Assembly (NCBI GenBank): GCA_913057235.1
Contig: CAJXNI010000020.1
Location: 1 to 45,751 of the forward strand
Direction of reading: 5' to 3'
Source: an uncultured Bacteroidota bacterium
GTDB taxonomy: Bacteria > Bacteroidota > Bacteroidia > Flavobacteriales > Schleiferiaceae
DNA length: 45,751 bases
Shown: piece after piece, positions 1-45,751 of the stretch
How positions within the stretch are numbered: position 1 is the stretch's first letter
Layout of the letters: each line of letters starts with the position of its first letter
Notes under the pieces: model-generated
Told to the model about the DNA's origin: nothing
Databases searched by the model: none
Seen by the model: only the letters and a program-made list of their open reading frames with translations
Made by a program: the position numbers and the translations under genes

Positions 1-999
1 GAAGCGGAACAGGGTATGAACATCGCCCGAATCATTTCCCTGATGGGTCTGGACACTGTAAAAGTGCCGGGTGTAACCGTCAATCGCTGGTGTGCCAGTG
101 GCCTGGAAGCCATTGCCATAGCCTCTGCAAAAATCCATGCCGGCTTTGCCGACTGCATTGTGGCTGGTGGCGTGGAGAGCATGAGCTACGTACCCATGGG
201 TGGCTACAAAGTGGTGCCCAATTATGAACTGGCCCAAAACCATGCCGACTATTACAACAACATGGGTCTTACCGCTGAGGCGGTTGCCGAAAAATACAAG
301 GTGAGTCGTGAGGACCAGGATGAGTTTGGCTACCAATCGCACATGAAAGCCTTAAAGGCGATAAAGGAAAACCGTTTTAAAGACGAGATTATTCCCATGG
401 AGATTGAGCAGGTTTTCTTAGATGAAAACGAAAAACGGCAGACCCGTAAATACACAGTAGACACCGATGAAGGTCCCCGGCCAGGCACTAATACCGAGGC
501 CATGGCCAAATTAAGACCGGTGTTTGCCGCTAAGGGATCGGTAACGGCTGGTAACTCATCGCAAATGAGTGACGGTGCTGCCTTTACGGTAGTGATGAGC
601 GAAAAAATGGTAAAAGAATTAGGCTTGGAGCCCATAGCACGCCTGGTGACCTATCAGGCCGCGGGCGTAGAACCTCGCATTATGGGCATCGGTCCGGTAG
701 AAGCTATTCCCAAAGCCTTAAAGGCATCCGGCATGAAAAAAGAAGATATTCATCTCACCGAGTTGAATGAGGCTTTTGCCTCACAATCCTTAGCGGTGAT
801 CCGAGAATTGGACCTAAATCCGGAAACGGTAAACGTAAACGGAGGAGCTATTGCCATGGGCCACCCCTTAGGTTGCACCGGAGCCAAACTATCGGTGCAA
901 ATTTTTAATGAACTGAAAAAGCGTAATCAGAAATACGGCATGGTTACCATGTGTGTGGGCGAGGGCCAAGGCGCAGCCGGTATTTTTGAGATGCTTTAG
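1..999 (+). CDS. acetyl-CoA C-acyltransferase (thiolase), 5' partial
   Basis: Catalyses the last step of fatty-acid beta-oxidation, thiolytic cleavage of 3-ketoacyl-CoA to acetyl-CoA and a shortened acyl-CoA, in the cytoplasm. The frame is open to the left edge (residues EAEQG precede the first Met at 16), so the N-terminus lies outside the window; about 332 residues of a usual ~390 are present. The nucleophilic Cys lies in [11 protein letters not shown]. The C-terminal catalytic pair is visible as the His of [17 protein letters not shown] and the Cys of [15 protein letters not shown] strong terminator follows at once. An acyl-CoA dehydrogenase about 5.7 kb downstream is probably a pathway partner. 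Thiolase family is certain; degradative (FadA-like) rather than biosynthetic role is inferred from that neighbour. Confidence 0.93.
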
Positions 1000-1020
1000 A
1001 AATTGGTCAATCCTTTTATT

Positions 1021-1047
1021 AAACCCGAGATCCCTCTCGGGTTTTTT
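1021..1047 (+). terminator. rho-independent terminator after the thiolase
   Basis: A 10-base arm AAACCCGAGA, a 4-base loop and the complementary TCTCGGGTTT run into a T tract. It ends the thiolase transcript and separates it from the T9SS genes. Confidence 0.85.
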
Positions 1048-1145
1048 GATTTTTTCTCGCTTACTAAATTAGATAGGGGGGTAGCTAAGTCATGCGATCA
1101 AACTTCGAATCATTTTAAGATATCGTCTACCAAATGTTTGTCTTG

Positions 1146-2930
1146 ATGCGAAAGTTAGTACTCTGTTTTCTTGTTCCTTTTCTATTTTCAAATACCCTTT
1201 TTGCGCAAACCCAAACGGTTACCCTCACAGACGCAAATCAAAATGCGGTGCAGGGTGCGGCTGTTTTTTTTGTGAAAAATCAGCGTAACCTGGGTCTGCA
1301 AAATTTAAGCAGCCTCAACGTGGAGGTAGTCTACACCAATGCCCAAGGTGTGGCAGCTTCTCCTTTAGCCTTAAGTAGTGGTGACACAGTGAAGGCTTTC
1401 ACCAAAGACTGTAATGACCAGCTACAAATTGCCACTTTTGGGTACAGCAGTGCCTCCCAGAATCAAAACTTTAGCTCCTTTTGTCCACCCTCAGCCTGTC
1501 AGGCGCATTTGGTGTACCAGGTACAGGGCAATAACCTTAAAGTAAAGGCCTATGCCCTGCGAGACTCCGCAGCTGCAGCTATTCCTGGGGGGGCGGTCAA
1601 TCATACCTACCGCTTCAATGGTCAGAAATTTAGCAATCCCTCAAATGGTAGCCCTAATATGGATAGTATTTCCAGACCCATCAGCAGCTTTAGCAGCTTA
1701 ATGGTGGGGGTATGCTACAGCCGCTCAGATAGCTTATGCCCAAATATTTGTGATTCTGTGAGGGTGGCGAATCCCATAAACTGCAATGTGAACTTGGTAA
1801 TTGACAGCCTCAACTCAAATTATAGTCAGCGTAACATTCTTTTAAGGCCAAGCTTTTCAACAAATGCCAGTCTGCTCAATTACACGGTTACCTTTGGAGA
1901 TGGCAATTCCGTAACTACTTCTGCTGACTCTGTTTCCTACACCTATGCCGGCAATGGCACCTATCAGGTATGCATAACCGCCACCTTTATTAGAACCAAC
2001 TTTGGCGATACTTGCACTGCAAGCTACTGCCGTACCATTACCTTCCCCTACAATCTAAACTGCCAGGCCGGCTATTATGTGGATTATTTCAACTCTGATT
2101 TTAGTCAGAGATCGGTGGCTTTTGTAAGCACCTCAACCGTTTCTGGACAAGGGCCAAGGCAGTTTTACTGGAATTTTGGCAATGGTACGCAAGACACTAC
2201 CACCAACCAAGGTATAGTTGCTCAGTACAGCACAGATGGCACTTATAATGTTTGCCACGCCATCACCTACTCAAACTTTGGAGTTACTTGTACAGACACT
2301 ATTTGTAAAACCATTGATGTTAACCCTAATGCAGGGCCACTTTTCTGCAAAAGCCTTTTTAGTAAAGACACTTCTTCTGGTGCAGGCACCAATGGGCAAC
2401 TTATCATTTCAGAATGCTCCTCAACCCGCAGAGGTAATATTGTTTCATGGAATTGGGACTTTGGTGACGGAAACACATCCGGCAATAGATTACCTACTCA
2501 CACGTATCCCCCAGTGGCTGCCAGATATACTGTTTGCCTTACGATCATGAGTGTGAGTGGGGCTGACACTTGCAGCAGTACTTATTGCGATTCTGTAGCC
2601 TTTGATGCCAATGGTAATTGGGTCAACAAAAATGCCCAGGGAAAACCCTTTACCATAAATATTGTGGACCCTGGTTCGGTTTCATTGGCAGAGGTTAACC
2701 CTGCTCATTTTGATTTATTTCCGAATCCTGCCAAAGAGAAAACCACCCTTCAGTGGCCAGAGTCCATAAGGGTACAAAGTGTTTCTGTTTATACCCTCAA
2801 TGGAGTTCTGGTTCAAAGAGAGATTGCCCCTCATAAAAATCTAGTGCTGAGAGGCCTGAGCCCGGGTGCCTATTTAATTAGACTTGAAACCCAAAATAAA
2901 CCAACAACCTTAAAGCTGTTGGTAGAATAG
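1146..2930 (+). CDS. secreted PKD-repeat protein with T9SS C-terminal sorting domain
   Basis: Predicted surface or secreted protein exported through Sec and then the type IX system. The N-terminal signal peptide starts MRKLVLCFL and ends near FAQ. I chose the start at 1146 because it gives the classic signal peptide; an in-frame ATG at 1134 adds four residues. After an Ig/CarboxypepD_reg-like N-terminal domain and a Cys-rich middle (CPPSAC, CPNICDS), three PKD repeats are visible near residues 235-295, 325-385 and 410-475 (FGDG, FGNG and FGDG cores). The last ~75 residues form a type A sorting domain (DLFPNPAKEKTTLQW, then GAYLIRLE, ending KLLVE). The next gene is a shorter paralogue. Substrate or ligand is unknown; adhesion or glycan binding would fit PKD proteins. 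Confidence 0.88.
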   Translation: MRKLVLCFLVPFLFSNTLFAQTQTVTLTDANQNAVQGAAVFFVKNQRNLGLQNLSSLNVEVVYTNAQGVAASPLALSSGDTVKAFTKDCNDQLQIATFGYSSASQNQNFSSFCPPSACQAHLVYQVQGNNLKVKAYALRDSAAAAIPGGAVNHTYRFNGQKFSNPSNGSPNMDSISRPISSFSSLMVGVCYSRSDSLCPNICDSVRVANPINCNVNLVIDSLNSNYSQRNILLRPSFSTNASLLNYTVTFGDGNSVTTSADSVSYTYAGNGTYQVCITATFIRTNFGDTCTASYCRTITFPYNLNCQAGYYVDYFNSDFSQRSVAFVSTSTVSGQGPRQFYWNFGNGTQDTTTNQGIVAQYSTDGTYNVCHAITYSNFGVTCTDTICKTIDVNPNAGPLFCKSLFSKDTSSGAGTNGQLIISECSSTRRGNIVSWNWDFGDGNTSGNRLPTHTYPPVAARYTVCLTIMSVSGADTCSSTYCDSVAFDANGNWVNKNAQGKPFTINIVDPGSVSLAEVNPAHFDLFPNPAKEKTTLQWPESIRVQSVSVYTLNGVLVQREIAPHKNLVLRGLSPGAYLIRLETQNKPTTLKLLVE

Positions 2931-2955
2931 TTACCCTCAAAGTTTTAGAATAAAT

Positions 2956-2989
2956 AAAAGTCGCTGAGCCTTTGCAAAGCGACTTTTTT
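2956..2989 (+). terminator. rho-independent terminator after first PKD protein
   Basis: Stem AGTCGCT/AGCGACT with a 12-base loop and six T residues. It indicates that the two PKD paralogues are transcribed separately. Confidence 0.75.
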
Positions 2990-3092
2990 CATTCAACAAA
3001 GTATTTTTTTTCTCAGGTCTGTCACTTTTGCGTTAAAGACTTCGTAGTAGAGAATAGAAGAAGTATTAACAGTTATAACAAAAACAATCATT

Positions 3093-4355
3093 ATGAAAAA
3101 GTTACTATCCCTTATGGCAGCATTGGCTTTATCGGCCACTGGCTTGCTAGCCCAAAACACCCTTACCGTGAATGTCTCCGATGGCAGCGGCCCATTGGAA
3201 GGCGTGCGCGTCTTTTTTTACAATTCACCAGCGGCCTTTGGCAACTCATTTCAAACCTTATCTCAGAATTTCAGCAGTCTTGCCTATACCAACGCTCAGG
3301 GCGATGCTACCTATTTTATTAGCGGTAACATAGGTCAGAATGATACCATTTATTGGGCTACAAATGATTGTAATGGCACAATGCAGTGGGGAGCGGGAAC
3401 ACCAGCTTCACTGGCCTTTTCCAGTTTTAATGTAAATCTACCCGTAAGTTGCCCGCCCAGCCAATGTGACGCGCTAGTGCGAACCGATACTATGGCCGGA
3501 TTACTCATTGTGCAGGCCTTTGCCATGAGAGATTCAGCCGTGGGTGGCGTGCCCGGAAACCGAGTACTACACAGTTACATTGTTGATGGTCAGTTTTATT
3601 TCAAGCCTTCACGCGGCAACTCTAACTATGATAGTTTAATGCTCCCGCTTAGCACCTTTAATACCTCCGCCATTAACGTTTGCTACAGCCGGGTAGATAG
3701 TGTATGCCCTTTTATCTGTGACTCGGTTGTGGTGGGTCAAAGCTCTGGCGGAGGCGGTAACCCCAACCCCATTACTTGCAATGCCTCATTCTTCCCAGAC
3801 TCTGTAAACTCTGTGCTTTTTCAAGGACAAATTGTGCTGGGTGAAAATTCTACAACTTCCAGAGGAACCATCATTGACTATTTCTGGGATTTTGGTGATG
3901 GCACTTCCATTAATGCGCAGTACCCTACCCATACGTACAACAGCCCTACCGGGGTGTACAATGTGTGTTTGACTATCACTGCTGTGGATGGTGTTGACAC
4001 CTGCGTAAGCACCTATTGCGACTCCATTGGCTTTGATGCCAACGGCAACCCGGTGTTCAAGGGTGGTTCAGGCTTTACCATTAATGTGGTAGATCCGGCT
4101 ACTTTTAGTGCTGAGGAATTTACTGCTGCTGATTTTAGCTTGTACCCTAATCCCGCCAAGGACTATGCTACTTTAAGCTGGGAAGCAGGTACCAAAGTAG
4201 AACAGATAGAGGTTTTAACCCTTAATGGTCAATTGGTTAGAAGTATTCAGGCAGATGCTCAGGAAATAAGAATCAACAAACTGGCTCCAGGTGCCTACAT
4301 TATTAGAGTACAAACCCCACAAAATAGTGTGCCACTAAAACTATTGGTAGACTAA
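3093..4355 (+). CDS. secreted PKD protein with T9SS sorting domain (paralogue)
   Basis: Shorter paralogue of the preceding gene. The signal peptide begins MKKLLSLMAALAL and ends at LAQ. The N-terminal Ig-like domain and the Cys landmarks CPPSQC and CPFICDSV are shared with its neighbour. Only one PKD repeat is present (WDFGDGTSINAQYPTHTY, about residues 235-305) instead of three, followed by the same linker (FDANGN, FTINVVDP) and a type A sorting domain from about residue 345 (DFSLYPNPAKDYATLSW, GAYIIRVQ, ending KLLVD). The arrangement suggests tandem duplication with gain or loss of PKD units. Its own terminator follows. Surface location is inferred from the sorting domain; the function is unknown. 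Confidence 0.88.
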   Translation: MKKLLSLMAALALSATGLLAQNTLTVNVSDGSGPLEGVRVFFYNSPAAFGNSFQTLSQNFSSLAYTNAQGDATYFISGNIGQNDTIYWATNDCNGTMQWGAGTPASLAFSSFNVNLPVSCPPSQCDALVRTDTMAGLLIVQAFAMRDSAVGGVPGNRVLHSYIVDGQFYFKPSRGNSNYDSLMLPLSTFNTSAINVCYSRVDSVCPFICDSVVVGQSSGGGGNPNPITCNASFFPDSVNSVLFQGQIVLGENSTTSRGTIIDYFWDFGDGTSINAQYPTHTYNSPTGVYNVCLTITAVDGVDTCVSTYCDSIGFDANGNPVFKGGSGFTINVVDPATFSAEEFTAADFSLYPNPAKDYATLSWEAGTKVEQIEVLTLNGQLVRSIQADAQEIRINKLAPGAYIIRVQTPQNSVPLKLLVD

Positions 4356-4391
4356 AGATTAGTTAAGGCTTCTGTAGAAGTTTTACTCTGT

Positions 4392-4426
4392 AAACTGTCT
4401 CGGGCCTAGCGCTCGAGGCAGTTTTT
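4392..4426 (+). terminator. rho-independent terminator after second PKD protein
   Basis: Fourteen-base arms (AAACTGTCTCGGGC with GCTCGAGGCAGTTT, containing G-T pairs) around a short loop, ending in TTTTT. It lies just before the sigma factor start. Confidence 0.8.
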
Positions 4427-4440
4427 ACTACTTTAACTCA

Positions 4441-5010
4441 ATGAATAGGTCGCTTCTCTCCTTAATTAAGAGGTGCCAAAAAAATGATCGGAAAGCGCAG
4501 TTTGAGTTGTATCAAAATTGCTTTGATCATTTAATGCGCACCTGCCATCGCTTTAAGCGAAATAGGGAAGATGCGGTTGCCTTGCTCAATGAAGGCTTTT
4601 TAAAGGTGCTACTGAATTTAGAGAAATACAATCCTCAAGAAGAGTTTTACCCTTGGATTTCGACCATTATGGTGCGCACAGCCATTGACGACTTTAGAAA
4701 AAACAAGAGTTACACGCAGGAGACCGATTTAAAAGAAACCGATGCGGAGCTGGAGCATGTAACTTTAAATGCTGCGCATGAGCAAGCCCTGGATCAGCTT
4801 ACGGCTGACGATGTGAAAGCACTACTTTTTGAGTTACCGGAAAGAGAGCGAATGGTCTTCACTCTTTTTGAGTTTGAAGGCTACCGGCACCAGGAAATTG
4901 CTGAAAAATTGCAAGTGACTGAGCGGAGCACCAAGCGCTATTTGCAAAAAGCCAAGACCCTTTTAAAAGTGAAAATAGAAACCACCACCAACCTCAAAAA
5001 AGTAATGTAA
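4441..5010 (+). CDS. ECF-type RNA polymerase sigma-70 factor
   Basis: Alternative sigma factor of about normal ECF length (189 aa). Region 2 is near residues 8-80 (ELYQNCFDHLMRTC, LNEGFLKVLLNLEKY, FYPWISTIMVRTAIDDFRK). Region 4 is near residues 125-180, with the helix-turn-helix YRHQEIAEKLQVTERSTKRYLQKAK. The stop codon TAA shares one base with the ATG of the next gene (TAATG), so the two are translationally coupled. The downstream product has one membrane segment and is a candidate controller of this factor. The family is certain; the signal and the regulon are unknown. Nearby T9SS genes are possible targets, but no shared promoter motif was identified. Confidence 0.93.
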   Translation: MNRSLLSLIKRCQKNDRKAQFELYQNCFDHLMRTCHRFKRNREDAVALLNEGFLKVLLNLEKYNPQEEFYPWISTIMVRTAIDDFRKNKSYTQETDLKETDAELEHVTLNAAHEQALDQLTADDVKALLFELPERERMVFTLFEFEGYRHQEIAEKLQVTERSTKRYLQKAKTLLKVKIETTTNLKKVM

Positions 5011-6569
5011 TGGCCCAAGGTTGGAAAAAATATACCGATAAATTAGATCAAGGTGCTCCTCAGGCAAGTCCTTCAGCTTGGGAGGCTATGCAGGAAAAAA
5101 TGGGGGCCTACCCTCAACTAGCTCCTAAAGTAGCCAAGCCCTGGTGGTTTTGGGTGAGTATCATCGTATTTCCCCTCATTGCCCTTTCCGTATTTATCTT
5201 TTTCCTTCCCACCGCGCCTTTTGGCTTATCAGCCGATGAATCCAATGGTCAGCAAACCAAGCAGATTCTTAATGAGACTCAGTCTCAAGAAGCTATTCCT
5301 CAACCCAAACCTTCTAAAAGCGAGCAATCTACCCTTACGGATGCCTCGCAGTCTAATCAGCAGGCCCCATCGGCTAAAGCCAAGCCTAACCAAGAAGAGC
5401 GCCAAAAGAAAGGTACGGCCGCTGTGGATTCAGCCTCCAGTCAAGCTTTAAGCAATAGCACCGATGAGGGTGTAAGCTCAGGTACCCCTAATGAAATTGA
5501 AACCGCACCGCCCAGCTCTGGCCTTGAGGATGTTGTAACGGATGCCCCGTCTTTTGCCTTTAAACCGCAAAAGCAGTCCCCGGAAAGCCAGGAGGACGCT
5601 TCAAAAAATTCCGTTGGGGACCCGAAGAATACTTCTTCTACAAATCCTTTGGCGCCAGCCGATCCTAAAGCACCCGCAGGTAAAACCTCAGTGACCGATC
5701 AAAACAAAAAGCAGGAGAATTTACAGGACCAAACCTTAGCGCAGGAAGAAGACGCTCAGCCGGATTCTGAACCTGCAAAACAAGAATCAGAGATCGATAG
5801 CCTAAATCTGGCGGAGGTAGACAGCAGCCTAATGGCTGCGCCAAAGGCGGGAAAAAAGCCGGATTTTCTGCGCCCTGAGCTCGGTTTCCAATTCAGCCGG
5901 GCCGATTGGCTGATTGCTGCCTGGAGTCCTTTAGATGGTTCGGGCCACTTTGCCTTGGCCACCGGACTACAAGGCAACTGGCAACGCAATAGATTTCAAT
6001 TGAGTGCAGGCCTTTTGGTGGGGCAGGCTTTTATTCAGGAAAATTTTGTTACTACCGGCCAATTTAACCGGGTAGACAGTAGCTTGATGACCGAGATTGA
6101 AACCCGGCAAGAACTGCAAATTACTCCGGTGTGGGTGATTGACAGCTTCTTTAGCGGCCGTTGGGTCAATGACACAGCCGTGATAACCGTTACAGACACT
6201 CTGCAAACTACGGTTTATGATACGGTGAACATCACCACGGAAAATGCTCGTAGCCAAACCCGTCAGCTGGCTTTTGCTGAGCTTCCCATCTTGGCTGGAT
6301 ACCGTTGGCAAACCAATCGCTGGTCTTGGCAAATTCAAGCGGGGGGTGTTTTTAACCAGCTCACCAGCAGCAACCTGCCGGAAACAGGCTCGCAAAGCCG
6401 TTTTGGCATGGATGTGATTTTACAGCCGGCTCTGGGCTTTAAAATTACCGACCGCATGGGCATTTTCACCCGCTGGGATTTACGCTACAATCTGTTGGAG
6501 AACCCATGGCTTAATCGCGCTAAGCTGCGTTATGGCTTGCAGCTGGGGCTAAGCTATTCATTTCAGTAA
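5010..6569 (+). CDS. membrane-anchored protein with disordered linker and beta-barrel-like C-terminus (putative anti-sigma partner)
   Basis: Coupled to the sigma factor by a one-base overlap. The N-terminal ~43 residues are cytoplasmic in character and include PSAWEAMQEKM, a motif I associate with Bacteroidota proteins encoded after sigma factors. One strong membrane segment spans about residues 45-67 (WWFWVSIIVFPLIAL). It is followed by ~220 residues rich in Gln, Ser, Pro, Lys and Glu, likely a disordered periplasmic spacer. The final ~230 residues look like an outer-membrane beta-barrel: alternating hydrophobic/polar strands, many aromatics (WNWQ-type turns) and a C-terminal aromatic (YSFQ). 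No zinc-finger or FecR anti-sigma domain was recognised. Spanning inner membrane, periplasm and possibly outer membrane would be unusual. The anti-sigma role is inferred only from position. Confidence 0.7.
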   Translation: MAQGWKKYTDKLDQGAPQASPSAWEAMQEKMGAYPQLAPKVAKPWWFWVSIIVFPLIALSVFIFFLPTAPFGLSADESNGQQTKQILNETQSQEAIPQPKPSKSEQSTLTDASQSNQQAPSAKAKPNQEERQKKGTAAVDSASSQALSNSTDEGVSSGTPNEIETAPPSSGLEDVVTDAPSFAFKPQKQSPESQEDASKNSVGDPKNTSSTNPLAPADPKAPAGKTSVTDQNKKQENLQDQTLAQEEDAQPDSEPAKQESEIDSLNLAEVDSSLMAAPKAGKKPDFLRPELGFQFSRADWLIAAWSPLDGSGHFALATGLQGNWQRNRFQLSAGLLVGQAFIQENFVTTGQFNRVDSSLMTEIETRQELQITPVWVIDSFFSGRWVNDTAVITVTDTLQTTVYDTVNITTENARSQTRQLAFAELPILAGYRWQTNRWSWQIQAGGVFNQLTSSNLPETGSQSRFGMDVILQPALGFKITDRMGIFTRWDLRYNLLENPWLNRAKLRYGLQLGLSYSFQ

Positions 6570-6682
6570 AAGTCAAAATTACCATCTCATTTAAAGAGGC
6601 TTAAAGCCGAAGGCCGCTGAGCCCTAGGTGTTGTTGGCTCATGGGCTCATTTAAAATGCACTTTCTAAAATACCCTTAAAAT

Positions 6683-6698
6683 ACTATGCATGCATAGT
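6683..6698. promoter_or_regulatory. 16-bp perfect palindrome, likely repressor operator
   Basis: ACTATGCATGCATAGT is its own reverse complement. It ends one base before a -7 box and so lies in the promoter spacer, where a bound TetR- or MarR-type dimer would block transcription. No regulator gene is in the window; a fatty-acid-responsive repressor is inferred from the downstream acyl-CoA dehydrogenase. Confidence 0.6.
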
Positions 6699-6699
6699 T

Positions 6700-6715
6700 T
6701 ATTTTTGTACTTTTG
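6700..6715 (+). promoter_or_regulatory. Bacteroidota -7 boxes for the acyl-CoA dehydrogenase
   Basis: Two adjacent matches to TAnnTTTG, TATTTTTG and TACTTTTG, lie 22-38 bases before the ATG. No clear TTG at -33 is present, so the promoter may be weak without activation or depend on the -7 element alone. Confidence 0.55.
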
Positions 6716-6737
6716 AGGCAATCCTAAAAATATTCAC

Positions 6738-8546
6738 ATGGCAACTACTGAAACACCCACCAAAAATTTCCTCAAGGGAGGAGAGTTCATTATCAAAGAA
6801 TCTTCTGCCGACAGCGTATTTATTCCTGAAGATTTTAGCGAAGAACAAAACATGATGGCGCAGGCTACCACTGATTTTATCGACAAAGAAGTGGCTCCGC
6901 AGCGTGAGCGTTTTGAGCAAAAGGATTATGGCTTCACCGAAGAATTAATGAAAAAAGCCGGTGAGCTGGGTCTTTTAGGAATTTCGGTACCGGAAGAGTA
7001 CGATGGCTTGGGCATGGGTTTCAATACTTCCATGTTGGTGTGTGACCGCATTTCAGGGATTTCGGGCTCACTTTCTACGGCCTATGGCGCCCACACCGGA
7101 ATAGGAACGCTGCCTATTTTGCTGTACGGTAATGAGGAGCAGCGCAAGAAATACCTTCCCAAGTTAGCCACGGGTGAATGGATGGGCGCTTACTGCCTAA
7201 CCGAACCCGGAGCGGGCTCTGATGCCAATAGTGGCAAAACCAAGGCAGAATTAATAGATGACGGAAAGAATTACAAAATCAACGGCCAAAAAATTTGGAT
7301 TTCCAATGCCGGTTTTGCCGATGTGTTTACCGTTTTTGCCCGCATTGAAGATGATAAATATCTCACGGGTTTTATTGTAGAAAAAGGCACTGAAGGCATG
7401 AGTTTTGGCGAGGAGGAAAATAAACTCGGCATTAGAGCCAGTTCTACCCGTCAGGTGTTTTTTAACGACTGTGTGATTCCCGCAGAAAATCTTTTAGGGG
7501 AGCGCAATGGAGGTTTTAAAATTGCCATGAATTCTTTGAACTACGGTCGTATCAAATTGGCCGTGGCTTGCCTGGACGCGGCTCGTAGAGTTACCACTCA
7601 CTCGGTAAGTTATGCCAATGAGCGCAAGCAATTTGGTACCAGCATCAGTAGTTTTGGAGCCATCCAGCAAAAGCTGGCCGAAATGACCACCAAAACCTGG
7701 GTGGCAGAAAGTGCCACCTACCGGGCTGGACAAGACATTGAGAACAATATTGAAAGGCTTTTGGCCGAAGGCGTATCGCCCAGCGAGGCCAAACTAAAAG
7801 GAGTGGAGGAGTACGCCATTGAGTGCGCGCTTTTAAAGGTATTAGGCTCAGAGGTAGGTAGTTACGTTTCAGATGAAGGCGTGCAAATTTTTGGCGGTAT
7901 GGGCTACAGTGCCGATGCACCCATGGAAGCCGCTTACCGCGATGTACGCATTGCCCGAATTTACGAGGGCACTAATGAAATTAACCGCATGCACAGTGTG
8001 GCCATGTTGCTGAAGAAAGCGCTCAAAGGCGAGTTGGACCTCATGCAGCCCGCCATGCAGGTAGCCGATGAGCTTATGGAGATTCCTTCTTTTGACACTG
8101 CCGATTACAGCGTGCTTTTTACCGAAGAAAAGGAAATGATTTCCAAGTTTAAGAAGGCGCTCCTGATGGTAGCCGGTAAAGCCGTGCAGAAATACGGAAT
8201 GGACATTGAAGATGAGCAAGAGCTGTTGATGAATGCTTCCGATATGATGATTGAAATTTACGCTACCGAAAGTGCGGTGCTACGGGCCGAAAAATTAGCG
8301 CAAACCAAAGGTGAAGAAGCTGCGGCCCATCAAATTAACATGGCTAAATTATACCTGAATAATGCCGCTGAAAACATTGCACGCAGTGGAAGAGAAGCCA
8401 TTTACAGTTTCGCTGAAGGCGATGAACAACGCATGATGCTTATGGGCTTAAAGCGCTTCTCTAAAATCAGCAATCCCATAAACTTGAAAGAAGTACGCAG
8501 AAGTATTGCCGCTAAGGTGATTGAAGAGAATAAATATTGCTTTTAG
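6738..8546 (+). CDS. acyl-CoA dehydrogenase (VLCAD/ACAD9-type length)
   Basis: FAD-dependent first step of beta-oxidation, introducing the trans-2 double bond in acyl-CoA and passing electrons to ETF. At 602 aa it is longer than classical ~380-aa enzymes: after the usual N-terminal helical, middle beta and C-terminal helical domains (to about residue 430) there is a helical extension of ~150 residues, as in VLCAD/ACAD9. Seen motifs are YCLTEPGAGSDA near 151-163 (FAD/substrate), WISNAG, and IYEGTNEINR, with the expected catalytic Glu at about residue 410. It has its own promoter, palindromic operator and terminator. Its natural partner, the thiolase, lies upstream beyond a T9SS/sigma insertion. 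Chain-length preference cannot be read from the sequence. Confidence 0.94.
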   Translation: MATTETPTKNFLKGGEFIIKESSADSVFIPEDFSEEQNMMAQATTDFIDKEVAPQRERFEQKDYGFTEELMKKAGELGLLGISVPEEYDGLGMGFNTSMLVCDRISGISGSLSTAYGAHTGIGTLPILLYGNEEQRKKYLPKLATGEWMGAYCLTEPGAGSDANSGKTKAELIDDGKNYKINGQKIWISNAGFADVFTVFARIEDDKYLTGFIVEKGTEGMSFGEEENKLGIRASSTRQVFFNDCVIPAENLLGERNGGFKIAMNSLNYGRIKLAVACLDAARRVTTHSVSYANERKQFGTSISSFGAIQQKLAEMTTKTWVAESATYRAGQDIENNIERLLAEGVSPSEAKLKGVEEYAIECALLKVLGSEVGSYVSDEGVQIFGGMGYSADAPMEAAYRDVRIARIYEGTNEINRMHSVAMLLKKALKGELDLMQPAMQVADELMEIPSFDTADYSVLFTEEKEMISKFKKALLMVAGKAVQKYGMDIEDEQELLMNASDMMIEIYATESAVLRAEKLAQTKGEEAAAHQINMAKLYLNNAAENIARSGREAIYSFAEGDEQRMMLMGLKRFSKISNPINLKEVRRSIAAKVIEENKYCF

Positions 8547-8577
8547 ATGTAATGGTTAGAGGCAACTTCCTGTATTT

Positions 8578-8613
8578 AAAAAACCCCTTCGATCAGTTTC
8601 GAAGGGGTTTTTT
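8578..8613 (+). terminator. rho-independent terminator after acyl-CoA dehydrogenase
   Basis: Perfect 12-base stem AAACCCCTTCGA/TCGAAGGGGTTT, six-base loop and T tract. The left flank carries A residues, so it may also stop the convergent minus-strand transcript. Confidence 0.88.
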
Positions 8614-8687
8614 CTGCTTATGTCTGCCCTAGAATTTGGTCAACGGCAAAATTAAAGTTGTAGCTAGGAGCTAATAAAACCAACAGT

Positions 8688-10109
8688 TTACTTTAAGCGT
8701 GCCTGCATTTCGCTTATAATCTCTTTGTACTGATTTAGAACGCGGTCCCAAGCCTTGAAATCATCATCATCTCTGCTGTCTAATTTAGCTCTATTGTTAT
8801 TTTCCTCGCTCGAAATTTTAACACTGTATTTCAAAGGCGTTCTACTATTGATCTTGACAATAACGCGGGTTCGTACAGTTCTATTCGCAAAGCTTTTATA
8901 AACCCAGTTGGTGCGTAAGTAGCCAGTTTCGCGATCTATTTGTTCCAACTCATCGTAGTAGGTCTGTACTATTTGGGCAACTATCCTCCAGGCATCTTTC
9001 TCGGCCATATCAGTTGGGGTACTAAGCACAAAATCCTGATTTGCTAAATCACTTTCAGTAGAGGAGGTAAAAGACTCATCCTCCGGGAAATCAGCTGTTC
9101 CTTCTGAAAGCGCAATAAAGGTAGGAGGCTCAATCTTGCTATCATCATTATATACGGTGGTAACGTAGGGTAAATAGCCTTTCTTTTCTACTTCAATTTT
9201 TGCCTCTGAACCTTTTACCAATTTTAAAGTGTATTCACTGGTACCAACTTCTTCACCATTAATAAATATGGTAGCTCCTTCCGGAGCTCTAATCGCTATT
9301 TCACGGTCAACCATGTTAATGTTATCATTTACTGGAGGTTCAGGGCTACCTGATTTGTTACAATAGGTTCTCTCCTGGGTCACAAAACCTTCTTTTATGA
9401 ATTTAACAACGGTGCATTGTCCATCTTTTACCAAAACTTCGCTGGTGCCTTCTGCCACCTTTTTACCGTCAATATAAATACCCGTGCCTTCAGCCGGTGT
9501 GGAGCGTACCTGCACTACCCGGTCTTTAAGTGTATACGTTTTTATGTCTAAGGGTGGTGCGGGCTTCCCATCTTGATTGTATACCACTTCTGTAATGGGC
9601 AAAAACCCCTCGCGCTTCACTTCAATGGTCTTGCTCCTGTTCTCTGCTAGCTCCAGATAAAAGGGGTAGGGGCGTCCTCTTTTTTCACCATCAATATATA
9701 TATCTGCGTCATAGGGTTCAGCATCTAATTGAAAAACACGATTAGTGAGTTCTAATTTCAAGTTTAAAACCTCTCTTCTGAAATCGCGGTTATAACTAAA
9801 AGTCTTAATGGCCGGTAAATAACCAGGCTCAATGGCAATTAAACTTACCTCATCTTCATCATAGTCTTTGGGCTCAATTGTATAAGTTCCATCACCTAAT
9901 TTCTTAAAATAAGGCATGGTGTTGGGGTCGCTATTAAAGACTTCATTAGCTAATTGACTCTCGGTTCTTTTTGGTCCGGTGTAAGCGTAAATTAAAGCGG
10001 AAGGAGGCGAGGTACTGATTGTAAACTCCTTGCCCACTTGAACCTTTTCCTGCGCTTGAACAGAGCTTATAACAAGAAAGAAAGCAATAATAGAATAACT
10101 TAGTTTCAT
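8688..10109 (-). CDS. secreted PEGA-repeat protein
   Basis: Exported protein of unknown role. The signal peptide is residues 1-19 (MKLSYSIIAFF... ending VQAQ). The body carries three clear PEGA-type beta repeats, each pairing an IYIDG or IFING strand with a G-[FY]-[LV] ending (about residues 115-170, 195-250 and 265-315), plus a degenerate first copy (residues 25-105). After a short acidic linker, the C-terminal ~110 residues (WRIVAQIVQTYYDELEQID through KEIISEMQARLK) form a different alpha/beta region not recognised. PEGA repeats are known from surface or periplasmic proteins; binding to cell wall or glycan is only a guess. It is transcribed alone, convergent with the acyl-CoA dehydrogenase. 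There is no T9SS domain and no lipobox. Confidence 0.78.
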   Translation of the reverse strand: MKLSYSIIAFFLVISSVQAQEKVQVGKEFTISTSPPSALIYAYTGPKRTESQLANEVFNSDPNTMPYFKKLGDGTYTIEPKDYDEDEVSLIAIEPGYLPAIKTFSYNRDFRREVLNLKLELTNRVFQLDAEPYDADIYIDGEKRGRPYPFYLELAENRSKTIEVKREGFLPITEVVYNQDGKPAPPLDIKTYTLKDRVVQVRSTPAEGTGIYIDGKKVAEGTSEVLVKDGQCTVVKFIKEGFVTQERTYCNKSGSPEPPVNDNINMVDREIAIRAPEGATIFINGEEVGTSEYTLKLVKGSEAKIEVEKKGYLPYVTTVYNDDSKIEPPTFIALSEGTADFPEDESFTSSTESDLANQDFVLSTPTDMAEKDAWRIVAQIVQTYYDELEQIDRETGYLRTNWVYKSFANRTVRTRVIVKINSRTPLKYSVKISSEENNNRAKLDSRDDDDFKAWDRVLNQYKEIISEMQARLK

Positions 10110-10242
10110 AAAATAATTTTCAGTAAAAGTAAAATTAATAAAAACAATAAGCCAACTGAAATACCAGCTCTGGCACCAAGGTTTTCAAGCTATTAATTAG
10201 GGCATTTCGGCAATCTACAATATCTAATAAATTACCAATTAG

Positions 10243-10740
10243 TTTCACCAACACGTCCCCTGCCGGTTCTATAGTGCGACAACTCCTGCTTGGGGCGATT
10301 TTGTAAACACCATTCAAGCAAACGCTGATAAACTACCAGTCCGCAACCCACAAGGTGACAGAGTAATTTACGGGCAATACCTAACAACGGCAGCCGCTTG
10401 CGCTGATTGCCATACTCCGCAGGAAAAAGGACAGTACGTAGAAGGCATGGCTTTAGCTAGAGGTTTTGAATTCTACAGCCCTAATGGCTCCGTATCTACC
10501 TCTGCTTTTATAACTACACAAAAGATAAAAGTAATCGGAAACTGGACCGAAAAACAATTCATTCAGGCTTTTAGGCAACACGTCAACCGAGCGCTTTACG
10601 ATAACCCCGTGGCTGAAGGCGAGTTTAATAGCATGATGCCCTGGGCGTACTATTCCAACTTGGAAGAGGAGGACTTAGCGGCCATTTTTGCCTATCTACA
10701 AAGTTTGCCAGCAATAGATCATAAAGCCGTGCAAAATTGA
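10243..10740 (+). pseudogene. c-type cytochrome remnant, N-terminus lost
   Basis: The open frame from 10243 reads as the C-terminal part of a mono- or di-haem cytochrome c: FVNTIQANADKLPVRNPQG, YGQYLTTAAACADCHTPQEKG with the CxxCH haem site, and then MMPWAYYSNLEEEDLAAIF, whose Met is a plausible axial ligand. The frame closes upstream at TAG (10240-10242), and there is no ATG, GTG or TTG between there and the haem motif; the first ATG (10447) lies after it. A protein from 10447 would lack the haem site. No signal peptide frame was found in the 130 bases before it. I read this as a 5'-deleted gene. The alternative is a short frameshifted gene with sequencing error. Confidence 0.7.
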
Positions 10741-10752
10741 TTCTACCTGGTC

Positions 10753-10788
10753 TTTAAAAAATACACCCCGCAGAATGCGGGGTGTATT
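10753..10788 (-). terminator. terminator for the 5'-nucleotidase gene (minus strand)
   Basis: Perfect 12-base stem AATACACCCCGC/GCGGGGTGTATT with a 5-base loop. On the minus strand it runs into a T tract; on the plus strand it does not, so it belongs mainly to the minus-strand gene. Confidence 0.82.
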
Positions 10789-10815
10789 AATTCAGGATAA
10801 AGCTTGAGGGGATAG

Positions 10816-13656
10816 TTATTTTACTTGAATTTTTGTGAGGGTATTGCCATGTTCTGTTTCTACTCTAATCAAATACATACCTCTGTTTAGCTGGCTCACA
10901 GGCAAAGTAATTTGGGTGGCCCCTACTTGGTGGCGCGCCAAAGCTTGTCCGCTTAAAGCAATAATCTCCACTGTGTTAATTTGGGTGTTTTCAGCACTTA
11001 GGTTGAGGTATTCATCGGCAGGGTTGGGGTAAAGCTGCACGCTTATGGCTGCTCCGTTTTCGGTTAAACCGATGGTGCTTCTGAAAACACTGTCGTTACG
11101 GAGGCTTAAAATTTGAATACGCTCATCCAGGCTGGGATCGGTTTCAGCCGCACCAAAGGGCTGGCTGCTGTGTTTGCTAGCTAAATATTCAGCCAGGGCA
11201 TCTTGCTCTGAGCCTACCTCGGCAAAATCGGCTAAGCCGGTTACGTTCACATTACTGGAGTCCAAATCAACAGCATTGCTGGTTTCAGTTGAAAATGGAT
11301 ACCCGTCTCCATCATTGTCTACTAAAAAGTTGAGAGACACTAGTTTTATCATGCGGTTGGCGTCACCAAAAACGCTTCCGTTCACCACCACTGAGTCTAC
11401 CGGGTTGCCGTTGGTGTCTACCAAAGCCATGCTCTCAATGCGGCTTCCGGCTGCAGCCGAAGGATCAAATGAAAATTTAACACCGCCCACCTGAGGCATT
11501 TGCCCGTTGGTAGATACGCCATCCCAGTTGCTGATGCCATGCTCCAGAAGCGCCTTTAATCCGCCAGGGGTGGTTTCTACCACTTTTAGGGCATTGTTAA
11601 AGCGCAGGGTGTTTTCAATATCCAGTTGTGAAACTTCCAGCGAATCTTTGCCCGCCACAGGATTAGGCTGGGGTGGAAGTAATTGGCTGTTCATTTGATC
11701 AATGGTGCCAATTTCAGCTCTTATACCGCCTCCGTTTTTAAGTGAAACGGCTACGCTGGGGTCAAACTGACGCGCTACCCAAAGGTTGGCATCGGCCGTA
11801 AGGTTGCCTAAGTTGGTTTCCTCGGTGCGCACCAATGCTCTGCGCCCTTCTAAAAACACGCTGCTTTTGCCAAAAACATTGCCGTCTTTGGCCACCACAA
11901 TATCGGTTACTGAATTGGCCAGACGTTCTACAAAATAGCCTTTAGAACCTGTGGCGTAAGGGTTAGCGCTGCCGTACAGACCATTTACTACAGAGGGAAT
12001 AGTGGCGTAGGCTCCGCTGGTAGCTTCACTTACAGAAGATGGCAGTAGCTTTCCATTGGCGTCAAAGGCCACTACCAAACGGCCCACGTAGGAGTATTCA
12101 CCGTCTGTGCTTACAATCAAAACGGAGTCATTTTGGGCGTTTAAGGTTTGGAAGGGGTAATTACCTGCGGCCACATCGCCAGGACGCAATACGTCCGAGT
12201 TATCGGCCAATAAAAAGTCAGAACCACCGGCCAAAATAATGTCTACATCATTCAGCAATCCCGCCAAGGCCTGCTCCAAAGCAAACTGCTGCAAGTGGGT
12301 GGCTACAATAATCTTATTAACGCCACGGGCGGTTAAAGAATCAATGTAAGGTTGCAATACACCGGCAAGCTGCGGCATGTCATTCATAGTGGGGGCACCG
12401 GTTACGGCAACGCCACCGGGTGAGCTAATCTGCGCCAGTAGCTGCGTGGTGGCACCCACAACGCCAATTTGCTCGCCATTTACATTTAGGATGGTGGCTG
12501 GGGCAATTTTAGGTGTGCTGCTGGCATTGGCCGGATTGGTCACGTCTACCACAAAATTGCTGGCATCTTGCACGTTAGCTACACGGCTGCTGTTTAAAAA
12601 GCTTCCGCTGAAATCAAGGTTAGCACTTAGGTAGGGGAATTGTGCACCCATCCAGCCCAAAGCCGAGGCGTTACCGCTGCCTAAAATTATATCGGCTACA
12701 GCTCCTTCGCCTTGATCAAACTCATGGTTGCCAAATACCGAAGCATTAAACCCAATTACATTCATCATGGCGATGTCAATCCGGCCTCGTTCAGCTCCCA
12801 GGTTGTTTAAAGGAGTGCCGTAAAAATCGGAAAGGATGGCTCGTAATGAATCTTCAATAGGGTCTTCGCTGGCGGCATTAAAAAATGGACCAGGAATGTA
12901 GTTATCGCCAGATGAGATGGTTACCGTGTTGGCGTATTCATCTTCCAGTTGATCTACAATGGCGGCAAAAGCAGGAGCATCTGTAATTGCATCTACTCCA
13001 CCTTCTAAATCAGAAGCGTGCAATACCTGTAATACAAATTGGCCGGGTAAAGAATATTCAATAACCAACTGCGGGGCGCTGTTGGGCTCACCATCAAAAG
13101 ACTCGGCGGTGCGCGTTCCCGTGCCTTTAATCATAAAGGCCATGGCGTTGCCATTGGTCCAGCCACTTTTGCTTAAAATGGAGTCAACCAGAGGCTTAAG
13201 GTTAGGCGTGCGCTGCGCAGGCCCTTGATCGTCAACCGCTACCCAGGTGGCTGGATTCCACTGCACGGAGTCGTTGATATAGTTGCGGCTGGAAATATCA
13301 CCCGTAATGCTGCTGTAGGTAACCGGGTTGAGATTGTCTTCAACAAATACCTGCAACTGGCAGGGGTCATTGGCTTTAAGCTCATCAACTTCAAATTGAA
13401 TGTAAGCTCTCAAAACGCTTGCGTTGGCCGGAAGGCTTACACCGGTAAAACGCAAGCCAATTAATTGGTCGTCTGTTACAAAACTGTCAAAGCTCATTTC
13501 AAGGTCTGAGCTTGTGAGGTACATGGTGCCAGAAGTAAGTTCTTCTTCGGCATCATCATTTCCATTATTTACCCGCACAGAAAAGGTGCTTTGGGCTTGC
13601 ATACCTGCTGACCAGAAGGCCACCAATAGCGCTGCATTACGTACTAGTTTTTTCAT
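10816..13656 (-). CDS. T9SS-exported metallophosphoesterase/5'-nucleotidase family protein
   Basis: Large (946 aa) secreted esterase, probably releasing phosphate from nucleotides or other organic phosphates outside the cell. The signal peptide ends near MQAQ (about 22). Residues ~25-205 form an N-terminal beta domain resembling DNRLRE/CBM-type modules. The metallophosphoesterase domain spans ~207-530 with SSGDN (D251), GNHEFD (N310) and THLQQ (H454). The 5'-nucleotidase C-terminal domain spans ~590-800 (LTADANLWVARQF, LKNGGGIRAEIG). The sorting domain spans ~870-946 (VQLYPNPADEYLNLS, GMYLIRVE). Two usual metal sites differ: the DxH is D216-L-E218 (HASDLEGG), and the GHxH pair is replaced by GGSD (477-480). 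I recall homologues from marine bacteria with similar changes, so it is probably a genuine subfamily. Confidence 0.87.
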   Translation of the reverse strand: MKKLVRNAALLVAFWSAGMQAQSTFSVRVNNGNDDAEEELTSGTMYLTSSDLEMSFDSFVTDDQLIGLRFTGVSLPANASVLRAYIQFEVDELKANDPCQLQVFVEDNLNPVTYSSITGDISSRNYINDSVQWNPATWVAVDDQGPAQRTPNLKPLVDSILSKSGWTNGNAMAFMIKGTGTRTAESFDGEPNSAPQLVIEYSLPGQFVLQVLHASDLEGGVDAITDAPAFAAIVDQLEDEYANTVTISSGDNYIPGPFFNAASEDPIEDSLRAILSDFYGTPLNNLGAERGRIDIAMMNVIGFNASVFGNHEFDQGEGAVADIILGSGNASALGWMGAQFPYLSANLDFSGSFLNSSRVANVQDASNFVVDVTNPANASSTPKIAPATILNVNGEQIGVVGATTQLLAQISSPGGVAVTGAPTMNDMPQLAGVLQPYIDSLTARGVNKIIVATHLQQFALEQALAGLLNDVDIILAGGSDFLLADNSDVLRPGDVAAGNYPFQTLNAQNDSVLIVSTDGEYSYVGRLVVAFDANGKLLPSSVSEATSGAYATIPSVVNGLYGSANPYATGSKGYFVERLANSVTDIVVAKDGNVFGKSSVFLEGRRALVRTEETNLGNLTADANLWVARQFDPSVAVSLKNGGGIRAEIGTIDQMNSQLLPPQPNPVAGKDSLEVSQLDIENTLRFNNALKVVETTPGGLKALLEHGISNWDGVSTNGQMPQVGGVKFSFDPSAAAGSRIESMALVDTNGNPVDSVVVNGSVFGDANRMIKLVSLNFLVDNDGDGYPFSTETSNAVDLDSSNVNVTGLADFAEVGSEQDALAEYLASKHSSQPFGAAETDPSLDERIQILSLRNDSVFRSTIGLTENGAAISVQLYPNPADEYLNLSAENTQINTVEIIALSGQALARHQVGATQITLPVSQLNRGMYLIRVETEHGNTLTKIQVK

Positions 13657-13820
13657 GATAGGATTTTAAATTGTTTGTCAAAAATCCTGCTCTTGTATTG
13701 GCTTTTCGTAAAATTCGGCTTAAACTGTTGTTACTAAAACAAGCCTATTTTAGGGTTTTGATAACCTTCCTTTAACCCTACTAATCCCTAAGGGTAGGAA
13801 AACCATACTGTACCTGAAGT

Positions 13821-13838
13821 ACACTGCTAAGGCAGTGT
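13821..13838. repeat. short hairpin upstream of InsA-like gene
   Basis: Perfect 7-base arms ACACTGC/GCAGTGT with a 4-base loop, preceded by GTAC-ctgaa-GTAC. No T tract follows, so it is more likely an operator or mRNA structure than a terminator. It sits about 30 bases before the -7 box of the next gene. Confidence 0.35.
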
Positions 13839-13869
13839 TAAACGGGTTATAAATTTTGGTAAATAAATA

Positions 13870-13877
13870 TATATTTG
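13870..13877 (+). promoter_or_regulatory. -7 box TATATTTG for the InsA-like gene
   Basis: Exact match to TAnnTTTG, 21 bases before the ATG at 13899. A TTTTGG at 13854-13859 is too close to be a standard -33 element. Confidence 0.5.
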
Positions 13878-13898
13878 CTAAATAAGTATAGTAATTAT

Positions 13899-14318
13899 AT
13901 GAATAATTCCGTTTGCCCTAAGTGTAAGCACTCAAAATCTGTTAAAAGCGGTGTGGTCAATCAGCGCCAAAGGTATCGCTGTAAGGCCTGCGGATACCAT
14001 TTCACGGTAACTAAGCTGGGTAAAAAAATAGACGATTATTACGTAACTAAGGCGCTGCAGTTGTATGTAGAGGGGGTGAGCTATCGGGAAATTGAGCGTT
14101 TACTGGGCATATCCCACGTAAGTGTTATGAATTGGGTGCGGCAGCACAAGGTTAAAAGACCCTCGAATACGAACTACCACCCTACCTATAAAATATTAAC
14201 GCACAGTGAGTTGATGGATTTCTATCAGCAAAAAGAAAATTTAAAAGGTGCCGGCATGATGGTGACAGAATTAGGTGACAAATACATGATGATTAAATGG
14301 GAACGGTTTAGGGAGTAA
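13899..14318 (+). CDS. InsA-like zinc-ribbon/helix-turn-helix protein without transposase domain
   Basis: 139 aa from the ATG at 13899; an in-frame TTG at 13875 would add eight residues but overlaps the -7 box. The N-terminus has a zinc ribbon with C6-C9 and C28-C31 (CPKC, CKACG) followed by YHFTVTKLGKK. Next comes a helix-turn-helix near 52-72 (SYREIERLLGISHVSVMNWVR). This layout is that of the IS1/IS1595 N-terminal (InsA-type) domain. The ~50-residue C-terminus (YKILTHSELMDFY to IKWERFRE) is not a DDE catalytic domain, and no terminal repeats or second transposase frame are nearby. It could be a domesticated DNA-binding regulator. It stands just before the acetate transport genes in the same direction. 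Confidence 0.7.
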   Translation: MNNSVCPKCKHSKSVKSGVVNQRQRYRCKACGYHFTVTKLGKKIDDYYVTKALQLYVEGVSYREIERLLGISHVSVMNWVRQHKVKRPSNTNYHPTYKILTHSELMDFYQQKENLKGAGMMVTELGDKYMMIKWERFRE

Positions 14319-14370
14319 GCCCGCCTGGTGGCCCAGCTATCGTTTCTCTAGTAAGCTTTACGCTTAAAAT

Positions 14371-14406
14371 GCTATAGTTAATTAGCAAAAAAGTATAGCT
14401 TTTTTT
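14371..14406 (+). terminator. weak terminator after InsA-like gene
   Basis: GCTATA and TATAGC arms with a 17-base loop, followed by seven T residues. The stem is short and AT-rich, so readthrough into the porin gene is possible. Confidence 0.4.
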
Positions 14407-14480
14407 CATTTTTTGCGGTAAAACACAACTTTCGGGGAGTCAAAAATTAACCAATCAACTCAAAAATGTTTTTACTCAAA

Positions 14481-15728
14481 ATGAAAAAATTTTTATACCT
14501 ACTGGCTCTAACGGCCTTCTCAACAGGCCTTTGGGCGCAAAAACCACCTACTGAATATGGTAGCGGACTAAAGGTTAATCTCAATGATGATGGCAGTAAA
14601 TACTTCCGGCTCATCACCTGGACTCAATTTTGGCTTAATCTGGAGCAAACCTCCAATAAGGCGGGCGAGGATGTTTTTCGGGCCACGCCTAGTATCAGGC
14701 GCTCGCGCTTACTGATGTATGCGCAACTCAATGATCGCTTTTTGATTCTCACCCATTTGGGCCTTAATAATTTAGGTCCGGCCGGGCTTGATCCCACTGG
14801 TCAAAGTTCCCAGGCCCAGCTTTTTTTGCACGATGCCTGGGTAGAGTACAAGGTTCTAGATCAGCTGTATTTAGGCGGGGGACTTCACTACTGGAATGGC
14901 ATTAGTCGCTTGAACAACCAGAGTACCTTAAACATGCTACCCCTTGACAATCCCCGTCACGCTTGGGCTACCATTGGTACTTCAGATCAGTTTGCCCGTC
15001 ACTTAGGTATTTATGCCAAAGGCAAAATTGGCAAACTAGACTACCGCTTTGCCTGGAATGCAGCCAGTGTAAATAGTTTGGATGCCAACCGAGGTTTGAA
15101 TCTGATGCAGGATACCGCTATTTACACTGGGGAGCGTGATTTAGGCATACAAAATAGTTCCATTTTTGCCGGTTACGTGAATTACCAATTTCTAGATCAG
15201 GAAAGTAACAAGCTCCCGTATTTTGTGGGAACCTACTTTGGTACCAAAAAGATTTTTAATGTGGGGGCAGGATTTTTTACGCACCCCAACGGAGCAGTAA
15301 GCATGGGTCAGGATACCTTACCCAAAGGCGAAAACGTGCTACTTTGGGCGGTAGATGCCTTTACAGAGCTGCCTTTTGGTTCTAAAAACGCGGCTTTTAC
15401 GGGCTACCTCTCCTATCAAAATAATAACTACGGCAGCAACTATCAACTAGCGGGTAGCAGTCAGGATGTATTTACCGGTAACGTACTTTATTTTCAAGGA
15501 GGCGTTTTACTGCCCCATACGGGTAAATCGGCCTGGCAGCCTTATGCCACGGTAACCTCAAAAAATATTGCCAGCCTTAATGCCGCGGCCACTGATTTTG
15601 GGCTGGGCATTAATTACCTCATTAATGGGCATCACGCCAAGTTAAGTCTGGAGTACCGCAGCGGGCAAGAAGCCCTAACCGCCAACCGAACTGGCAATGT
15701 ACTCATGCAAGCCGTGGTATTTCTCTAA
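14481..15728 (+). CDS. outer-membrane porin-like protein
   Basis: Predicted outer-membrane beta-barrel (415 aa) that would let small anions, such as acetate, into the periplasm. The start at 14481 gives a standard signal peptide (MKKFLYLLALTAFSTGLWAQ); an ATG at 14466 adds five residues. The mature part shows repeated amphipathic strands with tight turns and aromatic belts (FRLITWTQFWLN, FLHDAWVEYKVL, LYLGGGLHYWNG, KLDYRFAWNAASV), ending ...GNVLMQAVVFL with the C-terminal aromatic expected near a barrel end. The layout recalls the phosphate-selective porin O/P group. The DUF4212 subunit and symporter follow after 46 bases in the same direction, so it is probably co-transcribed with them. Substrate is inferred from that context. 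Confidence 0.78.
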   Translation: MKKFLYLLALTAFSTGLWAQKPPTEYGSGLKVNLNDDGSKYFRLITWTQFWLNLEQTSNKAGEDVFRATPSIRRSRLLMYAQLNDRFLILTHLGLNNLGPAGLDPTGQSSQAQLFLHDAWVEYKVLDQLYLGGGLHYWNGISRLNNQSTLNMLPLDNPRHAWATIGTSDQFARHLGIYAKGKIGKLDYRFAWNAASVNSLDANRGLNLMQDTAIYTGERDLGIQNSSIFAGYVNYQFLDQESNKLPYFVGTYFGTKKIFNVGAGFFTHPNGAVSMGQDTLPKGENVLLWAVDAFTELPFGSKNAAFTGYLSYQNNNYGSNYQLAGSSQDVFTGNVLYFQGGVLLPHTGKSAWQPYATVTSKNIASLNAAATDFGLGINYLINGHHAKLSLEYRSGQEALTANRTGNVLMQAVVFL

Positions 15729-15774
15729 CATCTAAAATCCGACATCCTCCAACTAATAACTAACACCCAAAAAA

Positions 15775-16035
15775 ATGAAAGATCATACGCAAGCTCATAA
15801 ATACTGGAAAAGAAACCTGCGCCTGCTGGCCATTTTACTCAGCATTTGGTTTGTAGTTTCCTATGGCTGTGGAATCCTCTTTGTTGATGAGCTCAACCAA
15901 TTCAAACTGGGCGGATTCCCGCTTGGCTTTTGGTTTGCCCAACAAGGCTCTATAGTAACCTTTGTGGTACTCATTTTTGTGTACGTGCGCAAAATGAACA
16001 ACCTAGACCAAGAATTTGGCTTCTCAGAAGATTAA
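15775..16035 (+). CDS. DUF4212 small subunit of SSS-type symporter
   Basis: 86-residue membrane protein with two hydrophobic segments (about 15-37 and 52-72) separated by a short polar loop (FVDELNQFKLGGFPLGFW). This matches the DUF4212 family, which is always encoded before a VC_2705-type sodium:solute symporter. The symporter begins 27 bases downstream. It probably forms part of, or stabilises, that transporter in the inner membrane. Confidence 0.93.
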   Translation: MKDHTQAHKYWKRNLRLLAILLSIWFVVSYGCGILFVDELNQFKLGGFPLGFWFAQQGSIVTFVVLIFVYVRKMNNLDQEFGFSED

Positions 16036-16062
16036 TCCTCCAACCTTTTAAAACAAACGAAT

Positions 16063-17850
16063 ATGGATATTCAAATTATGACCTACATAATTGTAGGTAT
16101 TACATTCGCTCTCTACATTGGCATTGCCATCTGGAGCCGGGCCGGCTCTACCAAAGATTTTTACGTAGCCGGTGGGGGAGTTTCTCCCTTGGCCAACGGA
16201 TTAGCTACCGCAGCAGACTGGATGAGTGCCGCTTCGTTCATTTCTATGGCGGGCCTAATCTCTACCCAAGGCTACGATGGGTCAGTATACCTCATGGGTT
16301 GGACCGGGGGCTACGTGCTCCTGGCCTTACTGCTGGCGCCTTATTTACGCAAGTTTGGCAAGTTTACCGTACCCGATTTTATTGGTGACCGTTACTACAG
16401 CAATGTGGCCCGCACGGTGGCCATCATTTGTGCCCTTTTTGTTTCGTTCACCTATGTGGCCGGGCAAATGCGCGGGGTTGGTGTGGTGTTCTCCCGGTTT
16501 CTGGAAGTTGACGTTACCACCGGAGTAATCATTGGGATGGTGATTGTGCTAATTTACGCAGTATTGGGCGGCATGAAAGGAATCACCTACACCCAGGTGG
16601 CGCAGTACTGCGTGCTCATTTTTGCTTTTATGGTGCCGGCCTTTTTCATTTCCATGATGCTCACCGGAAACATTTTACCGCAAATAGGTATGGGTGGCTC
16701 GCTGGCCGATGGCACCCCTTTGCTGGAAAAATTGGATCAGTTAAATCGTGACCTTGGCTTTTCGGCTTACACCGATGGCAGCAAAGAAACCATTGACATG
16801 TTTTTTATTACCGCGGCCCTGATGCTAGGCACCGCGGGTTTGCCGCACGTAATTGTGCGCTTTTTTACCGTACCCAAAGTGCGCGATGCCCGGAAATCGG
16901 CTGGCTACGCTCTTTTGTTTATTGCCATTTTATACACCACCGCACCGGCTATTGCTGTTTTTGCGCGTACCAATCTCATTCAAACCGTAGAGGGGCAAGA
17001 ATACGCTGATTTACCGGAATGGGTAGGCAATTGGGAGCAAACACGCCTGCTTGCCTGGACCGATAAAAACAATGACGGCAAAGTTCAGTATCGCCCTGGA
17101 GCGGCTGTAACCGGTAAGGAGCCCATATTTACTGGTGAAAAAGGTCCACAGGGTAACATGATTGTGAGTAACCCAGCTGAAACTTCAGACAATGAATTGT
17201 TTGTAGACAATGACATTATCGTACTGGCCAACCCCGAAATTGCCCAGTTGCCCGTTTGGGTAATTGCTTTGGTAGCCGCGGGTGGTTTGGCGGCAGCTTT
17301 ATCTACCGCAGCCGGTCTCCTACTGGTAATTTCTACCTCAATCTCTCATGACTTACTTAAGAAGCAACTGATGCCTGATATTTCAGAGCGTGGCGAGCTG
17401 CTTTCAGCCCGTTTCTCTGCATTTATTGCCGTTACTGTGGCTGGTTATTTTGGCATTAATCCGCCCGATTATGTAGCCGCCACGGTCGCCCTGGCCTTTG
17501 GTTTGGCAGCTGCTTCCTTTTTTCCGGCCATTATTTTGGGCATTTTCTTTAAGAAGATGAATAAAGAAGGTGCAGTAGCGGGCATGATTGCCGGTATAGG
17601 CATCACTATTTTCTACATTCTCAAGTTTAAATTCGGACTTTTTGATGGCGGTAAGGAAGCCGTTGCCGGGCTAAAAGAAGACTGGTGGTTTGGCATCTCT
17701 CCAGAAGGATTTGGCACGGTAGGTATGCTCATCAACTTTGCGGTAAGCATCATCATCATGAAGTTTACCCCTGAAACACCTGAGGATGTGCAGGAATTGG
17801 TGGAAGACATTCGCGTGCCCTCAGGAGCCGGTGATGCCCATGCCCACTAA
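16063..17850 (+). CDS. sodium:solute symporter, acetate permease-like (VC_2705 type)
   Basis: Inner-membrane SSS-family transporter of 595 aa with about 13 membrane segments, probably importing acetate or other short-chain carboxylates with a cation. The family signature region DFYVAGGGVSPLANGLATAADWMSAASF (split here for length: DFYVAGGGVSPLANG, then TAADWMSAASF) lies near residues 32-62. A long extramembrane insert (about 310-385, LPEWVGNWEQTRLL to NPAETSDNELF) is typical of the DUF4212-linked subgroup. Context is decisive: small subunit upstream, CrbS-like kinase and two acyl-CoA synthetases downstream. A strong terminator follows. The family is sure; acetate as substrate is likely but not proven. 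Confidence 0.9.
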   Translation: MDIQIMTYIIVGITFALYIGIAIWSRAGSTKDFYVAGGGVSPLANGLATAADWMSAASFISMAGLISTQGYDGSVYLMGWTGGYVLLALLLAPYLRKFGKFTVPDFIGDRYYSNVARTVAIICALFVSFTYVAGQMRGVGVVFSRFLEVDVTTGVIIGMVIVLIYAVLGGMKGITYTQVAQYCVLIFAFMVPAFFISMMLTGNILPQIGMGGSLADGTPLLEKLDQLNRDLGFSAYTDGSKETIDMFFITAALMLGTAGLPHVIVRFFTVPKVRDARKSAGYALLFIAILYTTAPAIAVFARTNLIQTVEGQEYADLPEWVGNWEQTRLLAWTDKNNDGKVQYRPGAAVTGKEPIFTGEKGPQGNMIVSNPAETSDNELFVDNDIIVLANPEIAQLPVWVIALVAAGGLAAALSTAAGLLLVISTSISHDLLKKQLMPDISERGELLSARFSAFIAVTVAGYFGINPPDYVAATVALAFGLAAASFFPAIILGIFFKKMNKEGAVAGMIAGIGITIFYILKFKFGLFDGGKEAVAGLKEDWWFGISPEGFGTVGMLINFAVSIIIMKFTPETPEDVQELVEDIRVPSGAGDAHAH

Positions 17851-17863
17851 ATAACGTAAAGAA

Positions 17864-17926
17864 AAGGAAGGATTTAGCGCAGCGCTGCGGCCCTTGGCGG
17901 TGAGGCTAAATCCCTTCCTTCTTTTT
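17864..17926 (+). terminator. long-stem terminator after the symporter
   Basis: Arms AAGGAAGGATTTAGC and GCTAAATCCCTTCCTT (one bulge) enclose a GC-rich loop with a further GCAGCGCTGC palindrome; a T run follows. It separates the transport operon from the sensing/activation operon. Confidence 0.8.
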
Positions 17927-17969
17927 AGCTGCCTGATAATTGTCATAAAATCAAAAGCCGTAATGCCCT

Positions 17970-17977
17970 TAATTTTG
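17970..17977 (+). promoter_or_regulatory. -7 box TAATTTTG before the kinase operon
   Basis: Exact TAnnTTTG match only four bases before the ATG of the 57-aa ORF. A start site about 7 bases downstream would fall on or just past that ATG, implying a leaderless message or a promoter serving only the kinase. No TTG at proper -33 spacing. Confidence 0.4.
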
Positions 17978-17981
17978 TAAA

Positions 17982-18155
17982 ATGCTTAAAGCGTATCCAC
18001 ATTTAATTATAACCCTGGTAGTTTTTGTACTCTTATTAAGCCCGCCTTTGTTGGGTTTTTTCGGGACTACCTTGGGTTTGTGGTTTTATCTGTTTTCCCT
18101 ATGGTTGTTTTTAGTGGTGTACTTGCGCAAAAAGGCTAAAAACAATTTGCACTAA
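17982..18155 (+). CDS. 57-aa double-membrane-segment peptide ahead of SSS kinase
   Basis: Small gene starting MLKAYPHLIITLVV and ending YLRKKAKNNLH. It has two hydrophobic segments (about residues 8-24 and 28-47) joined by a tight GFFGT turn, and a positively charged C-terminus, so both ends are probably cytoplasmic. Its TAA shares one base with the ATG of the SSS-histidine kinase (TAATG), showing translational coupling. The layout resembles tiny subunits (DUF3311-, DUF997- or DUF4212-like) that pair with SSS transporters; here the partner would be a sensor with an SSS domain. It is too hydrophobic and well coupled to be chance. No family is assigned with certainty. Confidence 0.75.
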   Translation: MLKAYPHLIITLVVFVLLLSPPLLGFFGTTLGLWFYLFSLWLFLVVYLRKKAKNNLH

Positions 18156-20860
18156 TGCTTTGGCCCCTAATAGCTATAGCACTTTTCTATTTGGCATTTC
18201 TGTTTGGAGCCGCCTGGTTGTTTGAGCGTCCGCAGGCCCAAAAACTCAATCAAAAATGGGCGCCTTACCTCTATAGCTTGTCCCTGGCCGTGTTTTGCAC
18301 CGCATGGACTTTTTACGGAAGTATTGGGCGAGCCGTAAATTCAGGCCTGGATTTTTTATTGGTTTACCTGGGGCCCACCTTGGTTATGTTGTTGTGGTGG
18401 CCTATTGGCCGAAAGCTTCTTTTTCTAAAGCAAACCCACGGCATTAGCACCCTGGCTGATTTTTTTGCTGGCCGCTACGGAAAAGACGTGCGTATGGGGA
18501 GGTTATTGGCGGTGCTAAGCCTCATTGGTATTGTGCCTTATATCTCTTTGCAAATTAAAGCCATCAGCGAAAGCTTTGCCTACTTGGCGCAATTGCCGGC
18601 GCAGAGCAATAGTTACATCTGGGGGGACCCAGGGTTGTACATTACCCTAATCATGGCCATTTTCACCATGCTTTTTGGTACGCGCTATATCCAGGCCAAT
18701 CGGCCAAAAAACGGCCTCATTGCTACCATTGCAGCGGAAAGCCTTATTAAGCTCTTAGCTTTTATGTTGGTAGGAATAGCAGCCGCGTATGCCATTATTG
18801 ATTCTGAATCCCTGGGTGAAGCTGTGCAGCAGTTGGCGTCAGCTCCGCCTACCTACCGGGCTAGTGAGTGGATGGCTATTTTGGTGGTTTCAGGTTTGGC
18901 CTTTCTGCTTTTGCCCCGCCAATTTCAAATGGGAGTGGTGGAGAATAACAGCGAAGCCAACATTAAAAAATCACTCTATCTTTTTCCGCTGTATCTGCTG
19001 CTTATTAACCTTTTTGTATTGCCCTTCGCTCTGGGCGGATCTATACTTTCAGCCGGCCAAAACTCCGATTATTTCATTCTCAGTTTTACACGTGCTACCA
19101 GCGGTGAAGGTATGGCTGTGTTGGCCTTTTTAGGGGGCTTATCGGCTGCTACTTCCATGATTATTGTGTCTACTTTGGCTTTGGGCAATATGCTAAGCAC
19201 CTACCTTTTTATACCGCGCCTAACCCGCAGTAAAGATCGTAGCGTGGCAGGCAGCATTTTAGCGGCCAAGCGTTGGGCCATCGCCCTAATTTTATTGCTG
19301 GCTTACGGTTATTACCACTTTTTAAATCCCAATAGTCAGCTGGTTAGTTTAGGCATGGTAAGTTTTGTGGCCATGGCCCAATTTGCGCCCGCTTTTTTAG
19401 GGGGGCTTTATTGGCGTAAAGGTAACCGAAGAGCAGCTTTTACGGCTATTTTAACCGGCTTTGCCTTGTGGTTTTATTTTTTGGTGTTCCCCGATTTAGT
19501 CTACACTTACAGCCCCGGGTTATTGGCCAGTAATCCTTGGTGGAGCCCAGCTTTGGTAGCCAGCAAAATGAATTTCTCTTTGCTAACTGCAGCCGTGTTT
19601 AGCAGCTTAAGCACCAATATTTTGGTGTACTGGTATTTGAGCCATCGTGGTAACACTAAAGTAACCGAGCAAAACCAGGCCGAGTTGTATGTATCGGCCT
19701 ATAAGTTCAGAAAGTATTCAGAAACGCCTAGCCTTTATCAGGGTAGCGCGGCTTTTCCAGACATTGAGAGTTTACTTATTAAATTCTTGGGGCAAAGCCA
19801 AACCCGCCAAGTACTAGACGCCTATTCATTGGAACAAAGCCTAGATTGGAATAAAGAGCCCGTGGTAGATAGCCAAATGATTTCCTTTGCTGAACGCTTG
19901 TTATCTGAAGTGATTGGCCCGGCCAGCGCAAAAATTATGATTGGCAGCGTGGTGCAGCGTGAGGAGCTTTCCCTGGGGGAGGTAGTAAATATTCTGCAGG
20001 AAAGCCAAAAAATAATGGAACTGAATAAGGAGCTTAGTCAACGTTCAAAGCAGCTTAAAGAAGCCACGCAAGACCTGAAAGCCGCCAACTCCAAATTAGT
20101 GGAATTTGGACACCTGAAAGATGAATTTTTATACACCGTTACCCACGAGCTACGCACACCCCTTGCTGCAATTAAAATGCAGGCCGAAATTATTCACGAT
20201 GATGAGGAAATGCCCGAGGCAGACCAGCAGCAGTTTTTGAATAACATAATTAAAGATTGTGACCGGCTTACACGATTGATTGGCAATGTGCTGGACCTGG
20301 AAAAATTTGAGAGCGGAAGTCAGAAGTTAAGCTTACAACGTATTAATGTAAACAACCTGATTGCTGAAGTGGCAGAAGCTTTTAAAGCGCGCGCTTTAAA
20401 GGAAGCCGTAGACTTTAAAGCCGATATTTCTACAGCCTTACCCACCACTTTTGCCGATGCTGATCGGATAGCGCAAGTGCTCACCAATTTGCTGGGCAAT
20501 GCTTTTAAACACTGTAAAAGTACCTCAGGTAAAGTGCGTTTAAGTGCGTACGTATTGGATAGGGTCTTGAAAATAAATATAACCGATAACGGCCCGGGCA
20601 TTCCAGAGCAAGATTGGGAATTGGTTTTTGATAAGTTTTATCAGGTGAGGAACCAAACTCGTAAAAAACCCAGCGGTAGCGGTCTGGGCTTAGCCATTAG
20701 TAAAAATATTGTGCAAATGCACGGTGGGCAAATTTGGGTAGAGCAAGCGCCAAAGCCACCGGGAACGCGCGTATGCTTTACCCTGCCTTTGTACAGTACA
20801 CCACAGGCCCTTACCGAAACAAAAAAAGAAGCAGCAAAACTTAAATCCACTCTTAACTAA
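18155..20860 (+). CDS. SSS-domain sensor histidine kinase (CrbS/CbrA-like)
   Basis: 901-aa sensor whose N-terminal ~500 residues are an SSS transporter-like membrane domain with about 13 segments. After a linker and coiled coil (ILQESQKIMELNKELSQ) comes HisKA with the phospho-acceptor His664 in VTHELRTPLAAIK. HATPase_c follows, with the N box near 780 (NLLGNAFKHC), G1 (ITDNGPGIP), F box (FDKFYQV) and G2 (GSGLGLAI). There is no attached receiver; the next gene, overlapping by one base, supplies it. In gamma-proteobacteria the CrbS/CrbR pair is known to control acs and acetate use. Here two acyl-CoA synthetase genes follow in the same coupled operon, supporting an acetate/propionate switch. Whether the SSS domain transports or only senses is unknown. 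Confidence 0.92.
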   Translation: MLWPLIAIALFYLAFLFGAAWLFERPQAQKLNQKWAPYLYSLSLAVFCTAWTFYGSIGRAVNSGLDFLLVYLGPTLVMLLWWPIGRKLLFLKQTHGISTLADFFAGRYGKDVRMGRLLAVLSLIGIVPYISLQIKAISESFAYLAQLPAQSNSYIWGDPGLYITLIMAIFTMLFGTRYIQANRPKNGLIATIAAESLIKLLAFMLVGIAAAYAIIDSESLGEAVQQLASAPPTYRASEWMAILVVSGLAFLLLPRQFQMGVVENNSEANIKKSLYLFPLYLLLINLFVLPFALGGSILSAGQNSDYFILSFTRATSGEGMAVLAFLGGLSAATSMIIVSTLALGNMLSTYLFIPRLTRSKDRSVAGSILAAKRWAIALILLLAYGYYHFLNPNSQLVSLGMVSFVAMAQFAPAFLGGLYWRKGNRRAAFTAILTGFALWFYFLVFPDLVYTYSPGLLASNPWWSPALVASKMNFSLLTAAVFSSLSTNILVYWYLSHRGNTKVTEQNQAELYVSAYKFRKYSETPSLYQGSAAFPDIESLLIKFLGQSQTRQVLDAYSLEQSLDWNKEPVVDSQMISFAERLLSEVIGPASAKIMIGSVVQREELSLGEVVNILQESQKIMELNKELSQRSKQLKEATQDLKAANSKLVEFGHLKDEFLYTVTHELRTPLAAIKMQAEIIHDDEEMPEADQQQFLNNIIKDCDRLTRLIGNVLDLEKFESGSQKLSLQRINVNNLIAEVAEAFKARALKEAVDFKADISTALPTTFADADRIAQVLTNLLGNAFKHCKSTSGKVRLSAYVLDRVLKINITDNGPGIPEQDWELVFDKFYQVRNQTRKKPSGSGLGLAISKNIVQMHGGQIWVEQAPKPPGTRVCFTLPLYSTPQALTETKKEAAKLKSTLN

Positions 20861-21228
20861 TGCCTAGCAAGATTTTAATAGTAGATGATGAGATTAACAT
20901 CTTAATGTCGCTTGAATACTTACTCAAGCGAAAGGGTTATGAGGTCTTCATAGCCCGAAACGGACAAGAGGCGCTAACCCTGTCCCAGGAGAAAAAGCCT
21001 CATTTAGTGTTGCTGGATATTATGATGCCCGATGTAGATGGCTATGCCGTTTGTGAAAAACTAAAAGCCTTGCGCCAGCCGCCTAAAGTGATATTCCTTT
21101 CGGCCAAAAGCAAAAAAAGTGACATTGAAAAAGGCTACGAAGTAGGGGCCGACCAATACATGATAAAGCCCTTTAGCACGCGAGACTTGGTCACTGAAAT
21201 TAAAACCCTTTTAAACCCCAGTTTATGA
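20860..21228 (+). CDS. single-domain response regulator
   Basis: 122-aa receiver only: acidic pocket VDDE (residues 8-11), phospho-acceptor D53 in LVLLDIMMPD, Ser81 (FLSAK) and K103 (YMIKPF). No DNA-binding or other output domain exists, unlike proteobacterial CrbR, which carries a LuxR-type helix-turn-helix. The gene overlaps the kinase by one base and the next gene by four (ATGA), so it is part of a tightly coupled operon and almost surely the kinase's partner. Output must go through another protein, a phosphorelay or direct interaction. Confidence 0.93.
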   Translation: MPSKILIVDDEINILMSLEYLLKRKGYEVFIARNGQEALTLSQEKKPHLVLLDIMMPDVDGYAVCEKLKALRQPPKVIFLSAKSKKSDIEKGYEVGADQYMIKPFSTRDLVTEIKTLLNPSL

Positions 21229-23114
21229 ATTATCAAGATGAATTTAATCAAAGCTTGCAAAACCCGCAGAGCTTTTGGGGCCAACAGGCTCAGGCTTTAC
21301 ACTGGTTTAGGCAGCCTGATGAGATACTAAGCCAAGATAAAGACGGCCTGTATCGCTGGTTTAAGGGCGGTATGCTTAACACCGCTTATTTGGCTTTAGA
21401 TTTTCACGTAGAAAATGGCCGTGGAGATCAAGTTGCTTTGTATTACGACTCACCCGTAACCCAAAGCAAAAAGCAATACACCTACCGGCAAATGCGCGAT
21501 GAGGTGGCTAAAATTGCCGGAGGGCTAAAAGCGCAAGGGGTACAAAAAGGAGATACTATTATAATCTATATGCCCATGATTCCTCAGGCAGTAATGACCA
21601 TGTTGGCTTGCGCCCGATTGGGTGCCATACATTCGGTAGTATTTGGTGGCTTTGCCCCTCATGAACTAGCACTTCGCATAGACGATGCCCGGCCCAAGGC
21701 TATTGTTACAGCCTCTTCAGGAATAGAAGTAGATAAAATCATTCCCTATAAACCCATGGTAGATCAGGCCTTGCAAATGGCCGAGCACCAACCTGAAAAA
21801 GTAGTGATTTACAACCGGGGTTTAGGGGCCTTATTGCCTACCCAAGCCTATGATTTGGATTTTAACACCATGGTGGCTGAAGCAGAAAGCGTAGGCTGCA
21901 CGCCCGTGGAAGCTACCGATCCGCTCTATATTTTGTATACCTCGGGTACCACCGGTAAACCCAAGGGCGTGGTGCGCGATAACGGTGGCCATGCCGTTGC
22001 CCTGCACTATAGCATGGGGCACGTCTACGATGTGAAGCCGGGCGACACCTTTTGGGCCGCATCCGATATTGGCTGGGTGGTGGGCCATTCTTACATTGTG
22101 TACGCACCTTTAATTTATGGGGCCAGCACCGTTCTTTTTGAAGGCAAGCCTGTTCGCACTCCTAATGCCAGCACCTTTTGGCGGGTAATAGAAGAATACA
22201 AAGTGCGGGCAATGTTTACGGCCCCTACCGCTCTACGCGCCATCCGTAAAGAAGACCCAGATGGAGCGTTTATAAAAGCCCATGATTTAAGCTCTTTAAA
22301 ATACCAGTTTCTGGCCGGAGAGCGTTGCGATGTAGCTACCCTGCAGTGGGCTCAAAAGCATTTAAAAGTTCCTGTGATAGACCATTGGTGGCAAACCGAA
22401 AGTGGCTGGCCTATGCTAGCCAATCTTATGGGCATACAGGCTTTACCCGTGAAACCAGGCTCTGTTACCAAACCCGTACCTGGTTACAATCTTCAAATCC
22501 TTAATGCTAATGGCACTCCGGCAGAAGCCAATCAGGAAGGCTTTGTTGCGGTAAAACTGCCGCTTCCCCCAGGTTGCCTTCCCAACTTATGGGGCAATAC
22601 GGCCCGCTTTAAAGAGGGGTATCTCAGCCGTTTTCCAGGCTATTACTTTAGTGGCGATGGCGGCTTTAAGGATGCGGAAGACTACGTGTACATCACCGGA
22701 AGGGTAGATGACATAATTAACGTGGCCGGCCACCGCCTTTCTACCGCAGAAATGGAAGAGGTAGTAGCCAGTCACCCCGCTGTAGCTGAATGCGCAGTGG
22801 TTGGTGCGCACTGCGACCTTAAGGGTCAGGTACCCTTGGCTATGGTGGTTTTGGGGAACACAACCCGGCCTGCCCATGAAATTGGTGCAGAAATTATTAA
22901 GTTAGTTCGCCAGGAAATAGGTCCGGTAGCCTCTTTAAAAAAGGTGCTTTGGGTAAAACGTCTGCCTAAAACCCGCTCTGGTAAAACCCTGCGTAAACTA
23001 TTGCGGGCTTTGGCCGATGGTAAACCCGTTACCGTACCTAGCACCATTGATGACCCCAACATAATTGACGAAATAAAGGAAACAATTCAACCCACATTAA
23101 ACCAAGCAAATTAA
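21225..23114 (+). CDS. prpE: propionyl-CoA synthetase-like (PrpE-type) AMP-forming acyl-CoA synthetase
   Basis: 629-aa AMP-forming ligase activating a short-chain acid to its CoA ester via acyl-AMP. Motifs: P-loop-like YTSGTTGKPKGVVRDNGG, the aromatic pocket motif HWWQTESGWP, hinge region YFSGDGG and VDDIINVAGH, and the acetylatable Lys587 in PKTRSGK. The RDNGGHAVAL sequence and GEGERCD-like LAGERCD segment follow PrpE rather than Acs. Length equals that of known PrpE. It overlaps the response regulator by four bases and is one base from acs, so both ligases are made together with the sensor. Substrate could be propionate, acetate or acrylate; PrpE is favoured by similarity. Confidence 0.85.
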   Translation: MNYQDEFNQSLQNPQSFWGQQAQALHWFRQPDEILSQDKDGLYRWFKGGMLNTAYLALDFHVENGRGDQVALYYDSPVTQSKKQYTYRQMRDEVAKIAGGLKAQGVQKGDTIIIYMPMIPQAVMTMLACARLGAIHSVVFGGFAPHELALRIDDARPKAIVTASSGIEVDKIIPYKPMVDQALQMAEHQPEKVVIYNRGLGALLPTQAYDLDFNTMVAEAESVGCTPVEATDPLYILYTSGTTGKPKGVVRDNGGHAVALHYSMGHVYDVKPGDTFWAASDIGWVVGHSYIVYAPLIYGASTVLFEGKPVRTPNASTFWRVIEEYKVRAMFTAPTALRAIRKEDPDGAFIKAHDLSSLKYQFLAGERCDVATLQWAQKHLKVPVIDHWWQTESGWPMLANLMGIQALPVKPGSVTKPVPGYNLQILNANGTPAEANQEGFVAVKLPLPPGCLPNLWGNTARFKEGYLSRFPGYYFSGDGGFKDAEDYVYITGRVDDIINVAGHRLSTAEMEEVVASHPAVAECAVVGAHCDLKGQVPLAMVVLGNTTRPAHEIGAEIIKLVRQEIGPVASLKKVLWVKRLPKTRSGKTLRKLLRALADGKPVTVPSTIDDPNIIDEIKETIQPTLNQAN

Positions 23115-23115
23115 A

Positions 23116-25020
23116 ATGGATAGTGTATACCAAATAGGCTCTTTTGAAGAGTATCAGCAACAATACCAACTTAGTGTAAAAGACCCTGAAGGTTTTTGGA
23201 ATAGCATAGCCCAGAACTTTCAGTGGTTGAAGCCCTGGGACAAAACCGTAGAATGGGAATTTGAAACGCCTGATGTGAAATGGTTCAGCGGAGCTCAGCT
23301 GAACATCACCGAAAACTGCCTGGATCGGCATCTGGAAAAGCGTGGCAACAAGTTAGCGTTGATTTGGGAGCCCAATGACCCCAAAGAGCGCTTTGTGCGC
23401 ATGACTTATCGTGAGTTGCATGAAGAAGTTTGCAAAGCGGCCAATGTTTTAAAGAGTATGGGAGTAAAGAAGGGAGATCGCGTGGCGGTGTACATGCCCA
23501 TGATTCCCGAGCTCACCGTGGCGGTGCTGGCGTGTGCGCGTATTGGCGCAGTGCACAGCGTGGTTTTTGCAGGCTTTTCGGCTCACGCCTTAGCCGATAG
23601 GATTAATGATGCTTCTTGCAATGCCGTTATTACGGCCGATGGTATTTACCGCGGTGCCAAGGAAATCCCCTGTAAAGGGGTGGTAGATGAAGCTTTAAAA
23701 AGTTGCACTACGGTAGAAAAAGTGCTGGTGGTAGAGCGCACCCAGTGGAATGTAAAAATGCAAGAAGGCCGTGATTATTGGTGGCATGAAGAAATGGCTA
23801 AAGCCGATAGAGAGTGTGTCGCAGAGCCCATGGATGCGGAAGACATTCTCTTTATTCTATATACCTCTGGCAGCACGGGTAAACCCAAAGGTGTGGTGCA
23901 CACTTGCGGGGGCTACATGGTGTATGCTGGGTACAGCTTTGCCAACGTTTTTCAGTATCAGGAAAGTGACGTGTATTGGTGTACAGCTGATATTGGCTGG
24001 ATTACCGGGCATAGCTACATTGTGTACGGACCTTTATTGAATGGCGCCACTACCTTAATGTTTGAAGGGGTGCCCACCTACCCAGATCCGGGCCGTTTTT
24101 GGCAGGTATGCGATAAGCATGGCGTAAACCAATTTTACACCGCCCCAACCGCCATTAGAGCTTTAATGGCCAAAGGCGAAGACCACGTATTAAGCTACGG
24201 ACTCTATTCACTAAAAGTATTAGGTACGGTAGGCGAGCCTATAAATGAAGAAGCTTGGGAATGGTATCATATTCACGTAGGAAAGGAAAGATGTCCTATT
24301 GTAGATACCTGGTGGCAAACTGAAACGGGCGGTATCATGATCTCTGGTTTGGGAGAACATAGCCCCAGGAAGCCCAGTCATGCCGGTTTTCCCCTCCCCG
24401 GAATTCAGCCGGTGTTGCTGGATCAGGATGGCAAAGAGCTGGAGGGTAATAATGTAGAAGGCTATTTGGCCATGAAGTATCCCTGGCCTAGCATGCTTCG
24501 CACCACCTACGGAGATCATGAGCGCTGCAAGAATACCTATTTCTCGCATTACCAGGGATACTATTTCACAGGCGATGGCGCCAAACGGAATGAAAACGGC
24601 ATGTACCGGATTATTGGCAGAGTAGATGATGTGATTAACGTGAGTGGCCACCGTTTTGGCACTGCTGAAATTGAAAACGCCATTAATGCTAATGATCATA
24701 TTGTTTCAGAAAGTGCGGTGGTAGGCTACCCGCACGATATTAAAGGACAGGGTATCTATGCCTATGTAATTACTAAAGAGCCGCCTCAAAATCCTGATAA
24801 ATTGAGGGCCGAAATTGTAGAAACAGTGGTTAGTGAGATTGGCAAGATTGCCAAACCCGATAAGATTCAATTTGTATCGGGTTTACCCAAAACACGCAGT
24901 GGTAAAATTATGCGCAGAATTTTACGCAAGGTGGCCGAAGGGGATACCTCTAATTTAGGCGATACCTCCACCTTGCTAGACCCGGATGTGGTGGATGAAA
25001 TTAAAGCAGGCGCCATGTAA
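23116..25020 (+). CDS. acs: acetyl-CoA synthetase
   Basis: Cytoplasmic AMP-forming ligase converting acetate, ATP and CoA to acetyl-CoA. At 634 aa it has normal length. Seen are the N-terminal ACAS domain (FWNSIAQNFQWLKPWDK), YTSGSTGKPKGVVHTCGGY, the acetate-pocket motif DTWWQTETGG, the hinge DDVINVSGHR, and Lys597 in LPKTRSGK, the site usually controlled by reversible acetylation. It is the last gene of the kinase operon; the preceding gene ends one base before its ATG. A strong terminator follows. Together with the symporter and kinase it makes a complete acetate scavenging set. Confidence 0.95.
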   Translation: MDSVYQIGSFEEYQQQYQLSVKDPEGFWNSIAQNFQWLKPWDKTVEWEFETPDVKWFSGAQLNITENCLDRHLEKRGNKLALIWEPNDPKERFVRMTYRELHEEVCKAANVLKSMGVKKGDRVAVYMPMIPELTVAVLACARIGAVHSVVFAGFSAHALADRINDASCNAVITADGIYRGAKEIPCKGVVDEALKSCTTVEKVLVVERTQWNVKMQEGRDYWWHEEMAKADRECVAEPMDAEDILFILYTSGSTGKPKGVVHTCGGYMVYAGYSFANVFQYQESDVYWCTADIGWITGHSYIVYGPLLNGATTLMFEGVPTYPDPGRFWQVCDKHGVNQFYTAPTAIRALMAKGEDHVLSYGLYSLKVLGTVGEPINEEAWEWYHIHVGKERCPIVDTWWQTETGGIMISGLGEHSPRKPSHAGFPLPGIQPVLLDQDGKELEGNNVEGYLAMKYPWPSMLRTTYGDHERCKNTYFSHYQGYYFTGDGAKRNENGMYRIIGRVDDVINVSGHRFGTAEIENAINANDHIVSESAVVGYPHDIKGQGIYAYVITKEPPQNPDKLRAEIVETVVSEIGKIAKPDKIQFVSGLPKTRSGKIMRRILRKVAEGDTSNLGDTSTLLDPDVVDEIKAGAM

Positions 25021-25035
25021 GCTTTGCTCATCACT

Positions 25036-25075
25036 AAAAGCCTCCTTTTTCTGTTTCCAGGAAAGGAGGCTTTTT
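25036..25075 (+). terminator. rho-independent terminator after acs
   Basis: Arms AAAAGCCTCCTTT and AAAGGAGGCTTTTT around a 13-base loop, ending in T residues. It closes the kinase/synthetase operon. Confidence 0.88.
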
Positions 25076-25142
25076 AAATACGTGGTTCATCGTATATCTT
25101 TTGTAAGAATAAAACCGCACCTTGGGATTCTAAATTGGAGTT

Positions 25143-25906
25143 ATGAAAAAAATTTTGTTTTAACCGCTGCTCTGGGTCTCAGTCTTCTAACCGCTTGTGA
25201 AGAAGACTCCGGCCGTTCTCCTGGAAACAACAACAATGCTGGAATGCTGCCAGCGGGGGTTTCGGGGTAAACCCTAAACATGGAAATAACTTTTGAGGGC
25301 AGCGGTGCTCCTTACAGCATGGGGATAATGGCTCATTTTACGTTTACCACCAATGGCGCAATGCAGATTGACTTAGATCTCTCCGCTGGAAATGGTCTTG
25401 AGGTGAATTTGGCGCCTTTCACACAGGTAGGCAATGAATACGTTTGGGAAGATCAGCAGGCAGGCTTTAAGTATGCCCTTTCTTTAACGCGCAATGATTC
25501 TGTAAATGAGGTCAATGTTTTTGACCTGAATGATACTTTTTTAAATCAATGGACGCCCGTGGTAGCTTCTGGATCCAATAATTTGGATTTGATTAAAAAT
25601 ATTTTTGGGCAGTACACGGTTGCCACAGTGGTGCGGGGTAGCCATACGCGCGGTACCGTTAACACCAGCTTAAATGGCGCCATAGATTTTGATGATGGTG
25701 TTAGTTTTTCAACCGATGATTACGCGCTAATTACAGACCGTATTGACGTGCTTGGGCAGATTTTAGTGGATATCAAGCCCTATCCCACTGAACCGTATCC
25801 GCGATTGGAGATTTCAGTAGACCCCAATACGCCTCCCATTGCCACCGGTGTGCTGTATTACCCTAACTATCCCAATATCTCAGGAAGGGTAGAAGTGGCA
25901 TTTTAG
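25143..25906 (+). pseudogene. broken lipoprotein gene (frameshift and nonsense)
   Basis: The ATG at 25143 is followed by seven A residues and soon stops (TAA 25161). One extra A restores a lipoprotein signal (MKKNFVLTAALGLSLLTAC, then EEDSG). That restored frame then meets TAA at 25268-25270, where CAA (Gln) would continue as SGQTLNMEITFEGSG. Beyond it the same frame runs to 25906 and encodes ~210 residues of beta-rich sequence (MAHFTFTTNGAMQIDLDLS to GRVEVAF). Total length with repair would be 254 aa. A flanking terminator is intact. Function is not recognised. The two lesions may be real decay or assembly error in a homopolymer plus a C-to-T change. Confidence 0.72.
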
Positions 25907-25929
25907 TTTTTTAAACCAATCAAGCTTTT

Positions 25930-25964
25930 GAAAGCCGAAGTTGACCACTTCGGCTTTCTTTTTT
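25930..25964 (+). terminator. terminator after the broken lipoprotein gene
   Basis: Perfect 11-base stem GAAAGCCGAAG/CTTCGGCTTTC with a 7-base loop and T tract. Confidence 0.85.
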
Positions 25965-26019
25965 CTAAACAATGAATTGGATCACTAGTTAACAAATTGA
26001 ATATAAAAAACAATGAAGT

Positions 26020-26497
26020 TTGGCAAGTGAAGAAAAGAGAGAAAATTGGCCAGATTTACCAATTGGATTATATGATAAGCTAACGAGCCGAAATGCTAAA
26101 ATCACGTATGAGTTTTCAAAATTTAAATTAGGAATTCCAAGCGCAGTGGATTCTAATGAGAAGGCAGATTGGGAAATGAATGGTAACTTAACCATCAGTA
26201 CCAGTGAAGCCTAAAGACACTATTCATTTGGAAGGTTTCCTTGAGTTGGAATCAGCTCAAGGGGCCATTTCCATTAGCAATACTAAGGATCAAATAATTT
26301 TTTCCTTATCGTCATTCAAAATTTTTTCGAAAACATTTATTACAAAAAAAGAAGCCCTGAGTTGGGCGCTAAAAACATCAACTCTTTTTAAACAGGAACT
26401 ATTAGTTTGTAAGGGTGGAAAAAGCGTTTGCACAATAAATAAGGGACGCTTAAAAATTAATAATTATTGGTTAGCGCTCATGGCTTTGTTCGCATGA
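26020..26497 (+). pseudogene. AT-rich split gene of unknown function
   Basis: Two overlapping frames appear to encode one protein. The first, with no ATG, reads from NWPDLPIGLYDKL to WEMNGNLTISTS, then stops at 26212-26214. The second opens at 26192 and continues VKPKDTIHLEGFLELES to KINNYWLALMALFA. Joining them near 26200 gives a smooth beta-rich sequence, so a one-base frameshift is likely. The first frame also lacks a credible start. Base composition is clearly more AT-rich than the neighbours, hinting at acquisition. I recognise no family. It ends three bases before the flavin reductase ATG, so it may have been its operon partner. Confidence 0.45.
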
Positions 26498-26500
26498 TTT

Positions 26501-27022
26501 ATGAAGAATTTAGAGATTTTAAAGAAAATTACTAACGGCTATTTTGTGGTAACCGCTCTTAAGAAAGCGGAGGAGATGGAAACGCGCGATGAAGATTACA
26601 TTGCTGCCGCTACAGTCAATTGGGTAACTCAAATTTCATTTGATCCTTTGCAGGTAGCAGTTTCAGTAGCCCTATTCAGTGATTTAAACGAGACCATAGA
26701 CAAAAGTGGCGCATTCACTGTGCACGTTCTTACTGATAAGCATATGCAGTGGATTGAGGAGTTTGCAGAAAAAAGTGAAATAACCTCAAAAAAAATAAAT
26801 GGTATAGATTACCATATTAAAAATAGTGAGGTGCTTTTAGATGATGCATTGGTGGTCATTACCTGCCGTCTAAAAGAAAGTGTACGCTGCGGAGATCATA
26901 CCCTTCATATTGGCGAGGTAGTTTCAACTGAAGAACACGGAACCATTGCACCACTTTCTACCGTGGCCTTGCCCAGTACCTACAAACCTGAAAATCTTCC
27001 CCAAGCCCCACCAACAAAATAA
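26501..27022 (+). CDS. flavin reductase-like FMN-binding split-barrel protein
   Basis: 173-aa cytoplasmic protein of the flavin reductase-like domain family (FMN-binding split barrel). Visible features are the start KNLEILKKITNGYFVVTA, the FMN-region strand AAATVNWVTQISFDPLQVAVSV, a central FTVHVLT strand and the late segment CRLKESVRCGDHTLHIGEVV. Members reduce flavin with NAD(P)H or carry FMN in small redox roles. It is transcribed alone or with the broken frame upstream, and precedes the haem/copper-type genes with 60 bases between. A specific partner oxygenase is not seen. Confidence 0.82.
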   Translation: MKNLEILKKITNGYFVVTALKKAEEMETRDEDYIAAATVNWVTQISFDPLQVAVSVALFSDLNETIDKSGAFTVHVLTDKHMQWIEEFAEKSEITSKKINGIDYHIKNSEVLLDDALVVITCRLKESVRCGDHTLHIGEVVSTEEHGTIAPLSTVALPSTYKPENLPQAPPTK

Positions 27023-27082
27023 TCTGCTTTTTACCAACTCAGGTCTTGCATAATTCGTGTTACTTGTATCTTGCAGGTTCAC

Positions 27083-27454
27083 ATGAAAGCTATTTTTGCA
27101 TACGGCCTTTTTTTGATGTTGCTCTGGGCGGCTCTTTTTAAGAGTATGGCCTTTTTAATCTTTAAGGTAAATGAGGCTGCTGTAGTTTCTGAACTATGTG
27201 TTGAAAAAGATTTAGAGGTTAACAACTGCAAAGGTTCCTGCTATCTGAAAGAAAAATTAGGTTTATCAGATAATTCGCAAGAGCAAAATAAAAGACCTCT
27301 AACAATACAAGTACAAGATCTTACTTTCCTAGAAAGTCCTTACTTGAACTTATCATATAGAGCAGATTATAGAGCAGAGCATCCATTTTATTATCTAGTA
27401 TTCTTTTCTAAAGGTATCAGAAACATTTGTTGGAAGCCACCCAGGCTTGTGTGA
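27083..27454 (+). CDS. small membrane protein with C-x9-C-x3-C motif, encoded before MbnP
   Basis: 123 aa from the ATG at 27083 (an in-frame TTG at 27071 is less likely). One N-terminal membrane segment (about residues 4-27), then the motif C39...C49-K-G-S-C53-Y-L-K-E-K-L, and a C-terminus with C116 followed by WKPPRLV. The CxGxCxLxKxL pattern with a PP near the end is one I associate with small Bacteroidota proteins next to MbnP or metal genes, but I cannot name a family. The cysteines would face the periplasm and could bind copper or haem, or act in thiol exchange. MbnP starts 55 bases downstream. Confidence 0.65.
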   Translation: MKAIFAYGLFLMLLWAALFKSMAFLIFKVNEAAVVSELCVEKDLEVNNCKGSCYLKEKLGLSDNSQEQNKRPLTIQVQDLTFLESPYLNLSYRADYRAEHPFYYLVFFSKGIRNICWKPPRLV

Positions 27455-27509
27455 TTTCCAACACCTATTTTCTGCGTACCAATAAATACTTTTAGAAAAA
27501 ATTAATACC

Positions 27510-28313
27510 ATGAAAAAGATTGCTTTTCTTGGGCTTTTTGCCCTGTCTACCCTCTTAATTTCTTGCGAGGAGGATGACAACAACACCAACAACAATCAAG
27601 AACCTACCGATACCAAGGTTACTCCAAAGTTTATGTATGATTACAACTTTGGTGCTGATGATTTTCAATTAGATCAATATTATGCACTGGATGGAGGTGC
27701 TCAGGTGTCCTTTTCACTGGCTTCTTTTTATATTTCGCAGCCCACCTTAGTAGATGATAACGATGTTGAAACGCCTCTAACTCCAGAATATATTATAGTG
27801 AGACCAGGTGATGGTCCCACTTCTTTTGATGCTATAGAGAGTGGCCATGCCCATCGCTTAAAGTTTAATGTGGGAATTGATGCGGCTACCAATACTGAGA
27901 ATGGAGCCAGTGGTGTGCAGCCATCTGATTTCACGGATCCCAATCATCCACTAGCGCCCCAGCCCGAAGGAATGTACTGGAGTTGGGCCAGCGGTTACAT
28001 TTTTGTGAAACTAGAAGGAGCTTATGATTATGATGGAGATAGCCAAGCAGATACCACCTTTAAATATCACTTAGGGGTAAATGACCTTCTTCAGGTGAAA
28101 GATGTAATGCTTCACAGCGATATGGCTGGCGGAGAGGATTTTGAAGTAGACATCAAGCTGGACTTAAAACAGGTGTTTACCAACTTGGACATCAACACTG
28201 AAGTATTGACCATGACTATGGGTGGTCCGGAGAACAAGGCTTTGGCTACTAAAATCATCCAGAATTTTGCCAATGGTATCTCGGTTGAGAAACATGATCA
28301 CGGCAGTCACTAA
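27510..28313 (+). CDS. MbnP-family copper-binding lipoprotein
   Basis: 267-aa lipoprotein. The signal peptide has its lipobox Cys at residue 19 (LLISC) followed by EEDDNN, an acidic run of the kind that can direct Bacteroidota lipoproteins to the surface. The conserved MbnP core is seen: FGADDFQLDQYY, VSFSLASFYISQ, SGHAHRLKFNVGI, the aromatic stretch EGMYWSWASGYIFVKLEG and a late VDIKLDLKQVF. The tail is His-rich (EKHDHGSH). In methanotrophs MbnP binds Cu(I) after its MbnH partner oxidises a Trp to kynurenine; the MYWSWASGY tryptophans are the obvious candidates here. The next gene is the MbnH partner and overlaps by 20 bases. Confidence 0.85.
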   Translation: MKKIAFLGLFALSTLLISCEEDDNNTNNNQEPTDTKVTPKFMYDYNFGADDFQLDQYYALDGGAQVSFSLASFYISQPTLVDDNDVETPLTPEYIIVRPGDGPTSFDAIESGHAHRLKFNVGIDAATNTENGASGVQPSDFTDPNHPLAPQPEGMYWSWASGYIFVKLEGAYDYDGDSQADTTFKYHLGVNDLLQVKDVMLHSDMAGGEDFEVDIKLDLKQVFTNLDINTEVLTMTMGGPENKALATKIIQNFANGISVEKHDHGSH

Positions 28314-29358
28314 ATACGGCCTTCCAAAAAGTAAGATTAAAAAACTTGGCAGCCTAGCGCTGCTAAGTTTTTTTGTCTTTCTAGCATGCACGCCCAATCA
28401 GGATCAGCAAAAAAGCACAGCGGTTGACCAACCGGTATCCATAGCTATCCCGCACTTTCCAGAAATGCCGGTTCCTGAAAATAGGCCTATTACTAAAAAG
28501 CGCATTGCCTTAGGTAAGAAACTTTTTAACGATCCTATTCTCAGTAAAAACCAAGACATTTCCTGTGCTTCTTGCCACCTAAGTGCTAAGGCTTTCACCG
28601 ATGGGCGAAATGTTTCTACTGGTACGGAAGGACGACAGACACTCCGCAATTCGCCCACCTTATTTAATCTGGCTTGGCAGCCCTATCTCTTTATGGATGG
28701 CGGCAATCCTACTTTAGAGAGTCAGGTTTTTGGCCCCATAGAGGAGCATACCGAAATGGATAACCCCTTTACAGAAGCCATGGCGCGGGTGGCAGCCAGC
28801 GCAGAATACCAACGTTTGTTTAAAGAGGCCTTTGGAGACGATGTGAATCCATTTACTTTAACCACGGCACTGTCTACTTTTGAAAGAAGTCTGGTGAGCT
28901 ACAACAGCCCTTTTGATCAGTTCTATTATTACGGAGACTCATCGGCCTTGAGCCCAAGCGCACAGCGCGGTTTGCAACTTTTTACCAGTGAGGCCTTGGC
29001 TTGTGAAAGCTGCCATAGCTTTCCGCTAACCACCAATTTTAGTTTTGAGAATATAGGGTTAAAAATGCATTACCAAACCGATTCTGGAAGGGCTCGGGTT
29101 ACGCAAGTGGCCGCAGATCACGGAAAGTTTAAAGTACCTACCCTTAGAAATATAACCCTTACTGCACCCTACATGCATGACGGCAGCGTAGAAACCCTTA
29201 GTGAGGTGATTGATCATTTTGCTGCCGGAGGGGTGGGTCATCCTAATCAAAGCAAGCAGGTGAATGGATTTGCCATTACGGCCCGGCAGAAAGAAGATTT
29301 GTTGGCTTTTTTAGCCAGCCTCACTGATACCAATTCCTACCAGCAGTATCAGGATTAG
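28294..29358 (+). CDS. MbnH/MauG-type dihaem peroxidase, lipoprotein
   Basis: 354 aa from the ATG at 28294, which overlaps the end of mbnP-like gene by 20 bases; the frame is open further upstream, but only this start gives a good signal (lipobox Cys32 in FFVFLAC). Two c-type haem sites are present: C91-A-S-C94-H95 and C237-E-S-C240-H241. The sequence around APYMHDGSVETLSEVIDHF matches MauG/MbnH-type enzymes rather than classical cytochrome c peroxidases, which have a Met ligand after this block. Predicted role is oxidation of a Trp in MbnP to make a copper site. Location is periplasmic or outer-membrane anchored. Confidence 0.88.
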   Translation: MITAVTKYGLPKSKIKKLGSLALLSFFVFLACTPNQDQQKSTAVDQPVSIAIPHFPEMPVPENRPITKKRIALGKKLFNDPILSKNQDISCASCHLSAKAFTDGRNVSTGTEGRQTLRNSPTLFNLAWQPYLFMDGGNPTLESQVFGPIEEHTEMDNPFTEAMARVAASAEYQRLFKEAFGDDVNPFTLTTALSTFERSLVSYNSPFDQFYYYGDSSALSPSAQRGLQLFTSEALACESCHSFPLTTNFSFENIGLKMHYQTDSGRARVTQVAADHGKFKVPTLRNITLTAPYMHDGSVETLSEVIDHFAAGGVGHPNQSKQVNGFAITARQKEDLLAFLASLTDTNSYQQYQD

Positions 29359-29376
29359 CTTAGAGTAAAAAAGACT

Positions 29377-29976
29377 TTATTCCAACTTAATTTTCCAGGC
29401 ACCACGCAAATCGCCTATTTCAAAGCCTAGGGCCTTATCATTGGGGTAGGTTTTGGCCAAAGCTTCAAGGGTTTCCTTTTGCACTTTCTTGCCAGGCGTG
29501 CCGTGGCATTTAAGGCAGGCCTCCATTTTGAGTACAATGGGTTTGTAAAAATACCGTTCACCGTCAACCTCCTTTAAAACAGGCTCGGGGGTAGTGCCCG
29601 CTGCCATGGCCTGTTCAAAAGATTGGTAGGCTGCGCTATCGGTGGCGTTTTTCAAATAGTTGTTAGGGTTGCGATTGCGGGTAGCAATGCGGCCAATTTG
29701 CGCGTTGTGCAAAGCCCCAATAGAATCTGCAATACCACTAGCCTTTAAATTGCAGTAGCCAATGGCATATTGGGTGCCTCCCTGTTGCAAGGCACTACTC
29801 ACCTGGCTCATTAGAGCCCCTTGCGCTTCAAAGGCTATTTCATTGCCGCGTTCTAGCGCATCTTGGGTTTCATTTGGCTCTTCGGCCGATGGAGCCTTGG
29901 CTTTAGAATTTGGTGAATTACAGGCCGCAATGGCCAGTAAGATGGCAGAGATTGCCAGAATTGCGCGGTACTGCAT
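29377..29976 (-). CDS. DUF3365 (Tll0287-like) haem lipoprotein
   Basis: 199-aa lipoprotein with lipobox Cys19 (LAIAAC) and a single c-type haem site C154-LK-C157-H158 near the C-terminus, preceded by the family stretch IGYCNLKASGIADSIG and the Arg-rich RIATRNRNPNN. DUF3365 proteins are haem-binding redox or gas sensors, or small electron carriers, in the periplasm. It is convergent with the MbnH-like gene, 18 bases apart, so it is not in the same operon, but it adds a third haem protein to this locus. A functional link is possible but unproven. Confidence 0.86.
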   Translation of the reverse strand: MQYRAILAISAILLAIAACNSPNSKAKAPSAEEPNETQDALERGNEIAFEAQGALMSQVSSALQQGGTQYAIGYCNLKASGIADSIGALHNAQIGRIATRNRNPNNYLKNATDSAAYQSFEQAMAAGTTPEPVLKEVDGERYFYKPIVLKMEACLKCHGTPGKKVQKETLEALAKTYPNDKALGFEIGDLRGAWKIKLE

Positions 29977-30042
29977 AATATTCTATTTGGCTTCTAAAAT
30001 ACTTAAAGAAAATAAAGAGCTACGGTATCTAATGTCACTCAA

Positions 30043-30429
30043 TTAGTCCAGCCGATCCTTAACGTAGGTGATTTTAGTTTTCCCGTGTGGGGTGGGTTTT
30101 CCATTTTCACCCAGGTTAACAAAAACCAATTGGTCAATTTTAAGGACGGGCTCACGAGTGAGCTTGTTCCTTACCTCACAGCGCATGGTTAAAGAGCTTT
30201 TACCAAAGTGGGTGGCTTCAATTCCTAATTCAATAATATCGCCCTGCTTAGGAGCGCTAATAAAATTAATTTCAGAAATAAGTTTGGTTACTACCCGATG
30301 GTTTTCCAGTTGTACAATGGCATAGATCACGGCTTCTTCATCTATCCAACGCAATAAGCTTCCACCAAATAAGGAGTTGTTGGGATTCAGATCTTCGGGC
30401 TTGACCCATTTACGTGTATGAAAATTCAT
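30043..30429 (-). CDS. acyl-CoA thioesterase, hot-dog fold (YciA/BFIT type)
   Basis: 128-aa cytoplasmic hydrolase freeing fatty acids from CoA. The hot-dog fold signature is visible: NPNNSLFGGSLLRWIDEEAVIYA (helix with the acidic catalytic residue in WIDE), then VVTKLISEINFISAPKQGDIIELG and EVRNKLTREPVLKIDQLVFV. The fold and length fit YciA-like enzymes. A 100-bp inverted-repeat element sits 21 bases before its start and could supply or disturb its promoter. It may serve in fatty-acid turnover with the beta-oxidation genes elsewhere in the window. Confidence 0.9.
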   Translation of the reverse strand: MNFHTRKWVKPEDLNPNNSLFGGSLLRWIDEEAVIYAIVQLENHRVVTKLISEINFISAPKQGDIIELGIEATHFGKSSLTMRCEVRNKLTREPVLKIDQLVFVNLGENGKPTPHGKTKITYVKDRLD

Positions 30430-30449
30430 TTTACAGTATTAGGTATTTA

Positions 30450-30549
30450 GTACAAAATAGTAAGACGTAAAAACATTGAGCAGAAGGTTGAACCAGTAGT
30501 CTGCTTTTACCCAAATAAATGTTTTTTCTGAGGTCTTACTACTTTGTAC
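30450..30549. repeat. 100-bp imperfect inverted-repeat element (MITE-like)
   Basis: Ends GTACAAAATAGTAAGAC and GTCTTACTACTTTGTAC are inverted repeats, 16 of 17 bases. Inside, AAAAACATT pairs with AATGTTTTT and GCAGA with TCTGC, so the whole unit folds into one long hairpin. It lies between two same-strand genes (dps upstream, thioesterase downstream). It may be a small mobile repeat, or a natural terminator/regulatory structure. No clear target duplication was seen. Confidence 0.55.
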
Positions 30550-30574
30550 ACGGCTATTTTTAGCAAAGGCCTTT

Positions 30575-31045
30575 TTAGCTCATAAAAGACTGGTACATCC
30601 ATACACTTTTCTCTTGCTCACGGATGTAGTCGCTCATTAAGGCATTGGTGCCTTCATCGTCTGCTTCATCTGAAAGCGCTAATATTTCCCGTTCTATTTT
30701 TAAGAGCGCCTTGTAGCCCTCAAGTACTACTTGCACGGTGCCGCGCGCATCGGTAATATTTTTAGCCTCCATGATACTTGCTTCCTGGAGGTAATCTGTA
30801 TAGGTGTGCAGGGGGGTAAAACCAAGGGTGAGGATGCGCTCTGCGATTTCATCAATCTTTTCAAATGAATCCAGGTACAACTCTTCAAATTTCTGATGCA
30901 GCTCAAAGAACTTTTCGCCTTTTATATTCCAGTGAATGGCTCTGGAGTTGGCGTAAAACATCTGGTAATTGGCTAAAAGATGGTTGAGTTTATCGGCTAA
31001 GTCTGCGGCTTTTTCGCTTTGCAGCCCAATTTCATTCGTATTCAT
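30575..31045 (-). CDS. dps: Dps-family ferritin-like DNA protection protein
   Basis: 156-aa four-helix-bundle protein that forms a dodecamer, oxidises and stores iron, and guards DNA under stress. The ferroxidase set is complete with exact family spacing: H38 (AIHWNIKG), H50 (FELHQKF), D65 and E69 (KIDEIAERI). It has a good -7 box upstream on the minus strand. The N-terminal tail is short and not Lys-rich, so DNA binding may be weak and iron detoxification the main role. Confidence 0.93.
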   Translation of the reverse strand: MNTNEIGLQSEKAADLADKLNHLLANYQMFYANSRAIHWNIKGEKFFELHQKFEELYLDSFEKIDEIAERILTLGFTPLHTYTDYLQEASIMEAKNITDARGTVQVVLEGYKALLKIEREILALSDEADDEGTNALMSDYIREQEKSVWMYQSFMS

Positions 31046-31075
31046 AGATTAAAGCTTTTAAATTTAAATTCACAT

Positions 31076-31083
31076 CAAAATTA
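31076..31083 (-). promoter_or_regulatory. -7 box TAATTTTG for dps
   Basis: Exact TAnnTTTG on the minus strand, 30 bases before the dps ATG. No TTG at the usual -33 spacing. AT-rich palindromes (AATTTAAATT and AAAGCTTT) lie between box and start. Confidence 0.5.
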
Positions 31084-31193
31084 ACTATATTTTATGGTTT
31101 GGCCATGATCATTAGTGTTACCTGTATCACCTAATTTTAAGCGCGCCAATGAGGTTAGGCCTTTTTGCCTGAACATATTTTTATTTTCGCAGC

Positions 31194-32417
31194 ATGATTG
31201 AACTCAAACCCTTTTGTGCCTTACGCCCTCCCCGGGATAAGGCGTACCTAGTGGCTACCCGTAGCTATTTAACGTACACCGAAAGTGAACTAGAGGATAA
31301 ACTGAACAACAATCCCTTTACGTTTTTGCACATCATTAATCCCGCTAAGGGAAGAGGTTTAGATTACGGGCCAGAGAAATACCAACGGGTAAAAAAAGAG
31401 TTTGAAAATCGATTGGAAGAAGGCATCTTTCAACAAGATACACATCCTAGTTTTTACCTCTACCGTCAGGTGAAAGACGGCAATGAATACATTGGGCTAA
31501 TTGCTGCAGTAGCGGTAAAAGATTACCTGGAAGGCCGCATAAAAAAGCATGAAAAAACCCTTACGCGAAGGGAAGAAATGTTTACTGATTACCTGCAAAC
31601 TACTGGCTTTAATGCCGAGCCAGTGCTGCTCACGTACCAAGATGATCTTCGTTTGGATCAGATTTTTGTCCAGTATATTGAGCAACGCTCTGAGTACGAA
31701 TTTACCAGCACTGATAGGGTGCTGCACCAGCTTTGGCTGATAGACGACCAAGCGCACTGCCAAATCATAAGCGAAACCTTTAAAGAGCAAGACTGCCTAT
31801 ACATTGCTGATGGTCATCATCGTTGCGCCAGTTCAGCTTTGTTGGCGGATCGGTTGGCCTCTCATGGCGATGGGGCGCATAATTATTTTATGGCACTGCT
31901 TATAGGCGAAGAGCAAATGAAGGTGTATGACTTTAATCGCTTGGTGAAAAATACTACCGGTAAAAGTGAGCTTAAAATCTTGCATGAATTGGAGGAGCAT
32001 TTTTTAATTGAGCGCAAGGGTAAATCAATTTTTAGGCCTGAAAAACTGCACGAGATAGGAATGTACCTAAAAGGCGAGTGGTATAAAATTGTGCCTAAAA
32101 CCGGCACTTTTGATCCGGGTGATGCGGTTAGTCATTTAGATGCAGACATTCTCAGCCAAAACGCGCTAGACCCTGTTTTTGGAATAGAAGATCTAAAAAA
32201 TGATAAGCGTGTAAGCTTTGTGCCGGGTACCGAAGGTTTGGAGTACCTCCAAAATAAGGTAGACCAAAATAGCTATCAGGTGGCATTTGCATTGCATCCT
32301 GTAACGGTAGATCAAATTAAAAAGGTGAGTGACGCTGGCTTAACTATGCCGCCTAAGAGTACTTATGTGGAGCCAAAACTGCGCAGCGGCTTAACCGTGT
32401 ACAAGATTTTAGAATGA
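31194..32417 (+). CDS. DUF1015 family protein
   Basis: 407-aa cytoplasmic protein covering the whole DUF1015 length. Seen are the N-terminal MIELKPFCALRPPRDKAY, YLYRQV in the first third, and the conserved IADGHHRCASSALL and YFMALLIGEEQMKVYDFNRLV blocks; the end (FALHPVTVDQIKKV to MPPKSTYVEPKLRSGL) is also typical. The biochemical function of the family is not settled, although it often sits near serine biosynthesis genes. The last nine bases overlap the convergent HupE-like gene. Start at 31194 is supported by family alignment. Confidence 0.9.
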   Translation: MIELKPFCALRPPRDKAYLVATRSYLTYTESELEDKLNNNPFTFLHIINPAKGRGLDYGPEKYQRVKKEFENRLEEGIFQQDTHPSFYLYRQVKDGNEYIGLIAAVAVKDYLEGRIKKHEKTLTRREEMFTDYLQTTGFNAEPVLLTYQDDLRLDQIFVQYIEQRSEYEFTSTDRVLHQLWLIDDQAHCQIISETFKEQDCLYIADGHHRCASSALLADRLASHGDGAHNYFMALLIGEEQMKVYDFNRLVKNTTGKSELKILHELEEHFLIERKGKSIFRPEKLHEIGMYLKGEWYKIVPKTGTFDPGDAVSHLDADILSQNALDPVFGIEDLKNDKRVSFVPGTEGLEYLQNKVDQNSYQVAFALHPVTVDQIKKVSDAGLTMPPKSTYVEPKLRSGLTVYKILE

Positions 32418-32996
32418 AATTTCAAAGGGCCAGGTTTCAATGCACATGATTAAAGCCAGGGCAAAGGCCGCCCCTGAAATAAAGAGATTCCACTCACGGG
32501 GTTTTTTATTAAGAATAAACTCGTATACCACTAAAGCAATTAGTAAGGCGGCCACTACGGCCAACTGCCCAAGTTCTACCCCAAGATTAAAGGGCAGTAA
32601 AGCTTCCCAATAGTTTTTAGTACCCATCACCAGCATGTCGTAATAATTGGAAAAGCCTAAACCGTGAATAATTCCAAAGAGAAGGGCTAACCAATTTTTA
32701 CTGCTGCTTTTTTGGTTTTGCCCGGCCTTGCTCAGATTAAATAAGGCCGTAAAAACAATAGTCACCGGGATTAAAAACTCTATTAACTCGCTTTCTACTG
32801 TAACAATATCCAATGCCCCCAGGGTAAGCGAAACGGAGTGGCCAATGGTAAAAAAGCTTACGGCAATAATTACCTTTAGCCAGTGCTTGAGTTGGTAGGT
32901 GGCCATTAAGGCAATCAAAAAAAGTATGTGGTCTAAAGCACTAAAGCTAACAATGTGCTCATACCCAAGGGTTAAATAGTTGGTAAAGGGGCTCAT
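32409..32996 (-). CDS. HupE/UreJ-like membrane protein
   Basis: 195-aa inner-membrane protein with about six or seven hydrophobic segments. The family His sites are within membrane helices: HILFLIAL, TIGHSVSLTL and GIIHGLGFSN. HupE/UreJ proteins are linked with nickel or other metal uptake. The neighbouring DUF6702 gene starts upstream with only two bases between, giving a two-gene operon that occurs widely in Bacteroidota. No urease or hydrogenase is in the window. The gene ends inside the convergent DUF1015 gene. Confidence 0.8.
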   Translation of the reverse strand: MSPFTNYLTLGYEHIVSFSALDHILFLIALMATYQLKHWLKVIIAVSFFTIGHSVSLTLGALDIVTVESELIEFLIPVTIVFTALFNLSKAGQNQKSSSKNWLALLFGIIHGLGFSNYYDMLVMGTKNYWEALLPFNLGVELGQLAVVAALLIALVVYEFILNKKPREWNLFISGAAFALALIMCIETWPFEISF

Positions 32997-32998
32997 GC

Positions 32999-33484
32999 CT
33001 AAAAGTTGAGGGTTTGCAATGTTTTTTGTTGATTGTAGTAGGCCGATTGTAATTTACCGCCCTGCTCCAAATTGACCAAATTCGTTTGGTCATCAAACAG
33101 CTCTAATAGCAAGGTGTTCTGTACGGTTACAGCTAAAGGCCATTTTTCAAAATTGTATTGTAGGTATACATAGGTTATGTCATACTCTACCTCATAACCA
33201 ATAAATGTAAATTCTTCCCAATCATTTTTGGTGGAGCGCAATTTAAAATGGCGTCTAAAGTATTGTTCCAGTAGTTTGGGGGTGGCTTTAGCTTCACGTT
33301 GAGTGCCCAGCGCTATTTTAGTGTCTTGGCCTTGCTCTAGGGCCGCTTCCAGATCATCGGTGAAAACCTTAGCGGTAACTTGCAACTGCTCTCCCTTAAA
33401 CTCTCCGTAAGTTGTACTCACGTGAAAGTCATGAGCATTAGTAAGTAGTAAGCTAAAAAAGGCACTGGCGAAGAATGAAAACAT
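32999..33484 (-). CDS. DUF6702 family exported protein
   Basis: 161-aa exported protein with a signal peptide (MFSFFASAFFSLLLTNAHD). The mature part begins FHVSTTYGEFKGEQLQVTAKVFTDDLEAAL, typical of DUF6702, followed by beta strands and a central YFRRHFKLRS. It is first in a two-gene unit with the HupE-like transporter, and His residues near the processed N-terminus (HDFH) could bind metal. Family assignment is from memory of the conserved N-terminal pattern. Confidence 0.72.
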   Translation of the reverse strand: MFSFFASAFFSLLLTNAHDFHVSTTYGEFKGEQLQVTAKVFTDDLEAALEQGQDTKIALGTQREAKATPKLLEQYFRRHFKLRSTKNDWEEFTFIGYEVEYDITYVYLQYNFEKWPLAVTVQNTLLLELFDDQTNLVNLEQGGKLQSAYYNQQKTLQTLNF

Positions 33485-33541
33485 AGTGTTTGGTAGTTTA
33501 CAACCGGCAATACTATTAATTTGCCACTAAATAATGAATAA

Positions 33542-34336
33542 GTGCAAAGAACACTTAAAAATAGATTAAGCCAATGGCTCCCGGGTACCAAGAAAAAAGG
33601 TGGAGCAAGCTTGGGTGCACCCTTTTTGGTGTATAACATGAGTAAGGTAGGCTCATCTACAATTTATAAGACCCTAGCTGAAGAACATGGGCAGGATCAG
33701 GTTTTTCATTTTCATTATCTCACCAACAATTTTTTAGATTTGCGTAATACCCGCCATCCTATGATCGAATTGTCGCTGAGAATGGTGCAACCCTATCTTG
33801 ATTTCCAAGAAAAATGGCCAAGCCTTAAGCCATTTATTGTTACCGCTGTTCGTGATCCTATGGCTCATTTTCTCTCGGGCATCTTTCAAAATGCGGCTGT
33901 CTACGGTCAGAGAATCCCTGAGCTTCACGAGTTAACAGAGAAACTAAAAGTCTGGCAGGCAGACTATGGCGCTATTTGGTTAGATTATGAATTAAAGGAG
34001 AGTTTTGGGCTTGATTTTTTGGGGCAGCCTTTTGACAAGGATAAAGGATATACTATTCTGGAAAATGAAAAGGCCCGCGGGCTATGCTTACGATTAGAAA
34101 ATATGAATGAGGTTTTTTCAGAGGCTTATGCGCAATTAATTAATGGCCCCTCTCTGAATTTGAAGGAGGCAGAGAATCTGGCTAGTGAGAAAAAGTCTGG
34201 TGATCTGTATAGACAGTATAAAAAACAGCTTAAATTTCCTGAGCAATTTTTAAGGGAGTATTATCGCCAACAGTTCCCCCGCCACTTTTATAGTTGCTCA
34301 GAAATTGAATCATTTATTAATCGCTGGAAAGCCTAG
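33542..34336 (+). CDS. sulfotransferase-like / putative capsular polysaccharide synthesis protein
   Basis: 264-aa protein with the two nucleotide-binding landmarks of PAPS-dependent sulfotransferases: a P-loop-like MSKVGSSTIYKTL near residues 33-45 and the 3'-phosphate region VTAVRDPMAHFLSGIFQ near 100-116. It resembles the family annotated as putative capsular polysaccharide synthesis protein. The best start is a GTG at 33542; the nearby ATG at 33534 gives only ten codons. It is followed after five bases by the pirin pseudogene, and faces away from the DUF6702 operon. Role in sulfated surface glycan is inferred. Confidence 0.7.
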   Translation: MQRTLKNRLSQWLPGTKKKGGASLGAPFLVYNMSKVGSSTIYKTLAEEHGQDQVFHFHYLTNNFLDLRNTRHPMIELSLRMVQPYLDFQEKWPSLKPFIVTAVRDPMAHFLSGIFQNAAVYGQRIPELHELTEKLKVWQADYGAIWLDYELKESFGLDFLGQPFDKDKGYTILENEKARGLCLRLENMNEVFSEAYAQLINGPSLNLKEAENLASEKKSGDLYRQYKKQLKFPEQFLREYYRQQFPRHFYSCSEIESFINRWKA

Positions 34337-34341
34337 AAAAT

Positions 34342-35213
34342 ATGAGTAATTCAGATTTAATAATTGCTGAACGCAGCAGAGACATCGGTGATTTTTTGGT
34401 GGGTCGCCTTATTCCTTTCCGAAAAAAACGAACGGTAGGCCCCTTCATTTTTATAGACCACATGGGGCCCACCACCATGGGGGCGGTCAGTTCATGGATG
34501 TTGATCAACACCCGCACATAGGTCTGGCCACGCTCACCTACTTGTTGGAGGGTGAGATAGAACACCGCGATAGCGTGGGGAGTGAACAGTTAATTAAACC
34601 GGGGTCTGTAAACTGGATGATTGCCGGAAGAGGCGTCACCCATACTGAACGCACCCCGGCAGAGCTGCGCACCGGTCAGGAATTTACAATGCATGGCTAT
34701 CAAATTTGGGTGGCGCTTCCGCGCCATGTGGAATTTTGCAAACCATCCTTCCATCATTTTAAAGCCAGTGACTTGCCGCAGTGGCAAGACGGTACCGCCC
34801 GGTTTAAACTGGTGGCCGGTGAGGGCTTTGGCCGAAAATCACCAGTGCCCACCCATTCCCCCTTATTTATGGTAGAGATTATAAACGGAGAGGAACCCTA
34901 TGAACTTGATCTCAGTGAGGCTTTGTAAGGTGAAATTGGTGTATGCCTGGTGAAAGGCACTATTCAGGCTTGTGAAAACACCATTGGTGCGGGCAATTTA
35001 CTGGTGAGTAAGAAGAACAATGAATGCCCCATCAGGCTAGAGCCGCACACGCATCTTCTGCTTTTTGGCGGGGCTCCTTTGCCCGAAGAGCGTCATATTC
35101 ACTGGAACTTTGTGGCCAGTGAAAAAGAAACTATTCAGGCGGCACGCCAAAAGTGGAAAGCACGGCAGTTCCCAAAGGTGCCCGGAGATGAAACCTATGT
35201 ACCGCTTCCCTAA
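34342..35213 (+). pseudogene. pirin family gene with frameshift and nonsense
   Basis: Reads as a ~290-aa bicupin pirin if repaired. The N-terminal frame gives IAERSRDIGDFLVGRLIPF and GPFIFIDHMGPTTMG, then leaves frame at a five-G run (about 34478-34483) and stops at 34519. One added G restores GGGQFMDVDQHPHIGLATL. The restored frame has the pirin metal-site region HPHIGL, EIEHRDS and HTERTP, and is cut by TAA at 34926-34928, where CAA would give LSEALQGEIGVCL. The remainder runs to PGDETYVPLP. Both lesions resemble those in the broken lipoprotein gene. It ends four bases into the convergent UpxY gene. Confidence 0.8.
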
Positions 35214-35698
35214 AGTTTTTCTACTAGACTTTTCGGAATTTCGGCTTGCAGGCTCATGCCTAGCTTTTCCAGCTGCAAGATTACCTTGTGTTTAGTCTGC
35301 CTGACTACCGTGCCAATTTCATCCTGCAACTGTCCGGTCTTAACTTTCATGGTAGTGCCTGGCTCAAAGTCCAGTCGCTCCATTTTTACGTCTTTGTGAT
35401 CTTGTAAAAAGTCTTTTATGGCCTGGATTTCTTCTTCCTGAATGGCGGCCGGCTTGCCTAACCAATTTACAATGGCCACTGCGCCTGGGGTTTCCAAAAC
35501 ATCAATTTTAGACTTAGTCAGGTCAAACTTGACAAAAACGTAACTCTTAAAAAGTACTTCCTGCACTTTTTTCTTGCGGTCGCTCCACTGCTTGTAAACC
35601 GTTTGGGTGGGCGTATACACTTCAAAGCCTTTCACTCTTAAACGCTCCGTAAGCTTTTTTTCATTGCGACTTTTCGTGTAAAGGGCGTACCAATGCAT
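35210..35698 (-). CDS. UpxY-family NusG-like transcription antiterminator
   Basis: 162-aa NusG paralogue. The NGN domain covers residues 1 to about 105 (WYALYTKSRNEKKLTERL, VLFKSYVFVKFD, PGAVAIVNWLGKPA), and the KOW region about 110-160 (FEPGTTMKVKTGQLQDEIGTVV). In Bacteroidota such UpxY proteins allow transcription of long capsule or exopolysaccharide operons. Here no polysaccharide operon follows on the minus strand; the only related neighbour is the sulfotransferase-like gene beyond the pirin remnant on the other strand. A -7 box lies upstream. Confidence 0.88.
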   Translation of the reverse strand: MHWYALYTKSRNEKKLTERLRVKGFEVYTPTQTVYKQWSDRKKKVQEVLFKSYVFVKFDLTKSKIDVLETPGAVAIVNWLGKPAAIQEEEIQAIKDFLQDHKDVKMERLDFEPGTTMKVKTGQLQDEIGTVVRQTKHKVILQLEKLGMSLQAEIPKSLVEKL

Positions 35699-35724
35699 AG
35701 GAAATCATTCTTAATTGCGATTGT

Positions 35725-35732
35725 CAAAGGTA
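35725..35732 (-). promoter_or_regulatory. -7 box TACCTTTG for the UpxY gene
   Basis: Exact TAnnTTTG on the minus strand, 26 bases before the start codon. The nearest TTG upstream is 28 bases away, too far for a normal -33 element. Confidence 0.45.
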
Positions 35733-35827
35733 AAATTTGCTTTTAAAAAGCCTTTGTGATCAATCGCTCTTAATCAAGCGGAAACTCTTTTTTAAGGTGG
35801 GAAAAGTTTTTATCACACTTTTGTGCC

Positions 35828-36454
35828 ATGGAGATCTCCGTCCTGTTTTCCTTTTTAGCCGCTGCCATTGCTTTAAGCTTTATGCCAGGTTCTGATAACC
35901 TCTACGTGTTTACGGAGAGCGTTACCAAAGGCCCTCGCAAAGGGCTGTACGTAGTGCTGGGTTTGATGACGGGCGTGCTGGTGCACACTACCTTAGCCGC
36001 AACTGGTTTAGCTTTAGTGCTCAGGCAAAACCAGGATTTATTTAAGGCGGTCAGTTGGGCAGGAGCCCTGTATTTACTGTACTTGGCTTGGCAGGCCTAT
36101 CGAGAAAAACCTCAACTCATGCAAATTAAAGCCGCTGGCACCATTCAGCAAAAGCCCAATTTCTGGGCGAGCTACCGAAAAGGATTTTTTATGAATGTGC
36201 TTAATCCAAAGGTTACCTTGTTTTTTCTGGCCTTTTTGCCACAATTTGTGCGCCCAGAGGGCGGGCCCGCATTGCAGCAGTTTCTTTTTTTAGGTCTGTT
36301 ATTTATTTTGCAGGGCAGCGTAGTTTTTGGAAGTGTTGCGCTTTTAGCAGGTCAGGCCCGGCAACTCATTAAAAATCCTGTTTTTTGGCGGGTCACCTAT
36401 TGGCTTAAAATTTTCATACTTCTGGCTCTCGCCCTTTTTTTGCTGCTGGATTGA
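35828..36454 (+). CDS. LysE family amino-acid/metabolite exporter
   Basis: 208-aa inner-membrane exporter with about six segments. The LysE signature ALSFMPGSDNLYVFTESVTKGPRKG is at residues 15-40, and the second family block GFFMNVLNPKVTLFFLAFLPQFV at about 120-142. Such proteins export basic amino acids, homoserine or similar metabolites. It is transcribed alone from the ATG at 35828, with a near-consensus CACTTTTG a few bases before. Substrate cannot be predicted. Confidence 0.9.
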   Translation: MEISVLFSFLAAAIALSFMPGSDNLYVFTESVTKGPRKGLYVVLGLMTGVLVHTTLAATGLALVLRQNQDLFKAVSWAGALYLLYLAWQAYREKPQLMQIKAAGTIQQKPNFWASYRKGFFMNVLNPKVTLFFLAFLPQFVRPEGGPALQQFLFLGLLFILQGSVVFGSVALLAGQARQLIKNPVFWRVTYWLKIFILLALALFLLLD

Positions 36455-36517
36455 GCACAGCCTGGCACCGCTAGTTCCCGCAAATTCATTTGGGTTTAGT
36501 TTCTTTGCAAAAAAAAT

Positions 36518-37804
36518 ATGCGCATAGCATTTCTACTATTTCTTTCGGCTTTAAGCCTTAATTTTCTAGGGGCGCAAAACTACCCCAACATTACCTTAGG
36601 TACATCCAGTGCGCTGGGACACGGATTGTGTGAGCCCAGTATTACCATCAATCCCCAAAATCCCGCTAATCTGGTAGCAGGTGCTATTCTTGATCAGGTT
36701 TTTTACTCGCAAGATTCCGGTAAAACCTGGCTGCGCGACACCTTGAAATCAACTTACGGAGTGTGGGGTGATCCGGTGGTAATTACTGATTATGCCGGCA
36801 ATCACTACTTTTTACACCTGAGTGACCCCACCGGTAGAAACTGGCAAAGCGAAGAAATTTTAGACCGCATCGTCATTCAAAAAAGTACTGATGGCGGTAA
36901 AAGCTGGAACAACGGCAGTTATACGGGTTTAGACCATCCTAAAGACCAGGACAAGCACTGGGCCGTGGTAGACTCCGCCAGTGGAAATATTTACGTAACC
37001 TGGACTCAGTTTGACGACTACGGTAGCGAAGACACGGCTGATCAATCGAATATTATGTTTTCCGCTTCGCGCGACAGCGGGGCCACTTGGAGCAAGGCCC
37101 AAATAATTAGCCAAGTGCCTGGTAACTGCCTGGATGGCGATAGTACCACCGAAGGCGCAGTACCAGCGGTAGGCCCTAAGGGCGAAGTGTACGTGGCCTG
37201 GTCTAACCAGGGTAAAATTTACTTTGACCGCTCTTTAGATTCAGGTAAAACCTGGTTGAAATACGATCAGCTAATTGCCCGGCACGTGGGCGGCTGGGAA
37301 ACCGAGGTGCCCGGATTACAGCGTTCTAATGGCATGCCGGTTACGGTTTGCGATATAAGCAAAGGCCCCAACCGCGGAACTATTTACGTGAGCTGGGTAG
37401 ATGACCGTAACGGCAACTATGATGTGTGGCTCAGCAAAAGCACAGACCAAGGCTATAACTGGAGCGCCCCACAGCGCCTTAATGATGATAGCACTCAGGC
37501 CGATCAATTTTTAACCTGGCTGGCCTGTGATCCGGTAACGGGTTATCTGTATTCGGTTTTTTACGACCGCAGAAATCACGAAGATTTACAAACCGATGTG
37601 TATCTGGCCTTTAGCCAAGATGGGGGGGCTACCTGGACCAATGAGAAAATCAGCGAATCTCCATTTGCGCCAACCGATCAAATTTTCTTTGGCGACTATA
37701 ACCACATAGATGCCTACAATGGAGTGGTAAGGCCCATTTGGACTCGTTATGAAAATATGCAACTGAGCATACACACCGCCTTGATTAATTTTAAAAAGCC
37801 TTAG
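36518..37804 (+). CDS. exported BNR/Asp-box beta-propeller protein (sialidase-like fold)
   Basis: 428-aa exported protein with signal peptide MRIAFLLFLSALSLNFLGAQ. Six Asp-box motifs are visible (SQDSGKTW, STDGGKSW, SRDSGATW, SLDSGKTW, STDQGYNW, SQDGGATW), giving a six-bladed propeller as in sialidases. Typical sialidase catalytic features (an FRIP motif and the Arg triad) were not found, so enzymatic activity is doubtful. No T9SS sorting domain is present. The next gene, pepE, starts two bases after its stop, so they share a transcript. Confidence 0.8.
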   Translation: MRIAFLLFLSALSLNFLGAQNYPNITLGTSSALGHGLCEPSITINPQNPANLVAGAILDQVFYSQDSGKTWLRDTLKSTYGVWGDPVVITDYAGNHYFLHLSDPTGRNWQSEEILDRIVIQKSTDGGKSWNNGSYTGLDHPKDQDKHWAVVDSASGNIYVTWTQFDDYGSEDTADQSNIMFSASRDSGATWSKAQIISQVPGNCLDGDSTTEGAVPAVGPKGEVYVAWSNQGKIYFDRSLDSGKTWLKYDQLIARHVGGWETEVPGLQRSNGMPVTVCDISKGPNRGTIYVSWVDDRNGNYDVWLSKSTDQGYNWSAPQRLNDDSTQADQFLTWLACDPVTGYLYSVFYDRRNHEDLQTDVYLAFSQDGGATWTNEKISESPFAPTDQIFFGDYNHIDAYNGVVRPIWTRYENMQLSIHTALINFKKP

Positions 37805-37806
37805 AA

Positions 37807-38520
37807 GTGTCCAAAAAACTGCTTATCGTTTCCACCAGCAAAATTCACGGCTCCGTCTACATGGGCTACCTAAAAGAAGAGGTGGCCGACTTTTTTGGCG
37901 GAGTAGAAGAATTACTTTTTATACCCTATGCCCGGCCCGGGGGAATAAGTTTTGATGCCTACACGGAGCTTCCGCAAAAGGCCTTTGCCAGCCTGGGAAT
38001 TAAAGTAAAAGGCCTGCATGAATTTGCCGATCCCGCTCAGGCCTTAGCCCATGCCCAGGGCATTTTTACCGGTGGAGGAAATACCTTCCTTTTGCTTAAA
38101 ACCTTATACGAGCTAAACCTTATAGAACCGCTCCAACAGACCATTGCTAAAGGCACACCTTACATGGGTAGCAGTGCAGGAAGCAACATTACCGGGCTTA
38201 GTATTGGCACCAGTAATGACATGCCGATCGTTTATCCGCCCAGTTTTAAGGCTTTAGGAGTGGTGCCTTTTAATATTAATCCCCACTATTTAGACCCTAA
38301 CCCCAGCTCAAAGCATCAAGGCGAAACACGCGAAACCCGTATCAACGAGTTTCACGTGCACAATTCACAACCGGTAGTAGGCTTGCGCGAAGGGAGTTGG
38401 TTGCGGTTGGAAAATGAGGCCCTGGAATTAAAGGGAGAGCTGGACGCTCGGCTTTTCAGAGCGGGTCACCCGCCAAAAGAACTACCTCCGGGCGATTGGA
38501 GTTTTTTACTGCAAGAGTGA
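37807..38520 (+). CDS. pepE: dipeptidase E (Asp-X dipeptidase)
   Basis: 237-aa cytoplasmic serine peptidase of family S51, cleaving dipeptides with N-terminal Asp. The nucleophile Ser123 sits in GSSAGSN and His160 in NPHYLD, the order and spacing known for Salmonella PepE. The start is a GTG, two bases after the stop of the BNR gene. Its own stop overlaps the GTG start of the next gene (GTGA). It probably recovers aspartate from peptides. Confidence 0.9.
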   Translation: MSKKLLIVSTSKIHGSVYMGYLKEEVADFFGGVEELLFIPYARPGGISFDAYTELPQKAFASLGIKVKGLHEFADPAQALAHAQGIFTGGGNTFLLLKTLYELNLIEPLQQTIAKGTPYMGSSAGSNITGLSIGTSNDMPIVYPPSFKALGVVPFNINPHYLDPNPSSKHQGETRETRINEFHVHNSQPVVGLREGSWLRLENEALELKGELDARLFRAGHPPKELPPGDWSFLLQE

Positions 38521-39206
38521 GTGACCTACAGCCACAGGTAGAGCAATTGGTACAAACCTTACGGGAAGGAGCTAACGAAGCTTTTGCCCAAAAGATGGCC
38601 TATTTCGGTATTGATGCCTCGCAGGCCCTGGGTTGGCGTACCCCGGCTTTAAAGGAGTTGGCCAAGCCGCACCGTAAAAATCACTCACTGGCCATGGCCC
38701 TTTTTGAACAGCCTTACCATGAAGCCAAGTTGTTGGCCGCTTTTACAGGTAGTTCCAAGGAAATTACCTTGGCACAAGCCGATAGCCTAACACACCAGTT
38801 TTACAGTTGGGATCTGGTAGATCAGTTTTGTGGAAACCTCTTTGCCAAAGCTTCTTTTGCCTGGGAGCTACCAGAGCGCTACACAGGTGATGACCGAGAA
38901 TTTGTGCGCAGAACCGGTATGGTAATGGTGGTACAGTTGGCCCTTAAACATAAAAAAAGCCCCGATGAAGATTTACTCCCCTTTTTACCCCAGCTGGCCA
39001 AGTATGCCACTGACCCTCGAAATTTTGTAAAAAAAGCCAATAGCTGGGCTTTGCGTACCCTAGGTAAGCGCAGTCTTTTTTTGAACCAGGCTGTGCAGGA
39101 ACTTGCCCAAAATTTGAAAACTAAGCAAGACGCTCCCAGCCGCTGGGTGGCGGGAGACGTTCTGCGGGAAATAACGCAAGAGAAGTATCTGCAAAAACTG
39201 CGTTAA
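38517..39206 (+). CDS. DNA alkylation repair (AlkD-like) HEAT-repeat protein
   Basis: 229 aa from a GTG that overlaps the pepE stop by four bases (GTGA); the longer frame from TTG at 38496 is less likely. The AlkD-type HEAT-like helical solenoid is visible: MAYFGIDASQALGWRTPALKELAK, SWDLVDQFCGNLFAK, RRTGMVMVVQLAL, DPRNFVKKANSWALRTLGKR and the end KTKQDAPSRWVAGDVLREI. AlkD glycosylases remove cationic alkylpurines from DNA. It is the third gene of the BNR-pepE unit, which does not suggest a shared pathway. Confidence 0.86.
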   Translation: MSDLQPQVEQLVQTLREGANEAFAQKMAYFGIDASQALGWRTPALKELAKPHRKNHSLAMALFEQPYHEAKLLAAFTGSSKEITLAQADSLTHQFYSWDLVDQFCGNLFAKASFAWELPERYTGDDREFVRRTGMVMVVQLALKHKKSPDEDLLPFLPQLAKYATDPRNFVKKANSWALRTLGKRSLFLNQAVQELAQNLKTKQDAPSRWVAGDVLREITQEKYLQKLR

Positions 39207-39270
39207 CCAGCGCTTACTTTTTTAGCCGCGCTATCCTTTAACTTAGCAGTTTAACTCAAAAATTTACAGC

Positions 39271-39951
39271 ATGAAAGTAGGCGTTCTTTTACACGGTTCA
39301 GGCGTTTTTGACGGTACAGAAATTCATGAAGCCGTACTCACCCTTTTAGCCATCCGCGAGGCTGGGCATCAGTACCAGTGCTTTGCGCCCAATCTGCCAC
39401 AGCATCACGTGGTCAATCATTTAAATGGTGAAGAAATGGACGAGCAACGAAATGTGCTCACCGAGTCAGCGCGCATTGCCCGGGGCGAAATTAAAGACCT
39501 GGCTGAGGTACAAGCTACAGACTTTGATGCTTTGGTATTGCCTGGAGGTTTTGGAACGGCCAAAAATATTACCCAATGGGCCATTGAAGGGCCCAAGGGA
39601 ACAATTGACCCATCGGTGCAAACCTTTATAAAGCAGGCGGTAGAAAATCAGGTGCCACTTTGTGCCTTGTGCATGAGCCCCACCACCGTAGCAAAAGCTT
39701 TAGAGGGCAGTGGCTTTGCTCCTCAACTAACGGTGGGCACCACGCAGGAGAAGTCGCCTTATGATATTGCAGGCATTAGTGAAGGTATGGCCAGCATTGG
39801 TACTAAACCGCAAATGAAGACCCTTAAAGAGGTGGCCATTGATGAAGACCTTAAAATAGTGAGTGCACCCTGCTACATGATGGAAGCTGATATTCTGGAA
39901 GTGCGCAACAATATTAAAACGGCCTTAGCGGCCTTGTGGAGATTGGTTTAA
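39271..39951 (+). CDS. elbB: isoprenoid biosynthesis glyoxalase ElbB
   Basis: 226-aa DJ-1/PfpI superfamily protein. Family marks are the start KVGVLLHGSGVFDGTEIHEAVLTLLAI, the mid block ALVLPGGFGTAKNITQWA, and the nucleophile elbow PLCALCMSP. ElbB shows glyoxalase activity and has been linked to isoprenoid formation. It is transcribed alone or just before gpmI, whose candidate promoter starts at its stop codon. Confidence 0.92.
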   Translation: MKVGVLLHGSGVFDGTEIHEAVLTLLAIREAGHQYQCFAPNLPQHHVVNHLNGEEMDEQRNVLTESARIARGEIKDLAEVQATDFDALVLPGGFGTAKNITQWAIEGPKGTIDPSVQTFIKQAVENQVPLCALCMSPTTVAKALEGSGFAPQLTVGTTQEKSPYDIAGISEGMASIGTKPQMKTLKEVAIDEDLKIVSAPCYMMEADILEVRNNIKTALAALWRLV

Positions 39952-39952
39952 G

Positions 39953-39960
39953 TAACTTTG
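39953..39960 (+). promoter_or_regulatory. -7 box TAACTTTG for gpmI
   Basis: Exact TAnnTTTG match, 24 bases before the gpmI ATG; a TTG at 39934-39936 is 16 bases upstream, slightly short for -33 spacing. Confidence 0.45.
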
Positions 39961-39984
39961 CCACGCTAAAAAATTTGTACCACC

Positions 39985-41511
39985 ATGGCGCAAGCTAAAA
40001 AAGCGGCTCTTATAATTTTAGACGGCTGGGGCCAGGCCAAAAATACCGAGGTATCAGCCATTGATAAGGCCCACACCCCTTTTGTGGACTCACTTTACCA
40101 AAAATATCCCTACACTTATTTGCAAGCCTCGGGTATGGCCGTGGGTTTACCCGATGGGCAAATGGGCAACTCAGAAGTGGGGCACATGAACTTAGGCGCT
40201 GGTCGCGTGGTGTACCAGGATTTGGTGAAGATTAACAAAGCGGTTGAAGATGGCTCGCTAGCCGATGAACCCAAGTTGCAAGCTGCCTTTAATTACGCCC
40301 GCAAGCACGACAAAAAGGTGCACTTTATGGGCCTGGTTTCAGATGGCGGAGTGCATGCCCACCTAAAGCATCTTAAAGGTTTGCTCTCAGCGGCCCATCA
40401 AGCGGAGCTTACCAAAGTGTTTGTCCATGCTTTTACGGATGGCCGCGATACCGACCCCAAAGGCGGATTGGATTACTTGGCGGAGGTGGAAGAACATCTT
40501 GAAAAAACTACCGGGCAGCTAGCTACCATTGTAGGACGTTATTACGCCATGGATCGCGATAAGCGCTGGGAAAGGGTGAAACTAGCTTATGACCTATTGG
40601 TGCACGGCAAGGGAGAAGTTTTTAGTTCTTCCAAAGAGGCGCTCCAGCAGAGCTACGACCAAGGCGTTACCGATGAGTTTGTGAAACCCATCCGCCTGGA
40701 GCGGGCTAAAAATGCACAAATTGAGGAAGGAGATGTAGTGCTTTGTTTCAATTTTAGAACCGACCGCGGGCGCCAGATTACCATGGCCCTTACTCAGCAG
40801 GATTTTCCGGAACAGGAAATGAAAAAGCTGGATTTGCACTACCTCACCATGACCAACTACGATGAATCTTTCAAGGGCATTGAGGTTATTTACGAAAAAG
40901 ACAACTTGAATAAAACGCTGGGTCAAGTGCTGGCCGAGGCGGGTAAAACGCAGGTGCGCATTGCGGAAACGGAGAAATATCCCCACGTTACTTTTTTCTT
41001 CTCCGGGGGTCGCGAAACGGAATTTGACGGAGAGCACCGCTTGTTGATACCTTCGCCCAAGGTAGCTACCTACGATTTACAACCCGAGATGAGCGCCTAC
41101 CAAGTGCGGGATGCCATTTTGGAAGATATTGAAAACCAGGCGCCTGATTTTATTTGTTTGAATTTTGCCAACCCTGATATGGTGGGCCATACCGGAGTAA
41201 TGGAAGCGGCTATTAAGGCCTGTGAAACAGTGGACGAATGCACTAAGGCGGTAGTGGAAAAGGGCCTGGAGCATGGTTATGAATTCATCATTCTAGCAGA
41301 CCACGGCAATGCTGATTGTATGCGCAATGAAGACGGCAGCCCCAATACCGCGCATACCACCCAACCTGTACCCTGTTTTTTGGTAGGCCAAAATGTGCAG
41401 CAACATAAACTGCAGAAAGGTGTTTTAGGCGATGTGGCTCCCACAATTTTAAAATTAATGGAGGTGCTGCAGCCGGAAGAAATGACTGGAAAATCCCTGA
41501 TTGATGATTAA
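39985..41511 (+). CDS. gpmI: 2,3-bisphosphoglycerate-independent phosphoglycerate mutase
   Basis: 508-aa glycolytic enzyme interconverting 3- and 2-phosphoglycerate with two Mn ions. The catalytic Ser63 lies in GQMGNSEVGHMNLGAGR. Metal and substrate motifs seen are LDGWG near the start, AFTDGRDTDPKGG, GRYYAMDRDKRWER, NFRTDRGRQ, CLNFANPDMVGHTG and LADHGNADCM. Length is normal. It starts a run of four overlapping genes: the HAD gene starts within its last codons (8-base overlap), followed by map and a methyltransferase. Confidence 0.96.
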   Translation: MAQAKKAALIILDGWGQAKNTEVSAIDKAHTPFVDSLYQKYPYTYLQASGMAVGLPDGQMGNSEVGHMNLGAGRVVYQDLVKINKAVEDGSLADEPKLQAAFNYARKHDKKVHFMGLVSDGGVHAHLKHLKGLLSAAHQAELTKVFVHAFTDGRDTDPKGGLDYLAEVEEHLEKTTGQLATIVGRYYAMDRDKRWERVKLAYDLLVHGKGEVFSSSKEALQQSYDQGVTDEFVKPIRLERAKNAQIEEGDVVLCFNFRTDRGRQITMALTQQDFPEQEMKKLDLHYLTMTNYDESFKGIEVIYEKDNLNKTLGQVLAEAGKTQVRIAETEKYPHVTFFFSGGRETEFDGEHRLLIPSPKVATYDLQPEMSAYQVRDAILEDIENQAPDFICLNFANPDMVGHTGVMEAAIKACETVDECTKAVVEKGLEHGYEFIILADHGNADCMRNEDGSPNTAHTTQPVPCFLVGQNVQQHKLQKGVLGDVAPTILKLMEVLQPEEMTGKSLIDD

Positions 41512-41914
41512 CCCAAATTCAAAAATAATAGCCGTTGATTTTGACGGAACCATAGTGGAAGACGAATACCCTTCTATAGGTAAGCCCAAAATGTTTGCTT
41601 TTGAAACCCTCAAAATGCTGCAAAAAGATGGGCATCGTTTAATTCTTTGGACTTACCGAACGGGACGCGCCCTGCAAGAGGCGGTTGAATTTTGCGCTGA
41701 AAAGGAGGTGGAGTTTTATGCCGTAAACGCTAGTTTCCCCGGAGAGCAATTTTCAGAAAAGGAAGCCAGCCGTAAAATTAATGCTGATGTATTTATTGAT
41801 GACCGCAACATTGGCGGCATGAAAGGCTGGGGCGAAATTTACCAGCTTATCAGCGGAGAGGAAGCAGATTTGCCTAAACCCAAGAAACGTAAAAAACGAT
41901 TATTCCGTTTTTAA
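41504..41914 (+). CDS. HAD-superfamily hydrolase, small BT0820-like
   Basis: 136 aa from the ATG at 41504 (a TTG at 41501 adds one residue). HAD motif I is D12-F-D14-GT, motif II LILWTYRTGR, and a late acidic motif DVFIDDRNIGG. There is no cap domain. The C-terminus is strongly basic (PKPKKRKKRLFRF), unusual for the family and perhaps a nucleic-acid contact. It overlaps gpmI by eight bases and map by one base. Substrate unknown. Confidence 0.84.
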   Translation: MINPNSKIIAVDFDGTIVEDEYPSIGKPKMFAFETLKMLQKDGHRLILWTYRTGRALQEAVEFCAEKEVEFYAVNASFPGEQFSEKEASRKINADVFIDDRNIGGMKGWGEIYQLISGEEADLPKPKKRKKRLFRF

Positions 41915-42702
41915 TGATTAAGTACAAAACTCCTGAAGAGATAGAAAAAATGCGCGCTGCAGCGCAGGTAGTAAGCCGCACCTTGGGCATGTTGGCCAAA
42001 GAAGTGAAACCAGGAGCCATACCCTGGGATTTAGATAAACTAGCCGAAGAATACATACGAGACCAGGGAGCCGAGCCCGGTTTTTTGGGCCTTTACGGTT
42101 GCCCCAGTACGCTTTTAATTTCCAGAAATGAAACCGTAGTGCATGGCCTGCCGGTAAAGAAGCCCCTGGAAGAGGGTGATATTGTAAGCATAGATTGCGG
42201 TGCCTTGTTAGACGGCTACTACGGAGATCATGCCTTTACCTTTGAGGTGGGCGAAGTGGCTGCTGAAACAAAAAAACTACTGCGCGTAACCAAAGAAAGT
42301 TTATACAAGGGCATAGAGCAGATGCAGGCGGGTAGACGCCTGGGCGATGTGAGCTATGCCATTCAGGCTCATGCGGAGGCCCATGGTTATGGGGTGGTGC
42401 GTGAATTGGTAGGCCACGGCATTGGCAGTACCATGCATGAAGACCCCCAGGTGCCCAACTACGGCAAGCAGGGCAGGGGTAAAAAGTTACAGGAAGGATT
42501 GGTGCTGGCTATAGAACCTATGATTACCATGGGTACCTATCGCGTTAAGCAGCTCAGTGATGGCTGGACCATTAACACGGTAGACGGTAAACCGGCCGCG
42601 CACTTTGAGCACGATGTGGCCATCGTTAACGGTCAACCGGATATTCTTTCTACCTACGATTATATTTTTGAAGCCTTGGGCGTTAAAGAATCAGAATGGT
42701 AA
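41914..42702 (+). CDS. map: methionine aminopeptidase type I
   Basis: 262-aa enzyme removing N-terminal Met from new proteins. The five metal ligands are visible in order: SIDCGALLDGYYGDHAF (two Asp), GHGIGSTMHEDP (His), LAIEPM (Glu) and HFEHDVAIV (Glu). It starts on the last base of the HAD gene's stop codon (TAATG). It lacks the N-terminal zinc-finger or SH3-binding extension of longer forms. The methyltransferase begins inside its last two codons. Confidence 0.95.
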   Translation: MIKYKTPEEIEKMRAAAQVVSRTLGMLAKEVKPGAIPWDLDKLAEEYIRDQGAEPGFLGLYGCPSTLLISRNETVVHGLPVKKPLEEGDIVSIDCGALLDGYYGDHAFTFEVGEVAAETKKLLRVTKESLYKGIEQMQAGRRLGDVSYAIQAHAEAHGYGVVRELVGHGIGSTMHEDPQVPNYGKQGRGKKLQEGLVLAIEPMITMGTYRVKQLSDGWTINTVDGKPAAHFEHDVAIVNGQPDILSTYDYIFEALGVKESEW

Positions 42703-43466
42703 AAAAAGTTTTTAGTTGGGCCCTCAACCGCATTCCTCGTCCCTTGCTAATTAGGCTCAGCTATCTGGTACGTCCTTTTTTGGCTAGCTTTTACAAAGGC
42801 AACCGCTTTGAAGACCCCATTGACGGACGCAAATACCGAAAATTATTGCCCTACGGCTACGAGGGAAGGCAGCGAGAAAATGCTTTGGCGCCCGCCTCGC
42901 TTTCGCTGGAAAGGCACCGTTTGCTTTGGCTGTATTTAAAAAAGGAAACCAACTTTTTTACTGAAAATCAAAAAGTGCTCCACGTGGCGCCTGAGCAATG
43001 CTTCTACGGCCGCTTTCGCGCGATGAAAAACTTGGATTACCTCACCGCTGATTTGGATTCGCCTATTGCTGATGTTAAGATGGACATCCACGACATTCAG
43101 TACTCCGAAAATACCTTTGACGTAGTTTTTTGCAACCATGTTTTAGAGCACGTGCAAGATGATCAGCAATGTATGCGCGAATTATGCCGGGTGCTCAAGC
43201 CAGGCGGCTTGGCCATTATGCAAGTGCCATTTGAAAAGGGTCGGCAGGTAACCGATGAAGACCCCAGCATTACCGATCCGGAGGAACGTATTCGCAGATT
43301 TGGGCAGTATGACCATGTACGCGTGTACGGCCAGGATTACCCCGATCGCCTGAAAAGGGCAGGCTTTACCGTAAAGGAAATAGATTTCTCCCAATCGCTA
43401 GATCCTGAGGAATACCAACGTTACGCCCTCATGCCGGGTGAGAAGTTGTACGTGTGCACTAAGTGA
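42696..43466 (+). CDS. class I SAM-dependent methyltransferase
   Basis: 256-aa methyltransferase-11-like protein. The SAM region reads KVLHVAPEQCFYGRF, where the usual GxGxG is replaced by HVAPE, a known variant in Bacteroidota; it is followed by LTADLDSPIADVKMDIHDIQYSENTFDVVFCNHVLEHV, split as TADLDS, MDIHDI and NTFDVVFCNHVLEHV, and by LKPGGLAIMQVPF. The N-terminus (PRPLLIRLSYLVRPFLASFYKGNRF) is long and basic-hydrophobic, perhaps binding membrane or substrate. It overlaps map by seven bases. Substrate unknown. Confidence 0.85.
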   Translation: MVKKVFSWALNRIPRPLLIRLSYLVRPFLASFYKGNRFEDPIDGRKYRKLLPYGYEGRQRENALAPASLSLERHRLLWLYLKKETNFFTENQKVLHVAPEQCFYGRFRAMKNLDYLTADLDSPIADVKMDIHDIQYSENTFDVVFCNHVLEHVQDDQQCMRELCRVLKPGGLAIMQVPFEKGRQVTDEDPSITDPEERIRRFGQYDHVRVYGQDYPDRLKRAGFTVKEIDFSQSLDPEEYQRYALMPGEKLYVCTK

Positions 43467-43482
43467 TTTTTTTTTTGCACTT

Positions 43483-43572
43483 CCCTGATTAGTGTTGACC
43501 GGTTTTCATTGTTTTGATAATCAAAAATAGTTAATACGGGCCTCACTTTAAAGTGGTCAACCTATATCAGGG
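43483..43572. repeat. 90-bp inverted-repeat element (MITE-like or IS end remnant)
   Basis: Terminal repeats CCCTGATTAGTGTTGACC and GGTCAACCTATATCAGGG match at 14 of 18 positions when inverted. The interior holds TTTTGATAATCAAAA and CACTTTAAAGTG palindromes. It lies between the methyltransferase and recG. It could be two abutted IS ends, a MITE, or a two-way terminator. No exact target duplication was seen. Confidence 0.5.
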
Positions 43573-43578
43573 ACGTAC

Positions 43579-43622
43579 AAGACATCCAACATCTAACATC
43601 GGTCATCCAACATGCCACATCC
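43579..43622. repeat. low-complexity ATCCAACATC-type repeat
   Basis: Irregular tandem units (CATCCAACATC, TAACATCGGTC, ATCCAACATG, CCACATC) just after the inverted-repeat element. A related string occurs after the porin at about 15727-15765. Probably intergenic spacer; no gene is seen. Confidence 0.4.
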
Positions 43623-43632
43623 CGCTTTCCCC

Positions 43633-45735
43633 TCAACTCACCCGGCCCCAATCTATTTTACCGGCTTTGCGCTGATTAAATTGTTGCAGAAGTGCTTGAT
43701 TTTTAGGCAGGGTCAATTTCGGGTCTTCGGTAAGCAGGTCTTTCACCGCCTGGCGGCTCAGCTCTACCAGATCACCATCGCGGGTGAGGTCGGCTAGTTG
43801 TAAGTTGAGCAGCCCGCTTTGCCGGGTGCCCATGAGATCTCCCGGACCGCGCAGCTTCATGTCTACCTCGGCTATTTCAAAACCATCCTGGGTGCGCACC
43901 ATGGTTTTCAGGCGGGTTTTGGCATCCGCGCTCAGCTTGGGCCCACTCATTAAAATGCAGTAGCTTTTTTCCGCTCCGCGCCCCACGCGCCCTCGCAATT
44001 GGTGCAATTGGCTTAAGCCGAAACGCTCGGCACTTTCAATGACCATTACACTGGCATTAGGCACGTTTACGCCTACTTCAATTACGGTGGTGGCCACCAT
44101 AATTTGCGTTTTGCCCTGCACAAACTGCTCCATTTCGTAGTCCTTGTCTTCAGGCTTCATTTTCCCGTGTACGATGCTCACGCTGTACTGCGGTCGCGGA
44201 AAAGCCCGCACCACACTTTCGTAGCCGTCCATGAGATCTTTGTAATCCATTTTTTCACTTTCCTCAATCAGCGGATACACCATGTACACTTGCCGGCCCT
44301 TGGCAATTTCTTCCTTGAGGAAGCCAAAAACGCGCAGACGGTTTTGATCAAAGCGATGCACGGTCTGAATGGGCTTGCGGCCAGGGGGTAGCTCGTCTAT
44401 CACCGAAAGGTCTAAATTGCCGTACACACTCATGGCCAGCGTGCGGGGAATGGGCGTGGCGGTCATCACCAGGATGTGGGGCGGTAAGCTGTTTTTCTTC
44501 CACAGCCGGGCGCGTTGCGCCACTCCAAAACGGTGTTGCTCATCCACCACCGCCAGGCCCAGGTTTTGGTATTGAACCTTGTCTTCCAAGAGGGCGTGGG
44601 TGCCAATTAAAATATGGAGTTGACCATTTTCCAGGTGGGCGTGAATTTCTTTACGTTGAGCCGTTTTGGTAGAGCCAGTGAGCAGCGCTACGTTCACCGG
44701 AAGGTCTTGGGTAAGCTCGGTAAGGCCGATGTAATGCTGCTTGGCTAAAATCTCCGTAGGCGCCATCAGGCAGGCCTGAAAGCCATTGTCTACGGCCAGT
44801 AGCATGGCCATGAGCGCTACAATGGTTTTTCCGCTGCCCACATCGCCCTGCAAGAGGCGATTCATGTGTTGCCCGCGCGCCATGTCTTGCCGAATTTCTT
44901 TGATTACCCGCTTTTGCGCTTCGGTAAGGGCAAAGGGCAAAATTTGGTGGTAAAAGGTGTTGAAGGTATCTCCCACCCGGCTGAAAGGAAAGCCCTTAAA
45001 CTTGGTGGCGTGCATTTTTTTCTGCCGAAGCATCTCCAGTTGCAAAAAGAAAAGTTCTTCAAACTTCAGGCGTTGCCGGGCTTTTTCCATCGCCTCTAGG
45101 CCACTGGGAAAATGCACTTCCATAAAGGCTGCCTCGCGGGGCATCAGCTGATAATTCTGTAGAAAATCAGCCGGAAAAAATTCGGGTAACTGGCCTTTGA
45201 GTTGGGGCAGCAGGGTGCGGGTGAGTTTGGCCAGGCTTTTATTGTTGAGACCGCGCTGGTTTAATTTTTCGGTGCTGGGGTAGAGGGGCTGCAAACCTTG
45301 CAGCGGACTTTTCTTAAAATCAGCTTCGGTTTCCAGTTCAGGGTGGGGGAAGCTTAGTTGCCCTTTGAAAATATTGGGCTTGCCGTATAAAATGTAGGTG
45401 GTTCCAACCTGCAGACTTTTTTTAATCCACTGCGCACCTTTAAACCACACTAGCTCTACGCTGCCGGTTTCGTCTTCAAAGTGCGCCACCAGCCTTTTGC
45501 TGCGGCCCTTGCCGGTCACTTCGTGCAGATTGGTGATTTTGCCTTTGAGCTGCACCTCCGCTTCTGCGGAAGCGATTTGCCCGATTTTGTAAAACCGGGA
45601 GCGGTCTACGTAGCGGTAGGGGTAGAACTTGAGCAAATCAGCAAAGCGAAAGATGCCTAGCTCTTTTTGCAGAAGCTCCGCTTTGGCGGGCCCTACGCCT
45701 TTGAGGTATTCTATGGAAGTGCTGAGATTGGCCAC
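43633..45735 (-). CDS. recG: ATP-dependent DNA helicase RecG
   Basis: 700-aa branch-migrating helicase that remodels stalled forks and Holliday junctions. The start is a GTG read on the minus strand (first residues MANLSTSIEYLKGVGPAKAELL, split here). Domains in order are the N-terminal wedge/OB region (residues ~60-150), Walker A GDVGSGKT, Walker B VVDEQHRF, MTATPIPRTLA, and the second helicase lobe with ATTVIEVGVNVPNA and QLRGRVGRG, ending with the TRG region LRGPGDLMGTRQSG. Length is normal and all motifs are intact. The start is 16 bases from the window edge. Confidence 0.96.
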   Translation of the reverse strand: MANLSTSIEYLKGVGPAKAELLQKELGIFRFADLLKFYPYRYVDRSRFYKIGQIASAEAEVQLKGKITNLHEVTGKGRSKRLVAHFEDETGSVELVWFKGAQWIKKSLQVGTTYILYGKPNIFKGQLSFPHPELETEADFKKSPLQGLQPLYPSTEKLNQRGLNNKSLAKLTRTLLPQLKGQLPEFFPADFLQNYQLMPREAAFMEVHFPSGLEAMEKARQRLKFEELFFLQLEMLRQKKMHATKFKGFPFSRVGDTFNTFYHQILPFALTEAQKRVIKEIRQDMARGQHMNRLLQGDVGSGKTIVALMAMLLAVDNGFQACLMAPTEILAKQHYIGLTELTQDLPVNVALLTGSTKTAQRKEIHAHLENGQLHILIGTHALLEDKVQYQNLGLAVVDEQHRFGVAQRARLWKKNSLPPHILVMTATPIPRTLAMSVYGNLDLSVIDELPPGRKPIQTVHRFDQNRLRVFGFLKEEIAKGRQVYMVYPLIEESEKMDYKDLMDGYESVVRAFPRPQYSVSIVHGKMKPEDKDYEMEQFVQGKTQIMVATTVIEVGVNVPNASVMVIESAERFGLSQLHQLRGRVGRGAEKSYCILMSGPKLSADAKTRLKTMVRTQDGFEIAEVDMKLRGPGDLMGTRQSGLLNLQLADLTRDGDLVELSRQAVKDLLTEDPKLTLPKNQALLQQFNQRKAGKIDWGRVS

Positions 45736-45751
45736 CCTGCGAAAATAGGGC

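Follow-up and report, generated by a model that had tools for sequence, protein, structure and literature searches.

The short ORF with a Cys motif that lies directly ahead of an mbnP-like and an mbnH-like gene (Table 1) is probably a cis-acting, copper-responsive leader ORF for these two genes, a reading to which we give a probability of roughly 70%. The locus lies in a 45,751-nt stretch of DNA from an uncultured member of the Bacteroidota (the window, which here denotes the whole of the stretch analysed), and the short ORF is referred to below as the Cys ORF. The observations behind the reading are the position of the ORF, its Cys motif, the Pro-Pro pair near its end, the fixed spacing between these two, the predicted disorder of most of its product, the choice of neighboring genes, and an RNA fold in the window; the response to copper and the arrest of translation are what we infer from them.

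Table 1. Features of the three-gene locus, in window coordinates.
Feature	Position	Strand	Remarks
Cys ORF (putative leader ORF), 123 aa	27083..27454	+	N-terminal helix, C-x9-C-KGS-C, 65-residue linker, ...WKPPRLV-stop
Cys motif C-x9-C-K-G-S-C, codons 39-53, proposed copper sensor	27197..27241	+	
Pro-Pro, codons 119-120 (CCA CCC), proposed arrest site, 3 residues before stop	27437..27442	+	
Predicted RNA fold, leader 3' end and stretch ahead of mbnP ATG	27398..27508	+	
mbnP, MbnP-like lipoprotein, 267 aa	27510..28313	+	PF20243, profile match to 7l6g
WxW (W157-S-W159) of MbnP	27978..27986	+	aligned to W-N-W of 7l6g
mbnH, MbnH-like di-haem enzyme, 354 aa	28294..29358	+	CxxCH at aa 91 and 237

The original prediction had described three consecutive genes, a Cys motif in the first of them and an MbnP/MbnH pair that lacks methanobactin; the first two descriptions hold, and the third holds as regards the methanobactin enzyme MbnB. 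The ORFs follow one another on the forward strand, with 55 nt between the Cys ORF and mbnP and a 20-nt overlap between mbnP and mbnH, and the motif is present as C39-x9-C49-KGS-C53. The window's genome is 99.97% complete, and a profile search of it for the MbnB family (PF05114) gave no match; the same search, used as a control, gave matches in 2 of 14 control genomes. According to the accessible part of an earlier article (PMC3621798), MbnP/MbnH pairs far outside the methanobactin producers have been in print since 2013, and the missing methanobactin is therefore not new.

The mbnP product matches PF20243 with 107 bits (cut-off 27; E 1.3e-30; Pfam search) and stays under the TIGR04052 cut-off (45.4 bits against 140; NCBIfam search). 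Its sole Cys, C19, is part of a lipobox-like start, and its WxW, at residues 157-159, is invariant in 13 aligned MbnP sequences. A profile search with MbnP matched the solved MbnP-like chain 7l6g; a single-sequence search of solved structures gave chance matches only. The mbnH product, with its two CxxCH motifs, scores best with TIGR04039 among 10 NCBIfam families (271 bits, under the cut-off of 362.85), matches PF03150 (E 8e-55; Pfam search), and has as its top solved match 6e1c, a 'Di-heme enzyme' (E 8e-49). Since both proteins lie under the NCBIfam cut-offs, we call them no more than "MbnP-like" and "MbnH-like". The window pair thus resembles MbnP/MbnH (TIGR04052/TIGR04039) in being adjacent, in its WxW and in its di-haem enzyme, and differs in falling below both cut-offs, in belonging to a genome without MbnB, and in having an MbnP that is a lipoprotein without the four Cys.

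In the pair of M. trichosporium, MbnH reportedly turns a Trp of MbnP into kynurenine for Cu(I) binding, and a 2021 PNAS paper is said to have placed this change at the first Trp of WxW. By analogy, the MbnH of the window would form kynurenine at the first Trp of its MbnP partner's WxW, again for the binding of Cu(I). WxW is present in 34 of 35 MbnP proteins encoded behind a Cys ORF (the one exception is a sequence cut by the edge of the fetched region), compared with 43 of 59 without one (p 0.0023): leader and modifiable MbnP tend to occur together. The window's genome holds two more adjoining MbnP-domain genes (L131, contig C11), one of them under the Pfam cut-off, and there is no Cys ORF at that place. 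Within the window, a Tll0287-like protein (PF11845) with a CxxCH is encoded convergently to mbnH (29377-29976, reverse strand), and at 32409-33484, on the same strand, a HupE/UreJ_2 protein (PF13795) adjoins a DUF6702 protein (PF20420).

Neither Pfam nor NCBIfam, both of which were searched, holds a model that fits the Cys ORF. We therefore searched with a profile built from 24 of its relatives, in which C39, C49, G51 and C53 are invariant, using a single draw of 296 Bacteroidota genomes, each at least 90% complete. Matches were found in at least 118 of the 296 genomes, at no fewer than 150 places; these figures are for the matches listed, with at most 14 candidates scored per genome, and misses are likely. 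We fetched the regions of 121 of these places, from 92 genomes, and examined the anatomy of their ORFs. All 121 have the Cys motif followed by Pro-Pro, which lies 1-5 residues before the stop in 115 and within 8 residues in 119. Pro-Pro follows the last Cys at a distance of 61-73 residues (median 66, SD 2.25), and the residue preceding Pro-Pro is mostly H (60), otherwise R (21), P (18), Q (12) or K (5). An N-terminal hydrophobic stretch is found in 112 of the 121. The linker is kept in length and hardly in sequence: 27 linkers of length 66 have an identity of about 19%, compared with 51% around CxGxC.

The search profile itself includes Pro-Pro and the members are related, so these counts are not independent. 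For this reason we checked 14 fetched members in which the profile match did not extend as far as Pro-Pro; all 14 have it, within 5 residues of the stop in 13 and at 17 residues in one. A second scan, in which the Cys motif served as the query, yielded 80 named loci, mostly of Flavobacterium; Pro-Pro was present at 80 of 80, with a spacing of 67-73. AlphaFold2 predicts for the Cys ORF of the window a confident helix at residues 2-38, a short helix at 53-58 and otherwise disorder (mean pLDDT 63, pTM 0.31, from a shallow alignment of 34 sequences). HYC_CC_PP and DUF6660 were considered as look-alikes and set aside; a text search of the literature found no use of either name, and one similar-looking ORF, tested for this idea, had no NCBIfam match. 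The window's genome contains a second member of the family (L109, contig C19, 32707-33054, reverse strand), which ends in VPPPKFD and is followed by a 288-aa protein starting with a CDVCGC motif.

The association of the Cys ORF with MbnP is beyond chance. PF20243 has 103 matches in 78 of the 296 genomes, 99 of them above the cut-off. Among the matches listed, at least 44 of the 103 have a Cys ORF within 5 kb (at least 42 within 1.5 kb) and 59 have none within 5 kb; in all 44 linked cases the Cys ORF is upstream and on the same strand (two-sided sign test 1e-13, kinship ignored). The original prediction had linked the third ORF to the pair by position and had named a random distribution as what would overturn this, and its link survives the survey.

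The family is not tied to MbnP. A same-strand ORF follows 116 of 119 members, compared with 307 of 394 in the background (p 1.4e-9), and the other three have a miscalled ORF next, followed by a same-strand ORF or an MbnP match. For 114 members the protein encoded next, on the same strand, was classified by its first 330 aa (E <= 1e-4, with a few ORF-caller errors inside the set): there are 38 with a TonB plug, 33 MbnP, 9 YtkA, 7 Phenol_MetA_deg, 4 YHS and 1 SCO1. A PepSY_TM gene comes after the TonB receptor at eight of eight receptor loci, which were hand-picked because the next gene looked right. At L303, in Flavobacterium aquatile LMG 4008, a Cys ORF stands ahead of MbnP and MauG genes. Two members stand in tandem ahead of one TonB receptor at L104 (G148) and at L144 (G415). 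One genome (G098) has two identical-scoring copies of the locus near opposite ends of its contig C1 (28929 and 3412512), probably an assembly overlap. In four relatives (L003, L004, L006 and L008) an acetyl-CoA synthetase-like gene lies directly 5' of the Cys ORF; in the window such a gene is present at 23116-25020, with three other ORFs between it and the Cys ORF.

This anatomy recalls that of CruR, the DUF2946 protein of Bordetella pertussis (bp2923), which the accessible part of its report (PMC9426467) describes as an upstream ORF with a Cys motif and an RAPP three residues before the end, the spacing between the two being fixed at 45. The arrest is stated there to be relieved by copper at the Cys motif, with Rho halting transcription ahead of a TonB receptor gene; the same text places CruR homologues ahead of MbnPH-like genes. 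In CruR, Rho sites are marked by an excess of C over G. The Cys ORF shares with CruR the small size and exported type, the Cys motif, the Pro-Pro three residues from the end and the fixed spacing, as well as a position upstream of TonB receptor-PepSY_TM genes (the cruR-bfrG-bp2921 layout of Bordetella) and of MbnPH-like genes. It differs in having C-x9-C-x-G-x-C rather than CXXC, (F)HPP/RPP or WKPP (WKPP in the window) rather than RAPP, and a spacing of about 66 rather than 45, and its family is one of Bacteroidota. Like CruR at the head of a copper-related operon, the Cys ORF lies directly ahead of receptors, MbnP, YtkA and YHS, but it does not always open its unit: in 86 of 120 cases the ORF upstream of it has the same strand. 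No member of the 24 matched DUF2946 (PF11162) at E values up to 10, DUF2946 is rare in the sample (8 of 296 genomes), and no distant homology was found, with an hhalign probability of 0.1% from a profile of only four DUF2946 sequences. The functional likeness would thus be due to convergence or to a kinship beyond detection.

CutF of Rhodobacter has a layout similar to that of CruR with the opposite sign, copper turning a multicopper oxidase on, as the accessible text of PMC9973294 has it. The 2023 survey in that article counts 5,334 CutF-like proteins in 29 clusters, 40% (normalised) from Bacteroidota, with TonB-like neighbors among the most frequent; its main text does not give MbnP by name. 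The Cys ORF of the window agrees with the CutF-like proteins in size (123 aa, where these have fewer than 150), in its C-terminal Pro-Pro (3 residues before the stop, where the survey allows up to 15 residues from the C terminus), in its same-strand neighbor (55 nt away, against a bound of 1,000 nt), and in the many relatives from Bacteroidota. The survey further asks for a cleavable Sec signal peptide by SignalP; at this end of the protein, 112 of 121 members of the Cys family have a hydrophobic stretch, and the model of the window's ORF has a helix at residues 2-38. A 2025 survey of RAPP/RGPP uORFs (PMC12992588) reports, in the part available, that TonB-related ones are general in Gram-negatives and that Cu-related ones are missing in Bacteroidota. 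The Cys family resembles these arrest peptides in its Pro-Pro near the leader end and its place before TonB and copper genes, and differs in having neither RAPP nor RGPP. Other arrest-type uORFs are known in Bacteroidota. Our literature search, which had most subscription journals beyond its reach, found no paper on the Cys family together with MbnP.

Two sets of loci point to action in cis: those of genomes with two Cys ORFs, and those where MbnP lacks a family member and has a CruR-like ORF instead. In seven genomes (G005, G018, G019, G031, G123, G158 and G186) a pair of Cys ORFs is separated by a few kb, one of the pair lying ahead of a YtkA-receptor or YHS unit and the other ahead of mbnP. 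Of the 61 MbnP places where no Cys ORF was listed within 1.5 kb, 11 have some upstream ORF that has Pro-Pro close to its end and at least two Cys. Six of these were judged leader-like by eye (L235, L236, L241, L243, L249 and L252), and the other five (L228, L248, L250, L259 and L264) were dropped by eye as chance or ill placed. Four of the six are CruR-like, with ends RGPP or RDPP; DUF2946 matches L252 above the cut-off, L249 below it and the remaining four not at all. The ORFs at L241 and L236 are Cys-rich, end in WTPPKIG and FHPPEVLPV, respectively, lie directly before MbnP, and possibly represent further leader families.

In the mechanism that we propose, the N-terminal helix would guide the nascent chain to the Sec translocon, and C-x9-C-x-G-x-C would be about 66 residues behind a ribosome that has come to Pro-Pro, near the stop. 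When copper is scarce, a pause at Pro-Pro would keep the junction between the ORF and mbnP open, by unfolding of the RNA and/or by shielding it from Rho, and mbnP and mbnH would be expressed. When copper binds the Cys motif as this emerges, the pause would be relieved, and the genes would be shut down. Copper as the ligand, the arrest, the direction of the response and the output by way of RNA or Rho are the parts of this scheme that we infer.

The junction in the window is predicted to be strongly folded. Positions 27400-27530 have a minimum free energy of -31.4 kcal/mol, compared with -17.7 (sd 3.04) for shuffled sequences (z -4.51; 0 of 200 as low). A 14-bp helix (27404-27417/27486-27499) pairs the leader 3' end with a stretch that lies ten nucleotides ahead of the mbnP ATG; another predicted helix (27428-27436/27455-27463) surrounds the Pro-Pro codons and the stop. 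Near relatives (L003, L004 and L006/L008) have the same fold layout in different letters (z -2.9 to -6.0), the common geometry being judged by eye, as the junction alignments were too diverged for a count of covariation. At six places of the same family as the window (L007, L016, L360, L366, L369 and L377) z was not significant. For the window's family as a whole, z is below -2 at 8 of 14 distinct mbnP junctions (a set in which L371 has its next ORF on the opposite strand), compared with 34% of controls. Across the phylum, the wider junction has a mean z of -2.16 (n 74) versus -1.45 in controls (n 90; p 0.0026), and a duplex test of junctions versus controls gave p 0.043. A local hairpin at the leader 3' end, considered as a family-wide feature, was not supported, a narrow test giving no difference from controls (p 0.88), and RNA structure is not a hallmark of the Cys-ORF family. 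With a modelled ribosome footprint on Pro-Pro the 14-bp stem still forms, and it opens only when the whole of the upstream RNA is blocked, so that the pause would have to be aided by a queued ribosome or by steric hindrance. A Rho signature was also set aside: C exceeds G at the leader 3' end in 120 of 121 cases, versus 40% of 82 controls, and this apparent excess is largely one of amino-acid make-up, with p 0.08 at third positions and p 0.09 in the intergenic part once Pro-Pro and amino-acid effects are removed.

The original prediction had cast the third protein as a metal relay or anchor. A membrane helix followed by invariant cysteines would suit a membrane-anchored periplasmic relay or chaperone that passes copper to MbnP, as would the constant upstream, co-directional position of the Cys ORF wherever the two are linked. 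Such a role does not stand up well, however, because the family is found equally before TonB receptors and other, unrelated genes, with separate copies ahead of neighboring units, and because its members keep the N-terminal helix, the Cys motif and Pro-Pro alone. The linker, held in length without sequence, and the invariable Pro-Pro near the stop are needed by no relay, and the model from the shallow alignment of 34 has no fold past the helix. We consider the relay quite improbable; the traits of the Cys ORF fit the anatomy of copper-responsive leader ORFs such as CruR and CutF rather than that of a relay.

Leader ORFs may also work in other ways. Copper could strengthen the pause and so turn the downstream genes on, as proposed for CutF. 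In the accessible text of PMC9973294, CutF has a Cys motif, a Pro-rich C terminus and a stem-loop that covers the start of the next gene, and copper raises CutO; the window and its near relatives, with short junctions (40-55 nt) and a fold that covers the start, agree with this. We think this opposite sign unlikely, however, since the downstream receptors and MbnP-MbnH suit acquisition, for which repression by copper, as in CruR, would be expected. Alternatively, the cysteines could sense another signal, such as another metal, haem, the redox state or disulfide formation. His-only CutF-like proteins ahead of HupE/UreJ genes (in the available part of PMC9973294) and other RAPP/RGPP uORFs ahead of thioredoxin-like genes (in that of PMC12992588) set precedents for this, yet the neighbors of the Cys ORF, namely MbnP, SCO1, YHS and PepSY_TM-linked receptors, indicate copper, and a different signal seems decidedly unlikely. 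The preferred reading is thus a leader ORF whose downstream genes copper would shut down. Its extension to a Bacteroidota-wide leader family, independent of DUF2946, in which periplasmic copper would be read by a ribosome-bound chain for several copper-linked gene sets, is tentative, and we would put it below even odds. In that version the fixed distance of about 66 residues would match the span of ribosome tunnel and translocon together, about 65-70 residues, and the cysteines would be reaching the periplasm as the two prolines are joined, in contrast to CruR with its spacing of 45.

There is a trap for annotation here: if the reading is true, a "Cys protein" that is conserved next to a metal enzyme does not have to function as a protein. 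The Cys ORF, with its different end motif, would also open to testing a published gap, the Cu-related RAPP/RGPP uORFs that the available part of PMC12992588 reports as missing from Bacteroidota. If the reading is true, the leader marks likely copper-acquisition gene sets of Bacteroidota, the MbnP-MbnH pairs of this phylum are tied to copper without methanobactin, and Bacteroidota gain a form of copper control that is read out during translation.
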